Origin: an uncultured Lachnospiraceae bacterium
Lineage (GTDB): Bacteria > Bacillota > Clostridia > Lachnospirales > Lachnospiraceae
Assembly (NCBI GenBank): GCA_902775485.1
Contig: CACYMJ010000012.1
Coordinates: 1-55,028, forward strand
Length of the DNA stretch: 55,028 nucleotides
Reading direction: 5' to 3'
Below the pieces are notes generated by a model. That model did not search any database, was not told the DNA's origin, and saw nothing but the letters and a program-made list of their open reading frames with translations. The stretch's first letter is position 1. Each line of letters starts with the position of its first letter. Positions 1-55,028 of the stretch are shown here, one piece after another. A program made the position numbers and the translations under genes.

Positions 1-338
1 AACTGCAATACCCGAAAGCCAAGTTCTTTACCTTTGGATAGACAATCTATTACCAGCTTCTCTCCAATATGCAACCCTCGACACTTTGAACTTACTGCAT
101 AACTTGCATTACAAATATGTCCGCATCTACCGACATTATTCGGATGCAAAATATATAAACCAACAATCTGTCCATCGTCTTCAGCGACTCCAGTATAACT
201 CTGCGATTCAAAAAACTCCCGGCCTGACACATCGTAAAGCAGATCTTCCTGAGGAAACGCTATTCCATCCTCGACAACTTCATTCCAGATTTCTATCATC
301 TTATTAATGTCTTTTTCTTCATATTTTCGAATAATCAT
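1..338 (-). CDS. GNAT family N-acetyltransferase (partial, C-terminus outside window)
   Basis: The first 112 codons of a GNAT-fold acetyltransferase, which transfers an acetyl group from acetyl-CoA to an amine; the substrate cannot be read from sequence. The protein opens MIIRKYEEKDINKMIEIWNE, a usual GNAT strand-helix start. The stretch SSKCRGLHIGEKLV fits the acetyl-CoA pyrophosphate-binding motif (R-x-x-G-x-G/A). AGGAG lies 7 nt before the chosen ATG at 338. The gene runs leftward and is cut by the window edge. Family assignment is firm, specificity unknown. Confidence 0.8.
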   Translation of the reverse strand, partial: MIIRKYEEKDINKMIEIWNEVVEDGIAFPQEDLLYDVSGREFFESQSYTGVAEDDGQIVGLYILHPNNVGRCGHICNASYAVSSKCRGLHIGEKLVIDCLSKGKELGFRVLQ

Positions 339-366
339 TCATATGCTCCTCGTCAGTTGACTGTAA

Positions 367-960
367 TTAAATCGTAATACTATCTCTGTATTTTTCAAAC
401 AGTTCGTGCGAATACTCCTTCTTCATATCCGAGTCCCTTACGATTCCCCAAAGAGACGCGGCTGCTTTCAGTCTTTTATCGAATATCTTAGTTACATCAT
501 CCGCACAAAAGTCTTTTACAAACTTATTCCATTGAAGTGCTGATTTATCATATTTGGCATATGTCTTCTTCCCATAGTAGATATCCAGGAGATCGCCAAG
601 CGTAAAAGATTCATCTCCATTTTCCTTTACAGCTTTCGCAGACGCAACCATGTCAACATTGAACTTGAACGGTCTTACACCTGTCTGCTCCGCATAGAAT
701 TCCCGAAATCTGTTGCCAAATGTAAATCCGCACTCTATAGTCAGTTCCTTTATCGTGGTCTTTGCACATTTCATTCTTCTCTTTTCAGGCAGGATTTTAT
801 CGCCGGAAAAATATGCCTTAATGACATTGTTTAGCTCAATTTTGCTTCCGCTGGCCTTAATTCCATGCTCTTTACATATTTTGATCAGCTCTTCGCGGTA
901 CCAATAATATTTACAAAATTCGTCGTAGTCTTTTATTTCGTTAAATTCCGGACGTTCCAT
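367..960 (-). CDS. SAP-motif / DUF6434-like protein
   Basis: A 197-residue soluble protein. Residues about 22-55 (LIKICKEHGIKASGSKIELN and following) form the helix-extended-loop-helix of SAP-like DNA-binding motifs. The C-terminal half has the pattern of the DUF6434 family, small cytoplasmic proteins of unknown role, with the stretch FGNRFREFYAEQTGVRPFKF. No signal peptide or membrane segment. A weak AAGGA lies about 11 nt before the ATG. A nucleic-acid role is inferred only from the SAP-like region. Confidence 0.55.
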   Translation of the reverse strand: MERPEFNEIKDYDEFCKYYWYREELIKICKEHGIKASGSKIELNNVIKAYFSGDKILPEKRRMKCAKTTIKELTIECGFTFGNRFREFYAEQTGVRPFKFNVDMVASAKAVKENGDESFTLGDLLDIYYGKKTYAKYDKSALQWNKFVKDFCADDVTKIFDKRLKAAASLWGIVRDSDMKKEYSHELFEKYRDSITI

Positions 961-990
961 CTTAGCTATATTCCTTTGATTCCAGTCTAA

Positions 991-1072
991 TCAAACAGTA
1001 ATCTCAATCTGATTTCCTTCAATACCGACTTTGCAGCTCTCACAATAGCCATGTCCCCAATCATCTTTCAGG
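991..1072 (-). pseudogene. possible C-terminal gene remnant
   Basis: Between the ACT gene and the SAP gene the minus strand reads DDWGHGYCESCKVGIEGNQI and a few more residues to a stop at 991-993. It has a CxxC pair and protein-like composition but no start codon or ribosome binding site; a stop closes the frame upstream, at the end of the ACT gene. It may be the tail of a lost gene or chance. No family recognised. Confidence 0.25.
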
Positions 1073-1441
1073 TTATCTTACGATAGAATATCCCTCAGAA
1101 TCCAAAACACTTAATGCACGTTCAAAGTTCTCTTCTTTCACCAGAATATAATCTGTATTATATGTTGATACGGCAAAAATACCTATTTTATGTTCTGCAA
1201 GTATTCCGGATAGTTTTGATAAAATACCGATCAGAGAAAAGTCAAGTATTCCCTGGATACGAAAACCTCTCCATCCATCGTCACGTTCTATCGCAACCGG
1301 CGGAGCGTCTTCTGTCCTGCAAACCAATGACACTTCTTCATCAGTTTTCCCGATAAAGTAAAAATCCTTGTTTATATCAAAATCGGAAATATCTGCCACC
1401 TTACAAACAGTCAATCTGTATGGGATTCTCTTAAGCTCCAT
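1073..1441 (-). CDS. ACT domain-containing protein
   Basis: A 122-residue protein with the two-part ACT layout of the ACT_7/CASTOR-like group. Residues 1-50 form a first beta-alpha-beta unit. Residues about 60-120 (SLIGILSKLSGILAEHKIGI, then VSTYNTDYILV and FERALSVLDSEGYSIV) form a second unit with the expected LSGILA..IGIFAVSTY motif. ACT domains bind amino acids or other small ligands and usually regulate; no enzyme is attached here. GGAGGG lies 7 nt before the ATG. Ligand unknown. Confidence 0.75.
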   Translation of the reverse strand: MELKRIPYRLTVCKVADISDFDINKDFYFIGKTDEEVSLVCRTEDAPPVAIERDDGWRGFRIQGILDFSLIGILSKLSGILAEHKIGIFAVSTYNTDYILVKEENFERALSVLDSEGYSIVR

Positions 1442-1552
1442 TATTCAACCCTCCGGCCAAAAGGAATTATATCATATATCTAATGCTGTCTGGCGCTTCC
1501 TAATATGCAGTATTTGAAATTGTCTAATAATTCACAGAATATTCACAATATT

Positions 1553-1579
1553 TTAGCACTCTCCTATTGACAGTGCTAA
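1553..1579 (+). promoter_or_regulatory. CIRCE element (HrcA operator)
   Basis: Inverted repeat TTAGCACTC, 9-nt spacer TCCTATTGA, CAGTGCTAA. It matches the CIRCE consensus (TTAGCACTC-N9-GAGTGCTAA) except one base at the inner edge of the right arm. It overlaps the -35 of the promoter for the small heat shock gene downstream, so HrcA would block RNA polymerase. hrcA itself is not in this window. Confidence 0.88.
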
Positions 1580-1595
1580 TCCGTGGGTGTATAAC
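1567..1595 (+). promoter_or_regulatory. sigma-A promoter of the hsp20 gene
   Basis: Perfect -35 TTGACA at 1567-1572, 17-nt spacer, -10 TATAAC at 1590-1595. The -35 lies inside the CIRCE operator. The predicted start of transcription leaves a leader of about 100 nt before the Hsp20 ATG at 1706. Confidence 0.82.
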
Positions 1596-1705
1596 ATAGT
1601 CAGAACAAAGGAACAGAGAAGATTCCGTAGGCAGAATCCAAACACTCCTTCCCTTGCTCATGAAACTTAAGTATATTTTAGTTTTTTGAGAAGGAGGAAT
1701 GACCT

Positions 1706-2149
1706 ATGTTATTACCGAGTTTATTTGGAGAAAGTTTATTGGATGACTGGATGGATTTTCCGGAGCTGGAGATTCCTGATATCGACAAAAAGCTGTACGG
1801 AAAACATGCTGCACACGTTATGAAGACAGATGTGCACGAAGACGAGAACGAGTATGAAGTTGATATCGATCTTCCGGGATTTAAGAAAGACGAGATCAAG
1901 CTCTCTCTTGATAACGGATACCTGTCGGTTGGTGCCGTAAAGGCAAGAGACAACGACAAGAAGAACAAAAAAGGCAAAGTCATACGTCAGGAGCGCTACA
2001 TGGGCTCTATGCAAAGAAGTTTCTATGTCGGTAAAGGCGTTACCGAAGAAGATATCAAAGCCAAGTTTGAAGACGGTGTATTGAAACTGGATATCCCGAA
2101 GAAGGAAGCAAAACTTCCCGAAAAGAAGCTCATTGCCATCGAAGGATGA
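1706..2149 (+). CDS. small heat shock protein, Hsp20/alpha-crystallin family
   Basis: A 147-residue ATP-independent holdase that keeps unfolding proteins soluble until DnaK or ClpB take over. The alpha-crystallin domain spans about residues 37-137 (MKTDVHEDENEYEVDIDLPG at its start, then GYLSVGAVK, RQERYMGSMQRSFYVG, and the A-x-x-x-x-G-V-L signature as AKFEDGVLKLDIPK). The N-terminal arm (LLPSLFGESLLDDWMDFPEL) is typical of clostridial Hsp18. AGGAGG precedes the ATG by 8 nt. Expression is predicted to be heat-inducible through HrcA, given the CIRCE element in the promoter. A hairpin terminator follows, so it is probably monocistronic. Confidence 0.95.
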   Translation: MLLPSLFGESLLDDWMDFPELEIPDIDKKLYGKHAAHVMKTDVHEDENEYEVDIDLPGFKKDEIKLSLDNGYLSVGAVKARDNDKKNKKGKVIRQERYMGSMQRSFYVGKGVTEEDIKAKFEDGVLKLDIPKKEAKLPEKKLIAIEG

Positions 2150-2170
2150 TCATACTGAGTGTTATCAACA

Positions 2171-2205
2171 GGTCCGGCCCGCATAAGCGGGTCGGATCTT
2201 TTTAT
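2171..2205 (+). terminator. rho-independent terminator after hsp20
   Basis: Twelve-bp stem GGTCCGGCCCGC / GCGGGTCGGATC with two G-U type pairs, loop ATAA, then a T run (TCTTTTTAT). It lies 21 bp after the Hsp20 stop and between convergent genes. Confidence 0.85.
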
Positions 2206-2219
2206 ATTCTACTGCATTT

Positions 2220-2696
2220 TTACGACTCATTGACGAGTTTTCCGGTCATATGCTCCAAAGTGATTTCCAGACACTGCACTCTGGGAAATGCATTGGTCAG
2301 TTCCTTTTGGATGAACTCCTCATCGTCTGTGAATTTTCCTGTTATGGCCATGCATATTGCCTTGGCCTTTTCTTCATCCTCAACAAGCTTAATCCTGCCA
2401 AAGGTGATTACACTTTTTATATTAAGTGCCCACTCGCCTTCCCTGCGATACCCTTCATCATATACACAGTAACTTACTTTATCGCAGGCTTTTACAGCGT
2501 CTATCTTATGACCTTCCTTTGCTCCATGAAAATATATCTTCCCATCCTCCTCACAATACCAGTGATTCATAGGGAGCCCATAAGGATAACCATCATCACC
2601 TATAATTGAAAGAACGCCTCTCTTGGTATTCTTCAAAATCTCAATGCACTCTGAATCTGAAATCTGCTGTTTGAATCTTCTCATTTTTCTGAACAT
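2220..2696 (-). CDS. pyridoxamine 5'-phosphate oxidase-like (NimA-type) flavin protein
   Basis: About 158 residues with a split-barrel FMN-binding fold of the PNPOx-like/NimA group. Features: R-x-x-Q-x-x-S-D-x-E at the start, RGVLSIIGDDGYPYGLPMN, YFHGAKEGHKIDAVK, and YRSVI-like strand NIKSVITFGRIKLV. Such proteins bind FMN or heme and reduce small substrates; some give nitroimidazole resistance, but that cannot be claimed here. The start at 2696 (MFRKMRRFK) is chosen because GAGGTG lies 6 nt upstream. It converges on hsp20 across the terminator. Confidence 0.82.
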   Translation of the reverse strand: MFRKMRRFKQQISDSECIEILKNTKRGVLSIIGDDGYPYGLPMNHWYCEEDGKIYFHGAKEGHKIDAVKACDKVSYCVYDEGYRREGEWALNIKSVITFGRIKLVEDEEKAKAICMAITGKFTDDEEFIQKELTNAFPRVQCLEITLEHMTGKLVNES

Positions 2697-2775
2697 AACA
2701 CACCTCACATATAAGATCAGCTAAGCCGTCAAAACAACAACTGTTAAGCTTTTTGCGTCCCAGGATCATATGATC

Positions 2776-3177
2776 TCATTCTTTCGGCATGCTGTGCTGG
2801 GCAATATAAAGATCATATGTGTTCATGATCTCGGCATTTCCCTGAAGATCGGCGTAAATATAGACAAGCGTCCATTTCTTTTCGGCTGCGTCTTTCGGGG
2901 CAACCTGGCAGAGGATACAGTAATTCCTTCCAGCCACAAGCTGGGTCGCAAGAAGGGAGACAGGCGTATAATCTCCGTCAGTAAGTTTCTCTTTTGCCGT
3001 ATCAAACGCCTTCTGGGCATCCTCGGGAAGCTCCCCCGCCTCGTGTTCCGCCATCTCCCAGCCTCCAAGGAGTGCTTCCGAAGAAGGGGCAGGTTCTGCC
3101 TTTGCCTGACCTTTGCATCCGCATAATACAACTGATATGACCAAAAAAGCTGTGTAACATAACGTTTTCTTTTTCAT
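2776..3177 (-). CDS. small lipoprotein with cystatin-like domain
   Basis: A 133-residue secreted lipoprotein. The N-terminus MKKKTLCYTAFLVISVVLCG runs into a lipobox LCGC, with lipidation expected at the second Cys. The mature part carries GGWEMAEHEAGELPEDAQKA and then QLVAGRNYCILCQV, close to the Q-x-V-x-G plus following strand of cystatin-fold proteins. AGGAGGAG precedes this ATG, so the longer upstream reading frame is not used. Its ATG overlaps the stop of the PAP2 gene (ATGA, 4 nt), so it is the last gene of a membrane operon. The cystatin assignment is motif-based; inhibitor activity is not implied. Confidence 0.68.
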   Translation of the reverse strand: MKKKTLCYTAFLVISVVLCGCKGQAKAEPAPSSEALLGGWEMAEHEAGELPEDAQKAFDTAKEKLTDGDYTPVSLLATQLVAGRNYCILCQVAPKDAAEKKWTLVYIYADLQGNAEIMNTYDLYIAQHSMPKE

Positions 3178-3704
3178 TTTCCATCTCCTCCTCTGTCTGA
3201 CTTTCTTTTTAACATATCGCATATCCTGTCTGCGGCAATTCCAAACAATATCCCCAGGACTATACCGCACAAAACATCTGTGGGGTAATGCAGGAATAAA
3301 TACATTCTGCTAAATGCGATAAGCGCTGCCACTGCAAACGCCGCTATCCCGGCTTTTTTGTACTTTACAAATATCGCTGTTGCCGCTGCAAATGCCTGGG
3401 CTGAGTGTACAGACGGAAACGACGATTCAGTCGGGCGCTCGACAAGAAGCGCGAACGCCTGGTCCAAATGACACGGTCTCGGTCTGTCAAACAGGTTCTT
3501 CAGGATAAATTGACAGAACATGCTTGTAAAAACCCAGGATACAAGTACCGCTATCCCAGTAAGCCTTGTCTTCTTCGGTATCAAAAGCACCAGGCCTATT
3601 GCGAGCCACCACTGGCCGTATGATCCCGCGATTTTTGTGACTATCAGAAAGACTGTATCGAGCAGTCCGGTTCTTGGTATTGCATATAAAAACGATAATT
3701 CCAC
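3174..3704 (-). CDS. PAP2-family membrane phosphatase
   Basis: A 176-residue integral membrane phosphatase with the three PAP2 motifs: KNLFDRPRP (K-x6-RP), PSVHSAQAF (PSxH) and SRMYLFLHYPTD (SR-x5-H-x3-D). About five membrane segments. The family dephosphorylates lipid phosphates such as undecaprenyl pyrophosphate or phosphatidate; the sequence does not decide between them. It starts at GTG with AGGAG upstream, and this GTG shares one base with the TAG stop of the HXXEE gene, which suggests translational coupling. Confidence 0.9.
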   Translation of the reverse strand: MELSFLYAIPRTGLLDTVFLIVTKIAGSYGQWWLAIGLVLLIPKKTRLTGIAVLVSWVFTSMFCQFILKNLFDRPRPCHLDQAFALLVERPTESSFPSVHSAQAFAAATAIFVKYKKAGIAAFAVAALIAFSRMYLFLHYPTDVLCGIVLGILFGIAADRICDMLKRKSDRGGDGK

Positions 3705-4219
3705 TATTTTTGTCTCCTTTCCTCATACCGGTTCATAAGCACATGCGCCAGTTTAAGATTTGCAGCCACCCCGGCAATACCTGTGATAATCCCGATCAGC
3801 GCCGCCGTGTTCATATCCTGTCTCGTACGGATGAGAAGCATGACGCTCGGCAAAAACACGAGTATCGATGTAAGAAGCGACGGGATGTACTTTTTTATTG
3901 CCAAAGACTGGAGGATATGGATGATAAGGTGAACGGTAAAGGCGATAAGACCTCCGTACCAGATGCCCATGGCCCACTGCGCCCCTGTAAGTTCTGCAAG
4001 CGCACATACAGCGATGAGAAGGATAAGTTCCTCATACACGGCAACCGCAAATGCTTCGCTTGTCATTCCACTTCTGTATGCCGAAAGCGGTTTTTCGGCT
4101 ATCGGATAGCGTTTTATTATGTCCTCCCGGTTTTTATTCATGAATTCCGGAAGCCATATGATCTCCTCCATGTCATGAAATATAAAAAGGACCGGGAATA
4201 TCCAGATATATTTATCCAT
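3704..4219 (-). CDS. HXXEE-domain integral membrane protein
   Basis: A 171-residue protein with about five hydrophobic helices. Near the N-terminus it has FHDMEEIIWLPEF, the H-x-x-E-E motif that names the family. A second conserved part is TSEAFAVAVYEELILL. The motif suggests metal binding or a membrane-embedded hydrolase, but no function is established. First gene of the HXXEE-PAP2-lipoprotein operon; the three reading frames overlap end to start. Confidence 0.82.
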   Translation of the reverse strand: MDKYIWIFPVLFIFHDMEEIIWLPEFMNKNREDIIKRYPIAEKPLSAYRSGMTSEAFAVAVYEELILLIAVCALAELTGAQWAMGIWYGGLIAFTVHLIIHILQSLAIKKYIPSLLTSILVFLPSVMLLIRTRQDMNTAALIGIITGIAGVAANLKLAHVLMNRYEERRQK

Positions 4220-4280
4220 TTATTTCCTGCCTGCCTTAATCAACATATTAGTTCCCGCTGCCCGGGATCAGTCTGTCTGC

Positions 4281-5000
4281 CTATTGTCTCCTCTTGAGCG
4301 GAAACAGTCGTATCCGGTCAAGATAAGGGGCGTATTTTTTCAGATCGGCTGTCTTAAAAGGTTTACCGTGAGCAGGATAGATAATATCAGGATCGATCTT
4401 TTGCATCACGTCCCATGTCCGTTTGTACTGCTTAAGATCCTCTATCCAGATGATCACCCGGTGTATGCTCGGAAAATCATTCATTGCAGCATCCGCGCAA
4501 AACAGCATCCCGTCTTTTAACAGCATGACCTGGTCTGCGGTATGTCCAGGAGCCTCAATAACCTGAAATGGCAGATCCATTGTCCGAAAAAGCTCGGAGT
4601 CGGTTGTAACAAGGCGGCCGGTAAACTCCTCTCTAAGCGGCGAAAAACGGTGATCGCCATGCCCGAATACCGAAAGTATTAGGCAGAACAGATATGCCAG
4701 ACGACCTGAACAGCCGCCCTCAAAGGAATTCTGGCCCCGCTTTAATCCCTCAACTGCCTTCGGATGCAGAACAACCATTGCATCCGTCATATTCAAAGCT
4801 TCATTCAGAAATCCTGCGTGATCATCATGTGCATGGGTCAAAAAAATGATCTTGATATCCTTAGAATCGATATTGGCTTTGGCCAGTTTCTTACGAAATC
4901 CGCGAAATCCATTCGCATACCCGGTATCGATCAGAACATGCCCGTCCTCTCCCGTCAAAAGATAATTATTTACCACGCGGTTTCCCAGATTTAATACCAT
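4281..5000 (-). CDS. MBL-fold metallo-hydrolase
   Basis: A 239-residue metallo-beta-lactamase-fold hydrolase. Zinc ligands are visible in THAHDDHAGF (H-x-H-x-D-H), APGHTADQV (third His), DGMLFCADAAMND (Asp) and YPAHGKPF (last His). These proteins hydrolyse lactones, thioesters or similar bonds; a soluble cytoplasmic enzyme is expected as there is no signal peptide. It sits 31 nt downstream of the TetR gene on the same strand, so it may belong to the TetR-controlled flavodoxin operon. Confidence 0.9.
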   Translation of the reverse strand: MVLNLGNRVVNNYLLTGEDGHVLIDTGYANGFRGFRKKLAKANIDSKDIKIIFLTHAHDDHAGFLNEALNMTDAMVVLHPKAVEGLKRGQNSFEGGCSGRLAYLFCLILSVFGHGDHRFSPLREEFTGRLVTTDSELFRTMDLPFQVIEAPGHTADQVMLLKDGMLFCADAAMNDFPSIHRVIIWIEDLKQYKRTWDVMQKIDPDIIYPAHGKPFKTADLKKYAPYLDRIRLFPLKRRQ

Positions 5001-5030
5001 ATATACTCACCTTCCTCAAGGATCGGATGA

Positions 5031-5651
5031 TCATATTTTTTGCAGATCTATCATATCTTTATTAACTTCAATACCTATATTACCAAGCATCATCATACCA
5101 ACATCATACATCATTCGGTAGGCCGTCTCCTTCGAAAGTTTGTAATTGTCAAAGATCATCATTACCGCCAGGCCATGGGTATATATGACTATATCCCTGA
5201 CAGCACTGCCGATCGCTTCTGCACTGATGTCGTATTGCGCAGTAAGCAGCTTACACGCATCCTCGTTAAACTGGAAGTCAAATATGCTTTTTTCGCCGAA
5301 TATTCTCTCACCTATTGTTTCATTTGTATCATCTACGTTTACGAACCTGAAAACATGAGGGTGGTCGCAGGCACCCGACAGATAGTGTTTTCCCGAAATG
5401 AAAAAAGCCTCTATGGCATTCCTTCCCTTCATTTCATCTTCCAGCGAGCCATACAATTTCATTGCAGCATATTTGAACAATTCCTTTTTCAGTTCCGTCA
5501 TGCTTCCGAACTGCCAGGAAACCGGCTGTGTGGAGCTCCCAAGTCTTAAAGCGACGGTCTTGATGGCCACGGCACCTATCCCGGATTCGTCAAGCAGTTC
5601 ATACGCTGCCTCCAATATCATTTCCCTGGTTATCTTTGTCTTTCTTCCCAT
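5031..5651 (-). CDS. TetR-family transcriptional regulator
   Basis: About 206 residues. The N-terminal helix-turn-helix region reads REMILEAAYELLDESGIGAV, then IKTVALRLGSSTQPVSWQFG; the recognition helix is SSTQPVSWQF. The remainder is the all-helical ligand domain. Start placed at MGRKTK; a TTG start 13 codons upstream (5690) is also possible and would overlap the flavodoxin gene. Third gene of a leftward operon headed by two flavodoxin-like genes; the 36-bp palindrome at 6843-6878 ahead of that operon is the likely operator for this repressor. Confidence 0.85.
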   Translation of the reverse strand: MGRKTKITREMILEAAYELLDESGIGAVAIKTVALRLGSSTQPVSWQFGSMTELKKELFKYAAMKLYGSLEDEMKGRNAIEAFFISGKHYLSGACDHPHVFRFVNVDDTNETIGERIFGEKSIFDFQFNEDACKLLTAQYDISAEAIGSAVRDIVIYTHGLAVMMIFDNYKLSKETAYRMMYDVGMMMLGNIGIEVNKDMIDLQKI

Positions 5652-5667
5652 GATCTGCCCTGCTTTT

Positions 5668-6318
5668 CTATTGATAAGGTCTGTAACCAAGAGGCCTCGT
5701 ACATCCCCAGCTGCGTGCTACCTTTGCAAACATGGTTCTTGCGACGGTCCTTTGGATGATCCGAAGCATGATCCGCAAATGCAGCGGCAGGATCTCATAT
5801 CCCGTAAATGCCTTGCATTTATCCGTATTAAATCCGGCATTTGCAGCGTATTCGCGCCCCATTTCCTTATACGGTCCGGTTACCCTATCCCTCATTTCCC
5901 CTTCAAAGAATCTTATACTGAAATTATCGCCTTTGACAAGTGTTCCCGCATATTCACAGCCAAGATATCCTGTCAGTTTTTCAAGATATGCTTCTCCACA
6001 CCGAAGCTGTATCCCTTCCGCAAACCCGCTCTGAAGTATATACGCTATCCTTGTACCGTCACCTTTGGGTGAGAGAGTTTCCAGAAATTCCATGAGCAGA
6101 CCCGGAACACATTCAACATAAAGCGGAAGAGCGATAAGGATATTGCTGTTGGAATAATATGCCTTACGTATGTCTTCCCATTGTTTTTTATCAGATATCT
6201 CATACTGCTCGTATGTGGATCCGTTTTCTTTGATTCCCTGTGTGAAACTTTCCAGGATCTTATCCGTATTGCTATGCTGCTTAACCCTGGGACTTCCGTT
6301 AATGATCAACACATGCAT
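5668..6318 (-). CDS. flavodoxin-fold NAD(P)H-dependent oxidoreductase
   Basis: A 216-residue protein. The opening MHVLIINGSPRVKQHSNTDK is the FMN phosphate-binding loop of the NADPH-dependent FMN reductase group. NILIALPLYVECVPGLLMEF is the second flavin-contact region. The C-terminus (MLRIIQRTVARTMFAKVARS) is a basic amphipathic helix. Role: two-electron reduction with FMN; the acceptor is unknown. Overlaps the upstream iron-sulfur flavoprotein gene by 13 nt. Confidence 0.82.
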   Translation of the reverse strand: MHVLIINGSPRVKQHSNTDKILESFTQGIKENGSTYEQYEISDKKQWEDIRKAYYSNSNILIALPLYVECVPGLLMEFLETLSPKGDGTRIAYILQSGFAEGIQLRCGEAYLEKLTGYLGCEYAGTLVKGDNFSIRFFEGEMRDRVTGPYKEMGREYAANAGFNTDKCKAFTGYEILPLHLRIMLRIIQRTVARTMFAKVARSWGCTRPLGYRPYQ

Positions 6319-6812
6319 GATACTGCCTCCTTTATACTGTCTGTTCCGAATACGCCAAGTGACCTGCTTTCAAAATTCAATGCTGCTCTTTCGCTCCATC
6401 TTTGAAGATATTCCCTGTCGATCTCGCCCCGATATATGATCCCTATATCCGTTCTTTGTTCATAGCGCGGCACATGACGCATCTGGTCTTTGACAAATTT
6501 TAAGTACATCGTTGCTATCGGTAGTATCCTGTCAAATATATTCTTGCCTTTATGATCTAAAAATCCGAGCGCTGTATTTGAGATCACCCATAGCTGATCC
6601 GCATGTATGATCTTTTTCAAAATCATCTCATAATCATCCTTGATCGAACATTCTCCGGGAGTCTTCAACCAGCAATAATTACACCCGATACAATGGCTTA
6701 TGTTCATTTCGGCGGTCTCGATCACCTCGGGTTTAATGCCGCTCTTTGCAGCCAACTGTTTTATTTCTCCGGTGATCGATATGTCTGAAGTGGTATTTAC
6801 GATCAGTATCAT
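6306..6812 (-). CDS. flavodoxin family protein with cysteine motif
   Basis: A 168-residue flavodoxin-fold protein (MILIVNTTSDISITGEIKQL). It has the cysteine set CIGCNYCWLKTPGEC at residues about 41-55, resembling the compact motif of archaeal and clostridial iron-sulfur flavoproteins and of CxxCxxC NAD(P)H-reductase relatives. ALGFLDHKGKNIFDR is the usual switch segment after the flavin site. First gene of the palindrome-controlled operon with the second flavodoxin, TetR and possibly the MBL hydrolase. Whether it truly binds a 4Fe-4S cluster is inference. Confidence 0.75.
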   Translation of the reverse strand: MILIVNTTSDISITGEIKQLAAKSGIKPEVIETAEMNISHCIGCNYCWLKTPGECSIKDDYEMILKKIIHADQLWVISNTALGFLDHKGKNIFDRILPIATMYLKFVKDQMRHVPRYEQRTDIGIIYRGEIDREYLQRWSERAALNFESRSLGVFGTDSIKEAVSCMC

Positions 6813-6842
6813 TCCTTTTTCTCCTTTAGTTTTACTCCGTAA

Positions 6843-6878
6843 TAATATAAACGTGTTTATATAAACACGTTTATATTA
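6843..6878. promoter_or_regulatory. 36-bp perfect palindrome, probable TetR operator
   Basis: Perfect inverted repeat with half-site TAATATAAACGTGTTTAT and no spacer. Each half itself contains AAACGTGTTT, so two dimers could bind. On the minus strand a TTGACA (complement of 6896-6901) lies upstream, and TATAAT/TAATAT, 15-17 nt further on, falls at the edge of the palindrome. A repressor here would cover the -10 and start site of the flavodoxin-TetR operon. Confidence 0.8.
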
Positions 6879-6945
6879 TATCCGTATCTTCGGATTGTCA
6901 ATATTTATTTCGTGTTTTATTTATCACTTACACCAAAACCCCAAG

Positions 6946-7665
6946 TCAGCCTTTCCAGGGTCTTGCTTTACCGATCCAGCCGTTTTCATTCCAGTACTTA
7001 TAATCAACATATTCAGGGTTTTGTTTGCCAAGGCTTGTCTGCATCATTCTTACGGCATAAAACTTTGCCTTGACCGCAAGTCCGGTATGCGCCGGTTCAT
7101 TATAATTGACGGCCCGCATTTTTCCTGCGGCACGACTCAGCTTCCTGTGGAAAGCGGCTTTTCTTTTTTCGTCAATCCTGTTCCAGTCAATATCCGCCAT
7201 CAGCCTGAAACTCACAACCCTGATTGAAGAAATGCCCCACCAGGAAAGGCTGTCCTTAATATCCTTTGCGGTGGACTTTCCACCTGCTCCGAGGCATTGT
7301 GTTATGATCACCGCTCGCTTTTTGAACATTTCCTTCGCAGGGCGGTGAGGCATCCATCGATAGCCGAAATGATCCAACATTGCCTTCATTGCACCTGTTG
7401 TATGAAAGACATAAGCAGGGGATGTGAACACCAACAAATCCGCTTCCAGCAATGACTTCTCGATCTTCTGAATATACTTGGCATCTTTGCAAAGATGCTG
7501 ATCTTTTAAGAAGCACACCGTACATCCCGAACAAAAACCGGGACAGTCCCCCGGAAGATAATACTCCGTTATTTCCGCATCATCTCTGAATTTTTCCAAA
7601 AAGATTTCTTTCATTTTGTATGTCACACCGTGTTTTTCGGTTCCATTGATAACCGTGATCTTCAT
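6946..7665 (-). CDS. flavodoxin family NAD(P)H oxidoreductase
   Basis: About 239 residues. MKITVINGTEKHGVTYKMKE is the FMN phosphate loop. CPGFCSGCTVCFLKDQHLC supplies the C-x3-C-x2-C-x2-C cluster typical of multimeric flavodoxin/iron-sulfur flavoprotein relatives. VFTSPAYVFHTTGAMKAMLD is the second flavin contact. The long C-terminus (FYAVRMMQTSLGKQ, W-rich) is typical of the Lachnospiraceae subgroup. Start chosen at GGAGGG plus ATG; a longer in-frame start exists 17 codons upstream. It runs 25 nt after the TetR gene at 7691 and is probably repressed by it. Confidence 0.82.
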   Translation of the reverse strand: MKITVINGTEKHGVTYKMKEIFLEKFRDDAEITEYYLPGDCPGFCSGCTVCFLKDQHLCKDAKYIQKIEKSLLEADLLVFTSPAYVFHTTGAMKAMLDHFGYRWMPHRPAKEMFKKRAVIITQCLGAGGKSTAKDIKDSLSWWGISSIRVVSFRLMADIDWNRIDEKRKAAFHRKLSRAAGKMRAVNYNEPAHTGLAVKAKFYAVRMMQTSLGKQNPEYVDYKYWNENGWIGKARPWKG

Positions 7666-7690
7666 AATCAAATCCCTCCGTGATTTGTTC

Positions 7691-8326
7691 TTATTTGCTT
7701 TGAATAAGCTCTTCATCTCTTGCGTATATCCTGTTAAACTGCCGGATGTGCGCTTCCATTGTTTTTAGTGCCTCAGCTTCACGTTCAGGCTCTCGATCGC
7801 ATATGGTCAACAGCATATATATCGGTGCATAAAAATGCAATGTCATGATATTCACATCCTCTGTCTGCAAAACACCCGCAGTAACCATAAGACCTAACAG
7901 CATTCCCTGATATGAAAGCGGGTCATCCACATACTTTTTCGTATACACATCCGCGAGTTTTTTGTCATGAAACTGTTCGATCGTGAGCATCTTGCGGAAA
8001 CGCTTTGTATAGTCGTCATGCAGGAAATAAAGAAACAGGTTGTTCCCAAGAGCGATCAATTCGTCTTCCGATATATGCTTATAGATTTCGGCATCGGCTG
8101 CAGCGTTCGTCCCGTCGATCCGTAATGCGCCGGCCTCTTCCGAAAACCGCCTGTTCATCTCTTCAACAATTGCATTGAATATAGCCTGCTTGCTTTTATA
8201 ATGCTTGTATAGCGACGGGGCTTTAATGCCTACTCTTTCCGCAATATCCGCGACAAAAACATTTGCATATCCCTTTTCGGAAAACAGCGTCAGTGCTTCA
8301 TCGAGTATTCTGTGCTTAGTATCCAT
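7691..8326 (-). CDS. TetR-family transcriptional regulator
   Basis: About 211 residues. The DNA-binding domain is RILDEALTLFSEKGYANVFV followed by ADIAERVGIKAPSLYKHYKS, an exact TetR_N pattern with recognition helix KAPSLYKHY. The C-terminal ligand domain is less conserved. Start set at MDTKHR, with GAGG about 7 nt upstream. It heads a two-gene leftward unit with the flavodoxin at 6946-7665. Two near-identical palindromes lie directly upstream and are its probable autoregulatory sites. Confidence 0.9.
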   Translation of the reverse strand: MDTKHRILDEALTLFSEKGYANVFVADIAERVGIKAPSLYKHYKSKQAIFNAIVEEMNRRFSEEAGALRIDGTNAAADAEIYKHISEDELIALGNNLFLYFLHDDYTKRFRKMLTIEQFHDKKLADVYTKKYVDDPLSYQGMLLGLMVTAGVLQTEDVNIMTLHFYAPIYMLLTICDREPEREAEALKTMEAHIRQFNRIYARDEELIQSK

Positions 8327-8380
8327 CCTTTTTCCTCTTTTCTTACGCATGATAGATCTGTTATTTTCTAATCATCGCGT

Positions 8381-8398
8381 GGCTAATTAGGATTAGCC
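8381..8398. promoter_or_regulatory. palindromic operator O1 for the adjacent TetR regulator
   Basis: GGCTAATTAGGATTAGCC, a palindrome with 8-bp arms (GGCTAAT..ATTAGCC) about 55 bp upstream of the TetR start. A second copy lies 26 bp to the right. Confidence 0.75.
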
Positions 8399-8406
8399 TT
8401 ATTGTA

Positions 8407-8424
8407 GGCTAATTTGGATTAGCC
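8407..8424. promoter_or_regulatory. palindromic operator O2 for the adjacent TetR regulator
   Basis: GGCTAATTTGGATTAGCC differs from O1 at one central base. The 26-bp centre-to-centre distance, about 2.5 helical turns, puts the two sites on opposite faces of the helix. Both lie in the divergent region between tetR and the papain-like lipoprotein gene, so both genes could be affected. Confidence 0.75.
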
Positions 8425-8534
8425 GTCAAGAGCAAAAAAGGCAAAAATACCTGCCGGCGAAATTATTCCAATATCAGGATTTCCTGCACGTATGTTATAA
8501 TAACTCCGTAATAACGGCATTATGAGGACACCAC

Positions 8535-9830
8535 ATGAAAAGCAGAACCGGCGGTAATTATATAAGGTTTACGATCCTGTCTGTCATCGCGGCCATCTCG
8601 CTTTGCGGATGCACGATCAATGTCTCAATCTCACCTCCGCCCTTAAAAGAGCCTGCAGCCGGCGAAAAAAACAGCCTTATCAGACCCCGTTCCACCGAAC
8701 ACACATACGTTCATGGCGCGGACGGATACTATAATCTTTCGGAAGACGGTGTGGACTTTGAACTTGTCCCGCAGATCAGCGGTACCTGCTGGATCTGCGC
8801 CGCTTCCTGTGCGATGACAACGGGCTGTCAGATAGCGCATGGCAAAAATATTGTATTTGACCAGATCAGCCTCCTTCGGGAAATATACGATGACGATAAG
8901 GAAGAAGGCGTATTTATTGCCGAAGGTATAAATAAGGAAAAATTCGGAGGCTCCGTCTTATTTGTCATGAACGAACTGAGCCGGGGATTTGGGGACAACC
9001 TTGCACTGGATAGAGCGATCGATGCAAAAAACTGGACAGCAGACGAAGTAAAGGACGGCATCCGCAGGTTCGGGGCTCTTTATATCGGCATCCCGGACAC
9101 TGACAGCTATAAGGGAAACCACGATAATTATTATACGATGAACAATCCGGCTCCTGATGAGAATGATTTTGATCATTCCATAGCCATTCTCGGCTGGGAT
9201 GATGATTTTCCCAAAGAATATTTTAACGTGGAAGCATCCCGAGACGGTGCATGGATCACTTACAACAGCAATTATCCCCTTGATTATGTATATGTATCCT
9301 ATGATACACCGTTCGATCAGCTCTATGACACTCCGTTTTTTCTGTCCGTAACGGATGACTATTCCAAGGTACTCTCACACGACTGCGGCTGCTGGCTTAA
9401 AGATCCGGTCAGTACCAAAGATACGACTACAACTGCAAATATCTTCAAGGAAAAAGGTACGCTTGCGGCAGTAGGAACGTATGTCCTTGCCAATGATCAG
9501 GACCTTTTGATACAGATCCTGACGCCCGATCTGACCAAATGCCTGTATTCGCAGGAATGTCATGCAGACCTTAGAGGCTATCACGTCTTCGAACTGGATA
9601 CTCCCATGGATGTTGAAGAATACGCTCTTGCCGTTTCCTATCCGAAGGGAGCCTGTGTTGAAGGAGAGTCGCTGGATCTGGATAAGGGGATCCATATCCG
9701 GATAACAAGTAAAAAAGGCCAGTCTTTTATACTGCTTGACGGCAAATGGCTGGATATGAGCGAAAAAGCGACATGGGACAAGATTGGATGCGTAACCAAT
9801 AATGCCTGTATCAAAGCTTTATATAAATAA
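8535..9830 (+). CDS. papain-like (C1) cysteine peptidase lipoprotein with lectin-like domain
   Basis: A 431-residue extracellular lipoprotein. The signal peptide runs to lipobox LCGC with Cys26 lipidated. The papain domain follows: QISGTCWICAA holds the catalytic Cys85 (the usual G-S-C-W is G-T-C-W here), DFDHSIAILGWDDD holds His214 and WITYNSNYP holds the Asn. The region after about residue 255 matches the lectin-like domain that follows C1 domains in clostridial surface peptidases, with Cys-containing loops SHDCGCW and LYSQEC. Expected role: surface peptide hydrolysis or processing. All active-site residues are present. A strong bidirectional terminator follows. Confidence 0.88.
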   Translation: MKSRTGGNYIRFTILSVIAAISLCGCTINVSISPPPLKEPAAGEKNSLIRPRSTEHTYVHGADGYYNLSEDGVDFELVPQISGTCWICAASCAMTTGCQIAHGKNIVFDQISLLREIYDDDKEEGVFIAEGINKEKFGGSVLFVMNELSRGFGDNLALDRAIDAKNWTADEVKDGIRRFGALYIGIPDTDSYKGNHDNYYTMNNPAPDENDFDHSIAILGWDDDFPKEYFNVEASRDGAWITYNSNYPLDYVYVSYDTPFDQLYDTPFFLSVTDDYSKVLSHDCGCWLKDPVSTKDTTTTANIFKEKGTLAAVGTYVLANDQDLLIQILTPDLTKCLYSQECHADLRGYHVFELDTPMDVEEYALAVSYPKGACVEGESLDLDKGIHIRITSKKGQSFILLDGKWLDMSEKATWDKIGCVTNNACIKALYK

Positions 9831-9836
9831 CGATGA

Positions 9837-9868
9837 TAAAAGGAGCGGGTTTAAAGCCGCTCCTTTTA
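9837..9868. terminator. bidirectional rho-independent terminator
   Basis: Stem AAAAGGAGCGG / CCGCTCCTTTT with loop GTTTAAAG, flanked by A and T runs. It separates the convergent C1 peptidase and HPr-like genes. Confidence 0.9.
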
Positions 9869-9893
9869 CGTCCGGTTTTGTATCTAAGGAAGC

Positions 9894-10130
9894 TTATGCG
9901 GAAAGCTTGCCTATTTCTTTTTCAATATATGAAACCTGCGATTCCAAGTAGCCGTCGATCTCAACGTTCGCTTCATCCAGCGGAAGGTACAATATGTTTG
10001 ATATAACCGCTCTCATATCTCCGTGAAATCCGTTCTGGTTGATCTTTCCTTTGATGCCGTATCTGTCTGCTATCTTTTTGAGTGCTATAAGGTCTTTTAC
10101 CGAATCAAGCTTTACCGAATAATTTAACAT
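9894..10130 (-). CDS. HPr-like small protein
   Basis: A 78-residue protein (MLNYSVKLDSVKDLIALKKI start). The pattern of strand, helix (VKDLIALKKIADRYG), strand, then GDMRAVISNILYLPLDEANV and EIDGY resembles the HPr fold of PTS phosphocarrier relatives, where the second part corresponds to the AKSIMGVLSL helix region. The conserved active-site His is not evident near residue 15, so phosphotransfer is doubtful. AGGAGGG precedes the ATG. Short, single gene. Confidence 0.55.
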   Translation of the reverse strand: MLNYSVKLDSVKDLIALKKIADRYGIKGKINQNGFHGDMRAVISNILYLPLDEANVEIDGYLESQVSYIEKEIGKLSA

Positions 10131-10305
10131 ATCAATCCCTCCTTTTATGATCACTGTATTGTCTTAATACTTGTATTTTTCTTTTTCTGATTATATGATA
10201 AACGTATGGAGCATATATTAAAAGTACATATGCAGACAGATTATATAACGATTAAGACATAATATAATGGCAATTTTCGCTTATTTTCGGAGATAATATA
10301 AGGAT

Positions 10306-11214
10306 ATGATCGTAAACTACAACTTTTCAACAGACGAGAACAACAGGGAATCTATTCCTTCAACCAGGGATTTTCCCTTCGTAATAAAGTATACCGACTT
10401 TTCCAACATGACAGGCGGGATCGCAGCCTGGCATTGGCACGATTTTTTCGAATTGACCATTCCTCTTCATGACGGCATGATCCTTCAGACGCCAAACCGT
10501 TCGATCGGACTGGACTGCGGGGAAGCCGCCTTTGTAAACTCAAATATGCTCCATACGGTAAGCTGGTCAGATGACCCGCCAAGCAAATCCTGCTATACAT
10601 TCTTTTTTGACAGATCAATTATCGCAGGGGAATACGGGAGCGTTTTCGAAGAAAAATACGTCAATCCCATAACCATGTGCAGGGATCTGGACTGTTTTCC
10701 GATCAGGCCTCACAATAAGGCCGGTCTTAGGATGATGACCCTGATAGACGATATGGTCTCATATTTTACGACAGAAGAATTCGGATACGAAATGAACTCC
10801 CGCTCCGCACTTTCCGAACTTTGGCTGATACTGCTCGAAGAGACAACGAATTTGCGAAAAAGTTCCAAAAGTATGGATCCGACCGACAGCATGAGAATGA
10901 AACAGATGATGAATTATGTTCACGATCATTTCCGGGAAAAGATATACCTTGAAGAGATCGCTTCATCCGCCGGGATCAGTCCTCGCGAATGCGCAAGATG
11001 CTTTAAACGCCAGATAGGTTTTACTCCGATGGATTATCTCAACCAGTACAGGGTACGAATGGCCGCAGAAGAACTTAAGACGAGCAGCAAATCAATCTCT
11101 GCCATAGGAGAAGAATGCGGTTTTGCATCTGACAGTTATTTCGGTAAGATCTTCAGGCAGTATATGGAATGTTCCGCACGTGAGTATCGCAGGAAAATGC
11201 GTTCCGACGATTGA
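10306..11214 (+). CDS. AraC-family transcriptional regulator
   Basis: A 302-residue regulator. Residues about 40-120 form a cupin-like sensor domain (WHWHDFFELTIPLHDGMILQ, then GEAAFVNSNMLHTV). The C-terminal AraC DNA-binding domain holds two helix-turn-helix units: REKIYLEEIASSAGISPREC and ISAIGEECGFASDSYFGKIF, ending in the signature FRQYMECSAREYRR. The W-H-W-H-x-x-F-E pattern suggests a sugar or small-ligand sensor of the type common in Lachnospiraceae. Divergent from the HPr-like gene. Its target is not clear. Confidence 0.92.
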   Translation: MIVNYNFSTDENNRESIPSTRDFPFVIKYTDFSNMTGGIAAWHWHDFFELTIPLHDGMILQTPNRSIGLDCGEAAFVNSNMLHTVSWSDDPPSKSCYTFFFDRSIIAGEYGSVFEEKYVNPITMCRDLDCFPIRPHNKAGLRMMTLIDDMVSYFTTEEFGYEMNSRSALSELWLILLEETTNLRKSSKSMDPTDSMRMKQMMNYVHDHFREKIYLEEIASSAGISPRECARCFKRQIGFTPMDYLNQYRVRMAAEELKTSSKSISAIGEECGFASDSYFGKIFRQYMECSAREYRRKMRSDD

Positions 11215-11269
11215 GCATCACCAAAACCGAAATATCTTTTCTGTACCCTGATCACGGATCTTAACCCGA

Positions 11270-12112
11270 TCAGGATGTCTTTTTTACAAAAATCTTCCCT
11301 TCTGCTTCCGGATCATCCATGATTATCTCACCGACAGATTCTGCGTTGATACATCCGCTTCGCGGATTCTTGATACTTACTACATGCGAAACGATCGTTG
11401 CCTGTAATTCCGATTTTTCAAACGAAAGATCACAGTCCTCCATGCGGCAATTGATGAGCTTTAAGTCCTTACAATAGCACAGCGGCTGTGTCCCGATGAT
11501 GGTACAGTTTTCAAATGTCACATTCTCGCAGTACCATGCAAGATATTCTCCGTTTACAACGCTATCCCTTACGGTCACATTCTTAGCATGCCAGAATGCA
11601 TCTTTTGTATTAAATTCGCAGTTGGTAAAAACCGAATCCGAGATATACTGAAATGAGTATTTCCCTTCAAGCTTTACATGGTCAAATTTCAGATGATCCG
11701 AACGCATCATAAAATATTCACTCTGTACGTTTGTATCCTTCATATCAATCCCCCGTACCGACCATCCAAACTCAGGGGATATGATATCGCAGTTTTGTAT
11801 GTTTACGTGTTCGCATTCCCTTAGCGCCTTTATCCCGAAAATCTTCGTGTCCGTGATCACAACATCCTCGGTATACCACAGTGCTGCACGGCAGGACTCC
11901 GTCATCTCGCTTCCCGATATCCTAAGCCCCCTGTTGTGCCAGAACGGATACCGTAAATTGAAAAAGCAATCCCGTATGACAATATCCGCACTTTCCTTAA
12001 ATGCGCTTTCACCGTCCGCCGGTCCGTCAAAATGGCAGTTTATCGCCTCCACATCCCTGCTGGCGTATAAAGCTCTTTCTTCATCAAATGTCTGACCTGT
12101 TATTGTCTTCAT
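11270..12112 (-). CDS. DUF3737 family protein (right-handed parallel beta-helix)
   Basis: A 280-residue protein built of short pentapeptide-like strands such as AINCHFDGP, VIRDCFFNLRYPFWHNRGLR, VVITDTKIFGIKALRECEHV, NVTVRDSVVNGEYLAWYCEN and LINCRMEDCDLSF. This is the DUF3737 pattern, cytoplasmic beta-helices often encoded near AraC regulators. Function unknown. A short stem (CCTGATC / GATCAGG, 11247-11274) overlaps its stop codon. Convergent with the AraC gene. Confidence 0.88.
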   Translation of the reverse strand: MKTITGQTFDEERALYASRDVEAINCHFDGPADGESAFKESADIVIRDCFFNLRYPFWHNRGLRISGSEMTESCRAALWYTEDVVITDTKIFGIKALRECEHVNIQNCDIISPEFGWSVRGIDMKDTNVQSEYFMMRSDHLKFDHVKLEGKYSFQYISDSVFTNCEFNTKDAFWHAKNVTVRDSVVNGEYLAWYCENVTFENCTIIGTQPLCYCKDLKLINCRMEDCDLSFEKSELQATIVSHVVSIKNPRSGCINAESVGEIIMDDPEAEGKIFVKKTS

Positions 12113-12244
12113 GCTATTGTGAAATTCCTTTATTTCAGTTCCGCGAAGTCACAACGGATTATACAACATCATTTGCATTAGGCGCCGTAACTGTAAGGAT
12201 CAGCTTTTATGTTTTTTGTATGATCGAGCGCAATACACCGGTGC

Positions 12245-13054
12245 TCAGTCTGCCATTCGTTCGATCAGGTTGTTTACGATATCCGGAGCGTCCGTATTGG
12301 AATTGTGCCCGGCCTCCTTTATCCACTCAATTGGGATCCCCGTTTTTTTATGCCATGCTTTATTATATCTTATGCACGATCCCGCCCTGTCTTTCTCGCC
12401 GCATATAAGAAGCGCCGGACACCTGACGGCATATGGAAGATCCGCCTCCATCGCTTCTGCCAGTATCTTGAACCCGTGGCCGGAAATGCGGGCATATCTG
12501 TCCTGATCACCGTCATAAACCATCATGATCTCGTGCATGAGTCTTCTTCCGTACTCCGAAACCGCCACACCGTTCGTTCCCGACCTTAGGAGGGCTTTCC
12601 AAGGATAATGCCGGTATACCGGCTCCATTCTCTTTAGCAGCCATATCTCCAAACCCGTTACATATTCCCTCTGCAGCGGAGCCGAATCGATCGACACAAA
12701 TCCACACAGTTTATCCGGAAACAACTGGGCATATGCCTGTCCGACATACCCTCCCATCGACTGTCCAATTATGACAGGATGATCGTAGTTTTCGCGAAGC
12801 AGGATCTCGTTAAGCCACTTTGCCTTATCCATCAGATCAAAATCAAAACGAAACGGCCACGAGGAAGCGTGTCCCGGGGCATCCCACACAAAAACAGGAT
12901 ATTTATCCTCAAAGTATTCTATCTGTTTATCAAATAACCTGTGATCTGCGGTAAGTCCGGGAAGAAAAACCAGCTGCCGGCGGTTGTTTCTTGCGGCATC
13001 ATTTACCCAGTAATGTATGCATCCGCATGGTGTTTCATATATCTTCTCAACCAT
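12245..13054 (-). CDS. alpha/beta hydrolase
   Basis: A 269-residue alpha/beta-fold hydrolase: oxyanion segment FLPGLTADHRLFDKQ, FVWDAPGHASS, nucleophile elbow IIGQSMGGYVGQ (Ser in G-x-S-x-G), CPALLICGEKDRAGS with the acid residue, and EWIKEAGHNSNTDAP with the catalytic His. The triad is complete. Probably an esterase or similar cytoplasmic hydrolase; substrate unknown. The DUF4037 gene lies 36 nt upstream on the same strand. Confidence 0.9.
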   Translation of the reverse strand: MVEKIYETPCGCIHYWVNDAARNNRRQLVFLPGLTADHRLFDKQIEYFEDKYPVFVWDAPGHASSWPFRFDFDLMDKAKWLNEILLRENYDHPVIIGQSMGGYVGQAYAQLFPDKLCGFVSIDSAPLQREYVTGLEIWLLKRMEPVYRHYPWKALLRSGTNGVAVSEYGRRLMHEIMMVYDGDQDRYARISGHGFKILAEAMEADLPYAVRCPALLICGEKDRAGSCIRYNKAWHKKTGIPIEWIKEAGHNSNTDAPDIVNNLIERMAD

Positions 13055-13090
13055 AATATCCTTGCCTTTTCCGCTCCCTCAGATCCGTGC

Positions 13091-14035
13091 TTAAGCCTGT
13101 CCAAGAACCTTTTTTACATCCGCTTCAAGATACGGATTTATCCTCCCGACGAAACCTTTCTCCTTCAGCAATTCGGATATGTCATAACCTATATCTTCCG
13201 CAAGCGCGACTATTCTGTCCTTAAGATTCGGGCGATTCGGTTGATACCTTGTACCTTCCCATGCACCCTCATCGGGCTTTAACCGCGCAAGTTCGTCTAT
13301 TCTCGCCGAAAAAGCACCGTCGGTATCCATCTGCGTTAACACTTTGTATGACCACTTATAATATGGCATATACTTTCTGTTTAACAGGAAAAACAGCTCC
13401 ATCGCAGCCATCATCCCGCCGGTTAGACACACCTGCGCCGCAACAACGTCTCCTCTCGTCATGCACCGCTGATAGTTTACCTGTAACGCCGCAGAATACT
13501 CATGCATCTTCTCGGCTATCCGGATATGCCACACACTGTCCGGATAATAATCGAGCAGCAGCTTCCTGAATCTTGAAAACTGTCCGAGATCATCCCTGAA
13601 TACATTTCCGTTCACTGCAGTGGCAAGGCAGGAATGATCGAGCCTGCGCCACATATCATCCGTCATATTACAGTTATTTGTATCGCAATCGATCTGCAGT
13701 ATATTGGAGTAAAAATCGTGTATTGTCATCACGCCGCGGCGCTCTTTAAGCCTTTCGGTATAAAATGACCTCTCTTTTTGCTCTACAAGCTCATCGTACG
13801 CTTCGGTAAGGTCTTCCCCGATCTGTGCCATATCTTCATCGGTAAGCCACAAACACACACCCGTTCCGAAATCATGATCCCTTGACAGTTCATCATCAAA
13901 GCCGAAACAGTCGCTTCCTTCTCCGGCTATACCGATAGCAATGCGCTCTTCATGACCGGGGAATTTGTCCCGTATCATCGGGGCCACAAGATCATCATAA
14001 AATCTGAAGTTTTTCATCATCTGGGTGTTGATCAT
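13091..14035 (-). CDS. DUF4037 domain protein (nucleotidyltransferase-like)
   Basis: A 314-residue protein. The N-terminus has GIAGEGSDCFGFDDELSRDH followed by DFG, a nucleotidyltransferase-type G-S..D-x-D core (SRDHDFG). The DUF4037 part continues with RRLDHSCLATAVNGNVFRDD, FRKLLLDYYPDSVWHIRIAE and YYKWSYKVL. Related proteins act in aminoglycoside nucleotidyltransferase-like reactions, but no substrate is known for this group. Same strand as the hydrolase that follows. Confidence 0.82.
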   Translation of the reverse strand: MINTQMMKNFRFYDDLVAPMIRDKFPGHEERIAIGIAGEGSDCFGFDDELSRDHDFGTGVCLWLTDEDMAQIGEDLTEAYDELVEQKERSFYTERLKERRGVMTIHDFYSNILQIDCDTNNCNMTDDMWRRLDHSCLATAVNGNVFRDDLGQFSRFRKLLLDYYPDSVWHIRIAEKMHEYSAALQVNYQRCMTRGDVVAAQVCLTGGMMAAMELFFLLNRKYMPYYKWSYKVLTQMDTDGAFSARIDELARLKPDEGAWEGTRYQPNRPNLKDRIVALAEDIGYDISELLKEKGFVGRINPYLEADVKKVLGQA

Positions 14036-14248
14036 TTTCTTAAGTACGGCTGTTTATGTGCTTTTTTCCGTTAACGATACTGTATTCTCATCTTTCATCA
14101 GGCAATATACCGCCGGCGCGTTCTCCGCAAATGCATTATACCAAAATACCGAAAGCAGCGTGATATATTCTGGTTTTTATTTACTTGATACACACTCAAA
14201 ATAATTGTAATATTTTCTGGTCACACGATTATTATCAGGATATATAAG

Positions 14249-14917
14249 ATGAAAAACAGGATCAGTACTATTATTTTTGATATGGACGGGACGGTCCTAA
14301 ATACGCTTGATGACCTTGCGGACTCGGTAAACCATGTATTTTCACAGTTTGGCCTTCCTGCAAGAGAGCGGGACGAATACAGGCGGTTTTTCGGGAACGG
14401 GATCGGATATGCGATGAAATGTGCGGCCCCGGATGATACGTCCGACTCGCTCATAGACCGGATGATCCCCGTATTCAGGCAGTATTATGACAAACACTGT
14501 CTTGATAAGACCCTTCCCTATGCCGGCATACTCGAGCTTATGAAGACATTGCACGATCAGGGCTATAAAATGGCTATCGTGTCAAACAAAATAGACTCCG
14601 CCGTTAAGGAACTTAATGACCGGTTTTTCTCCGAATATATCGGTGTTGCCATCGGCGAAAAGGCCGGTATAAAGAGAAAACCGGCGGCAGATACCGTTAT
14701 GGCGGCACTCGATGAGCTCGGATCATCAATTGATGAGGCTGTTTATATCGGTGATTCGGAAGTTGATGTACAAACCGCAAAAAATGCCAAAATTCCATGC
14801 ATCACAGTCCTCTGGGGTTTCCGGGACAAGGCATTTCTTATAAAAAACGGTGCCACGACATTCGCCTCGACACCTTCCGAAATAGCCGAACTGATCAGGC
14901 AGCCCATTGGGCTTTAA
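14249..14917 (+). CDS. HAD hydrolase, phosphoglycolate phosphatase-like
   Basis: A 222-residue HAD-IA phosphatase: motif I IFDMDGTVLNT, motif II AIVSNK, motif III Lys in KAGIKRKPAAD, motif IV YIGDSEVDVQTAKNA. The helical cap between motifs I and II matches Gph/PgmB-type enzymes. Likely dephosphorylates a small sugar phosphate or phosphoglycolate. Single gene preceded by a 213-bp non-coding region with no clear motif. Confidence 0.9.
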   Translation: MKNRISTIIFDMDGTVLNTLDDLADSVNHVFSQFGLPARERDEYRRFFGNGIGYAMKCAAPDDTSDSLIDRMIPVFRQYYDKHCLDKTLPYAGILELMKTLHDQGYKMAIVSNKIDSAVKELNDRFFSEYIGVAIGEKAGIKRKPAADTVMAALDELGSSIDEAVYIGDSEVDVQTAKNAKIPCITVLWGFRDKAFLIKNGATTFASTPSEIAELIRQPIGL

Positions 14918-14998
14918 TCCCGGAACCGGGCGCCCCCCCCTTCGGGCAGACCGGACCGATATTGATCACCTCTTTTGCAAAATCATGTAATACCGCTA

Positions 14999-15027
14999 TT
15001 GACCAATTCGAACGTATGTTCTATAAT
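14999..15027 (+). promoter_or_regulatory. candidate promoter for the 15058 gene
   Basis: TTGACC at 14999-15004, 17-nt spacer, TATAAT at 15022-15027. Its position shows that the in-frame ATG at 15016, between -35 and -10, is not the true start of the next gene. Confidence 0.65.
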
Positions 15028-15057
15028 GCTCGTGCGGGGAGTTGTTTTGGTGGTGTT

Positions 15058-15351
15058 ATGGGATCAGACGGTAACAGGAACATAGATATGATCTGCCAGC
15101 ACAATGCTGACGGTTCTATAATCCCCCTCAAGCTGCGCATGCTTGATGACGACGGAGCATATCAGGAATACAGGATCCGGGCATATAAAGATCTGTCATA
15201 CAAGGGAAACGTATTTGACATGCCGGATGTGAGCAGGATACATTCGCCCGGAATCTATCCGTTTGAATGCGTGATCGAATGTTTCGGGCACAAACGCATA
15301 CTGAAGCTTTTTTATAACAGCTACGAGCATACCTGGAAACTGCACGGATAA
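15058..15351 (+). CDS. small protein of unknown function
   Basis: A 97-residue soluble protein (MGSDGNRNIDMICQHNADGS start; MICQHN at 15088 is an alternative start with AGG at 8 nt). It is a compact beta-rich domain: IIPLKLRMLDDDGAYQEYRI, RAYKDLSYKG, SPGIYPFECVIECFGHKRIL, KLFYNSYEHTWKLHG. No family recognised with confidence. A good promoter lies immediately upstream. It converges on the methyltransferase gene. Confidence 0.7.
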   Translation: MGSDGNRNIDMICQHNADGSIIPLKLRMLDDDGAYQEYRIRAYKDLSYKGNVFDMPDVSRIHSPGIYPFECVIECFGHKRILKLFYNSYEHTWKLHG

Positions 15352-15379
15352 TCTTGCGGCATAACCCCGATCCGGATAC

Positions 15380-16024
15380 TCACCCGATCCCGAATATCAT
15401 CACGCGGTTACGATCGTCCTCTTCGCTAAACAGATCGCCGCAATCTATCTCATCATAAAACATCACTTCGGAAATGCCCGATAGCAGCGCGATGAACGAG
15501 TCCTGTGGATAATAGATGAAGATCCTGATATGTCTTTGCACTCTTTCATACGATTCAAGCACTTTCCTTATCACCACCCTGAATGTCTTATACGAGAACG
15601 GATTAAAGAAAAACAGTACATCAGCCGTATCGGGCAGGTCATAATCCTGTGCCTTTACGTTTATGAAATCTATGTCGACTTCCTTTTTCGCATTTTTCCG
15701 GTAGGCAGCCAGATTCGCACAGGCCTTTTCATGGAATTTTTTCACAAGTTCGATACCCGTTGAACGGCATCCGATCCTGTCGGATAAAAAGATGCATACC
15801 CTTCCTTTTCCGCTTCCGTAATCGACTATATGATCATCCGCCGTTATATTTCCCTGTGTGATTATCCTGTCCAAAACGGTGTATGTGGTCGGTTCATACG
15901 CAAGAACATTCGGTGTTTCACACGAATTATCCCTGCCCGTAGTCTCTATGCCAAGTTTTGCATCCTCCAAAAAATCATCAAATGCCATTTTGCCCGTCTC
16001 CGTCTGTGACCCGCTCTTTATCAT
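15380..16024 (-). CDS. class I SAM-dependent methyltransferase
   Basis: A 214-residue methyltransferase. Motif I is HIVDYGSGKGRVCIFLSDRI (G-x-G-x-G), followed by STGIELV and the motif IV-like VLFFFNPFSYKTF. The NPF set resembles amino-methylating enzymes, but the target is not inferable. The second in-frame ATG at 15988 (MAFDDF) has GGAG at 9 nt and may be the true start. Confidence 0.87.
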   Translation of the reverse strand: MIKSGSQTETGKMAFDDFLEDAKLGIETTGRDNSCETPNVLAYEPTTYTVLDRIITQGNITADDHIVDYGSGKGRVCIFLSDRIGCRSTGIELVKKFHEKACANLAAYRKNAKKEVDIDFINVKAQDYDLPDTADVLFFFNPFSYKTFRVVIRKVLESYERVQRHIRIFIYYPQDSFIALLSGISEVMFYDEIDCGDLFSEEDDRNRVMIFGIG

Positions 16025-16040
16025 ACTTCACATAAAGAAC

Positions 16041-16066
16041 CCGGCAAGCGCGCTGTGGCTTGCCGG
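16041..16066 (-). terminator. strong hairpin, probable terminator of the leftward operon
   Basis: Nine-bp stem CCGGCAAGC / GCTTGCCGG. Read leftward it is followed by GGTTCTTT. It lies downstream of the Cys-cluster gene and just ahead of the methyltransferase gene. The T tract is short, so a leader role is possible. Confidence 0.55.
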
Positions 16067-16088
16067 ATGCTTTAAGGGAGGTTTACAA

Positions 16089-16157
16089 ATGAAAAAGAGT
16101 TTTTTGGCTTTATTCTTATCTTTGATATATATATCGGACATATCTTCGATAACTTAA
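16089..16157 (+). CDS. possible 22-residue signal-peptide-like ORF
   Basis: A 22-codon reading frame beginning MKKSFLALFLSLIYIS and ending DISSIT, with AAGGGAGG 7 nt before the ATG. The composition is that of a lone signal peptide or single membrane helix. It may be a short peptide, or the surviving start of a deleted secreted protein. It faces opposite to both neighbours and no clear promoter is visible. Confidence 0.35.
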   Translation: MKKSFLALFLSLIYISDISSIT

Positions 16158-16176
16158 CCTCCTGAATGTGATTTTT

Positions 16177-16722
16177 TTAATTTTTTATCCGAACACGCTC
16201 CCGCATCCTTCTCTGTCTGGAATCCTGTATCACAAGATCCATTATCGCGCTGTCTTTTATGAGCATTTGCCACGCCTCATAAACTGCACGCCCAAACTCA
16301 TCCGATAAACTCTCCTTCCCCTCGATAAAGGGACAGGGATACGGGATGTCCATATAACACATGACCATCTCGAAAACTCCCTCCTCGGAAACATACGGAT
16401 GCAGCGGGAACGTACGGCACTGTATGGGCCGGTTGCGCCGGTCGCAGCCGGCCTTGCCGAGACACCTGGCTATATATACATACTCCCCCCAGGAGGCCGG
16501 AAGATCGTGCTCATCTCTTTTCTGCCGCTCGATACGGATGCCGCTTCCCGCCGATCTTAAATACTCATTTTCGCCCGGGAGAAGATAGATATACGACTCC
16601 TCCCCGTCAAACGACGCATCGCTGCAGCATATGCTGCCGCAGAGCCTGCCGCAGTCATACGGCGCCGGATCGGCCCGGTCCAATATATTATAGATTTTCC
16701 GGTAGTCTTCTATGCTCAGCAT
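16177..16722 (-). CDS. cysteine-cluster protein (YkgJ-like metal-binding pattern)
   Basis: A 181-residue protein rich in spaced cysteines: DCGRLCGSICC near residue 24, CLGKAGCDRRNRPIQCRTFP near 87-106, and YPCPFIEGKE. This recalls the C-x-x-C..C-x-x-P-x-R-C..C-P pattern of Zn/Fe-chelating YkgJ-type proteins, though spacing differs. RPIQCRTFPLHP is the conserved core. Last gene of the six-gene leftward run downstream of parAB, 33 nt after DUF1284. Metal binding is inferred. Confidence 0.65.
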   Translation of the reverse strand: MLSIEDYRKIYNILDRADPAPYDCGRLCGSICCSDASFDGEESYIYLLPGENEYLRSAGSGIRIERQKRDEHDLPASWGEYVYIARCLGKAGCDRRNRPIQCRTFPLHPYVSEEGVFEMVMCYMDIPYPCPFIEGKESLSDEFGRAVYEAWQMLIKDSAIMDLVIQDSRQRRMRERVRIKN

Positions 16723-16755
16723 TATATTCCCCGTTAATATCCGATCTGCAAAGTC

Positions 16756-17145
16756 TTACGATCCCTTTGCCCGCTGTCCTACCTGTTTTAAGCAGATATC
16801 ATACCACTGGCAGCTGCCGCATATCTTCCCAAAGAGCTGCGTTTCAAATATCTGTTTTGATGCCATGTCCGAAGCGGTATTCCAGCTGATCCTATCCCCG
16901 CATTTAAGGCCGAGCGCATCTGCCGTCTTCTCATCCATGAGCTTTACTTTATCAAGCGAACTGCACTGTCCGTTTTCGTTATACGGGCAGGCCGCACAGA
17001 TGTCATCGCAGCCTTCGGTGATCTCGATTTGCGGATCATCCCTCAGCTTTTTTACGATCTCATCCATATGGACTTTAAAATCTTCGCTGTATCCGTATCC
17101 GATATAGTTCTGAACACACAGTATATGATGCGCTCTTATCTTCAT
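16756..17145 (-). CDS. DUF1284 domain protein
   Basis: A 129-residue protein with the full DUF1284 cysteine pattern. RAHHILCVQNYIGYGYS opens it, then CDDICAACPYNENGQCSSLD, LGLKCGDRISW, and KICGSCQWYDICLKQ. The Cys set suggests an iron-sulfur or zinc site; the family has no established function. Second to last in the run ThpR - DUF1284 - Cys-cluster, so two cysteine-cluster proteins stand side by side. Confidence 0.85.
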   Translation of the reverse strand: MKIRAHHILCVQNYIGYGYSEDFKVHMDEIVKKLRDDPQIEITEGCDDICAACPYNENGQCSSLDKVKLMDEKTADALGLKCGDRISWNTASDMASKQIFETQLFGKICGSCQWYDICLKQVGQRAKGS

Positions 17146-17169
17146 TATGTCCCTTGGTCCTGTCTCAAA

Positions 17170-17682
17170 TCATTGCGGCCCTATCCCATATTCATCAACG
17201 ACCGTATATATCATCCTGCTCTTGCCGCGATCCGAGCGCATCAGGCTTATATACTCCACATCCATTCCGGCAGGAAACGGGGTGTCCGCAGGGATACCTT
17301 TTTCATACTCCATCCTTCTGGCGATCGTCATATGGGGCATGAACTTCTTTTTATCAAACGGTATGCCGCCATCCGCAAGCGCCTTTCTGATCCGCCGGAC
17401 GTTTGCCTCAAGGCCTTTATCCTCTTTTATACCCACCCAGAAGGTATCGCCAAAACAGCCAAACCCGTCTATTACAAGTCTTACGCTCTCAAATGTTATC
17501 TGCCCCAGTACCTGTGATATAAGATCGGGATCATTGTATTCCCCGATAAAAGTAAGTGTCAGATGCATGTTCTCCCTGGGGGTATAGGCAGCCTTAACGC
17601 CTAAAAGCTGCAGCCGTTTTTGTATAAAGCACAGTTCGTCTTTGATCCCGTTGTCGGGTATTATCGCCAGAAATAATCTCAT
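17170..17682 (-). CDS. thpR: RNA 2',3'-cyclic phosphodiesterase ThpR (LigT-like)
   Basis: A 170-residue 2H phosphoesterase. Both catalytic H-x-T motifs are present: NMHLTLTFIGE and FMPHMTIARR. The start MRLFLAIIPDN is the usual first strand. The enzyme opens 2',3'-cyclic phosphate ends of RNA to 2'-phosphate; its physiological role in bacteria is unclear. It is followed after 24 nt by DUF1284 and preceded by the PH-like protein at 18 nt. Confidence 0.9.
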   Translation of the reverse strand: MRLFLAIIPDNGIKDELCFIQKRLQLLGVKAAYTPRENMHLTLTFIGEYNDPDLISQVLGQITFESVRLVIDGFGCFGDTFWVGIKEDKGLEANVRRIRKALADGGIPFDKKKFMPHMTIARRMEYEKGIPADTPFPAGMDVEYISLMRSDRGKSRMIYTVVDEYGIGPQ

Positions 17683-17700
17683 CGTAGTTCCTAACCTGTC

Positions 17701-18012
17701 TTAGACGCGCTTGGCGCCGATAAGCTTTGCGATCTTTTCGGCACTCTCGCCCTTCTCAAGCATCAGTATGAGCGGTTTTTCATCTCCGTATTCTATCTTG
17801 ATCTTTTTGACCGGAATACCTCTTCCGCAGCAGCAATGCGGATTATATGTACTGTCATGGATGCTGACGGCGCTGATATTCTCAAGAGGAAGATACCTGC
17901 CCTCAAAGTACAGGGCCTTTTCGGATACCATGTATTTTTCCACCTTCAGGGCGCTTTTCCTGTCTGATCTGACATCATTTATTGTCGTTTCGGTTATACT
18001 GTCCCATCCCAT
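17701..18012 (-). CDS. small PH-like domain protein
   Basis: A 103-residue protein with alternating strands and a C-terminal helix: ALKVEKYMVSEKALYFEGRY, LPLENISAVSIHDSTYNP, VKKIKIEYGDEKPLILMLEK, AEKIAKLIGAKRV. This is the order of bacterial PH-like domains. A CCCGRG loop is unusual. No function known. In the leftward operon between the 70-residue protein and ThpR. Confidence 0.55.
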   Translation of the reverse strand: MGWDSITETTINDVRSDRKSALKVEKYMVSEKALYFEGRYLPLENISAVSIHDSTYNPHCCCGRGIPVKKIKIEYGDEKPLILMLEKGESAEKIAKLIGAKRV

Positions 18013-18037
18013 CGCAAATTCCCCCGTGCCGGTATGC

Positions 18038-18250
18038 CTAATATGTTTTCTCTATATCTGTGGTTATTCCGTACTGCTCTTTAAAATCTTCAAGATCCGA
18101 TGCATCCCTTATCAGCATGATCTCTTCAAATGCCCCCGTCTGAAGGTTTTTAAAGCCTGCCACCTGCTCTCCATTGCATATACTGGCCCTGATCATGGGT
18201 TTTTTGACTGACGCGTCGTATGATTTTTTCCCGCTTTTCTTAAAAAACAT
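18038..18250 (-). CDS. conserved small protein of unknown function
   Basis: A 70-residue protein starting MFFKKSGKKSYDASVKKPMI, with AGGAAAGAG just before the ATG; an upstream ATG at 18289 lacks such a site. The part RASICNGEQVAGFKNLQTGA, then FEEIMLIRDASDLEDFKEQYG, looks like a compact domain. I do not assign a family. Fourth gene of the leftward run. Confidence 0.55.
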   Translation of the reverse strand: MFFKKSGKKSYDASVKKPMIRASICNGEQVAGFKNLQTGAFEEIMLIRDASDLEDFKEQYGITTDIEKTY

Positions 18251-18290
18251 CTCTTTCCTGCATTTATTCCGTGCATTTTGCAATGGCATG

Positions 18291-18905
18291 TCACACCGTC
18301 ATCAGGACCGCCCTGCAGGGAGCTCCGTCCGATGCGCCCAGATTCAGCGGGGCTGCATTTAGCATGTAAACTCCTTCGCCAACAGCGGCAAGCCTTATGC
18401 CCTCCAGAAGCACTATCTCCTTCGAAAGCATGATAAGATGCACATTTTTCGGGGCATCTTCGGGACCGACCGTCTGGGATTCGTTTCCAAACAGCTTTAT
18501 ATTGCTGTTTGCAAAGACCTCGGCAGCCTCTTCGGATACAACGGCCTTCCCCTTGACCAGTATCCTCAACGACGGCTTATCATCCGGCAGAGCGTACCTG
18601 TTATCGGCTTCTTTTGCCTTCTCCATAATCCTCTCGGCGTCGTTTGCCGTTATTTGCCCCTCAAATGCCGTTACGTATGCAAGGCCTATGAATTTGTCAA
18701 GATCGACCTTATCGATCGTTTTTGATCCGTTTATGAAGTGATACGGGGCATCCACGTGCGTACCGTTATGTGCACACATCTTTATCCCCGTCAGGTTACA
18801 GACGTCGCCGTTGTCTATCTTCTGCATCAGGATCCTCTCCGGCTGCGGGTCACCCGGAAAAACGGTACAGTCAAATACCTCCTGCGAAATATCATATATC
18901 TTCAT
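18291..18905 (-). CDS. cyclase family protein (kynurenine formamidase-like)
   Basis: A 204-residue metal-dependent hydrolase of the cyclase/formamidase group. The hallmark HNGTHVDAPYHF is present as MCAHNGTHVDAPYHFINGSK. The C-terminal AAPLNLGASDGAPCRAVLM is also typical. Family members hydrolyse N-formyl-kynurenine, isatin or similar cyclic amides; which one is unknown. First gene after parAB: 45 nt, holding one TTGACC-N5-GGTCA palindrome, separate it from the parB-like stop. Confidence 0.87.
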   Translation of the reverse strand: MKIYDISQEVFDCTVFPGDPQPERILMQKIDNGDVCNLTGIKMCAHNGTHVDAPYHFINGSKTIDKVDLDKFIGLAYVTAFEGQITANDAERIMEKAKEADNRYALPDDKPSLRILVKGKAVVSEEAAEVFANSNIKLFGNESQTVGPEDAPKNVHLIMLSKEIVLLEGIRLAAVGEGVYMLNAAPLNLGASDGAPCRAVLMTV

Positions 18906-18916
18906 ATCTTCCCTCG

Positions 18917-18932
18917 TTGACCGTTTTGGTCA
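18917..18932. promoter_or_regulatory. palindrome TTGACC-N5-GGTCA, copy 1
   Basis: TTGACC GTTTT GGTCAT. It lies between the parB-like gene and the cyclase gene, 12 bp before the cyclase ATG, at the left boundary of the replication-partition block. Three similar copies occur at 22580, 30021 and 48379. Confidence 0.5.
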
Positions 18933-18949
18933 TTTGCGCCGGGCGGCTC

Positions 18950-19372
18950 TTAAAACATCAGATCCGGCAGCGCCTCATAAGTCTTTCCGTTTTCAGCGTA
19001 ATCCTTGGCTATAAGATTCCTGATGTACAGCGAGCCGTTTCCGCCGTATGCTTTCGAGGCAGTCCTTATCATGTCGAGTACCTCCGGTGTCATGTAAAAA
19101 GTTGCGGGCGTGCTCTTTCCTCCTCCGCGCCTCTTTGGTTCGCCGGCCGGCACCGCTTCCCTGACAGGTGTCTTTACGGGTGCCTCTTCCTCCGCCGTCT
19201 TTTCCTTTACATCCTGCACCTTTTGCCCGGGTTTTTTGGCCGCAGACTTTGCAGCTGCCGCTCTTTTTGTGGGCACGGCTCCCTTTGCGGTATTCTTTTT
19301 ATCACTTTCAGACGTTATGTCCTTTTTTATATTGTCGAATAAAGATATTGCGCTTGGTTTTGAAACAGCCAT
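18950..19372 (-). CDS. ribbon-helix-helix partition protein (ParB-like)
   Basis: A 140-residue protein directly after parA. The first 90 residues are basic and Ala/Lys/Pro-rich (KKNTAKGAVPTKRAAAAKSA), probably disordered. The C-terminus KSTPATFYMTPEVLDMIRTA and SKAYGGNGSLYIRNLIAKD is a ribbon-helix-helix domain. Small RHH proteins after ParA are the centromere-binding partner in type Ib partition systems. ATG at 19372 has AGGGGAG 6 nt upstream; another ATG two codons earlier overlaps the parA stop. Translational coupling likely. Confidence 0.75.
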   Translation of the reverse strand: MAVSKPSAISLFDNIKKDITSESDKKNTAKGAVPTKRAAAAKSAAKKPGQKVQDVKEKTAEEEAPVKTPVREAVPAGEPKRRGGGKSTPATFYMTPEVLDMIRTASKAYGGNGSLYIRNLIAKDYAENGKTYEALPDLMF

Positions 19373-19374
19373 GA

Positions 19375-20151
19375 TCATCTCCCCTTTCTTTTGATCTTCT
19401 TAAGCAATTCGTCGAGTACCTCGGCATAATCGACAGCCGCGTTTGAGCTTGGAGCCGTCTCAAACAGCGATTTTCCGACCGCCTGGGCCTTGCTTATCTC
19501 CTGACAGGTACGTATCGGTTTTTTAAACACCGGAAAATCAAGCTGCTTTCCGATCTTCGGAAGCGTGCTCCAGATCTCCTTGTGAAGCGCTTTTGTCTGG
19601 TTATAATTGTTAAGCAGCACTCCGTATACCTTAAGATCGGGATTTGTATTTTCCTTGGCATCCCTTATCGTCTTTAAAAGAGCCCCGAGACCGTCTATGG
19701 CGTATTTATCGGCCAGTATCGGGCAGATGCAACCATCTGCGGCGGTTATCGCGTTTATCATCCACGTCCCCAGCGTCGGAGGCGTATCAAAAAGGATAAA
19801 ATCATAATCATCATCTACCCCCGAAAGCTTCTTTTTAAGTATCATGTACCTGTCCATCCTGGAGTTTATCTTCGAATCTATCTCCGGAAGATCCTTGTCG
19901 CCCGGAACTATCGAACCTCGTTCGGACGTTATGATGCACTCTTTAATATCCATTTTGTCGTTAAATACATCGTAGATCGTCGGGATGTCGGTCGTATCCG
20001 ATATGAACTCACTCGTCGTGTTGCACTGCGGGTCCATGTCCACGATCAGGACCGAAAATCCGCAATACTTCATCGCATCGGCCAGGCACAGGGTCGTCGT
20101 CGTTTTGCCGACTCCTCCTTTCTGGTTCGCTATCGCTATCTTTACAGCCAC
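19375..20151 (-). CDS. parA: ParA/Soj-type partition ATPase
   Basis: A 258-residue P-loop ATPase. The deviant Walker A IANQKGGVGKTTTT has signature Lys11 and catalytic Lys16; Walker A' is VDMDPQCNTT and Walker B DYDFILFDTPP. It lacks the long N-terminal DNA-binding domain of type Ia ParA, so it belongs to the shorter chromosomal/type Ib group. ParA binds DNA in its ATP form and segregates replicon copies with a partner at a centromere. GTG start with GGGGAGG 8 nt upstream. Right of it lie the AT-rich repeats, the natural place for parS. Confidence 0.93.
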   Translation of the reverse strand: MAVKIAIANQKGGVGKTTTTLCLADAMKYCGFSVLIVDMDPQCNTTSEFISDTTDIPTIYDVFNDKMDIKECIITSERGSIVPGDKDLPEIDSKINSRMDRYMILKKKLSGVDDDYDFILFDTPPTLGTWMINAITAADGCICPILADKYAIDGLGALLKTIRDAKENTNPDLKVYGVLLNNYNQTKALHKEIWSTLPKIGKQLDFPVFKKPIRTCQEISKAQAVGKSLFETAPSSNAAVDYAEVLDELLKKIKRKGR

Positions 20152-20179
20152 TTTTATTACCTCCCCGTAAGTTTATGTG

Positions 20180-20560
20180 CTGCACACATTATATTGCCAT
20201 ATAGAGCGTGCGCTAACATTATGACATAATATAATGTATTATGCTACATTATATTTATATGTACTTTTGTATAATACAATATATTTTATTGTATGTCTAC
20301 ATAATATTTCCACATTACAACATATTATTAAAATCCATATCATAATATATTGTATTATAATGTAATATACGTCAATGTAATGTTTTATATTTTGCTATGC
20401 ATAGTTCTTATGCCATTGCCTGATCCGGTTTTATAAAATATAATAAGAGCAGGGTATACTTAATGTATCGGCAATACACATATGGCCGCATGATGTAATG
20501 TATTGCATGCTATGTGGATGTAATGTGTTATAATGTAATATAATGCGTTATGCCACGTTT
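20180..20560. repeat. AT-rich TAATGTA/ACATTA repeat region, candidate centromere
   Basis: Almost pure A+T between parA and the iterons. Copies of TAATGTA or its complement occur at about 20187, 20216, 20232, 20245, 20358, 20375, 20461, 20496, 20521 and 20531, often as longer palindromic strings such as TAATGTATTA and TAATGCGTTATG. Located upstream of a type Ib parA, this is where a parS bound by the RHH protein would lie. No ORF. Function is inferred from position. Confidence 0.6.
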
Positions 20561-20762
20561 GGTGGTAAAAACACTATCTGCAGTTTTATCAATGATCGAA
20601 CATCAGATGGCCGCCGCCGGCTGTTGTTTTATTTATATTTTAATCTACAACATATAACTTTTATTTGTTATTTAAGGGAAAACACAAAAGCCACGGATCC
20701 TTTTGATAAGCGCATCTGCAGAGTGCGACAGTTTTTTATGACGGAATGATTCGGGACATTTG

Positions 20763-21291
20763 ACGGACGATATAGGGGCAAATAAGGGAACCCCGAGGTT
20801 TTTTCTGCGGACGGATTAGGGACAAAATATTCCGTAAGATCCGGCTGCAAAGCGGCACAATAAGGATAAATAGCGGATCAAAACAGTTCAAGATACGGAC
20901 AGATTAGGGCCGGCAGCATCCCTATTGTGTCCGCCAAATACAAAAGAGCACAAAATGATGGGCCATTTAAAACGGAACAAAGGCAAACAACCCTATTTTG
21001 TCCGTAAGTTAACCTGCCGGTGTCCGTACAATAAAATTTTGTGACATTTTCACAACGCTCCATTGGCAGCAACCCTATTTTGTCCGTTGATTGATCCCTA
21101 AAATGTCCGTAAGTAACAAGCGGATACCCCTAATTTTTCCGCAGTTTGACGCGTTTTTGGTAATATTTAACCATTATCACCATATATTGACCTTTAAAAA
21201 CAAAAAATACTCAAGATATAGTATTTAACGGACCGATTAGGGTTGACATACGATTCTCAAAAGTTGTATGTTTTTAACGGACAGATTAGGG
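20763..21291. repeat. iteron array of the replication origin
   Basis: Ten close copies of the 15-mer ACGGACNRATTAGGG and one weaker copy. Forward: 20763 (weaker), 20807, 20895, 21228, 21277. Reverse: 20920, 20991, 21073, 21096, 21128; a partial TGTCCGT lies at 21021. Core ATTAGGG/CCCTAAT varies to AATAGGG or TTTAGGG. The mixed orientation, with an inverted pair at 20895/20920, is typical of Rep_3 origins. An AT-rich run at about 21155-21225 could be the melting region. No convincing DnaA box was found by eye. Confidence 0.85.
21243..21272 (+). promoter_or_regulatory. probable rep promoter inside the iterons
   Basis: TTGACA at 21243-21248 abuts the iteron ending at 21242. A weak -10 TATGTT at 21267-21272 (18-nt spacer) precedes the iteron at 21277-21291. 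Rep bound to either iteron would hide the promoter, as in autoregulated Rep_3 systems. Confidence 0.6.
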
Positions 21292-21327
21292 ACTGTTCAG
21301 GGAGTATCGGATAACAGGGGGAAATAT

Positions 21328-22518
21328 ATGGACACATCTTTATTACCGGTAGAAGAGTATCAGGACGAGAATGATATTTATGCTCGTTCTAATTTTATGA
21401 TTTCTGCCAAATATAAAAGCAGTTTGTATGCAAATCGCCTGATGGCATTGTCATTATCCAAGATAAACACAGCCAGTGAAAGTGAAGAAGGGTTTCTTAC
21501 GGTAAAGATCAAAGGCCGTGAGATCAAAAATGCATTTGGGAGCAGGTCCGGTGACTTCTTCAGGCAGCTTGACAACACTGCAAGGGACATGACCGGCCAG
21601 ACTGTAGGCTATACGGACGCGGATTCGCAGAGTTTTACGTATATCGCAGCGGTTATAAAGGCGAAATATGAAGACGGAGAGTTCGCGATAACGTTTCATA
21701 ACGAACTAAAGCCGTATCTTCAGAATCTGTCGCAGAACTATTCAACGTTTTCGCTTAAGATAATGATGAAGTGGCAGTCAACGCAGACATTCAGGTTTTA
21801 CGAGCTTTTAAAGAGCCGCATGTATCACAGGAAGAATGATTATGCACCGAACAATAACCTGTTCCGTCTGCAGTTTGATATTAATGAGCTGAAACTCTGC
21901 CTTGGAATTGTAAACGCCGAGCTTGCAGATGTTCGCAAGATCCTTAACAAGAGTAAGGGAACGCCCGAGATCTGGGCAAAGGCTGTAGAAGCATCTCCCG
22001 AAAAAACATACAGTACCTGGTATGATTTTAAGAGAAAGGTCATAGACAAGGCCACAAAGGAGATAAATGACAATCCCGAATGCGGCGTAAAGATCCATAA
22101 AGTTGAGACTTTGAAATCGGGAAAAGGCGGAAAAGTCTATGCGGTGGTCATATATGCCGAAAAAACAACACCGGGAAGCCATAAAAAGCCGGCAGTTGAT
22201 GTGGAAGAGATCGATTATGATGACCTTAGCGATCAGATCAGGGAATTGATCGGAGATATCCGTACAAAGGAGGCAAAAGCGATAGGAGAGGCCGCCAGGT
22301 GGGATATGGACAGGATCAGAAGGAACTATGAGTATTCCGAGACAAAGGATGTTGAGGACATCGTCGGATTCATGATAAAAGCCGTTAAGGAAGACTGGGC
22401 CGCAAGCGAAAAGAAGCCCCGGAAAAAGTCAGGATCACCAAAGAGCAGCGGATTTTCGAATTTTGATGAGAGAGACTATGATTATGATGAACTCATGGCA
22501 GGTCTGACCAATAAGTAA
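21328..22518 (+). CDS. Rep_3-family replication initiator (RepB-like)
   Basis: A 396-residue initiator with two winged-helix domains. The N-terminal domain runs from residue about 15: NFMISAKYKSSLYANRLMAL, then IKGREIKNAFGSRSGDFFRQ. The signature of the family follows: LSQNYSTFSLKIMMKWQST, QTFRFYELLKSRMY. The second domain covers about 160-260 (LFRLQFDINELKLCLGIVNA, TYSTWYDFKRKVIDKATKEI). A charged C-terminal tail follows. Start at 21328 with AGGGGG; the longer frame from 21268 would span the last iteron. The protein binds the iterons and melts the origin. Confidence 0.92.
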   Translation: MDTSLLPVEEYQDENDIYARSNFMISAKYKSSLYANRLMALSLSKINTASESEEGFLTVKIKGREIKNAFGSRSGDFFRQLDNTARDMTGQTVGYTDADSQSFTYIAAVIKAKYEDGEFAITFHNELKPYLQNLSQNYSTFSLKIMMKWQSTQTFRFYELLKSRMYHRKNDYAPNNNLFRLQFDINELKLCLGIVNAELADVRKILNKSKGTPEIWAKAVEASPEKTYSTWYDFKRKVIDKATKEINDNPECGVKIHKVETLKSGKGGKVYAVVIYAEKTTPGSHKKPAVDVEEIDYDDLSDQIRELIGDIRTKEAKAIGEAARWDMDRIRRNYEYSETKDVEDIVGFMIKAVKEDWAASEKKPRKKSGSPKSSGFSNFDERDYDYDELMAGLTNK

Positions 22519-22522
22519 AATG

Positions 22523-22550
22523 CAAAATGCCTGTGAAAACAGGCATTTTG
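22523..22550 (+). terminator. rho-independent terminator after rep
   Basis: Stem CAAAATGCCTG / CAGGCATTTTG with loop TGAAAA, immediately after the rep stop. The T tract is inside the stem end (TTTTG). Confidence 0.75.
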
Positions 22551-22579
22551 AGATTATAACAAAAAAGGGCAATGCCTGC

Positions 22580-22595
22580 TGACCGATACGGTCAA
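22580..22595. promoter_or_regulatory. palindrome TGACC-N5-GGTCA, copy 2
   Basis: TGACC GATAC GGTCAA, 62 bp after rep. With copy 1 at 18917 it brackets the whole par-iteron-rep block. Confidence 0.5.
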
Positions 22596-22618
22596 CGCGC
22601 ATATGCCGGAGAAACGGT

Positions 22619-22768
22619 ATGAAAAGAAAGATAGGAAAAGCGGGAATAGCACTTATATTCGGAGCGCTCTCGGTCATATTCGGAGCAGTCATAGGGACGG
22701 CTGTAAATGATACGATAGATCTGACGAGGCCGGCAAAAGAAGATGGATACGGAAAAAATAATAGCTGA
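22619..22768 (+). CDS. 49-residue single-pass membrane protein
   Basis: Reading frame of 49 codons: MKRKIGKAGIALIFGALSVI then FGAVIGTAVNDTIDLTRPA. A basic start and one hydrophobic helix (residues 8-28) with G-x3-G type spacing. A GGAG-like site (CCGGAGAAACGGT) precedes the ATG. Its end overlaps the next gene by 26 nt in another frame, which suggests coupling. No family recognised. Confidence 0.6.
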   Translation: MKRKIGKAGIALIFGALSVIFGAVIGTAVNDTIDLTRPAKEDGYGKNNS

Positions 22769-23003
22769 GCTTGATGGGATATACGGAAAAGGCAAAGGCC
22801 TGGGCATTTATACAACCATAATGCCCGGGATCATCGCGGATTTTACCGGGATATTAAATAAAGCGCGCCCCGGAGCGGTGATAAAAGAAGAGTACGGCCT
22901 GGAAGATAAAAAAGCCGTGGTATATGTCAGGGGCACAAAGCAGAAAACCGGCCTTACCGATATAAGCATCGAGATTAAAAAATATAACTTACGGACGGAT
23001 TAG
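22743..23003 (+). CDS. 86-residue protein of unknown function
   Basis: Soluble alpha/beta protein: MDTEKIIAELDGIYGKGKGL, GIYTTIMPGIIADFTGILNK, EEYGLEDKKAVVYVRGTKQK, TGLTDISIEIKKYNL. No family recognised. Its start lies inside the 49-residue gene, and its last codons and stop (22991-23003) overlap a perfect iteron. A product so close to rep may have a role in copy control or incompatibility, but this is only position-based. Confidence 0.6.
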   Translation: MDTEKIIAELDGIYGKGKGLGIYTTIMPGIIADFTGILNKARPGAVIKEEYGLEDKKAVVYVRGTKQKTGLTDISIEIKKYNLRTD

Positions 23004-23005
23004 GG
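22991..23005 (+). repeat. isolated iteron downstream of rep
   Basis: ACGGACGGATTAGGG, identical to the array consensus and 1.7 kb from the nearest array copy. It covers the stop codon of the 86-residue gene and lies 20 bp before the next start. Rep could bridge it to the array. Confidence 0.75.
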
Positions 23006-23025
23006 ATAAGGGAGAGAGCCGGTAT

Positions 23026-23364
23026 ATGCAAAAACTGATATATATCATATCGATCATAGTCAACGCGGTGTATTATTATGTCCTTAATCTTGAGCTGTAT
23101 GTTGACAGATATCATCTTCCAGACGGTGAGATGGGAGAGCATTCACGCAGTCCCGTCGAAAGTCTTTATACAGCTGATAATCCCATCCTGTGGTATCTGC
23201 AGCTTCTGTTTATGCTGATAAGTGCGGTCTCAGGCCTGTTACTGCTTTTTGGTGTAAATAACCGTATCGTAAAGATCGTCCAGATCGTGGGAACCATCGC
23301 TTCGACACTGCTTTTTGTCATAATCCTGTTTTATACAAAAACATCGGTACGTCCGCGTTACTGA
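23026..23364 (+). CDS. small integral membrane protein
   Basis: A 112-residue protein with three hydrophobic helices: residues 3-22 (KLIYIISIIVNAVYYYVLNL), about 52-78 (ILWYLQLLFMLISAVSGLLL) and about 84-104 (VKIVQIVGTIASTLLFVIIL). A polar loop sits between the first two. No family recognised. GGGAGAGAGCC precedes the start. Third of three small genes after rep on the same strand. Confidence 0.65.
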   Translation: MQKLIYIISIIVNAVYYYVLNLELYVDRYHLPDGEMGEHSRSPVESLYTADNPILWYLQLLFMLISAVSGLLLLFGVNNRIVKIVQIVGTIASTLLFVIILFYTKTSVRPRY

Positions 23365-23449
23365 CATGTACAGGGAAAAGAATGGATCAAAGGCGCTTTG
23401 ACGGTAAAGGCAAAAGGGAAGCGGCAGAAAGGCACAACAGAGCATTAAC

Positions 23450-24046
23450 ATGATCAAAAACCTGATATTTGATGTCGGAGGTGTTCTTATAGGATACCGC
23501 TGGAAGGAAATGCTGACGGAGGATTTCGGCCTGTCTGATGAAAAGGCCGAAGAGCTAGGCCATATGATATTTGATGATCCTATCTGGCGTGATTTTGACA
23601 GGGGATGTGTACCTGTTGATCAGCTCGTGGGGCATTACTGTGAGGATCATCCTGAAGATGAGGATCTTATCCGGCGGTTTTTCTACGGAAACGATAAAAT
23701 GGCAACGGAGCGCGAAGCCGTATGGGAGAGGATGAGGCAGCTTAAGGAAAAAGGCTACGGCATATACATTTTGTCAAACTATTCCGAATACCTCTTTAAA
23801 AAGCATACCGATCCCATGCCGTTTAGGAAGATGCTTGACGGAGGCGTTGTATCGTATCAGGTAGGGGCGGTAAAGCCGGAGATCGAAATATATACACATC
23901 TTCTTGAAAAGTACGGCCTTGACCCGAAAGAGTGCGTTTTCTTTGATGATATAAAGGCCAATGTGGAGGCGGCAAAGAAAGCCGGCATAAAAAGCCGGCT
24001 TATCGCATCCGAAGAAGAACTTCTGACGCAGCTTGACAATTATTGA
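23450..24046 (+). CDS. HAD-superfamily hydrolase (HAD-IA)
   Basis: A 198-residue HAD phosphatase: motif I LIFDVGGVLIGY (FDVGGVL form), motif II IYILSNYSE, motif III GAVKPEIEIYTHLL, motif IV CVFFDDIKANVEAAKKAGI. This is the YihX/epoxide-hydrolase-N-terminal type. Sugar-phosphate dephosphorylation is likely. Convergent with the lipoprotein gene, with only 21 bp between the stops. Confidence 0.9.
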   Translation: MIKNLIFDVGGVLIGYRWKEMLTEDFGLSDEKAEELGHMIFDDPIWRDFDRGCVPVDQLVGHYCEDHPEDEDLIRRFFYGNDKMATEREAVWERMRQLKEKGYGIYILSNYSEYLFKKHTDPMPFRKMLDGGVVSYQVGAVKPEIEIYTHLLEKYGLDPKECVFFDDIKANVEAAKKAGIKSRLIASEEELLTQLDNY

Positions 24047-24067
24047 TATGTGTGGCCCGTGTCGGTT

Positions 24068-25099
24068 TTACTGAACCGGAAGTTCGGGATAATTGGCGAT
24101 ATCCGGACACAGAGACTCAAGGCATATCCCGCAAAGAGGCTCATCGGAGCATTCATCCCTGTAATCGTCAACGAGATGATCACAGGTCATATCGTATATA
24201 TAGTGGTAATATTCTTTTCCGCCGTCGGTGGGATGTTCGTAGTTTATTACAAGCAGACCGTTTCCGCGAAGGAACATGCCGGTTATCGTATCTTTTGGAT
24301 CGATCAGCTTACCGACTATATCATAGCCGCATATATACCCGGCATCATCCCTTGACAGGCTTGTGCCTGCGTATTCGTATACTTTGTCTTCCTCGTCGAG
24401 ATAGAAGAAGTAATAGTGCTTCCATGTGTGTCCGATCATGCACTCCATTTCATCGTCATACATCATGTCATAGCTGCTGTCCATGATCCGAAACCGGATA
24501 TCATCATCAAGATCGGTAATAACCTCACCAAGCGCCGAAAAAGGAGCTTCCGAAACTTTACCTTCATCAACGAGATAGACGTGGGTTACTATCGATGTTG
24601 CATATACCTCATCAACCATCAGATATACTGTATCTCCGAGCGTCATTGTGCGGAAGCGGTCGTAAAAACCCATAGCGCCGGATCCTGTAACCTTTTCGGC
24701 CTTTTTGTCCTTGACAAACCATACGATGCCGTTAATGAGTTTTTTTCCGTCATAATCATCGATGACTTCTCCGGTCAACGCAAAGGCTTCCTCTGATCCG
24801 TCGTTGTCAAAATCTTCCTGTGAAAAATCGATAAAATCGTACATACTGATACCGGTTTTGCTCATAAGTACATCTTTCAGGTTTATATCGGTATCGTCGG
24901 AGTCTTTTTCTTTGTCATCATCAAGCGATGTCCATTCTTTTTCCTCCGAAGGCTTTTTTTCATCCTTAGCAGGTGCATCATCCGTTTTTCCGGCTGTCTC
25001 TTTTGGCCCGCCATCCGCATCGGCTTGTTTTGCGACACCCGTACATCCGCAAAGGCATAATGACAGGATCATAAGGCATGAGAGCATCGTTTTTTTCAT
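24068..25099 (-). CDS. lipoprotein of unknown function
   Basis: About 343 residues. Signal MKKTMLSCLMILSLCLCGCT, lipobox LCGC. A long acidic and Lys-rich linker follows (KDEKKPSEEKEWTSLDDDKE). The globular part starts near residue 85 with YDFIDFSQEDFDNDGSEEAF, an EF/FG-GAP-like DxDxDGxxE loop that could bind calcium. AAGGAG lies 7 nt before the ATG; an upstream in-frame start lacks a site. Function unknown. It runs leftward, 50 bp after the rhomboid gene. Confidence 0.7.
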   Translation of the reverse strand: MKKTMLSCLMILSLCLCGCTGVAKQADADGGPKETAGKTDDAPAKDEKKPSEEKEWTSLDDDKEKDSDDTDINLKDVLMSKTGISMYDFIDFSQEDFDNDGSEEAFALTGEVIDDYDGKKLINGIVWFVKDKKAEKVTGSGAMGFYDRFRTMTLGDTVYLMVDEVYATSIVTHVYLVDEGKVSEAPFSALGEVITDLDDDIRFRIMDSSYDMMYDDEMECMIGHTWKHYYFFYLDEEDKVYEYAGTSLSRDDAGYICGYDIVGKLIDPKDTITGMFLRGNGLLVINYEHPTDGGKEYYHYIYDMTCDHLVDDYRDECSDEPLCGICLESLCPDIANYPELPVQ

Positions 25100-25149
25100 G
25101 GGATTCTCCTTTTTGCTGGTGGTGAAGGTCAATATAATAATTACAGCAT

Positions 25150-25725
25150 TTATTCCGACGGTTTCTTGTTAAATGCATAACCGAGAGCGCCGCCTACTAT
25201 GCCGCCGACTATATGAGCGGTGTTTGATATGTTGTCGCGGATCGTAAGGCCCTCGATTATCTGCTGTCCTATGAAGAATACAGCCACGAGTATAAACGTT
25301 ATCGGGATCTCGCCTTCTTTAAAACCCGTGAATGATGAGAGGAGGATGAAGGCGAATACTACGCCGCTTGCGCCACACAGCGCGGAATGGGGAAAGAATA
25401 CATAGTTTACAAGGCTTGTGGCAAGCGCAGTTACTGCAACCACTCCGGCTATGGTCTTTGAAGTGTATTTTTCCTCGAGCATGGGCCCGAGAAGCAGAAG
25501 ATAGCTCATGTTCCCTATATAGTGGGAAAAATCAGCATGTCCGAATATGTGCGTAAATGAGCGTATCCATGTAGTCGGATAATAAAGAGGCGATCTGTAG
25601 GTCATAAAAAGAGCCTCTCCGATAAGACCACCCGATATAAGGCTCAAAACGGTGGCCACAAGGCTGATCCCTGCAATAGCAAGGGTCACCGGTGCGTTAT
25701 ATGTCAGTTTGATTTTTTTTCTCAT
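25150..25725 (-). CDS. rhomboid-family intramembrane serine protease
   Basis: A 191-residue, six-helix membrane protein. The nucleophile is in GASGVVFAFIL, the catalytic His in NTAHIVGGIVGGALGY. The first loop has TTWIRSFTHIFGHADFSHYI and then GNMSYLLLLGPMLEEKYTS, the H..N pattern of the rhomboid core. Cleaves membrane-anchored proteins; substrates unknown. Upstream of the lipoprotein on the same strand. Confidence 0.93.
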   Translation of the reverse strand: MRKKIKLTYNAPVTLAIAGISLVATVLSLISGGLIGEALFMTYRSPLYYPTTWIRSFTHIFGHADFSHYIGNMSYLLLLGPMLEEKYTSKTIAGVVAVTALATSLVNYVFFPHSALCGASGVVFAFILLSSFTGFKEGEIPITFILVAVFFIGQQIIEGLTIRDNISNTAHIVGGIVGGALGYAFNKKPSE

Positions 25726-25867
25726 GGCAGTACCTGTTCCCCGGATTTTGTGATGATCTAATTATATACAAGGTTTGACCGATATGAAAGAGCCGGGTGA
25801 TCATTAAAAATGTGGCCAAAAGAACTAAATACCTGTAAAATGAACCAAACGGAAGGAGGATCATGAT

Positions 25868-26839
25868 ATGGGAATTAAATGGGGTGTTCTGGGAACTGCA
25901 GGTATAGCAAGGGGATGCACTATCCCCGGGATGAAGGAAGCTGATAACTGTGAGCTTTATGCGATCGCCGGAAGAGATGCGGCAAAAACAGATGCTTTCA
26001 AAAATGAATTCGGATTCGAAAAAGGATACACAGGGTATGATCTCCTGCTTGAAGATCCCAATGTTGAGGCCGTATATATTCCCCTTCCGAACAATCTGCA
26101 TAAAGAATGGGTAATAAAAGCCTTAAATGCGAAAAAGCATGTTCTTTGCGAAAAACCTCTGGCGCTTAATGCCGCAGATGCAAAGGAAATGTTTGATGCC
26201 GCAAAGGCAAACGGTGTTCTTTTGATGGAAGCTTTTGCCTATCTGCACAGTCCGTATATAAAGTCGCTAAAAAATGATGTACGAAGCGGACTGATAGGCG
26301 ATGTTGATTATATCGAAACGGCATTTCTTACGCAGGGATATGACGATGATATACGGATCCGCAAGGAAACCGGCGGAGGTGCGATATATGACCTCGGATG
26401 CTACTGTACTACGATGATTTTATCGCTTACGGACAAAAAGAGCGATATGATAATGGCAAATGCCGAATTTAACGATAACGGCGTTGATATTTTCACGTCA
26501 GTCCAGATGAGGTTTGAAGGCACCTTAAGAGCTGCTTTTAACGTCGGGATGATATTTCCGAGCAAAACCGACGCGCGCCATGACAGGCTGTATATCCACG
26601 GATCAAAGGGGATCATAACTTCGCCTGTTGAGTATAATCAGGCCGGAAATCTTAGTTATACGATCATTACCGATGGCAAAAAAACAGAGCGCAACATCTG
26701 CGCAAGGCAGAATTACGCTCTTGAAGTCGAACAGTTCGCTCGGTGCATCAAAGACGGAGAAGCTCCCTGTATCTCCGGTGCTTTCTCGATCGCAAACGCA
26801 CAGCTTATCGACACGATCCTTGAAAAGATCGGATACTGA
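25868..26839 (+). CDS. Gfo/Idh/MocA-family oxidoreductase
   Basis: A 323-residue NAD(P)-dependent dehydrogenase. The N-terminal Rossmann fold has IKWGVLGTAGIARGCTIPGM and later EAVYIPLPNNLHKEWVIKAL; the family signature is HVLCEKPLALNAADAKEMFD, where Lys of EKP is conserved. The C-terminal domain has ETGGGAIYDLGCYCTTMILS with the conserved Asp and Tyr. Acts on a sugar or inositol-type substrate, not defined. GGAGG precedes the ATG. Ends one base before the H1-like gene. Confidence 0.92.
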   Translation: MGIKWGVLGTAGIARGCTIPGMKEADNCELYAIAGRDAAKTDAFKNEFGFEKGYTGYDLLLEDPNVEAVYIPLPNNLHKEWVIKALNAKKHVLCEKPLALNAADAKEMFDAAKANGVLLMEAFAYLHSPYIKSLKNDVRSGLIGDVDYIETAFLTQGYDDDIRIRKETGGGAIYDLGCYCTTMILSLTDKKSDMIMANAEFNDNGVDIFTSVQMRFEGTLRAAFNVGMIFPSKTDARHDRLYIHGSKGIITSPVEYNQAGNLSYTIITDGKKTERNICARQNYALEVEQFARCIKDGEAPCISGAFSIANAQLIDTILEKIGY

Positions 26840-27211
26840 TCATTTTTTAAGGCCGGCCTTCATCATATTTGTCAGGACTTTTTTGAGATCCTTGTTGGAA
26901 AGGACGGCTTCAATAAGGCTGTCGTTGGGCTTTTTATCGGCCTTGAGCACTTCCATGGCTTCCTTCTTTGTAGCCGCGCTTGCATCCCTGTAAAGCTCCA
27001 CGAGCTTCTTCTCGGTTGCCGTAAGCTTTAAGGAAGCGGCGGTCGAAGTTGTTTTTTTGGCCGTTGTTTTCTTAGCCGGAGCTGCCTTTTTAGCGGCCGT
27101 TGTCTTTTTAGCAGTTGTTGTCTTTTTAGCGGCCACAGTCTTTTTAGCGGTCGTTGTCTTTTTTGCGGCTGCAGTCTTTTTTGCCGCAGGTTTCTTTGTT
27201 GTTGTAGCCAT
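26840..27211 (-). CDS. histone H1-like basic protein
   Basis: A 123-residue protein in two parts. Residues 1-60 are an almost pure Lys/Ala/Thr tail of repeated AAKKTT-like units (for example KKTTTAKKTVAAKKTTTAKK), like the C-terminal tail of histone H1 and of HctB/AlgP-type nucleoid proteins. Residues 61-123 form a helical, charged domain (SLKLTATEKKLVELYRDASA, ATKKEAMEVLKADKKPNDS, KKVLTNMMKAGLKK). The tail would bind DNA by charge. Repeats in DNA (27050-27200) follow the peptide repeats and make the region prone to length change. Confidence 0.8.
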   Translation of the reverse strand: MATTTKKPAAKKTAAAKKTTTAKKTVAAKKTTTAKKTTAAKKAAPAKKTTAKKTTSTAASLKLTATEKKLVELYRDASAATKKEAMEVLKADKKPNDSLIEAVLSNKDLKKVLTNMMKAGLKK

Positions 27212-27237
27212 GTGTAACCTCCTCCTGAAAAATCGTT

Positions 27238-27441
27238 TTATCTGCTCCTGCGCTGTTCGTAAACGCGCTTTAAAAGTTCGGAGTTATTGACTTCACGCTT
27301 GGAATCCGATGCTTCTGCGTGGGAACAATAGTCGGCGGTAGTCGGAAATGCGAGACCGTTCTCGTTATTACACATGCAGATCCCTTCGGGATTGATGAAA
27401 AAATGTTTACAGTTACCACATTCAACTATATCTTTGTACAT
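27238..27441 (-). CDS. small cysteine-rich zinc-site protein
   Basis: A 67-residue protein (MYKDIVECGNCKHFFINPEG start). CGNCKHF, ICMCNNENGLAFPTTADYC and SHAEAS give a C-x2-C..C-x-C..C-x-H set, a compact zinc site found in many short Lachnospiraceae proteins. GAGGTG lies 6 nt before the ATG; the GTG three codons upstream is part of that site. Same strand as, and 26 bp upstream of, the H1-like gene. Function unknown. Confidence 0.65.
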   Translation of the reverse strand: MYKDIVECGNCKHFFINPEGICMCNNENGLAFPTTADYCSHAEASDSKREVNNSELLKRVYEQRRSR

Positions 27442-27552
27442 ATCAAACACCTCTTATTCCAAAGCGCCTTCATATGCGTATTGTATCGCTGAGAAGGTAC
27501 ACAGGCAAGTCGTTGATCGATGATGCCCCGCTTTTTGAAAATTGATATTATG

Positions 27553-28278
27553 CTAAACGCTTGCCGGCGTTTCGGGACTATTGCCGGCATCCGTTCCCGG
27601 TATGGTTGCAGCGATCACTGACAGCTGCCGGAACTTCTTTATCGCAAATATGGTTATGACCACTTCAAATACAAGGAAGATCAGGATGAAGATCCCGTAC
27701 TGCGTACTTAAGCAGAAATCATAGAAGCCGTGTATCAGCACCGGAATCCAGAAAGCCAGTTTTAGATATTTTTTCTTTAATCTCTCATCGTTATATGCGT
27801 CGGCATATCTTGCCATCCCGAAATAATACCCCATATACAATGCATCTATCACGTGGCCGGGAACACTGAACAGGGCGCGCGTGACGGCGGTTGTGATGCT
27901 GCCGTCAAACAGATAGAGGATGTTCTCAAGAGTTGCGAATCCGAGAGATACCGAGACCGCATAGACGACCGCATCGAACGTGTAATTGAACGCCGGATGC
28001 TTCCACGTGGTTTTCTTCAGAACGAAATATTTACCGGCCTCCTCGGAAAGAGCCACTATCAGGAAGTTTTCGATGAGCAGGTACAACATCCCCTGATGAT
28101 CCATAAAAGCAAGGATGTAGTCGCTAAACAGTATTTCGATGATCATGGCGCTTACGGTAGTAAGGGCGCCGAAAATGAAAAGCTTTATCAGAAGTCCGGA
28201 AGGCTCTTTTTCGTATCTGTCGCCCTTCCAGACAACAATAAACAGTATGATGCATGGCAGAACCGAAAGAAAGAGCAT
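27553..28278 (-). CDS. prsW: PrsW-family intramembrane metalloprotease
   Basis: A 241-residue, eight- to nine-helix membrane protease. Motifs: LSEEAGKYFVL (E-E-x-x-K), SLGFATLENILYLF (F-x-x-x-E-N), FSVPGHVIDALYMGYYFGMA (H of motif three), and VLIHGFYDF (last His). In Bacillus PrsW begins the site-1 cleavage of anti-sigma factor RsiW; here the target is unknown. The C-terminal tail is polar. tRNA-Ala lies directly upstream. Confidence 0.9.
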   Translation of the reverse strand: MLFLSVLPCIILFIVVWKGDRYEKEPSGLLIKLFIFGALTTVSAMIIEILFSDYILAFMDHQGMLYLLIENFLIVALSEEAGKYFVLKKTTWKHPAFNYTFDAVVYAVSVSLGFATLENILYLFDGSITTAVTRALFSVPGHVIDALYMGYYFGMARYADAYNDERLKKKYLKLAFWIPVLIHGFYDFCLSTQYGIFILIFLVFEVVITIFAIKKFRQLSVIAATIPGTDAGNSPETPASV

Positions 28279-28312
28279 TTACCCCTCCAAAGACATTCAT
28301 ATCATAAATAAA

Positions 28313-28385
28313 TGGAGTATACGGGACTTGAACCCGTGACCTCCACACTGCCAGTGTGGCGCGCTCCCAACTGCGCTAATACCCC
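28313..28385 (-). tRNA. tRNA-Ala (anticodon GGC)
   Basis: 73-nt complete cloverleaf on the minus strand. All four arms pair fully: acceptor GGGGTAT/ATACTCC, D stem GCGC/GCGC, anticodon stem CCACA/TGTGG with loop CTGGCAG, T stem ACGGG/CCCGT with loop TTCAAGT. Anticodon GGC reads GCC (alanine). The G3-U70 pair, the alanine identity element, is present. CCA is not encoded. Confidence 0.95.
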
Positions 28386-28522
28386 GAAACATGTATTTAT
28401 TTTATCATAAAATGTCCGGCTGTGTATTAGTGAAATGTAAATAAAAAGAAATCCGGCAGCCGTGGTATATTTATCATCCCGTCTGTGATACCATAAGTGG
28501 AAGGAAAGGTGGATTCGTACAA

Positions 28523-29080
28523 ATGAGAAAGGTAGCTGTAATTTTTCCCGGCGTGGGATATACAAAGGACAGACCGCTCCTTTATTATGCGGGAAAACAG
28601 GCAATAAAGGCCGGATACGAGCTTTTGCACGTTGATTTTTCCGGTATTAAGTGGAGCAAGGAAGAACTAAAAGACCGCGATTTTCTGTTAAGGACGCTTG
28701 ACAGATGCCTGAAGATGACCGAGGAAGCGCTTGATAAGGCAGGTGATCTTCATCAGGCAGATGTTGTTTTTATCTCCAAGAGCATAGGGACCGTTGTCGC
28801 AACGGCATATGCCGGGAAAAAGAACATAAAGGCAAAGCAGATATGCTTTTCTCCGCTTGAGATGATAGAAGAGTTCATTGACGAAGAGGGCGGGATACTG
28901 TTTTACGGAAATAACGATCCGTATGCTGATTACCGGGATATCGAAAGGATAGCAAAGAGTAAGAAGCTTAAGACATATTGCGTGGATGGTGGAAATCATT
29001 CGCTTGAGACCGGGGATTTTTGTACGGATGCGGACAATCTTAAAGATATGATCATGTATGTCAGCGAGATACTTGGCTGA
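28523..29080 (+). CDS. alpha/beta-hydrolase-like protein
   Basis: A 185-residue protein. MRKVAVIFPGVGYTKDRPLL is a first strand with a G-x-G-Y oxyanion-like loop; ADVVFISKSIGTVVATAYAG holds a G/K-S-x-G nucleophile elbow (SKSIG). LFYGNNDPYADY carries the acid Asp position and CVDGGNHSLETGD the His. So the triad seems complete, as in KANL3/Tex30-like or DUF-type hydrolases. Substrate unknown. First gene of a rightward run with the aldo/keto reductase and YbaK genes. Confidence 0.72.
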   Translation: MRKVAVIFPGVGYTKDRPLLYYAGKQAIKAGYELLHVDFSGIKWSKEELKDRDFLLRTLDRCLKMTEEALDKAGDLHQADVVFISKSIGTVVATAYAGKKNIKAKQICFSPLEMIEEFIDEEGGILFYGNNDPYADYRDIERIAKSKKLKTYCVDGGNHSLETGDFCTDADNLKDMIMYVSEILG

Positions 29081-29138
29081 TATATACTTATTGTGCGGCC
29101 ACATTTGAAGATCGGCGGACAGGAAAAGGAGGAGGAAG

Positions 29139-30017
29139 ATGACACAGTATTATACGCTAAATGACGGTTCGAAGCTTCCGAAGATCGGATTCGGAACGTA
29201 TAACGAGGAGTTTGCGGACAATAAGGACGTGATAATGCAGGCGATAGAGTGCGGCTACAGATTTTTTGATACCGCATCGCTGTATGAGACGGAACGATCC
29301 CTCGGAAACGCCCTTCGCGAGAGCGGGATAGCAAGGTCCGAGGTGATCATAGAGACAAAACTGTGGATCGATGAAATGGGCAGGCAGAACGTTTTTAAGG
29401 CGTTCGAGCGCTCGCTTAACCGCCTGCAGACCGATTATGTGGACATATACATGATCCACTGGCCCAGACAGACCGGCGCGGACGATGAGGACTGGAAGGC
29501 GCTTGATATCGAGACATGGCGGGCCATGGAAGAACTTGTGGACGCGGGGAAGGTAAGAAGGCTCGGACTTAGCAACTTCCTTCCGCATCATCTTAAGAAT
29601 ATCCTGGATAACTGCAGGATCCGCCCGGTAGTGGACCAGCTCGAGCTGCATCCCGGTTATTCGCAGGAGAGGGCAGTCGAGTACTGCCTGGCAAATGACG
29701 TTATCCCCATGGCATGGTCGCCTCTTGGAAGAGGGCGCGAGAACGCAACGATCGGAAATTCCATTTTAGTTAAGCTTTCAAAAAAATACGGCAGGAGCAT
29801 CCAGCAGATCAACTTAAGATTCCTTCTGCAAAAGGGTATACTTCCGATACCGAAGGCTTCGACGATAGAGCACATGAAGTCGAATATGGATGTGTTTGAT
29901 TTTGAGCTGTCAGAGGACGACGTATCGATGCTCTCGTGCATGCCTCAGACGGCATGGCTTGAAGAACATCCGGATTTTGCGATACCGGACAGAAAGAGCA
30001 ACCCGGACAATATCTGA
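29139..30017 (+). CDS. aldo/keto reductase
   Basis: A 292-residue TIM-barrel NADPH oxidoreductase. GYRFFDTASLYETERSLGNA holds Asp and Tyr of the tetrad, ETKLWIDEMGRQ the Lys, and IYMIHWPRQTG the His. RLGLSNFLPHHLKNIL and QLELHPGYSQE are typical, and the cofactor region is PIPKASTIEHMKSNMDVFDF. Reduces aldehydes or ketones; substrate not fixed. AGGAGGAGG precedes the start. Confidence 0.93.
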   Translation: MTQYYTLNDGSKLPKIGFGTYNEEFADNKDVIMQAIECGYRFFDTASLYETERSLGNALRESGIARSEVIIETKLWIDEMGRQNVFKAFERSLNRLQTDYVDIYMIHWPRQTGADDEDWKALDIETWRAMEELVDAGKVRRLGLSNFLPHHLKNILDNCRIRPVVDQLELHPGYSQERAVEYCLANDVIPMAWSPLGRGRENATIGNSILVKLSKKYGRSIQQINLRFLLQKGILPIPKASTIEHMKSNMDVFDFELSEDDVSMLSCMPQTAWLEEHPDFAIPDRKSNPDNI

Positions 30018-30020
30018 CAA

Positions 30021-30036
30021 TGACCAAACCGGTCAA
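30021..30036. promoter_or_regulatory. palindrome TGACC-N5-GGTCA, copy 3
   Basis: TGACC AAACC GGTCAA in the 38-bp gap between the aldo/keto reductase stop and the YbaK-like start. Confidence 0.45.
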
Positions 30037-30055
30037 CCGGCCGGTGAGGCAAAAA

Positions 30056-30619
30056 ATGAAGGAAGACCTAGACATGGAGTTATTTAAAGGAAGACCGCAA
30101 AACTGCGAAGGAAGGCTTGAACGGGAGGTCCGCACGTACGATTTTCTCGATAAGCTCGGGATAGAGTATGTCAGGACGGATCACGACAGGGCCGACAACA
30201 TGGAGGCATGCAACGAGATAGATGCGATTCTCGGAGTTCTCATATGTAAAAATCTTTTTCTTTGCAACCGGCAGAAGACGAACTTTTATCTGCTCATGAT
30301 GCCCGGAGACAAGAAGTTTAAGACAAAGGAACTCTCATCACAGATAAATTCGGCGAGACTGTCGTTTGCGGATCCGGAGGACATGCTAAAGTACCTTGAT
30401 ATAGAGCCCGGAGCAGTCAGTATCATGGGACTTATGAACGATAAGGATCATGCGGTACAGCTTCTTATCGATGAAGATGTTCTTGCCGGGGAGGAACTGG
30501 GGTGTCATCCGTGCGTATGCACATCAAGTCTTAAGATGAAAACAAAGGATGTCATCGAAAAATTCTTGCCTGCGTGCGCTCACGGATATGTGACGGTGCA
30601 TCTTACAGGAGAAGATTAA
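30056..30619 (+). CDS. YbaK/ProX-type aminoacyl-tRNA deacylase
   Basis: About 187 residues. The YbaK/prolyl-tRNA editing fold: RTYDFLDKLGIEYVRTDHDR, then AILGVLICKNLFLCNRQKTN, FYLLMMPGDKKFKTKELSSQ, and SIMGLMNDKDHAVQLLIDED. This resembles ProX, which hydrolyses Ala-tRNA(Pro). The conserved Lys of such enzymes is in ICKNLF. GGTGAGG plus CAAAAA precede the ATG at 30056; the frame also opens 12 codons earlier at 30020, inside the palindrome. Confidence 0.85.
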   Translation: MKEDLDMELFKGRPQNCEGRLEREVRTYDFLDKLGIEYVRTDHDRADNMEACNEIDAILGVLICKNLFLCNRQKTNFYLLMMPGDKKFKTKELSSQINSARLSFADPEDMLKYLDIEPGAVSIMGLMNDKDHAVQLLIDEDVLAGEELGCHPCVCTSSLKMKTKDVIEKFLPACAHGYVTVHLTGED

Positions 30620-30728
30620 GCTCAGATCGGATTTCACATTTTTTTCATTTTTTAGTCACAAGACTCTCAAAAAAGCCATATATCATCTCAGGCATATCAA
30701 ACGAAAAATTTTTCAGGAGGTTATGCCA

Positions 30729-32261
30729 ATGAGAAACAAAAAAACTCCCGGGATCGTTATTGCAGCCATGATAGGCGCAGCTTTGGCGATCACGGGATGC
30801 CAGGGACAGGATCTGAAGGAAGCGCCCATTCAAGGTGCGGAAAAAGAGCCTGCCACGGCGGAAGCAGCAATGCCGGTGCCTGAAGAGGATGAGGCAGAAG
30901 ACAGGTCCGAAGCGGCGTATGATAACAGCGAGAGTGGAGGACACGCCATTGAAGCTGATGGCATCGATGTCAGCTACAGCAAGTCACCGGTTACAAAAAC
31001 CGGTGATTCGGAGGGTGATGAGGCGGATTTTTACGGAGAAAATGCTGCGGTATTTGCCACAAACGGTGCGCATCTGACGCTATCCGAGATGAACATTAAA
31101 ACTGACGGAGAGCATGCGAACGCGGTTTTTTCATACGGAGAGGGAACGATCGTTGATATTAAGGATTCGAATATAGAAACGTCGGGAAACTGTTCCGGAG
31201 GTATCATGACAACGGGCGGAGGGACCATGAACGCCTCGAATCTGACGATACACACAACGGGCAGGTCATCAGCAGCGATAAGATCGGACAGGGGAGGCGG
31301 AAAGGTTACCGTTAACGGCGGAAACTATATTACCGACGGTACGGGATCGCCGGCAATATACTCCACCGCGGATATCACCGTAAACGATGCCGCCCTGACA
31401 TCAACAGCGTCGCAGGGAGTGGTTGTAGAGGGCAAAAACTCGGTAACACTCAATAACGTGGTATTAAACGCTGACAATAACCAGCATAACAGTGATAAAT
31501 CGGATCATTATCAGGCCGTGATGATCTACCAGTCGATGTCGGGTGATGCCGATATGGGGCTTTCGGAGTTTAATGCAACCGGAGGGGGCATATCAAATGC
31601 CAATGGAGATGTCTTTTTTGTCAATAATACGGCAACATCCGTAAATCTTGCAGGGGTTGACATTACAAACAACGGCGGCGGCATATTTTTAAGAGCGGCG
31701 GCCGCAGGATGGGGAAATGAGGGTTCAAACGGCGGAAAAGTCAATCTTAACGCAACAGATCAGAAGATTGACGGTGATATGATCGTAGATGATATATCAG
31801 TTCTTAACCTGTATCTTAAGGAAGGAAGCGTATTTTCCGGCGCTGTAAATCCCGATGGTGCGGCGGGCGCTGTATATGTGGATCTTTCCGGCGGGGCAAA
31901 ATGGACACTTACCGCGGATTCATACATAAGCTCTCTTACATGCGATGCCGACTCCATCGATCTTAACGGATATACGCTTACGGTTGACGGTAAGAAATAC
32001 TCGCCCCAAAGCGCATCAAACGGCGAGCCTGTAGAGATAAAACCGGAGGAAGGCGCCGGCAGGGACAAGATGCAGGCAGATGATAATAAAAAGCCTCCGA
32101 TAGAAGACGGGAACATGCAGCCGCCGCAGGACGGGGAGAGACCGGAAATGCCGGACGGCCAGAGGCCGCAAAAGCCTGATGGCGAGCCGCCACAAAAGCC
32201 GGACGGCGAAGGCGGCCCGGCGGGGCGGGAAGGAACACCGCCTCCCGATATGCCGGATTGA
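30729..32261 (+). CDS. beta-helix surface lipoprotein with proline-rich tail
   Basis: About 510 residues. Signal RNKKTPGIVIAAMIGAALAI ends at lipobox ITGC. A low-complexity acidic stretch follows, then a right-handed parallel beta-helix from about residue 70 to 440, made of repeats such as TLSEMNIKTDG, DIKDSNIETSG, TVNGGNYITDG, TVNDAALTSTA and TLNNVVLNADN. The last 70 residues are Pro/Gly/Asp repeats (RPQKPDGEPPQKPDGEGG), a wall-spanning or spacer tail. Likely an adhesin or polysaccharide-interacting protein. AGGAGG is 8 nt before this ATG; another ATG two codons earlier is closer to it. Confidence 0.8.
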   Translation: MRNKKTPGIVIAAMIGAALAITGCQGQDLKEAPIQGAEKEPATAEAAMPVPEEDEAEDRSEAAYDNSESGGHAIEADGIDVSYSKSPVTKTGDSEGDEADFYGENAAVFATNGAHLTLSEMNIKTDGEHANAVFSYGEGTIVDIKDSNIETSGNCSGGIMTTGGGTMNASNLTIHTTGRSSAAIRSDRGGGKVTVNGGNYITDGTGSPAIYSTADITVNDAALTSTASQGVVVEGKNSVTLNNVVLNADNNQHNSDKSDHYQAVMIYQSMSGDADMGLSEFNATGGGISNANGDVFFVNNTATSVNLAGVDITNNGGGIFLRAAAAGWGNEGSNGGKVNLNATDQKIDGDMIVDDISVLNLYLKEGSVFSGAVNPDGAAGAVYVDLSGGAKWTLTADSYISSLTCDADSIDLNGYTLTVDGKKYSPQSASNGEPVEIKPEEGAGRDKMQADDNKKPPIEDGNMQPPQDGERPEMPDGQRPQKPDGEPPQKPDGEGGPAGREGTPPPDMPD

Positions 32262-32280
32262 CTTCATATATGAGACAGGA

Positions 32281-32308
32281 AAACGGGCATCCAATGGATG
32301 CCCGTTTG
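32281..32308 (+). terminator. terminator after the beta-helix lipoprotein
   Basis: Perfect 13-bp stem AAACGGGCATCCA / TGGATGCCCGTTT with a two-base loop centre. The flanking T run is only three bases. Confidence 0.7.
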
Positions 32309-32342
32309 TAGGGAGAAGGTCATTACAACGTTACTGTGTAAT

Positions 32343-32411
32343 TCACCATTTTTCTGAGTGTGAAAACTCCTCGTAGTATTCCTCGATAAACTCTAAAAAT
32401 TTCTTTAACAT
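32343..32411 (-). CDS. 22-residue acidic amphipathic peptide
   Basis: A 22-codon frame on the minus strand, MLKKFLEFIEEYYEEF then SHSEKW. AAGGAGG precedes the ATG by 8 nt (complement of about 32420-32426), a near-perfect ribosome site. The helix would be amphipathic, with L/F/I/Y on one side and E on the other. It lies 135 nt downstream of the glycerate kinase gene. No family recognised; leader peptide, regulatory peptide or small membrane-associated protein are options. Confidence 0.5.
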   Translation of the reverse strand: MLKKFLEFIEEYYEEFSHSEKW

Positions 32412-32546
32412 AGATACCGCCTCCTTTTTATATGCTCCGCTGCCCTGAGGGCTCATCCCTCTTTCTGACTCTATACTACCGCAGGGGTCTTCCATAGTAA
32501 AATACATATAGTATCATGAGGACGATACCTTTTGGGTATGGCAAAA

Positions 32547-33680
32547 TCATTTGCCAAATAAACGCATGATCTCGCAGACAGTCCGGCTGATGTTGGCTTT
32601 TGCGGTATCACCTGCCATGGCTTCCTTGATGCTCATAGGGGCGGATAATATCGGAAATATGGCTTTTATACCTGTATCATGGCATTTTTCGGCGCCCGGC
32701 CGTATGCACCCTGCGACGGCGATGACCGGAACGTTGTATTTCCCGGCAAGCGATGCGATCCTTGCCGGGGCTTTGCCCATGGCAGTCTGTCCGTCGATGG
32801 CGCCTTCACCTGTGATCACGAGATCGGATGATGCTATTTCACCCTCGAGTCCCGTACGGCTTAGCAGGACGTTAGCGCCGGGGATCATTTTGCCGCCCAG
32901 GAATGTCTGAAGGGCAAATCCGAGCCCGCCGGCCGCCCCCGCACCTTTTGCATCAGGGTTAGCCGCGGGGCAGCAGGTTTTGACGACCTTGGAAAAATCC
33001 TTCATCCATGCATCCATCTTTTCGATATCAGCTGCCGATGCGCCTTTTTGGGGAGCGAAAATGCGGCTTGCGCCGTTATCGCCGTACAGTGGATTTTCGA
33101 CATCTCCGGCTATAATAACGCTACAGTCGGAAATACCGGGCAAAAGGGAACCGGCGTCGATGCTTTTTGCTTCTGCAAGGCCGAGGGCTCCGTCACATAC
33201 AGGTTTCCCATCTTTATCCAAAATCGCAAGGCCAAGTTCCCGGAGCATTCCTGCGCCGCAGTCATTGGTAGCGCTGCCGCCGAGTGCGATGATGATATTT
33301 TTGTGGCCATTAGAAATCGCGTGTCTTATCAGTTGTCCGACGCCTCTTGTCGTTGTTATAAGAGGATTTCGCTCGCTTTCCGATAACAGGCACAGACCTG
33401 AAGTTTTGGCCATCTCTATTACGGCGGTGCCGTCTGACAAAACCCCGTAACATGCATCGATTGGCCGCCCGAGAGGGTCAGAGGCACGAACGCTGACTTT
33501 TTTGGCATCCCTATCCGCCGCAAGAAACGCATCGAGAGTACCTTCGCCGCCGTCGGCAAAAGGAAATACGGATATTTCGGCGGATATACCTGATGCGACG
33601 ATCCCGGATCTTACCGCTTCGCCGGCTTCCTCAGAGGACAGGCTTCCCTTAAATGAATCCATGAGTACTGTTATCTTCAT
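32547..33680 (-). CDS. glycerate kinase (GarK/GlxK type)
   Basis: A 377-residue glycerate kinase of the bacterial type II group. MKITVLMDSFKGSLSSEEAG opens it; the signatures are GGEGTLDAFLAADRD, IIALGGSATNDCGAGMLREL, and DLVITGEGAIDGQTAMGKAP. Phosphorylates D-glycerate to 2-phosphoglycerate with ATP. Its ATG overlaps the yedK stop (TAATG), so translation is coupled although the functions look unrelated. Confidence 0.95.
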   Translation of the reverse strand: MKITVLMDSFKGSLSSEEAGEAVRSGIVASGISAEISVFPFADGGEGTLDAFLAADRDAKKVSVRASDPLGRPIDACYGVLSDGTAVIEMAKTSGLCLLSESERNPLITTTRGVGQLIRHAISNGHKNIIIALGGSATNDCGAGMLRELGLAILDKDGKPVCDGALGLAEAKSIDAGSLLPGISDCSVIIAGDVENPLYGDNGASRIFAPQKGASAADIEKMDAWMKDFSKVVKTCCPAANPDAKGAGAAGGLGFALQTFLGGKMIPGANVLLSRTGLEGEIASSDLVITGEGAIDGQTAMGKAPARIASLAGKYNVPVIAVAGCIRPGAEKCHDTGIKAIFPILSAPMSIKEAMAGDTAKANISRTVCEIMRLFGK

Positions 33681-34291
33681 TACATCTCCCGTGCTTTTTC
33701 AGCAACCATAGCGTTAAGAGCTTCTTTTACCATTATGTCGGGGTTGGCTTCGGGTTTTATCCATTCACTTACCATGTCATCCGGCATGATGAGCGGCATT
33801 CGGTCATGTATAAAGCAGATGTCTTCGGCCGCGGGTTTTGTCAGGATCACAAAATGAGGCAGCCCGTTTTCCATCCTGTACAGCCCGCAAAGCCATGTAA
33901 CGGTGGCATCTTTGGGTTGGATGACATATTTGCTGCCGGCAGATGACTTGCCGTTATCACCTTTTATATGCTCCCACTCAAAATAGTAGGATGCAGGGAC
34001 GATGCATCTGTGCATCTTCCAGTCGCCCCTGAATGTAGGTTTTTCGGAAGCCGTTTCGACCCTGGCGTTTATGAGAAGGGTTTTTCCGGTATAGCCCCAT
34101 TTCATGGGAAAAACAGACTGATTCCCGGCCCTGTTGGAAGCTATGACCGGAACCACGTCAGTCGGGTGCATCTCACCGGATGTGAGTACGGCTGAAGTGG
34201 CATTCCATTTTCGTACAAGAGGAGACTTCATCATCTTTTCGATAAAAGATTCGGTTTCAATTGTATTTTCCAGATAATATCGTCCGCACAT
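33680..34291 (-). CDS. yedK: SOS response-associated peptidase YedK/HMCES
   Basis: A 203-residue HMCES/YedK protein that forms a thiazolidine link to abasic sites in single-stranded DNA. MCGRYYLENTIETESF gives Cys2, the attacking residue; the other signatures are FPMKWGYTGKTLLINARVET, RGDWKMHRCIVPASYYFEWE and the His of IHDRMPLIMPDD. All key residues are present. Start MCGR at 34291 with GGTGAT upstream; a longer frame is not used because Cys2 must be exposed. First of two coupled genes. Its upstream 84 bp are duplicated ahead of tex. Confidence 0.95.
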   Translation of the reverse strand: MCGRYYLENTIETESFIEKMMKSPLVRKWNATSAVLTSGEMHPTDVVPVIASNRAGNQSVFPMKWGYTGKTLLINARVETASEKPTFRGDWKMHRCIVPASYYFEWEHIKGDNGKSSAGSKYVIQPKDATVTWLCGLYRMENGLPHFVILTKPAAEDICFIHDRMPLIMPDDMVSEWIKPEANPDIMVKEALNAMVAEKAREM

Positions 34292-34345
34292 AAAGATCAC
34301 CATTCTTATTATAACTTATAAAATGTCATGGGACATCTGCGGATT
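34262..34345. repeat. 84-bp duplicated segment, copy A (yedK upstream)
   Basis: Covers the upstream region and first 10 codons of yedK. About 92% identical (7 mismatches by eye) to 37901-37984 ahead of tex. It includes a short inverted repeat ATGTC-N4-GACAT only in copy A. Confidence 0.85.
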
Positions 34346-34443
34346 GGTAAATAGTAAAACGTAAGTCCCGAGTTTTATTATGTGCCTTGACATGTTATGA
34401 TGCATTTAGCAGTTTTTTGCATGGGTTAGCAGATATAAGGGAA

Positions 34444-34492
34444 CGCCCGCAACATTGAGCCCATCGCTTTATGTACGGGCGGTTTTCTTTAT
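34444..34492 (+). terminator. hairpin upstream of the HAD-like gene
   Basis: CGCCCG (34444-34449) pairs with CGGGCG (34476-34481), followed by GTTTTCTTT. It could be a terminator for a transcript from the left or an attenuator in the leader of the HAD-like gene. No riboswitch class recognised. Confidence 0.45.
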
Positions 34493-34512
34493 AGTAAACG
34501 GGAGAAGAGGAA

Positions 34513-34935
34513 ATGGCAGCAGATTTTAATAATATGGAACTGGAGCCGAAACAGCTTAAAATATCCCCGATGCAAAAGACCTGGATCCTGGATCTTGACG
34601 GGACGCTTCTGGTACATGACGGCCCGTACATTATGGGGAAGGACGAATTCCTGCCGGGAGCAAGGGAGTTCCTTGATTCCATACCGAAGAGGGATATGAT
34701 CATCTTCCTGACAGCCAGAAGTGACTACGAAAAGCCACATACCATGCAGTTCCTCAAAGAGAACAACGTAAGGTATGATCATATAATCTTCAATGCCGGC
34801 GAAGGTGAGCGCATAATGATAAACGACATGAAGCCGGACGGGCTTGTAACGGCATATGCTGTAAACACGCAAAGAGACAGATTCTGCAGAACAGAGTTTG
34901 TCACGGACAATACAATGGGGACAAGATTTGACTGA
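34513..34935 (+). CDS. small HAD-like phosphatase
   Basis: A 140-residue protein with motif I WILDLDGTLLVHDGP and motif II FLTARSDYEK (T-A-R of LNS2/polynucleotide-phosphatase type). The C-terminal region has IMINDMKPDGLVTAYAVN, matching the K-P-x-G-L-x-T-x-A-x-N pattern in a group of short Lachnospiraceae HAD proteins. It probably hydrolyses a small phosphate ester. A hairpin (CGCCCG / CGGGCG then T-rich) lies about 30 bp upstream. AGAGGAA before the start. Confidence 0.75.
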   Translation: MAADFNNMELEPKQLKISPMQKTWILDLDGTLLVHDGPYIMGKDEFLPGAREFLDSIPKRDMIIFLTARSDYEKPHTMQFLKENNVRYDHIIFNAGEGERIMINDMKPDGLVTAYAVNTQRDRFCRTEFVTDNTMGTRFD

Positions 34936-35037
34936 CCGCCGAGGCATCGGTTTTTAAAGAGGTAATAGTACATGATAAAGGGCATAGAGTTTTTTGCCGA
35001 AAGATAAGCAAAGAACTGATTTGGAGAATAACGGATG

Positions 35038-35373
35038 ATGCAGATCTTTGGCACTAAAAAGTGCAACGATACAAAGAAAGCGGTGAGATTCTTTAAAGAA
35101 CGGGGCATAAAGTTCCAGTTCATCGATATGAAAGAGAAGGGTATGAGCAAGGGTGAATTCACATCTGTTGCCCAGTCGGTCGGCGGCATCGATAAGCTTA
35201 TAAACGAAAACGCCAAGGATAAAGACATGCTTGCCCTGATTCAGCATATGTCGGGAGATGACAGGCTGGAGAAGATCCTTGAGAACCAGCAGATCATCAT
35301 AACCCCGGTCGTAAGGAACGGTAAACAGGCCACGCTGGGATATCAGCCAGATATTTGGAAAAACTGGCGATGA
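35038..35373 (+). CDS. ArsC/Spx-like thioredoxin-fold protein
   Basis: A 111-residue protein. MQIFGTKKCNDTKKAVRFFK is the N-terminal strand and the active-site loop with a single Cys (G-T-K-K-C-x-D-T), as in the ArsC/YffB group. FKERGIKFQFIDMKEKGMSK follows, and the cis-Pro region is QIIITPVVRNGKQATLGYQP. The second Cys of Spx is absent, and there is no sign of an arsenic operon. Preceded by a short ATG frame; the start at 35038 is the second ATG. Confidence 0.82.
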   Translation: MQIFGTKKCNDTKKAVRFFKERGIKFQFIDMKEKGMSKGEFTSVAQSVGGIDKLINENAKDKDMLALIQHMSGDDRLEKILENQQIIITPVVRNGKQATLGYQPDIWKNWR

Positions 35374-35433
35374 ATAAATATCAGGAGGGGAGATAAGGAT
35401 GTCAGATCGGGCCAAAGAGAATCCGTGTCGAAC

Positions 35434-35523
35434 TCATAACCTGTTCCCGCATATCGGACAGGTTATCATCTGATTAAAGTCAAAATCTTTTCTGCCAGGC
35501 ATTATGCCTATCATAAAGAACAT
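35434..35523 (-). pseudogene. truncated zinc-ribbon protein (29 codons)
   Basis: On the minus strand GGAGAT precedes an ATG giving MFFMIGIMPGRKDFDFNQMI then TCPICGNRL and a stop. It resembles the first part of the short bacterial zinc-ribbon proteins that continue after C-x-x-C-G-x-x with a second C-x-x-C. In another frame the DNA continues YEFDTDSLWPDL, so a frameshift may have truncated it. Lies downstream of tex and opposite the ArsC-like gene. Confidence 0.45.
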
Positions 35524-35551
35524 ATGATATCTCCGTTCAGAATCTATAAAC

Positions 35552-37861
35552 CTATATTTTGAGTTTTGACAGTGCCATGGCCATTGTTCCCATACCGGCG
35601 CTGCCGCTCCTCTTAGGTGTGCTGCTGTTGTGCGCAGGTTTATCCTTTGGCTTGGACGGCCTTTCTTTTTTGGCTCCTTCGCCGAGCATCGTAAGGGATA
35701 TACGCCCCTTCTTCTCATCAACATCAAGTACGGTCACATCGACTATGTCTCCAACAGATACGACCTCGAGGGGATGCTTAATGAATCTGTCGCACATCTG
35801 GGATATATGCACAAGACCGTCTTCATGAACGCCGATATCAACAAAAGCACCGAAGTCAATGACGTTTCTGACGGTTCCCTTTAGCTTCATGCCGGGTTTT
35901 AAGTCTTTCATATCAAGAACGTCTGAGCGAAGAGTAGGCTTCGGCATTTCGTCTCTCGGGTCCCTTGCGGGCTTCTCAAGCTCTGACAGGATATCTTTCA
36001 GGGTTATCTCACCGCAGCCGAGCTCATCCGCAAGCAACTTAAGGTCTTTGATGCCTTTCATAAAAGATCGGATGGCTTCTTCATCCTTGAGATTACAGCC
36101 TATCCTTTGAAGGAGTGCTTTTGCCTGTTTATAGGATTCCGGGTGAACCGCAGTGGAATCAAGGGGTTCGTCTCCTCCGTTTATCCTGCAGAACCCTGCG
36201 CATTGTTCATATGCCTTGGGACCGAGCTTCGCTACCTTAAGAAGCTCTGCTCTTGAGCGGAACTTCCCATTCTTCTCCCTGTAGGCGACGATATTCTTTG
36301 CAACAGTAGGAGAGATGCCGGATATATAGGACAGAAGAGAGAAAGACGCAGTATTTAGATCCACACCGACTGAGTTTACCGCATCCTCAACAACTCCCGT
36401 AAGTGTCTCGGAAAGCTTTTTCTGATCCATATCGTGCTGGTACTGGCCGACGCCTATGGACTTCGGTTCGATTTTAACAAGCTCCGACAGAGGATCTTGG
36501 ACACGTCTTGCTATAGATGCGGCACTTCTCTGTCCGACATCAAACTCCGGAGATTCCTCTGTACCGAGCTTAGAAGCTGAGTACACGCTGGCACCGGCTT
36601 CATTGGTTATGATGTAGCTGACCTTTTCAGGTATCTCTTTAAGAAGCTCGGATACTACCTGTTCTGATTCCCTTGATGCAGTGCCGTTCCCTATCGATAT
36701 AAGGGAGACTTTGTATTTTTCTATAAGAGCCTTCAGGATCTTCTTGGATTCATCGATCTTGTTATGAGGGGCGGTAGGGTAGATCACTGTTGTATCGAGT
36801 ACTTTTCCCGTTGTATCAACGATCGCCAGCTTACATCCTGTCCTGAACGCCGGATCCCATCCAAGGACAGTCTGGCCTGCGATCGGTGGTTGGAGAAGGA
36901 GCTGCATCAAGTTCTTCCCAAACACTTCAATGGCACCGTTTTCGGCCATATCGGTAAGAGAATTCCTTATCTCGCGCTCGATGGAAGGACTTATGAGACG
37001 CTTGTATGAGTCGGCTATGGCTGACTTTATGATCGGGGCAGTGTACGGGTTTTCGCTTGTGATGACCTGTTTTTCGAGGTATCCGAGGATACGCTCCTCC
37101 GGTGCAAGTACGGAAACGGAAAGGAATTTCTCAGCTTCTCCGCGATTGATCGCAAGTACTCTGTGGCCCGCGATCTTTTTGATCCCTTCTTCAAAATCAT
37201 AATAGTTCTGATAAACCGATTCCGCCTCAGCATCTTTTGCTTCTGACAAAAGCTTACCTTCATCGGCGGTGATGCGACGGATATACTCCCGGTACTGTGC
37301 GTTGTCCGATATGTCTTCGGCTATGATGTCGGATGCACCGGCTATTGCGGCGGCAACATCGATGACCTCCTTTTCTGATGCCTTTATGATATCTTCCTTG
37401 CACTCTGAAGCAGGTTCGATCTTTCCTGTGACATATTTAGAAGCTTCTTCCTCAACGGGCTTATCGGTATTCTGCCTGATGATAAACTGTGCAAGAGGAG
37501 CAAGGCCGCGCTTTTTGGCAGCCTCTGCCCTTGTTTTTTTCTTCTGTTTATATGGTCTGTACAGATCCTCGACAGTAACAAGCTTTTCAGCAGCAAGTAT
37601 GGATGTTTTCAATTCCCCGGTAAGTTTTCCCTGCTCGTCTATAAGGGTTATCACTTCCTGTTTTCTTGCCTCGAGGTTTCTAAGATATGTAAGCTTTGTA
37701 TGAAGGAGTCGAAGTTTTTCGTCGTCAAGGCTTCCTGTTGCTTCTTTCCTGTATCTTGCGATAAAGGGGATGGTGTTTCCTTCGTCAATAAGCTTTACTG
37801 CGGCCTCCACCTGAACTTTTCGAGCACCGATCTCTTCAGCTATCATTGCTATAATGTCCAT
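35552..37861 (-). CDS. tex: Tex-type RNA-binding transcription accessory protein
   Basis: A 769-residue Tex protein, related to eukaryotic Spt6. Order: N-terminal helical domain (1-200), YqgF/RNase H-like domain near 320-430 (VLGWDPAFRTGCKLAIVDTT), helix-hairpin-helix near 480-560 (SLLSYISGISPTVAKNIVAY), and a C-terminal S1 domain near 640-710 (VRNVIDFGAFVDIGVHEDGL). The tail is basic. Start at MDIIAMIAEE with AAGGA six nt upstream. The frame is open for 29 more codons upstream, and that extension includes the first codons of a yedK copy (MCGRYYLENTTETV). Confidence 0.95.
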   Translation of the reverse strand: MDIIAMIAEEIGARKVQVEAAVKLIDEGNTIPFIARYRKEATGSLDDEKLRLLHTKLTYLRNLEARKQEVITLIDEQGKLTGELKTSILAAEKLVTVEDLYRPYKQKKKTRAEAAKKRGLAPLAQFIIRQNTDKPVEEEASKYVTGKIEPASECKEDIIKASEKEVIDVAAAIAGASDIIAEDISDNAQYREYIRRITADEGKLLSEAKDAEAESVYQNYYDFEEGIKKIAGHRVLAINRGEAEKFLSVSVLAPEERILGYLEKQVITSENPYTAPIIKSAIADSYKRLISPSIEREIRNSLTDMAENGAIEVFGKNLMQLLLQPPIAGQTVLGWDPAFRTGCKLAIVDTTGKVLDTTVIYPTAPHNKIDESKKILKALIEKYKVSLISIGNGTASRESEQVVSELLKEIPEKVSYIITNEAGASVYSASKLGTEESPEFDVGQRSAASIARRVQDPLSELVKIEPKSIGVGQYQHDMDQKKLSETLTGVVEDAVNSVGVDLNTASFSLLSYISGISPTVAKNIVAYREKNGKFRSRAELLKVAKLGPKAYEQCAGFCRINGGDEPLDSTAVHPESYKQAKALLQRIGCNLKDEEAIRSFMKGIKDLKLLADELGCGEITLKDILSELEKPARDPRDEMPKPTLRSDVLDMKDLKPGMKLKGTVRNVIDFGAFVDIGVHEDGLVHISQMCDRFIKHPLEVVSVGDIVDVTVLDVDEKKGRISLTMLGEGAKKERPSKPKDKPAHNSSTPKRSGSAGMGTMAMALSKLKI

Positions 37862-37900
37862 AATAAATCCTTTCTTCGTGTGTCCGGCTACCGTTTCTGT

Positions 37901-37984
37901 TGTGTTTTCCAGATAATAACGGCCGCACATAAAGATCACCGTTATCATTATAACTTATAAAATGTCATGGGGCATCTGCGGATT
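37901..37984. repeat. 84-bp duplicated segment, copy B (ahead of tex)
   Basis: About 92% identical to 34262-34345. It carries the yedK leader and first codons (MCGRYYLENT), which stay open and in frame with tex, so a transcript from this copy could give an extended Tex beginning with Met-Cys. Confidence 0.85.
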
Positions 37985-38074
37985 TAAGAGATGTCTCCCG
38001 TTTTTGCCCCCGATGTAGTAAAATCATCTTAACGGTGAGGTAGAAAAGGAAACATCATGATAAAGGAGAAAAAA

Positions 38075-38764
38075 ATGGCCGAGACTGTCAGGATCAATGA
38101 AGATACATACAGGTTTGAAGACGGACATGTAAGATTTTATCTGTTTATCGGAAAAGAGAAGGCGGCGCTTATCGACACCGGTATGAATGCAGCTGATGCG
38201 AGAGATGTCGCGCAGTCGTTGACAGAGCTTCCGCTGATCCTTATAAACACTCATGCTGACCCGGATCATATATCCGGAAACGGGGCATTTGACGAATTCT
38301 ATATGAGCCCAAAGGAAGAAGGAAACTATCGCGGGCACGGCGGAAAAGGGCAGATAATCCCGATACATGAAGGAGAAGTGATAGATCTCGGGGACCGTCC
38401 GCTCAGGGTAATAGATATTCCGGGTCATACTCCCGGGAGCATCGCGCTCATTGATGAAAAGAACAGGATACTAATAAGCGGTGACTCGGTCCAGGACGGC
38501 GACATATTTATGTTCGGGAACATGAGAAATCTTGACGGGTACATCGAAAGTCTTAAACATCTTCAGGAATTTACCGATATGTTCGATGTTGTCTATCCTA
38601 TGCACGGAACATTTCCGGTAGGGCCGGATTTGATCGGAAAGCTTATCGAAGGAGCAGGCCTTATTAAGGACGGAAAGGCTTATGCAAATCATGTAAACAT
38701 CCACGGAAATGAAGTTATATTACACAAGTTCCCATATGCAGGATTTTTGTGTGATATAAGGTGA
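38075..38764 (+). CDS. MBL-fold metallo-hydrolase
   Basis: About 229 residues. Zinc-site motifs: INTHADPDHISGNG (H-x-[ED]-x-D-H form), DIPGHTPGSIALID, ISGDSVQDGDIFMF and VYPMHGTFPVG. This is a soluble glyoxalase II-like hydrolase of unknown substrate. AAAGGAG precedes the ATG at 38075 (MAETVR); the frame also opens at 38057. It is followed after 4 nt by the HsmA-like gene. Confidence 0.9.
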   Translation: MAETVRINEDTYRFEDGHVRFYLFIGKEKAALIDTGMNAADARDVAQSLTELPLILINTHADPDHISGNGAFDEFYMSPKEEGNYRGHGGKGQIIPIHEGEVIDLGDRPLRVIDIPGHTPGSIALIDEKNRILISGDSVQDGDIFMFGNMRNLDGYIESLKHLQEFTDMFDVVYPMHGTFPVGPDLIGKLIEGAGLIKDGKAYANHVNIHGNEVILHKFPYAGFLCDIR

Positions 38765-38768
38765 TGTC

Positions 38769-39167
38769 ATGACAAACTCTCTTCTTGTAATCAGCATATC
38801 CGCAATAACCCTGGCACTTGTATCTTATACGATCGGAGTATGGGCGGAGCACAGGGCAAGGATCCTCAAATGGCGGCATTTTGCTGCCTTTGTCATCGGA
38901 TTTGTCTGTGACAGTGCCGGAACGGCTGCCATGTCAGTTATGGCAGAGCGGGGCGGCAGTGCTTCGGATTCGAATCTTATAAGCGTTCACGGCATTACAG
39001 GAGCGCTTGCCATCATCTTAATGCTCGTACATGTAATATGGGCCCTTATCGTGCTTATTAAGGACAACAGGGAGTCCAAGGAGCGTTTTCACAAGTTTAG
39101 CCTCGTTATCTGGGCGATCTGGCTGATACCGTATTTTATCGGTATGTTCATGGGTATGGGCAAATGA
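38769..39167 (+). CDS. HsmA-like four-helix membrane protein (TIGR03987 type)
   Basis: A 132-residue protein with four membrane helices: SLLVISISAITLALVSYTIG, RHFAAFVIGFVCDSAGTAAM, SVHGITGALAIILMLVHVIW, KFSLVIWAIWLIPYFIGMFM. The conserved histidines in WAEHRARILKWRHF, HGITG, LVHVIW and FHKFS fit a heme- or quinone-type membrane protein. It is probably cotranscribed with the MBL gene. No function known. Confidence 0.75.
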   Translation: MTNSLLVISISAITLALVSYTIGVWAEHRARILKWRHFAAFVIGFVCDSAGTAAMSVMAERGGSASDSNLISVHGITGALAIILMLVHVIWALIVLIKDNRESKERFHKFSLVIWAIWLIPYFIGMFMGMGK

Positions 39168-39237
39168 CAAAACCATTCCCTCTGACATACCGTATCCGAT
39201 AAGGGTTGCGTTCTGCTACGGTCCTTTAGGAGAGGAG

Positions 39238-39324
39238 ATAGAGTTTTTTGCCGAAAGAGAAGGGCATGAGCAGGGGAGGGATTAATTCCGTCTCACAATC
39301 TGTCGGCCGGAAGGAAGAAAAATG
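39238..39324 (+). pseudogene. chimeric relic of the ArsC-like gene region
   Basis: The 18-mer GAGTTTTTTGCCGAAAGA at 39241-39258 matches 34987-35004 exactly (21 bp with the preceding ATA). It then continues as a copy of 35129-35190 inside the ArsC-like gene. The relic reads KEKGMSRGGINSVSQSVG against KEKGMSKGEFTSVAQSVG. The two pieces, about 130 bp apart in the original, are joined at GAAAGA. It ends in a stop just at the start of thiN. Confidence 0.7.
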
Positions 39325-39951
39325 AAACCTGATATAGCTATCGTGGCAGGCGGATCATGCGATCTGTCACTTTACAAAGACATATTGGCGGATGCATTTG
39401 TCATCGGTGCCGATCGGGGAGCCCTGTATCTTGCCGAGAGCGGCTATAAGATCGATATTGCCGTTGGTGACTTTGATTCCGTCTCAGAGTCAGAGATGGA
39501 GAAGATATGCAAAAGTACCGGAGATCTTGACCGGCTTGTTCCGGAAAAAGATGAGACTGATCTTGAACATGCCTTAAAGAGAGCCCTTCGTCTTGCCGGG
39601 GTGATACATATATTTGGTGCGACGGGAACGAGACTTGACCAGACATTTTCCGCGATCAATCTTCTGAAACTGTGTCATGATAACCACCGGGAAGCTTATA
39701 TCTATGACAGAAACAACCGTATACGTCTTGTTGAGGGCCATGCGGTGATAAGGAAGGGGCGATACCGCTATGTATCGCTTATCCCATATGGTGACATCCT
39801 GGTAAATGTATCCTTAAGGGGATTTAAATACAGCGGAGAGCATATAACTCTCGAAAGAAGATCATCTCTTGGCATCAGTAATGAGATAACAGGGGATGAA
39901 GCCGAGATAGAGTGCAGAGGATACCTCTATGTATTCGAGTCGGAGGACTGA
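39322..39951 (+). CDS. thiN: thiamine diphosphokinase
   Basis: A 209-residue thiamine pyrophosphokinase, which makes thiamine diphosphate from thiamine and ATP. Signatures: AFVIGADRGALYLAESG, VGDFDSVSESEMEKI, VPEKDETDLEHALKRAL, and GATGTRLDQTFSAINLL. The C-terminal thiamine-binding sandwich follows (GDILVNVSLRGFKYSGEHIT). AAGGAAG precedes the ATG; the leader includes the ArsC-like relic. No TPP riboswitch was seen. Confidence 0.93.
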   Translation: MKPDIAIVAGGSCDLSLYKDILADAFVIGADRGALYLAESGYKIDIAVGDFDSVSESEMEKICKSTGDLDRLVPEKDETDLEHALKRALRLAGVIHIFGATGTRLDQTFSAINLLKLCHDNHREAYIYDRNNRIRLVEGHAVIRKGRYRYVSLIPYGDILVNVSLRGFKYSGEHITLERRSSLGISNEITGDEAEIECRGYLYVFESED

Positions 39952-40020
39952 CGGATGAACACAACCCTATGGCAGCTGAACTATAATTGACGCAAAAAGG
40001 AGCAACAGGAGACAGAAAAA

Positions 40021-41163
40021 ATGAGATACAGAACACTTGGAAAAACCGGTCTTAAGGTCAGTGAGATAGGATTTGGAGGCGAGTGGCTCGAGCGCCATGA
40101 TTTTGATGAGTCCGTGGAGCTTATCAGATATGCTGCATCAAAAGGCATCAATATAATCGACTGCTGGATGCCTGATCCGAAATCGAGGGATATTATCGGA
40201 GAGGCCATGAGCGGGAACCGAAAGAACTGGTTCGTGCAGGGTCATATAGGATCAACTTATCAGAACGGACAGTATGTGCGGACAAGGGATATGAAACACG
40301 TGGTCCCGGCCTTTGAAGACATACTGGCGCGTATGAAGACTGATTATATCGATCTTGGAATGATCCACTATATTGATGCGCAGGATGACTGGGATCATTG
40401 CATGAATACTGATTTTATAAAGTATGTTCACAAACTTCATGACGAGGGAGTGATAAAGCACATAGGCCTTTCCACCCATAACCCGAGGATCGCAAAACAG
40501 GCGATTGAGGCGGGATTTATAGAAATGCTCCTGTTTTCGGTCAATCCGGCATTTGACATGCGGCCGGCAACGGAAGATCTTGATTCGATGTTTGGCGGAT
40601 ACGATGGGGATTATTCGGGAATCGATCCGGAAAGGGCGGAAGTATACCGCCTGTGCGAGGAAAAAGAAGTCGCGATCACCGTCATGAAGGGATTTTTCGG
40701 AGGAGCATTGTTTGATGAAAAACGATCCCCGTTCGGAGTTGCATTTACTCCCAAGCAGTGTATCCACTATGCGCTGACAAGACCCGGGGTCTCATCCATC
40801 CTTTGCGGGTATGATACAAAAGAACAGATCGACGAGGCAGTATCTTATGAAAATGCCACAGCACAGGAACTTGATTATGCATCTGTCATAGCGTCTGCCC
40901 CGATGCATTCATATATGGGACAGTGCACATACTGCGGGCACTGTAAACCCTGTCCGGTTAATATAGATATCGCTATGGTAAATAAGTTTTATGATCTTGC
41001 CACGGCCCAGAAAACAGTTCCGGAGAGCGTAAAAGCCCACTATGAAGCGCTTGGTACAACAGCGGCCGCATGCGTGAACTGTAAAAGCTGCGAGAGCAGA
41101 TGTCCGTTTGGTGTAAAAGTTTCTGAAAGGATGAAAAAGACTAAGGAATTATTTGGTTGTTAG
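40021..41163 (+). CDS. aldo/keto reductase with two 4Fe-4S clusters
   Basis: A 380-residue fusion. Residues 1-275 form an AKR barrel (MRYRTLGKTGLKVSEIGFGG, INIIDCWMPDPKSRDIIGEA, DYIDLGMIHYIDAQDDWDHC, KHIGLSTHNPRIAKQAIEAG). The C-terminus has a ferredoxin-like part: QCTYCGHCKPCPVNID and CVNCKSCESRCPFGV, two C-x2-C-x2-C-x3-C sets. It probably takes or gives electrons through ferredoxin. CAGGAG is 10 nt before the ATG. Confidence 0.93.
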   Translation: MRYRTLGKTGLKVSEIGFGGEWLERHDFDESVELIRYAASKGINIIDCWMPDPKSRDIIGEAMSGNRKNWFVQGHIGSTYQNGQYVRTRDMKHVVPAFEDILARMKTDYIDLGMIHYIDAQDDWDHCMNTDFIKYVHKLHDEGVIKHIGLSTHNPRIAKQAIEAGFIEMLLFSVNPAFDMRPATEDLDSMFGGYDGDYSGIDPERAEVYRLCEEKEVAITVMKGFFGGALFDEKRSPFGVAFTPKQCIHYALTRPGVSSILCGYDTKEQIDEAVSYENATAQELDYASVIASAPMHSYMGQCTYCGHCKPCPVNIDIAMVNKFYDLATAQKTVPESVKAHYEALGTTAAACVNCKSCESRCPFGVKVSERMKKTKELFGC

Positions 41164-41191
41164 GATCTGAGGATAAAGTATTTCACTGAGA

Positions 41192-42082
41192 TTAACCGTT
41201 TTCTTCGCAGAACAGTTCCAGCTTTGATATAAGATCTTCGAGTATGTACCTGCTGTCGACATCCGTATAAAGCCTGATCTTCGGAGCATCCGGATCCTCG
41301 AGTGAAGAGGTATCATCAGCAACGGTCGGAGCTTTAATCGTCTTATAATGTCCACAGCCGGGATTTATCGCTATTGCTATGGCGGGAGAATCTCCGAGTG
41401 ACCAGCTCTCGCCCTGGGTCCATCCGGCACCTTCAGAGTTATTATATGCCATCAGATTTTCATAAAGGTGCCTGCCTATATCCCCGAGAGGGCTGATGCG
41501 CCGTTTTATCTCGGCGATGCCGATGGTTATCGTTGTATAGACCTGTGACGGTACAAGCCACAGATCGATACCGCTTTTCAGGACATAATTGGCAGCGTCT
41601 ATGTCGTTTCCGGCATTAAACTCACGAAACGGGGCAGAACACGGGGCTTCTCCGTGTGTTCCGATCCAGATGACGGTCATCTTTCCGATGATATCGGGAT
41701 TGGTCTTTATTGCCATGGCAACATTTGTGATCGCACCCTGACAGAGGACGAAGAGAGGATAGGGGCTGTCAGACAGCGCTTCTTTGATGATAAGATCGAC
41801 CCCCTCGGATACGAACGAATCGGAGGAGAGGGGCCCGGTCTGGCCCATAAATGACGGAAAATCAAGTGCCATTGCCTGCTTGATGGCTGAGATCTCGTTG
41901 TAGCTGTCTTCCATGGAATGAGCCACATTAAAGTGCTCCGCAATAACTCCTCTGACGATAAGTTTGGGAGATAGCAGGGCATGGACTATCGCAAACGGAT
42001 CATCTGCCTCACAGGCCGCGTCCGTATCAACTATCACGCGTATCTTCTTGTAATCGGGTATATCAAATCCTATATCACTCAT
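41192..42082 (-). CDS. nucleoside hydrolase (IU-NH fold)
   Basis: About 296 residues. The calcium loop is RVIVDTDAACEADDPFAIVH (D-T-D-x4-E-x-D-D form; the usual P-G-x-D-D is A-A-C-E-A-D-D here). LFVLCQGAITNVAMAIKTNP and VIWIGTHGEAPCSAPFREFN, AGNDIDAANYVLKS are the ribose- and metal-contact stretches. Hydrolyses ribonucleosides to base and ribose. AGGAG lies 4 nt before the chosen ATG, which overlaps the gene upstream by 8 nt. Confidence 0.85.
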   Translation of the reverse strand: MSDIGFDIPDYKKIRVIVDTDAACEADDPFAIVHALLSPKLIVRGVIAEHFNVAHSMEDSYNEISAIKQAMALDFPSFMGQTGPLSSDSFVSEGVDLIIKEALSDSPYPLFVLCQGAITNVAMAIKTNPDIIGKMTVIWIGTHGEAPCSAPFREFNAGNDIDAANYVLKSGIDLWLVPSQVYTTITIGIAEIKRRISPLGDIGRHLYENLMAYNNSEGAGWTQGESWSLGDSPAIAIAINPGCGHYKTIKAPTVADDTSSLEDPDAPKIRLYTDVDSRYILEDLISKLELFCEENG

Positions 42083-42386
42083 ATGTCTCCTGTGGTAGTA
42101 TCTCAAAAACGCAAGGCTTGGTTTTTTTGTATCTTATCCATATTTTCGTACCGATAAGGCTTTCAGGATCCGGATCGGGCAGAGGGTGGAATGTGTGCCA
42201 GCTGAAGATCTTTTTCTCATCGGCAAAGTATGATATTTCATATGCGTTGTAGTCAGCCTCGACAATTTTCCGGCGTCTCATTTCCGTGGCTTTCCGTATT
42301 CGTCCGGTAAATGTTGCGCCCGTCTCTTCCCAGAGCCATTTGATGTGCATATGTGTCAGTTTTACGAAGATCTCAAACAGATTCAT
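42075..42386 (-). CDS. 103-residue protein of unknown function
   Basis: A soluble protein (MNLFEIFVKLTHMHIKWLWE start). A first part with EETGATFTGRIRKATEMRRR, then DYNAYEISYFADEKKIFSWH and FHPLPDPDPESLIGTKIWIR. Its last strand VFEILPQETYE overlaps the nucleoside hydrolase start. No family recognised. It starts 4 nt after the stop of the 88-residue gene. Both, with YccF, run leftward into the nucleoside hydrolase. Confidence 0.6.
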   Translation of the reverse strand: MNLFEIFVKLTHMHIKWLWEETGATFTGRIRKATEMRRRKIVEADYNAYEISYFADEKKIFSWHTFHPLPDPDPESLIGTKIWIRYKKTKPCVFEILPQETYE

Positions 42387-42389
42387 TTT

Positions 42390-42656
42390 TCACCACCGGT
42401 CCGTGAAATAGATATATCCACATCTGCCGTTTTGGGGGCAGTTCATGATCTTTGACAGCCTTTGGTTCTTTATCAAGTTTATTTTATCGTCGGAATCAAG
42501 GACTGCACGGTCATTAACACCTTTGGGAGAGATCATTAAAAAACCGTCCAATCCGTATGTGTCGCCGGTTCTCCAGACCCAGCCCTCATCCTCGTCGAGG
42601 AAGTAATCGTCAAAGTCGTAGTTGTTTATGATCGTGTTTCGCAACAGTTCGAGCAT
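42390..42656 (-). CDS. 88-residue protein of unknown function
   Basis: Soluble and acidic. MLELLRNTIINNYDFDDYFL then DEDEGWVWRTGDTYGLDGFL, MISPKGVNDRAVLDSDDKIN and CPQNGRCGYIYFTDRW. A C-x5-C pair lies near the end. No family recognised. Positioned 4 nt before the 103-residue gene, so the two are probably translated together. Confidence 0.6.
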   Translation of the reverse strand: MLELLRNTIINNYDFDDYFLDEDEGWVWRTGDTYGLDGFLMISPKGVNDRAVLDSDDKINLIKNQRLSKIMNCPQNGRCGYIYFTDRW

Positions 42657-42719
42657 TCATATTTTTACAGATCGGTGCTTTATGATTTTTCTTAAATGAT
42701 CCCGCCGAAGTATTCGGTT

Positions 42720-43094
42720 TTACAAATAATGCTCTCTTTCGACTTCGGCGCCGAATGGCCGAAGAGAGAGTCCTGCGATCTTAAAAAACTGTTTTCCGAA
42801 CGGTATTCCTATGATCGTTATACAGAGGATGAGTCCGGTTATGAAATTCCCGAGAGCCAGTTCCATTCCGCCGAAAATAAACCATACGACGTTAAGGAGA
42901 AAAGAGCCGGCGCCGCCACCGTATCGGATCTGCTTGCCGAAAGGGTTAAGAGAAATACTAGAGAGCTTAAAGCATTGAAGTCCGACAGGGATCCCGACAA
43001 TAGTTATGCAATACAGCAATCCTGTGATGATCCATCCGAGGAAGCTGAGTAATCCGCCAAATATGATCCATAATATGTTTCCAAGTATTCTCAT
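42720..43094 (-). CDS. YccF-domain inner membrane protein
   Basis: A 124-residue protein with two YccF repeats: LGNILWIIFGGLLSFLGWII with TGLLYCITIVGIPVGLQCFK, and LLNVVWFIFGGMELALGNFI with TGLILCITIIGIPFGKQFFK. Each ends in L-x-P-F-G (SLNPFGKQI, SLRPFGAEV). The duplicated fold is typical. Function unknown, membrane location. First of the leftward group ending with the nucleoside hydrolase. Confidence 0.92.
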   Translation of the reverse strand: MRILGNILWIIFGGLLSFLGWIITGLLYCITIVGIPVGLQCFKLSSISLNPFGKQIRYGGGAGSFLLNVVWFIFGGMELALGNFITGLILCITIIGIPFGKQFFKIAGLSLRPFGAEVEREHYL

Positions 43095-43112
43095 AACTAT
43101 TCTCCGATCAAG

Positions 43113-43185
43113 TGGTACCGGCAGGATTCGAACCTGTGATTTGCTATGCGCCAGGAAGATGCTCTACCGGCTGCGTCAGTGTCCC
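43113..43185 (-). pseudogene. decayed tRNA gene (Ala-like, anticodon position GGC)
   Basis: 73 nt in tRNA register. T8, A14, G18-G19, T33, the T loop TTCGAAT and a 3' A73 are conserved, and the anticodon position reads GGC. Pairing has failed: acceptor 4 of 7, D stem 2 of 4, anticodon stem 2 of 5; only the T stem holds (4 of 5). So it is probably a pseudogene. It lies between YccF and a partition-like AT-rich site. Confidence 0.65.
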
Positions 43186-43534
43186 ATACTGCCCGCTGTC
43201 CCACAGATCACCACACAGCCTACGCGATGAAAAAAAGTGTCGTGGGCAATACGGCCGGAGCCGCACTCATAATCATGAACGGGCAGATAAGAATATTTTA
43301 TCACATAAAATCCCCTTTTTTAATAACTGCATACGACATTATATAAAGATAGTTGACGCTGCCTTACCGCATTATGACACATTATAACATAATATAATGC
43401 AATATATTTTTCACGAAGCGGCAGCGCCTTGAAATAACGCATCTTGCAACATGGCATAAATCATGTATGATATTTAAAGCCCGGTCGGGACTGTTGTAAA
43501 TATGATCATTACGTTATCAGGGAGGCGGTAACTT
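43186..43534. other. 349-bp region without a gene; second AT-rich TAATATAATG site
   Basis: No reading frame with a ribosome site. At 43366-43407 a palindromic AT string (CATTATGACACATTATAACA then TAATATAATGCAATATAT) matches part of the parA upstream repeats. The 13-mer ACATAATATAATG is shared with 20224-20236 and with 10257-10269 upstream of the AraC gene. The rest is unremarkable. Confidence 0.5.
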
Positions 43535-44002
43535 ATGGTACTGCGGGATCTTAAAGAAAACGAAACGGAACTGCTAAAGACATTTTTATATGAAGCGATA
43601 TTCATTCCCGAAGGTGTAAAAGCGCCGGAAAAAGAGATCATAGAGCAGCCGGAATTAAAGCTCTACTATGAAGATTTCGGGACAGGCAGTGCCGATCACT
43701 GTATAGTTGCAGACGATGACGGCAAAGTGGTGGGAGCCGTATGGACCCGGATCATGAATGATTATGGTCATGTCGATGACAAGACCCCGTCTTTTGCCAT
43801 ATCATTATTTAAGGAATACCGGGGGCAGGGCATAGGGACGCAGCTGATGCGAAAGATGCTGGAGCTGCTTAGAAAAAACGGATATAAGAGGGCATCGCTG
43901 GCTGTACAGAAAGCAAATTACGCTGTCCGGATGTATGAGAAGGTCGGTTTTAAAACAGTTGATGAAAATGATGAAGAGTACATAATGGTGTGCGAATTGT
44001 AA
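43535..44002 (+). CDS. GNAT family N-acetyltransferase
   Basis: A 155-residue acetyltransferase. FKEYRGQGIGTQLMRKMLEL is the R-x-x-G-x-G-x-x-L acetyl-CoA site. SLAVQKANYAVRMYEKVGFK is the usual C-terminal N-x-x-A..Y-x-K-x-G-F motif. GGAGGCGG precedes the ATG by 6 nt. Substrate unknown. It stands alone on the plus strand. Confidence 0.92.
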   Translation: MVLRDLKENETELLKTFLYEAIFIPEGVKAPEKEIIEQPELKLYYEDFGTGSADHCIVADDDGKVVGAVWTRIMNDYGHVDDKTPSFAISLFKEYRGQGIGTQLMRKMLELLRKNGYKRASLAVQKANYAVRMYEKVGFKTVDENDEEYIMVCEL

Positions 44003-44146
44003 TTTGGCCGGCAGATCATAATGTCCGGCTTAAAGCATCTTTAAAACCGGCAAGTCACATTGGTTGATAAAAATGACATTCCGGTGTATAGTATATGATC
44101 GTTGGTTTAGTATATCGATCGCGCGGGAGAGGAGTCTGATTCCAAA

Positions 44147-47056
44147 ATGAACTTAAAAAGAGTATTGTCGAAATTATCTGCATCGTTGTTGGCTGTAGTT
44201 GTTCTGACCTGGTCGGTGATGCCGCATGCGGCTTACGGGGCCGTTATTGATATTGGAAGCGGCCTCATGTTTGACCCGGAATACTATTCCAAAACGTATG
44301 CGGATGTACCTGCTTTATGCGGGACGGACACTAATGCAATGATCGCGCATTATCTTACCATGGGGATACTTGAAGGACGCACGGCATATGAAGGGCAGGA
44401 TCCCCAGGTAATAGCCAATCTGAAGATGGCTGCAGCGGAATTGAAGGCGTCTGATCCGGCAGCTCTTGATCTTAACCCGGAAAAATCCGCACCTGCGCCC
44501 ACAGCCGAAGCATCTGTACCTGCTCCTGCGACTGAAGCAAACATACCTGTTCAGGATATGCCAGCGGATACGGCTGTACTGCCAATTAGCGGTGTACCGG
44601 CATCTCCGGTTCAGACCTCAAACGGTCTGGTACTTGTATATCTGAACGGAACCGATCTTGAAAGCGGCAGCGGGGCAGCAACAAGACTGGTCAATCAAGC
44701 CATAAACGCATCTTCATCAGGTAATACGCGATTTGTTATCATGGCGGGAGGAACCAGGAAATGGCAGCATCCCGCAATGCAGAATGCAAATGACGGAAAT
44801 ACGGTATCATATGTGGTTGAAAACGGAACGATAAAGGAGCTTAAGCAGTATGGCACCCAAAAAGAGTACATGTCTCCCGATATGATAACGACATTCATAA
44901 ATGATACGAAAGCAATGTATTCTTCCGGCCATACCTCGCTTGTCTTCTGGGATCACGGCGGCGGAGCTGCAGGCGGATACGGGAGAAATGAAGTTACCAG
45001 AAAAAAAATGTCATCCTCAGCTGTAAGTACCGGCGTCAAGAATTCGGGCACTGTTTTTGAGTCGATCGGATTTGATACATGTCTTATGGGATCTCTTGAT
45101 GTGGCGAGCAATTTTTCGGGCACGGCAAAATATTTTCTCGGATCTCAGGAAAACGAAGGAAACTACGGATGGGATTTTAACAGCTTCTCAACTTACGGAA
45201 CCACGGATTTTGTAACCTTCGGTAAAAAGCTTATAGATGACTACGATGTTTATACAAGGGCGAATGACTCAAAAGGATCGACAAGGACGCTTGCGCTGTA
45301 TGATCTTAACAGTGTCGGTGCCGCACAGAACCAGTGGAACGAGCTTGTTGCCAAGCTTGGAGAGACAAAAGGCGGGATAGAGCTGATGGCGCTTGCAAGA
45401 GATATGGCAAGAGAGTATGACAACAGCACCACAGCGGATAACCGAAGCGGCGAGATCGACCTGGTCGGATTTCTTGACAGTCTTGCCTATACGCCGGTGG
45501 GTGTGGAAAGTGCAGCGCTTTTAAACACACTTAAAGAAACGGTTGTGTATAAGAACGGAAATACCTCGGGCGGGGTTAACGGGATATCCGTTTATCTGCC
45601 CGGTGAAAATACATATATGTATAATTCGGGATATGACGATATTAAAGCAAACAATATCTCTGACGCTGCCATGAAGGCTTATGACAAGCTTGCCAGCATA
45701 TATGCCGGACAGCGGGAAAATGCATTGTTCCAGCAAACATCCTATGACCAGAAACATAATGAACTAAACCTTAATTATTATAGAAACAAAAAGTGGTTTG
45801 ATAAAGAATACGCATCCCTTGGAACAGGGATCACATGCCATTATAAAAACGTGAAAAACGGAGGATTTTCCATAGAATCCGAGACGGGTCTGACGCCGGA
45901 AATGATAGATTCAGCCGAACTGCGTGTTATGCTCAAAAACGACAAGCTGGGTTATATATCCCTGGGACGTATGGATACTTTCTGTACAACCGCGAGCAAG
46001 ACAAGCCCTGTCTATAATTTCAACGGGCAGTGGCTTCATATAAACGGCATGCCGGTTCCAATATATCAATACAGTGATTTTAAGGTCAATGGCACGGGAA
46101 ATCATCAGATGGGTATGTATACCACGGCACTGGTCAACGGGAAAGAGTCAAAGATCGACATAGTGTGGGATGCTACCGCTAAAAAGTGGGAATATTACGG
46201 ATATGTAGGAATAGATGACAGATTGACCACCAAGACTCAGGCCAGACCGTTTTATGTCGGAGATATGGTACAGTTCCTGTATGATTCGACAAAAACAGGG
46301 TCATCGGATCTTACTGCCAAATGTTTATTCGATCCGATAATACTTAAAAAAGAAGGGCTCAGCCTTGAAACAAAACCTATCAACCAGCCCGGAAATGATG
46401 TCCTGTTCTATGGAACGATCACAGACGCCTACGGCAAAACAATCTCCACGCCCTGTTTTAAGTTCGATCCTGCATCTGCCAGGGCAACCGAGGCGCAGGT
46501 GCCCGGGGTAGAGCCCGAGGTAACACCTGCAAAGAATATGGCAGCAACAGAAAAATGGGTATATGCGGATGACGGTGAGGACAGCTTCCTTTCATATTAT
46601 TACAATCCGGAAAGCGGAGCATATGAGAGCTACAGTGAAGAGACCGGTGCATTCAACATGGTATTTGAGTCTTCCGGCGAGGTTTACCATTACAATGAAA
46701 ATCTAAAGGCCGGATTCTATTATGATGATGAAGAGGGCCTGTACTATCTGATAGATGAGAACGGTATTATAGACGAAGCAGGCGGGATAGACGAGGAAAC
46801 GTTTATTCTTCTGTTCGGTTCCGATGCGGATGATTTTGAAAACTTTGATGCCGTGATCGCTTCGCTTTATGATACCGATGATGAGGATCCTGTAAATACC
46901 GGGGCCGATACGGGAACTACGGTTGCAAATCCGGATACACGAGATGAAGACGATGATCAATATGTCATCGATGAGGGTAACTACAGCGAATACGATGATG
47001 ACGACGATTACGATTACGACCCCTTCGATGATGACGACTATGACTATGATGAGTGA
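44147..47056 (+). CDS. clostripain-family (C11) cysteine peptidase, secreted
   Basis: A 969-residue exported protein. Signal peptide residues 1-31. Residues 34-80 form a repeat unit seen in cell-surface proteins (FDPEYYSKTYADVPALCGTD, then HYLTMGILEGR). An Ala/Pro-rich linker follows to about 160. The C11 domain holds His270 (LVFWDHGGGAAGG) and Cys312 (GFDTCLMGSLDVA), the dyad, and continues to about 510. Then comes a long beta-rich region, and an Asp/Tyr tail (YSEYDDDDDYDYDPFDDDDY). Clostripain cleaves after Arg. No LPxTG anchor, so release or acidic-tail retention is possible. Confidence 0.9.
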   Translation: MNLKRVLSKLSASLLAVVVLTWSVMPHAAYGAVIDIGSGLMFDPEYYSKTYADVPALCGTDTNAMIAHYLTMGILEGRTAYEGQDPQVIANLKMAAAELKASDPAALDLNPEKSAPAPTAEASVPAPATEANIPVQDMPADTAVLPISGVPASPVQTSNGLVLVYLNGTDLESGSGAATRLVNQAINASSSGNTRFVIMAGGTRKWQHPAMQNANDGNTVSYVVENGTIKELKQYGTQKEYMSPDMITTFINDTKAMYSSGHTSLVFWDHGGGAAGGYGRNEVTRKKMSSSAVSTGVKNSGTVFESIGFDTCLMGSLDVASNFSGTAKYFLGSQENEGNYGWDFNSFSTYGTTDFVTFGKKLIDDYDVYTRANDSKGSTRTLALYDLNSVGAAQNQWNELVAKLGETKGGIELMALARDMAREYDNSTTADNRSGEIDLVGFLDSLAYTPVGVESAALLNTLKETVVYKNGNTSGGVNGISVYLPGENTYMYNSGYDDIKANNISDAAMKAYDKLASIYAGQRENALFQQTSYDQKHNELNLNYYRNKKWFDKEYASLGTGITCHYKNVKNGGFSIESETGLTPEMIDSAELRVMLKNDKLGYISLGRMDTFCTTASKTSPVYNFNGQWLHINGMPVPIYQYSDFKVNGTGNHQMGMYTTALVNGKESKIDIVWDATAKKWEYYGYVGIDDRLTTKTQARPFYVGDMVQFLYDSTKTGSSDLTAKCLFDPIILKKEGLSLETKPINQPGNDVLFYGTITDAYGKTISTPCFKFDPASARATEAQVPGVEPEVTPAKNMAATEKWVYADDGEDSFLSYYYNPESGAYESYSEETGAFNMVFESSGEVYHYNENLKAGFYYDDEEGLYYLIDENGIIDEAGGIDEETFILLFGSDADDFENFDAVIASLYDTDDEDPVNTGADTGTTVANPDTRDEDDDQYVIDEGNYSEYDDDDDYDYDPFDDDDYDYDE

Positions 47057-47200
47057 CCTGTCTTGATAATTTTTTATATCCATGACAGGATCATCCCCGG
47101 AATGAAAAAAACAGATGTGTCATGGCATGGAGAGGGTTTGGGTCAGAGACGGCCCGGACATGCGGAACGGGACGGTTACGCTATCCGGGATAAATAGTTA

Positions 47201-47230
47201 TTGCGTTAAATCTTAGTTTAATGTTATAAT
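47201..47230 (+). promoter_or_regulatory. candidate promoter of the recombinase gene
   Basis: TTGCGT at 47201-47206, 18-nt spacer, TATAAT at 47225-47230, 29 bp before the ATG. A perfect -10 and fair -35. Confidence 0.6.
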
Positions 47231-47258
47231 ATGCCCATACAGGGGGTATATAGACAAA

Positions 47259-48335
47259 ATGGGGGAAAATTCCGCATATTACAAAAGCAAAGACAGATCA
47301 AAGCGCGAACTCATAAACAGGATGAAGGCGCAGCTTCCGCAGCATACACATTCCTATATAGAAGAGATCCTTCTGAAATACCAGATCAACACGGTATATA
47401 TGTATGTCTATGACCTGACGGTTTTTTACAAATACCTAAGAGACAATAACAGCTTATATAAAGACCTGGAGCTAAGAGACATTCCCTTTGAAGCGATCGA
47501 TCAGCTTAGGGCAGCTGACTTCAACGAATATCAGAACAAACTCGCTGAAGGCGATAACGAGGGTCGCAAGGGTGAAAAATCTCGTGCGGTCGCACGGAAA
47601 ATGGCGTCTGTGCGCAATTTCTTTTCCTATCAGGAAAGAATGGGCTATATGGATCATGATCCGACGCTTAAAGCGGCCAAAAAACGAAGGGAGATCGAGA
47701 ATGAGATCTTCCGGTTGGATTCCGACGAGGTAAAACAGCTTATAGACGCTGTTACAAACGTAAATGTCGGCAGCCAGCACTCGAAAATCTTGTCGGAATG
47801 CACTGCTAAGCGTGATTTAGCGATAATAACGCTCTTGCTAAATACCGGGATCCGGGTATCCGAGTGCGCCGGGATCGACATGGATGATGTCAATTTCAAC
47901 ACAAATACGATCACTATCGTAAGAAAAGGCGGAAAATCGTCGGATATGTACATTGGAGAGGCGGTCAGAAATACGCTGAGGGATTATATCAACACAGAAC
48001 GCCCTACTCTCCTGTCTTACGACAATGAAAAGGAGTCTGCACTGTTCATATCCCGCAAACATACCCGTTTATCCGTAAGAAGCATTCAGTATATGGTCGA
48101 AAAATACGGGAAGAATCTCGAACTCGGTCGGTCACTGAGCCCTCACAAACTCAGGAAGACATACGGTACCGCCCTCTACAACAAAACCGGCGACATCTAT
48201 ATGGTCGCAGATGTTCTCGGGCATAAAGATGTCAATACAACGGTCAGGCACTATGCCGCCATGGAGGAAAAGCATAAGCAACAGGCAGCGCAGATCGATA
48301 TCTACGGACTTGAATCCGATGATCGGGATCAATAA
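47259..48335 (+). CDS. tyrosine recombinase (XerC/XerD-like)
   Basis: A 358-residue site-specific recombinase. N-terminal SAM-like domain (residues about 25-130, VYDLTVFYKYLRDNNSLYKD). The catalytic domain holds Arg199 (NTGIRVSE), Lys224 (RKGGKSS), His296 and Arg299 (SPHKLRKTYG), His322 (LGHKD) and Tyr332 (VRHYAAM). All six active residues are present, so it should be active. It may resolve replicon dimers or mobilise DNA. An inverted repeat lies 40 bp downstream. The ribosome site AGGGGG is 13 nt away, weak. Confidence 0.9.
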   Translation: MGENSAYYKSKDRSKRELINRMKAQLPQHTHSYIEEILLKYQINTVYMYVYDLTVFYKYLRDNNSLYKDLELRDIPFEAIDQLRAADFNEYQNKLAEGDNEGRKGEKSRAVARKMASVRNFFSYQERMGYMDHDPTLKAAKKRREIENEIFRLDSDEVKQLIDAVTNVNVGSQHSKILSECTAKRDLAIITLLLNTGIRVSECAGIDMDDVNFNTNTITIVRKGGKSSDMYIGEAVRNTLRDYINTERPTLLSYDNEKESALFISRKHTRLSVRSIQYMVEKYGKNLELGRSLSPHKLRKTYGTALYNKTGDIYMVADVLGHKDVNTTVRHYAAMEEKHKQQAAQIDIYGLESDDRDQ

Positions 48336-48375
48336 AAAGTGTGTATATATAATAGAAGGAATTTTTCAGCAGGCA

Positions 48376-48398
48376 TAATTGACCGATGTGGTCAATTA
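48376..48398. promoter_or_regulatory. inverted repeat after the recombinase, TTGACC-N5-GGTCAA copy 4
   Basis: TAATTGACC, then GATGT, then GGTCAATTA: perfect 9-bp arms. It is the most complete of the four copies. No T tract follows on either strand, so it is not a terminator. Arms and a short centre resemble a recombination core, or an operator. Confidence 0.5.
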
Positions 48399-48452
48399 GG
48401 GTCCGGGGCAGGAAATGTTTTTGGAAACCCCATGGTTTTTATTTAAATCAGA

Positions 48453-49643
48453 TCAGAAAAAGTTCAGAAACAGAGTTATCACGGTGGAGTTGATAAAATC
48501 CGCAAACACGCTTCCCACGATCGGCACGAGCAGAAAAGCCTTGAATGACGGTTCGTATTTCAGGCAGACAGCGTGCATGTTTGCCATGGCATTCGGTGTG
48601 GCACCCATTCCGAAACCGCAGAACCCGGCCGTGATCACAGCCGCATCATAATCCGCTCCCATAAGATTAAAGACCACATATCTGGCATATATCATAATAA
48701 GAACCGTCTGTATGAGCAGAAGCACTGCAAGAGGCAGGGCGAGCTGTAAAAGGACATATACATTCATGGTTATCATGGCTATGCCAAGAAACAGCGGAAG
48801 CATGATCTCCCCTATATCGGTTATCTTTTCCATGTTGATATCGAGCTTTCCGGTCAACTCCCCTATGTTCCTGATAACAGCTGCGGATATCATTGCCCCG
48901 ATATACATCGGAAAAGTCATCCCGGTCTTTGATAACAACAATGAAAATGCCGTTCCGATGCCTGCAGCGATGGCTATCTGAAATGCAGCGATCGAGTATC
49001 CGATCTGGCCTTCATGCGTTGACCTGACAAGTGCACTGTCTTTGTAAGGATCTTCTGTAGAGACCGTGCTGAGCAGATTTTTTTTAACGATCAGGCTGTT
49101 AGCTATGGGACCGCCGATCACCGAGCCGGCAGTGAGGCCATATGTGGCGCTTGCGATACATACCGAAGATGCCCCCGCCAGTCCGTGCTCTTCCAATATC
49201 GGGCCAAAAGCGACCGAAGTTCCGTGTCCTCCGGTCATCGGGATGGAGCCTGTACACAGTCCCAGAAGCTTATCCATTCCAAATACCGCTGCAGCCCCGA
49301 TCGCAACAGTATTCTGAAGTATCACAAGGACCAGAACGAGTATCAGAAATATGCCCAAACTCTTTCCGCCGGTCCGAAGAAGTTTAAAATCAGCCTGAAA
49401 TCCTATGGTTGTAAAGAAAAACACCATACACACATCCCGCAGGGTGCTATCGAAAGCCACTTGCGCAGTTCCGGTCTCATGCAATATACATACGATCACG
49501 GCAACGATAATGCCGCCTATCACGGGTGCCGGTATGCAAAACCGTTCCAGCACTCTGATGTATTTCTTTGCCAGGCGTCCCACGATTACCGCAACTACTG
49601 CGATCGCAAGTGTCTGATATATATCAAAAGAAACTGATGCCAT
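48453..49643 (-). CDS. gltS: sodium/glutamate symporter GltS
   Basis: A 396-residue, about ten-helix membrane transporter. Signatures: RFCIPAPVIGGIIVAVIVCI, IPMTGGHGTSVAFGPILEEH (family reentrant loop G-G-H-G-T), SATYGLTAGSVIGGPIANSL, and FCGFGMGATPNAMANMHAVC (second G-x-G-A-T-P-N-A-x-A-N loop). Imports glutamate with Na+. No clear neighbours in the pathway. Convergent with the recombinase gene. Confidence 0.95.
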   Translation of the reverse strand: MASVSFDIYQTLAIAVVAVIVGRLAKKYIRVLERFCIPAPVIGGIIVAVIVCILHETGTAQVAFDSTLRDVCMVFFFTTIGFQADFKLLRTGGKSLGIFLILVLVLVILQNTVAIGAAAVFGMDKLLGLCTGSIPMTGGHGTSVAFGPILEEHGLAGASSVCIASATYGLTAGSVIGGPIANSLIVKKNLLSTVSTEDPYKDSALVRSTHEGQIGYSIAAFQIAIAAGIGTAFSLLLSKTGMTFPMYIGAMISAAVIRNIGELTGKLDINMEKITDIGEIMLPLFLGIAMITMNVYVLLQLALPLAVLLLIQTVLIMIYARYVVFNLMGADYDAAVITAGFCGFGMGATPNAMANMHAVCLKYEPSFKAFLLVPIVGSVFADFINSTVITLFLNFF

Positions 49644-49704
49644 TTATGATGCCTCCTGCAGTTATATATATTATATCTGCATTATACCAGCCGGAAATGC
49701 CGGA

Positions 49705-51162
49705 TCAATCCCACCAATAGCTTCCATAAAAGTTCTCCACGTGGTTTCCTTCGATACTTACTTCAAATACACCCATAAGATCCTCTCCGGAGGTACTGTT
49801 AAACCATTCCAGGGGAGATTGTCCTTCCTTATATCCCGGGAAGTACTGCATATCACATGTCTTATCAAATACAGTGTCTGCATCGACTATAAGTGTCATT
49901 GGTCCTTCATCTTCTTCCGTTCCCGACAGTTCCACTGTCGTAACATCTTCCAAAGTGACCTTTGACGGCGTTATTGCTGCATCAGACGGCGAATACAGAT
50001 AATAATAGATCCTGTGGCTTAGCCTCTCGCCGGTATACTTGACATATGCGCCTTTATATCCGGCCTGTTCCACATCCGCTATAAGTTCCTCTGCACGATC
50101 CTTTGTCGCAGACTTTCCGACTGTTACACACCAGTAGCTGTCCCTGTTCAGATTTTCCCACTCCGGTGTATATATACAGTATGCATCCAGTCCTTTATCA
50201 TTAAGATCCTTTGCAAGATCGAGCGATTCCTGCCGCTCGGCAGATGAGCCGACCCACACTCCGTAGAAAGGTTCGTCGGATACGTCAAAGCCGTCCTGTA
50301 CATCAGCATCATTTGCGTACTCGTCGCTGCCGCCCTCTAACGGGGTGATTTCTATCTCTTTTACTACCATGCCGTACTTTGAGCTGTCATTCGGCTCAAG
50401 CGTACAGGTCGCCAAATAGTTCGAATATCCGGGATTCATCTCTATTTCGCCGAAGTACCCCCAGAACATGTTGACTTTCCCTGTATATTTGCCGTCCTCT
50501 TCTTCCACGGTACATTCATGAATCTCCAAAACGGTCTCCGTATCTACTTCCTGATCGACGATAAGTGCATAAAACTCATTCCCCTTTTCATATCTTACAG
50601 CATCCGACAGGTCACACACAGGCCCTATCGGCAGATCATCCCATGAAGCTTTTGTACCGAAAAGATCCATGCAGTTTCTCTCGACACTTTCCTTCGACAC
50701 AGACATCCCGTGAAATCTGTCACCATCGTTATCCGTATCGGAATTTTCCTCTTCCGAAAATCCTCCCATTCCAAGAACAAAGGTGCTGTCGATCACGCCA
50801 TCCGCATCACCGCTTAAGACAGCGGCTCTGATCTTCTCCTCATCCGAAAGGGAAAGTTTTATATCTGTTATACCCGTATAATTATAATCGGACTCCTTCA
50901 TCATGGTTGCCCATAAAAATCCGCTTAAAGCTTCACTCATTTTCTTCAGAGAGTCCTGTGCGGCTGCTGTGTCAAGCTTCTCCTTCCTGTTGGATTTCTT
51001 TTTGTCCGATTTTTCTTTCTTTTCCGGAGCTTTATCCTCGACTGCGCTCTCTTCTTCCTTTATTTTTTCCGGGCTGTCCACAGCCGCGCTTTTTTCGCAG
51101 CCTGCAAGAATACCGCAGAATACAAGGCTGATTATAAGGGTTGCAAATGCTTTTCTCTTCAT
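49705..51162 (-). CDS. lipoprotein with SPOR-like domain
   Basis: A 485-residue lipoprotein. Signal MKRKAFATLIISLVFCGILA, lipobox ILAGC. A Lys/Glu-rich linker follows, then an unknown domain (100-290). Residues about 297-385 (FYGVWVGSSAERQESLDLAK, then YWCVTVGKSATKDRAEELIA, YKGAYVKYTGE) have two beta-alpha-beta units, as in SPOR peptidoglycan-binding domains. A C-terminal beta part follows. Probably attached to the wall through the SPOR part. ATG at 51162, AGGAG-like site. Confidence 0.72.
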   Translation of the reverse strand: MKRKAFATLIISLVFCGILAGCEKSAAVDSPEKIKEEESAVEDKAPEKKEKSDKKKSNRKEKLDTAAAQDSLKKMSEALSGFLWATMMKESDYNYTGITDIKLSLSDEEKIRAAVLSGDADGVIDSTFVLGMGGFSEEENSDTDNDGDRFHGMSVSKESVERNCMDLFGTKASWDDLPIGPVCDLSDAVRYEKGNEFYALIVDQEVDTETVLEIHECTVEEEDGKYTGKVNMFWGYFGEIEMNPGYSNYLATCTLEPNDSSKYGMVVKEIEITPLEGGSDEYANDADVQDGFDVSDEPFYGVWVGSSAERQESLDLAKDLNDKGLDAYCIYTPEWENLNRDSYWCVTVGKSATKDRAEELIADVEQAGYKGAYVKYTGERLSHRIYYYLYSPSDAAITPSKVTLEDVTTVELSGTEEDEGPMTLIVDADTVFDKTCDMQYFPGYKEGQSPLEWFNSTSGEDLMGVFEVSIEGNHVENFYGSYWWD

Positions 51163-51560
51163 TATCTTATTTCTCCTGTCCGTGGTAATGGGTTTGTTTT
51201 CTCGGATCTGTTATTGTTCCCATATGATAAATGATTATAAACAAAAAAGGGGACTTTAATACCCCCTATCGTCTAGATATGTAAAAGATATACAAAAAGT
51301 TCAACCTTCCACCGGCTTACAGATCGGAAATCCCCGTATGCAAACGCCAATCTTGTATTTTCTTTCAGCTCTGTCCTTTTACAACTGTAATATAATCTCA
51401 CTACCCAAAAAGGATTATATCAGAAACTCGACCTTATATCTTCGCAAAAAAAGGGTCGCATCGCTGCGATCCTTTTTTCTGCTGTTTTTTTGTTGATTAT
51501 TTTCGGAAAACAGACTTGCCGTCCCAGCCATTAACGGTTGTATTATTGATAACTGCTCTT
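51163..51560. other. 398-bp intergenic region
   Basis: No gene. It holds the bidirectional terminator at 51446 and, at about 51248, a small GGGG...CCCC hairpin. From 51499 to 51553 the minus strand reads NNTTVNGWDGKSVFRK to a stop, out of frame with the double-glycine peptide, and this may be a frameshifted tail of it. Confidence 0.4.
51446..51478. terminator. bidirectional terminator
   Basis: Stem AAAAAAGG(G)TCGCA / TGCGATCCTTTTTT with a four-base loop TCGC and A/T flanks. It faces the lipoprotein gene to the left and the double-glycine peptide to the right, ending the latter's leftward transcript. Confidence 0.9.
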
Positions 51561-51836
51561 TCAGTCCAGCCAATCAATATATTTGTGACCACATTTATTG
51601 CATTTCAGAACGACAAGAGCATCAAACCAAAAGACTATAGAGACGTCGCTGCTCCCACATTTCGGACAGTTCGGACGTTTATAATTTACATGGGGGCGGT
51701 CTACGGGCGGAAAGTCCACTCCCGATCCGCCGGTAATGGATGCAAGGTCCGCATCCGAAAGATGTATCCCGCGTCTGAGTGCTTCCTTTTTGAGTTCCTC
51801 GATCGATGTAAGTTCTTTGAGATTCAGTTCTGACAT
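51561..51836 (-). CDS. double-glycine leader peptide with zinc-ribbon core
   Basis: A 91-residue peptide. Residues 1-37 are a bacteriocin-type leader: MSELNLKELTSIEELKKEAL and RRGIHLSDADLASITGG, with the usual L-S-D-x-x-L-x-x-I-x-G-G end. The core (38-91) has CPKCGSSDVSIVFWF and LKCNKCGHKYIDWLD, a four-cysteine zinc ribbon. This is unlike common class II bacteriocins. C39 peptidase-ABC transporters cleave such leaders; none is in the window. GAAGG precedes the ATG. A peptide signal, an antimicrobial or a modified peptide are possible. Confidence 0.72.
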   Translation of the reverse strand: MSELNLKELTSIEELKKEALRRGIHLSDADLASITGGSGVDFPPVDRPHVNYKRPNCPKCGSSDVSIVFWFDALVVLKCNKCGHKYIDWLD

Positions 51837-51946
51837 TTTAATCGCCTTCTTTCAAGTTGCTGTCCGGGCGATCAGGTCCGGTTCCTTTTGTTAATTATGT
51901 TTTAGCACCCTGCCCGTCACAGATATGTCACACTACTTGGCTATGT

Positions 51947-52795
51947 TCACCAGTCGCTGTCCCAATCCGAGTCGTCAGAGTCCCATGAATCCGAACCGGA
52001 ATCCCAGTCATAATCCGAATCGGAATCGGAGTCGGATGAATGATCATCCCGGTATGCCGAACTGTCTGTTACGTCCGGAACCGTTCTGAGGCTTTCGTCA
52101 GAATTTTCATTAAGGTCCTGATCTGTTGATTCCCAGTCCACATCTTCGTATGACCTGCCCATAAAATACGGGTCTGTATTGTTGGGATCATACTGTGCGG
52201 GCGCTGCGGCGGTATACCAGTCATCGTCATCATCATCGAAATAATACCAGTTGCCGGCGTCATTATAATAGACTACATCTTCGTAATTGTAGTAACCGTT
52301 GTGGCGTTTGCCGGAGACACTTTCAAATACAAATATGGCAATAAATGCCAAAGCAAAGATCATGTAAATAATGGATCTGATCTGCTTAAGCCTGTTATCC
52401 GATTTTGTCTGCCTGCCCCGGGAGGTGCTTCTTGCTTTCTGATGGACTATTTCATCCTTGAGCTTTTGAAACAGTTCGTCAACGGCATATGTCTCATCCT
52501 TTCCCTGATACCTGATCACACGGCTGCCGTCGGCTTTGTTTTTGTATACGACAAACTCATTATTGTCATTTTTATAGATACCAAAAGCCCTTGGCTCTTT
52601 ATAATCGACTCCGATAAAAAATCTCGTGGTCTCGGGAGGCGGAAGCTGCCTGTCTTCGTACCATTTTTTCAGTTCTTCAATGGTGCGGGGCTGTTTGTCG
52701 CCATCATGGTGAGAGGGATTGGGTGCACCGCACGAGGGGCACTTTTCCAGATAATCCTCATATGTGTTTTGGCAAAAATCGCATTGTATTTTCAA
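51947..52795 (-). CDS. zinc-ribbon membrane protein with acidic Ser/Asp/Trp tail
   Basis: A 282-residue protein. Zinc ribbon C5-x2-C8..C19-x2-C22 (QCDFCQNTYEDYLEKCPSCG). Residues 60-125 form a soluble domain (RFFIGVDYKEPRAFGIYKND). One membrane helix spans about 140-160 (IIYMIFALAFIAIFVFESV). After it comes a Tyr/Asp-rich part (YYNDAGNWYYFDDDDDDWYT) and the last 40 residues are Ser/Asp repeats with Trp (SDSDSDYDWDSGSDSWDSDD). Function unknown. The ribbon faces the cytoplasm and the tail the outside if Lys/Arg before the helix is inside. Confidence 0.7.
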   Translation of the reverse strand: MKIQCDFCQNTYEDYLEKCPSCGAPNPSHHDGDKQPRTIEELKKWYEDRQLPPPETTRFFIGVDYKEPRAFGIYKNDNNEFVVYKNKADGSRVIRYQGKDETYAVDELFQKLKDEIVHQKARSTSRGRQTKSDNRLKQIRSIIYMIFALAFIAIFVFESVSGKRHNGYYNYEDVVYYNDAGNWYYFDDDDDDWYTAAAPAQYDPNNTDPYFMGRSYEDVDWESTDQDLNENSDESLRTVPDVTDSSAYRDDHSSDSDSDSDYDWDSGSDSWDSDDSDWDSDW

Positions 52796-52879
52796 TTGGA
52801 CCTCCTCGCCTCCCTGTCTCTAATCCGTTACTATCCCTTTATCTTCCGGTTCTGACGACGTTTCTCATAAATCACCTTG

Positions 52880-53233
52880 TCAAAAGGCCAGTAAGCTCAG
52901 CAATATGCTGATCACACCCAAAACAATGGCCAAAACCGGCATCCACAAAATAGTTGCTCTTTTTACAACTATATCGATTATAAGCATTATTAAACCGATC
53001 ATTCCGCCCAACAGAGCAAATATCCATGTGAAGGCGGTAAAAAAGATCATTCCCGTTACCGACAATGCGGCGCTGTTTGTGATCGCCGTGGCGGTTCCCC
53101 CCTGCCCCGTTCCGGATTTGGATACGATCAGCAGCAAAATAACACAGATCAGTGCCATGGCAGAAACAACCAACGCTATGACCGAAAAAACCGCAGGCGC
53201 GGCTGATGATGTCTTTCCCGATAAATTTGCCAT
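52880..53233 (-). CDS. small three-helix membrane protein
   Basis: A 117-residue protein: VFSVIALVVSAMALICVILL, AALSVTGMIFFTAFTWIFAL with LGGMIGLIMLIIDIVVK, and WMPVLAIVLGVISILLSLLA. The loop SGTGQGGTATAI is polar. No family recognised. It lies 85 bp upstream of the zinc-ribbon gene, same strand, and the two could act together. Confidence 0.65.
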   Translation of the reverse strand: MANLSGKTSSAAPAVFSVIALVVSAMALICVILLLIVSKSGTGQGGTATAITNSAALSVTGMIFFTAFTWIFALLGGMIGLIMLIIDIVVKRATILWMPVLAIVLGVISILLSLLAF

Positions 53234-53308
53234 TTTATCATCCTCCCGGTATTTCCCATACCTGCCATTTCCCCATTCCCGTACTTATATATCTTACGGT
53301 ATAATCCC

Positions 53309-53845
53309 CTATTTTTCTGCTATAACATATTCCCCGTTCTTATACTTTACAGAAGATCCCGTCATCCTGAATCCCATTTTTTTCATCTCACGTAACAAGG
53401 TATGCATATAGAATCCATGTGTGACAACAGCTATATCCATACCGTCATTTCCGATCAATTTCGCAAACTCTCTTGCCCGTTCTCTCGTTTGCCTGCGACT
53501 TTCAACCTGCCTTTTGCTGTTAATAAACCATTGCAAACGTCCAACCAGACTCCAAAACCATAGCGGCATTTCCAGTTTAGTATCATAGCACGATTTGAGC
53601 GGAACCTCATTTATAAGCCGGGATTCAGAGTATTTTTCATTCGGAAAGAGTATTTTAGCCGTATCATGACTTCTTGACAATTCGCTGACGTATATTTTCT
53701 GATATACAGTCTGCGGAACGCTATAAGTCACATTCCTGATCGGAGAAAGATCATATTTTCTACACTGCGAATCAAGCACTTCTGATGTACATCGTCTGAT
53801 CCAGCAATAATCCACTTCCGCATGTCTTATTATAACTGCTCTCAA
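53309..53845 (-). CDS. histidine phosphatase family protein
   Basis: A 178-residue protein. VIIRHAEVDYC is the R-H-G/A-E nucleophile motif, IYVSELSRSHDTAKILFPNE the second arginine motif, LINEVPLKSCYD the acid region and IAVVTHGFYMHTLLREM the C-terminal His. All catalytic residues are present, so a phosphatase or mutase of a small phosphate is likely. Follows EFR1 by 12 nt on the same strand. Confidence 0.85.
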   Translation of the reverse strand: MRAVIIRHAEVDYCWIRRCTSEVLDSQCRKYDLSPIRNVTYSVPQTVYQKIYVSELSRSHDTAKILFPNEKYSESRLINEVPLKSCYDTKLEMPLWFWSLVGRLQWFINSKRQVESRRQTRERAREFAKLIGNDGMDIAVVTHGFYMHTLLREMKKMGFRMTGSSVKYKNGEYVIAEK

Positions 53846-53856
53846 TTAATATCTCC

Positions 53857-54618
53857 TTATATATACTTCTCAATCCCACACTGCTCTACAACCCTTTTCC
53901 CAAGAAGAGTGATCGCCTGCCCGGGACATTTGTTGATACAGCGATAGCACATAGTGCAACTATCACTTGAGACTGCTTTCTGCTCCTTAATTGAAATATT
54001 TTTCATCGGACACAGTTTTTCACATATTCCGCATCCGATACATTTATCATTATCAATTTTTAGCTTTGAGGAATATCTCGCGGTCTTATGCCCAAAATAG
54101 GCTCTCTGTCCAAAGAAACCGGCCAGTCTGTACAATACACCTATACCTTCCCGTGTCGGGTTACCGGCCTTCAGACGCTTTACAGATTCTTTTATCTTCC
54201 GATCCGCCTGTTTTACAAGTTCTCTATTCTTTTCAAGCGGACGCTTTAGTGCCTTCTCGTCAGCTATACTGTCCGGCATCTTAAGATGAAGTCCGCCTAT
54301 TACTGTAGCACCACAGCTTTGCAAAAGACGTCCAAGAAGCCCTGATCCATCACCACTGAAAAGTCCCATAGTTGCGATTATAAAAACCTTCTTGTTCATC
54401 CACAGTTCATTGTGATCCGTAATATAGTCCCGCATGATCTTCGGAACCGTACTAAACTGAACCGGATATGCAAATATGATAAGATCCGCATCTGTTGCTG
54501 CTGTTAAAGCCTCTGAATCCTCAATGGAGTATGTTTCGGACTCGCTATCATACTCCTTACAAAACAACTGCGCTGCATATTTTGAATTACCTGTCCCACT
54601 AAAATATATACCAACCAT
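53857..54618 (-). CDS. EFR1-type flavodoxin-ferredoxin fusion
   Basis: About 253 residues. The flavodoxin half opens MVGIYFSGTGNSKYAAQLFC, an FMN loop. The C-terminal half has two 4Fe-4S clusters: CIGCGICEKLCPMKN and CTMCYRCINKCPGQA. The EFR1 group moves electrons to unknown partners. Starts at 54618; an ATG five codons upstream is also possible. First of two genes with the histidine phosphatase. Confidence 0.9.
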   Translation of the reverse strand: MVGIYFSGTGNSKYAAQLFCKEYDSESETYSIEDSEALTAATDADLIIFAYPVQFSTVPKIMRDYITDHNELWMNKKVFIIATMGLFSGDGSGLLGRLLQSCGATVIGGLHLKMPDSIADEKALKRPLEKNRELVKQADRKIKESVKRLKAGNPTREGIGVLYRLAGFFGQRAYFGHKTARYSSKLKIDNDKCIGCGICEKLCPMKNISIKEQKAVSSDSCTMCYRCINKCPGQAITLLGKRVVEQCGIEKYI

Positions 54619-54763
54619 TTTTCTTACTCTCATATGCAAAAATCACCCGGTTTTACTCTTATAAAAGCATATGTCATCCACATTACTTGGTCATGGGGAT
54701 CATCATTTTGGAACTGTTCACGGCAGGCGCGTTCTTGATATCCACTCCTCCGTACCCAGTTGG

Positions 54764-55028
54764 TTATATCCCCATCTCTTCCAGAATATCAACCGCGGAT
54801 TCTACCATTCTCGGACAAATATCCTTAAAAAGACCTTTCTCCCGGGCATAGAGCATCCCCTCTTCTGAGGATATGTCACAGCCAAGTATATCCCTGCAGA
54901 CATATGAGGCATTCTTTTCTTTGAATCTGTCCATAAACTCAGCAGCCTTGGGATAAGCAGTTGCTTTATAGTCGGGTCCGTCTCCGTATTTCAACCCGAT
55001 CACCATGATTGCCCCGGATACAGCACCA
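54764..55028 (-). CDS. C_GCAxxG_C_C family protein (partial, N-terminus outside window)
   Basis: The last 88 codons of a redox-type protein. GAVSGAIMVIGLKYGDGPDY is the post-motif region after the expected G-C-A-x-x-G; VCRDILGCDIS gives a C-x5-C pair and LFKDICPRMVESAVDILEEM the last Cys. The first Cys motif lies beyond the edge. Such proteins are often next to ferredoxins and EFR1. The frame is open to the window end. Confidence 0.8.
   Translation of the reverse strand, partial: GAVSGAIMVIGLKYGDGPDYKATAYPKAAEFMDRFKEKNASYVCRDILGCDISSEEGMLYAREKGLFKDICPRMVESAVDILEEMGI

Follow-up and report, generated by a model that had tools for sequence, protein, structure and literature searches.

A Rep_3 iteron origin, a ParA partition locus and a putative recombinase-associated terminus on a probable ~55-kb secondary replicon of an uncultured Lachnospiraceae bacterium

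The window analyzed here is a whole contig of 55,028 bp from an uncultured gut bacterium of the Lachnospiraceae, whose assembly is 84% complete. One part of it holds genes and repeats characteristic of plasmid replication and partition:

18950..19378, minus strand: putative RHH centromere-binding (ParB-like) protein, 142 aa, directly downstream of parA
19375..20151, minus strand: parA, Walker-type ATPase without N-terminal HTH, 258 aa (PF13614)
20152..20560, no strand: AT-rich intergenic stretch (72% AT), candidate centromere
20561..20740, no strand: stretch beside the iterons (63% AT), candidate unwinding element
20741..21291, no strand: array of 15-bp iterons at 20741+, 20763+, 20807+, 20895+, 20920-, 20991-, 21073-, 21096-, 21128-, 21228+ and 21277+ (matrix scan; conservation in the relative G003)
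21243..21272, plus strand: predicted rep promoter, TTGACA-18-TATGTT (-35 and flanking iterons conserved in G003)
21328..22518, plus strand: rep, Rep_3 initiator, 396 aa (PF01051, PF21205 and the family profile)
22991..23005, plus strand: distant downstream iteron (matrix scan)

The Rep_3 assignment made in the initial annotation holds, since both Pfam domains, PF01051 (E 2.4e-21) and PF21205 (E 2.6e-07), score above cut-off. The start at 21328 agrees with the N-terminus of a relative's Rep, and the Rep of G003 is 87% identical to that of the window. The Rep3_N and Rep3_C winged helices were both matched by 14 of 14 Reps in our alignment, and a profile of these sequences found solved Rep_3-type initiators, including 1rep, 2nra (PI protein) and 1hkq; the window Rep alone, as a single-sequence query against the PDB, gave no match. 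A scan of IMG/VR with Rep found no relatives. Comparison with known Lachnospiraceae secondary replicons, which had been proposed as a check, found homologous Reps on closed plasmids of 186-361 kb (24-33% identity in the four measured); thus, replicating relatives exist.

Searching the window with a 17-mer, allowing up to 3 mismatches, gave 7 matches where 0.21 were expected, a number reached in 0 of 100 shuffles. The copies so found were used to build a matrix, which at a score of at least 19 identified 11 copies in both orientations, ten at 20763-21291 and one at 22991-23005, in agreement with the eleven 15-bp iterons of mixed orientation first described. The iteron at 20741 is weaker (16.8), and marginal matches at 20774, 21288 and 22229 (14.6-16.2) were left out of the count. 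Eight iterons in G003 hold their spacing, with a constant 12-bp offset relative to the window, and between 20895 and 21327 identity to G003 is 87.5% within iterons and 65% between them. G003 also has two iterons immediately downstream of rep. The window 15-mer is kept in G003 only, being absent near rep in the 11 other Rep regions scanned.

The predicted rep promoter is indeed bracketed by iterons, lying between those at 21228-21242 and 21277-21291. The promoter match weighs little by itself, because the region has 19 promoter-like matches where shuffles give 9.4. Given the anatomy of iterons and promoter, autoregulation and handcuffing are expected: Rep would repress its own promoter through the two bracketing iterons, and pairing of iteron-bound origins would limit over-initiation, with the distant iteron at 22991 perhaps assisting. 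Rep monomers bound to the iterons would melt the AT-rich side, where an AT-rich block near 20620-20680 aligns by eye with G003. DnaA boxes are common, though not universal, at Rep_3 origins. No strict box (TTWTNCACA) occurs within 20-23 kb, the nearest being at 24819; a box with one mismatch, at 21046-21054, is conserved in G003 as judged by eye.

In type Ib partition systems, a ParA without an N-terminal HTH has a small RHH partner encoded downstream and centromere repeats upstream of its gene. The window ParA (PF13614, E 4.7e-51) has its P-loop at the N-terminus, lacks the HTH and is 89% identical in contig C19 of G003. The 142-aa partner has no Pfam match at 0.001 and no NCBIfam match at 0.01. 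Its C-terminal 60 residues are near-invariant across the two species compared (window and G003), and a low-confidence structural model (mean pLDDT 53.5) places two helices after an unstructured tail, so that compatibility with an RHH fold is plausible. Upstream of parA, the segment 20152-20560 is a plausible centromere, 41% identical to G003. It had been described as an AT-rich repeat region; the AT-richness stands, but its 6- to 8-mer repeats stay at or below the 95th percentile obtained from shuffles. ParA and its small partner would sort the copies of the replicon. By the sequence evidence assembled here, the replication block is real: a predicted Rep_3 iteron origin beside a ParA partition locus.

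GC skew, a further check proposed initially, turns positive at the iterons and reverts at 48.6 kb. A two-arc fit places the origin at 20.4 kb, at the iterons, and the terminus at 48.6 kb, the arms measuring 28.2 and 26.8 kb. Blocks of three sizes were permuted 1000 times each, and no permutation reached the skew amplitude. Third-position skew tracks the arm rather than the gene strand: GC3 skew on the plus strand is -0.141 for minus-strand and -0.151 for plus-strand genes of the left arm, and +0.051 for plus-strand and +0.147 for minus-strand genes of the right arm. Among 14 contigs with a convincing Rep, all 12 that were measured have their cumulative-skew minimum upstream of rep, 0.1-3.4 kb before its start, which is weak evidence because in 7 of the 12 a contig end is no more than 5 kb away from rep. 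In four closed plasmids and the window treated as a circle, the skew origin lies 0.9-3.4 kb from rep in every case. The chromid of B. fibrisolvens INBov1 is likewise described as switching skew at repA, parB and hbs (PMC6249431).

An end overlap of 15-399 bases was looked for and not found, both in the window and in 12 contigs of relatives (one examined in part). The contig ends cut two different genes, both on one strand and in DNA of like skew; the end sequences occur in the assembly only at the contig's own ends, an observation that neither proves nor excludes a circle. Because the skew flips give two near-equal arms, the contig is probably almost the entire replicon. Taking the evidence together, we think it quite likely that the window represents almost all of a circular secondary replicon of ~55 kb, a candidate circle with a Rep_3/iteron origin, a putative XerS-like/dif-like terminus and a ParA locus.

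Alternatively, the contig could be a piece of a secondary replicon of at least 100 kb, its equal arms being coincidental. The closed Lachnospiraceae relatives are of that order (186-361 kb), and the lack of end overlap and the incomplete assembly fit such a reading; nor is arm symmetry required, since the arms of pCY360 and of the Roseburia plasmid are very unequal. However, DNA missing at the junction would enter one replichore, yet the two arms differ by no more than 1.4 kb, and both genes interrupted by the contig ends share a strand and a skew. We consider a larger replicon rather unlikely, while giving it appreciable weight.

The candidate ~55-kb replicon carries three genes of chromosomal type, all reported initially and all found on the contig:

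28313..28385, minus strand: tRNA-Ala(GGC), the sole GGC copy found in the 84% assembly
35552..37948, minus strand: tex, the sole Tex_YqgF match in the assembly
39322..39951, plus strand: thiN, thiamine pyrophosphokinase (TPK), the sole match in the assembly

The tRNA is the only Rfam match at gathering cut-offs. Such cargo would also suit a plasmid backbone that had inserted into the chromosome and whose Rep had decayed or fallen silent, and no dnaA by which a chromosomal origin could be located was found in the assembly. Against integration, Rep, the iterons and ParA are intact and conserved; two skew flips in 55 kb, one of them on the iterons, are unexpected inside a chromosome arm; and only rep, parA and the partner, 3 of 67 ORFs, are common to the Rep contig of G003. 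We regard integration as very improbable. The contrary case named initially was a main chromosome with dnaA nearby and a dead Rep; no dnaA match is present on the contig. As none was found elsewhere in the 84% assembly, the main origin cannot be placed. Matches to the DnaA family occur in 35 of the 37 genomes of the genus, at full strength in only 16, those of the rest being weak or absent. A genus-wide replacement of DnaA by this origin was considered and is not supported, given the 16 genomes with a full-strength match.

The suggestion of a chromid or megaplasmid is weakened by these data. Plasmid-type replication and partition, one criterion for a chromid, are present, and the GC content (45.5% against 46.3% in a chromosome sample, thus within 0.8%) is chromosome-like, but the skew geometry fits a circle of ~55 kb and the dinucleotide signature deviates: the distance to the chromosome sample, which omits one outlying piece (L153), is 50.9 compared with 16.5-26.7 for 7 chromosomal pieces of the same size, or about twice. 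Megaplasmid size is unlikely. The cargo appears chromosome-type, and the replicon is a candidate chromid. In all five relatives that have both, the GGC tRNA lies on a contig, possibly chromosomal, other than that of rep. Among the papers cited here, the smallest Lachnospiraceae chromid is PxyII at 88,942 bp (PMC7523725), and smaller elements have also been called chromids in another phylum (PMC4373377). Should the circle close at ~55 kb and hold the only tRNA-Ala(GGC), it would be smaller than the Lachnospiraceae chromids so cited (88,942 bp and up).

The end of Rep contains a further element, on which the initial annotation was silent:

22453..22494, plus strand: codons for the tail F..F..R.YDY..L at the Rep C-terminus, also in a host DnaD-like protein

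This end peptide is common to Rep and a host DnaD-like protein that is encoded beside a DnaI-like ATPase. In a six-frame search, a stop follows each of the 18 distinct matches to the motif after 5-23 residues; Reps account for 11 of them and DnaD-like proteins for 7. In B. subtilis, the AAA+ domain of DnaI is bound by the DnaB protein through its C-terminal tail (PMC13326638). The sharing of the tail with a protein encoded beside a DnaI-like ATPase suggests that Rep recruits the helicase loader; a DnaI-type loader brought in by the tail would let forks depart bidirectionally.

At the opposite skew flip lie two more features, likewise additional to the earlier description:

47200..47227, no strand: predicted dif-like site, two 11-bp arms around a 6-bp spacer, 31 bp upstream of the recombinase gene
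47259..48335, plus strand: XerS-like single tyrosine recombinase, 358 aa (PF00589, E 1e-36), at the skew terminus

The recombinase scores 183 bits against the XerS equivalog model, below the cut-off of 267, and its midpoint is 0.8 kb from the skew terminus. It could be an ordinary mobile-element integrase, with the 28-bp inverted repeat being its promoter or due to chance. Plasmids often carry tyrosine recombinases, 3770 records matching at 1e-5. Symmetry of the site is weak evidence by itself, because, when up to 3 mismatches are allowed, the window has 99 inverted repeats of the 11-6-11 form, counting the dif-like one. Single-strand folding of the repeat is ordinary (z -0.85), two of six matches to the pattern in the genus adjoin toxin-antitoxin-like genes instead of a recombinase, and the unrelated sequences L043 and L107 come as close to the window site (7 mismatches) as does the site of G007. 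Against this, sites of the same form lie upstream of 4 of 5 such recombinase genes, the window counted, with compensating arm changes: in the four sequences, 93.2% of cells are paired, compared with 29.5-50% when slid. A reversed control pattern had 0 matches in 37 genomes. Moreover, the skew terminus lies 0.8-5.1 kb from a tyrosine recombinase in all four examined Lachnospiraceae Rep_3 replicons with such a gene, irrespective of their arm lengths (combined p ~1e-4, post hoc), and in G010, G029, G034, G017 and G000:C1 the distance from XerS-like genes to the skew maximum is 0.03-7.3 kb. The searched pattern is missing, however, at the homologous gene of G010, and the XerS-like gene of pCY360 is 1.5 kb away from rep and remote from the antipode. 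Contig C1 of the same assembly as the window carries another XerS-like gene (38% identity), and IMG/VR scanned with the recombinase gave no relatives. An ordinary integrase seems improbable to us. With a terminus module, forks would meet near 48.6 kb, and the replicon would resolve dimers with a recombinase and a dif-like site of its own.

Rep_3 origins are well known; to our knowledge, neither helicase loading by such origins in Firmicutes nor terminus-setting in secondary replicons is settled. Tentatively, and as a possibility that we hold to be clearly below even, the replicon may behave as a miniature chromosome in which a host-type Rep tail loads the helicase and a resident recombinase with a private dif-like site fixes both the terminus and the choice between uni- and bidirectional replication. 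The position of the recombinase locus would then make replication bidirectional (window, pCY186) or almost unidirectional (pCY360, Roseburia p_831b). The tail shared with the DnaD-like protein and the pattern of a recombinase at the terminus make helicase loading and terminus-setting testable with small constructs.

The window resembles Rep_3 iteron plasmids (F RepE, R6K pi, pPS10 RepA and staphylococcal pSK639) in having WH1 and WH2 domains and iterons upstream of or around the rep promoter, but differs in its own 15-mer, the C-terminal Rep peptide shared with a host DnaD-like protein and the lack of a strict DnaA box. The four measured Butyrivibrio and Roseburia plasmids, pCY186, pCY360, pNP243 and p_831b, likewise have homologous Rep_3 initiators with rep at the skew origin, and pNP243 and p_831b also carry chromosome-type cargo. 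However, these plasmids are of 186-361 kb, whereas the window is ~55 kb with nearly equal arms, and pNP243 and pCY186 have ParB/Spo0J-type partners in place of the small RHH-like one. The chromids BPc2, BhuII, PxyII and pINBov266 are also larger, at 89-302 kb as published. In the XerS/difSL system of streptococci and lactococci, the source (PMC5357621) likewise describes a single recombinase of ~356 aa with its site immediately adjacent, and in the window the predicted site adjoins the gene at the putative replication terminus. Here, however, the recombinase is on a secondary replicon and scores below the XerS cut-off, and the predicted site spans 28 bp, including a spacer of 6, compared with 31 bp and a spacer of 11 in difSL. 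In Pseudoalteromonas chromids (ori2/dif2), the position of the dif region accompanies uni- or bidirectional replication, as may be the case here; the cited portion of that report (PMC7858055) names XerC and XerD and does not mention a chromid-borne recombinase, whereas the replicon in the window carries its own.

The product of rep (21328-22518) matched both Rep3_N and Rep3_C above the cut-off in profile searches, and a profile made from 14 Reps retrieved solved replication initiators (11 sequences, 1rep, 2nra and 1hkq included), with one designed repeat protein among these 11 structure matches. The nearest named relative of Rep comes from reindeer, on a contig assigned to an uncultured Lachnospiraceae bacterium. 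On contig C19 of G003, one of 37 genomes examined from the genus, the counterparts of Rep and ParA are 87% and 89% identical to the window proteins. The ParA assignment is clear; profile searches found no family match for its 142-aa partner, for which a structure model of low confidence predicts an unstructured tail and two helices. A 17-mer search for iterons returned 7 matches against 0.21 expected, and a matrix trained on the iteron copies found 11 strong matches and one weaker. Comparison with G003 is a better iteron test than motif counting. Eight iterons are found there from -445 to -63, each displaced by the same 12 bp relative to its counterpart in the window, and over 20895-21327 the identity of the two sequences is 105/120 inside iterons versus 204/313 between them. 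The three left-most iterons of the window have no matrix match in G003. The block described in the initial annotation is real, and its Rep_3 reading holds. Downstream of rep the window has one iteron (22991) and G003 has two, an arrangement reminiscent of control iterons in P1 and F. The 15-mer was not found near rep in 11 other Rep regions scanned; G018 has a single weak match 13 kb away from rep. What is new here is the tail of Rep, a proposed terminus module, and the cross-replicon pattern that this module suggests.

Weak Rep matches in six genomes (G002, G010, G020, G022, G025 and G033) were to proteins with only the C-terminus in common, all of which adjoin a weak DnaA-family match. The G010 protein is DnaB_2 (PF07261, DnaD-like) and its neighbor a DnaI/IstB-like ATPase; G025 has the same arrangement (two of six genomes scanned). 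A scan of about 5.95 million residues of six-frame translation (overlapping loci) gave 18 distinct matches to the shared peptide F..F..R.YD[YF]..[LM], all placed 5-23 residues ahead of a stop: 11 in Reps and 7 in other proteins (the six weak-match proteins and one in locus L105). Ten of the 14 aligned Reps match it exactly, three are degenerate (loci L011 and L012, and the Butyrivibrio plasmid pNP243), and one entry was truncated ahead of the tail. Rep and DnaD-like genes are over-represented in these loci, so it is the lack of chance matches, rather than the tally, that gives the peptide its weight. According to PMC13326638, the DnaB protein of B. subtilis binds the AAA+ domain of DnaI through its C-terminal tail, and PMC5703833 describes a staphylococcal RepA_N initiator that resembles DnaD. 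We infer that the Rep tail would recruit the helicase loader, which would fit the absence of a strict DnaA box from 20-23 kb. Across the genus, a full-strength DnaA match was present in only 16 of the 37 genomes (18 matches); the others had weak matches, one of which proved on checking to be a DnaI/IstB-like ATPase, or none (G019 and the window's own assembly, G000). Some genomes without a full match are near complete (G011, 98%; G016, 97%; G009, 94%).

Cumulative GC skew drops to 20.3 kb, climbs to approximately 48.6 kb and drops again. A two-arc fit gave arms of 28.2 and 26.8 kb, and the amplitude was reached in none of 1000 permutations with blocks of 1, 2 or 3 kb. Third-position skew was -0.141 and -0.151 in the left arm and +0.051 and +0.147 in the right, irrespective of gene strand; since it goes with the arm and not the strand, replication, not transcription, accounts for the skew. 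This profile is most simply read as that of a circle that would be only slightly longer than the contig. Of the two types initially proposed, a chromid is a candidate and megaplasmid size is unlikely. Each end of the window interrupts a gene, both being on the same strand (3-338 and 54764-55027, by eye GNAT and C_GCAxxG_C_C-like), and we therefore guess that some hundred bases are absent between them.

The window is contig C12 in full (55,028 bp); its assembly comprises 2.33 Mb in 61 contigs and is 83.85% complete. The window carries the only GGC copy of tRNA-Ala among the tRNAs read (of 35 matches, 30 in loci and 2 seen in neighboring loci), and no close copy of it turned up when the rest of the assembly was searched at the DNA level. 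For tex and thiN, the whole assembly gave a single match apiece. In all five relatives with both, the GGC tRNA was not on the rep contig (ARAGORN, 21 of 30 loci), and tex was on another contig than rep in 10 of 10. Three others (G021, G032 and G036) have thiN on the Rep contig, as a distant copy with 28-29% identity. Because 16% of the genome is missing, the sole copies are suggestive only. In G021:C42, G036:C307 and G032:C42, a short distance downstream of rep are thiN and a homolog of the window ORF at 1706-2149. Of the 67 ORFs in the window, only 3 recur on the Rep contig of G003; the cargo is thus exchanged while the backbone stays, which agrees with the gene shuttling reportedly proposed by Yeoman et al. 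in 2011 for B. proteoclasticus. A 20-kb cargo stretch has matches on many different contigs in nine relatives. Elsewhere in the assembly, locus L153 (G000:C5:1-15000) has a dinucleotide signature at a distance of 122 from the remaining assembly, versus 14-38 in the other 15 pieces, and is possibly foreign or misbinned DNA.

The proposed terminus module has two elements:

47259-48335, + strand: recombinase of 358 aa; closest NCBIfam model XerS, score under the cut-off
47200-47227, no strand: dif-like inverted repeat of 28 bp (11-6-11), 31 bp ahead of the recombinase gene

The R-K-HxxR-H-Y residues of the recombinase are present by eye in the alignment. A tree of 25 genes places it in a clade with genes of G007, G010 and G014 (supports 0.985-0.998), separate from the remaining XerS-like genes of the genus, one of which G000 has on contig C1. 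Homologous genes in G004, G014 and G007 have a site of the same form upstream, with 4, 6 and 7 mismatches to that of the window; 7 mismatches are also reached in unrelated sequence, twice in about 2 Mb (L043 and L107); hence position and symmetry are what support the G007 site. Among the four sites, both sides have changed in 4 of 11 pairs, and pairing holds in 93.2% of cells, with G-T counted as a pair. A site-derived pattern matched six times in the 37 genomes and its reversed control never; as it was built from four of the six, independent evidence is limited to the two extra matches, beside small toxin-antitoxin-like genes, and the empty control. These two dif-like sites of the replicon type, at 399-422 of G003:C29 (L204) and 12442-12465 of G032:C194 (L200), have no visible recombinase, and such a setting is reminiscent of the dif modules of other plasmids. 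L204 also contains, by eye, the end of another Rep_3 gene.

For the fifth gene of this type, in G010 (contig C39, ~233.1-234.2 kb), a site of the searched pattern was not found. At 1e-30 the gene is the only XerS-like match of that genome, and only 25 bp separate it from the skew maximum (220 kb of the 333-kb contig measured), as if it had replaced the usual XerS-like gene. Other XerS-like genes (G029, G034, G017 and G000:C1) are 1.3-7.3 kb from a skew maximum. The skew maximum lies within the replicon-type gene itself on G007:C67, G014:C75 and G004:C151, though the contigs end close by.

The window was compared with four complete Lachnospiraceae plasmids with homologous Reps. In all five replicons rep is 0.9-3.4 kb from the skew origin (combined p 3e-5, uniform placement); PMC6249431 likewise places the skew origin of the B. 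fibrisolvens INBov1 chromid at rep. In the four with a tyrosine recombinase, the distance from its middle to the skew terminus is 0.8 kb (window), 5.1 kb (pCY186), 1.0 kb (pCY360) and 1.7 kb (p_831b), with arms of 28/27, 111/75, 4.6/357 and 27/216 kb, respectively. Combining the four gives a p of 1e-4, and leaving the window out gives 4e-4, in a test devised post hoc, once pCY186 and pCY360 had been seen. The p_831b gene is a different recombinase, since tblastn with the window's XerS-like protein gave no match to it. The plasmid gene tables used are incomplete. A second recombinase annotation, of 188 aa, stands at 55.9 kb in pCY360, which also has serine recombinases. For pNP243 (arms 153/90 kb), neither the XerS-like search nor the gene table gave such a gene. 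In pCY360 (NC_014389), skew is positive for only 4.6 kb around rep (2658-3860) and negative for the remaining 357 kb, and the majority of genes are on one strand; its replication looks almost unidirectional, ending beside its recombinase. In Pseudoalteromonas, uni- or bidirectional replication goes with the dif2-ori2 distance, according to Xie et al. (PMC7858055); the replicons compared here show a similar kind of pattern, with replicon-borne recombinases.
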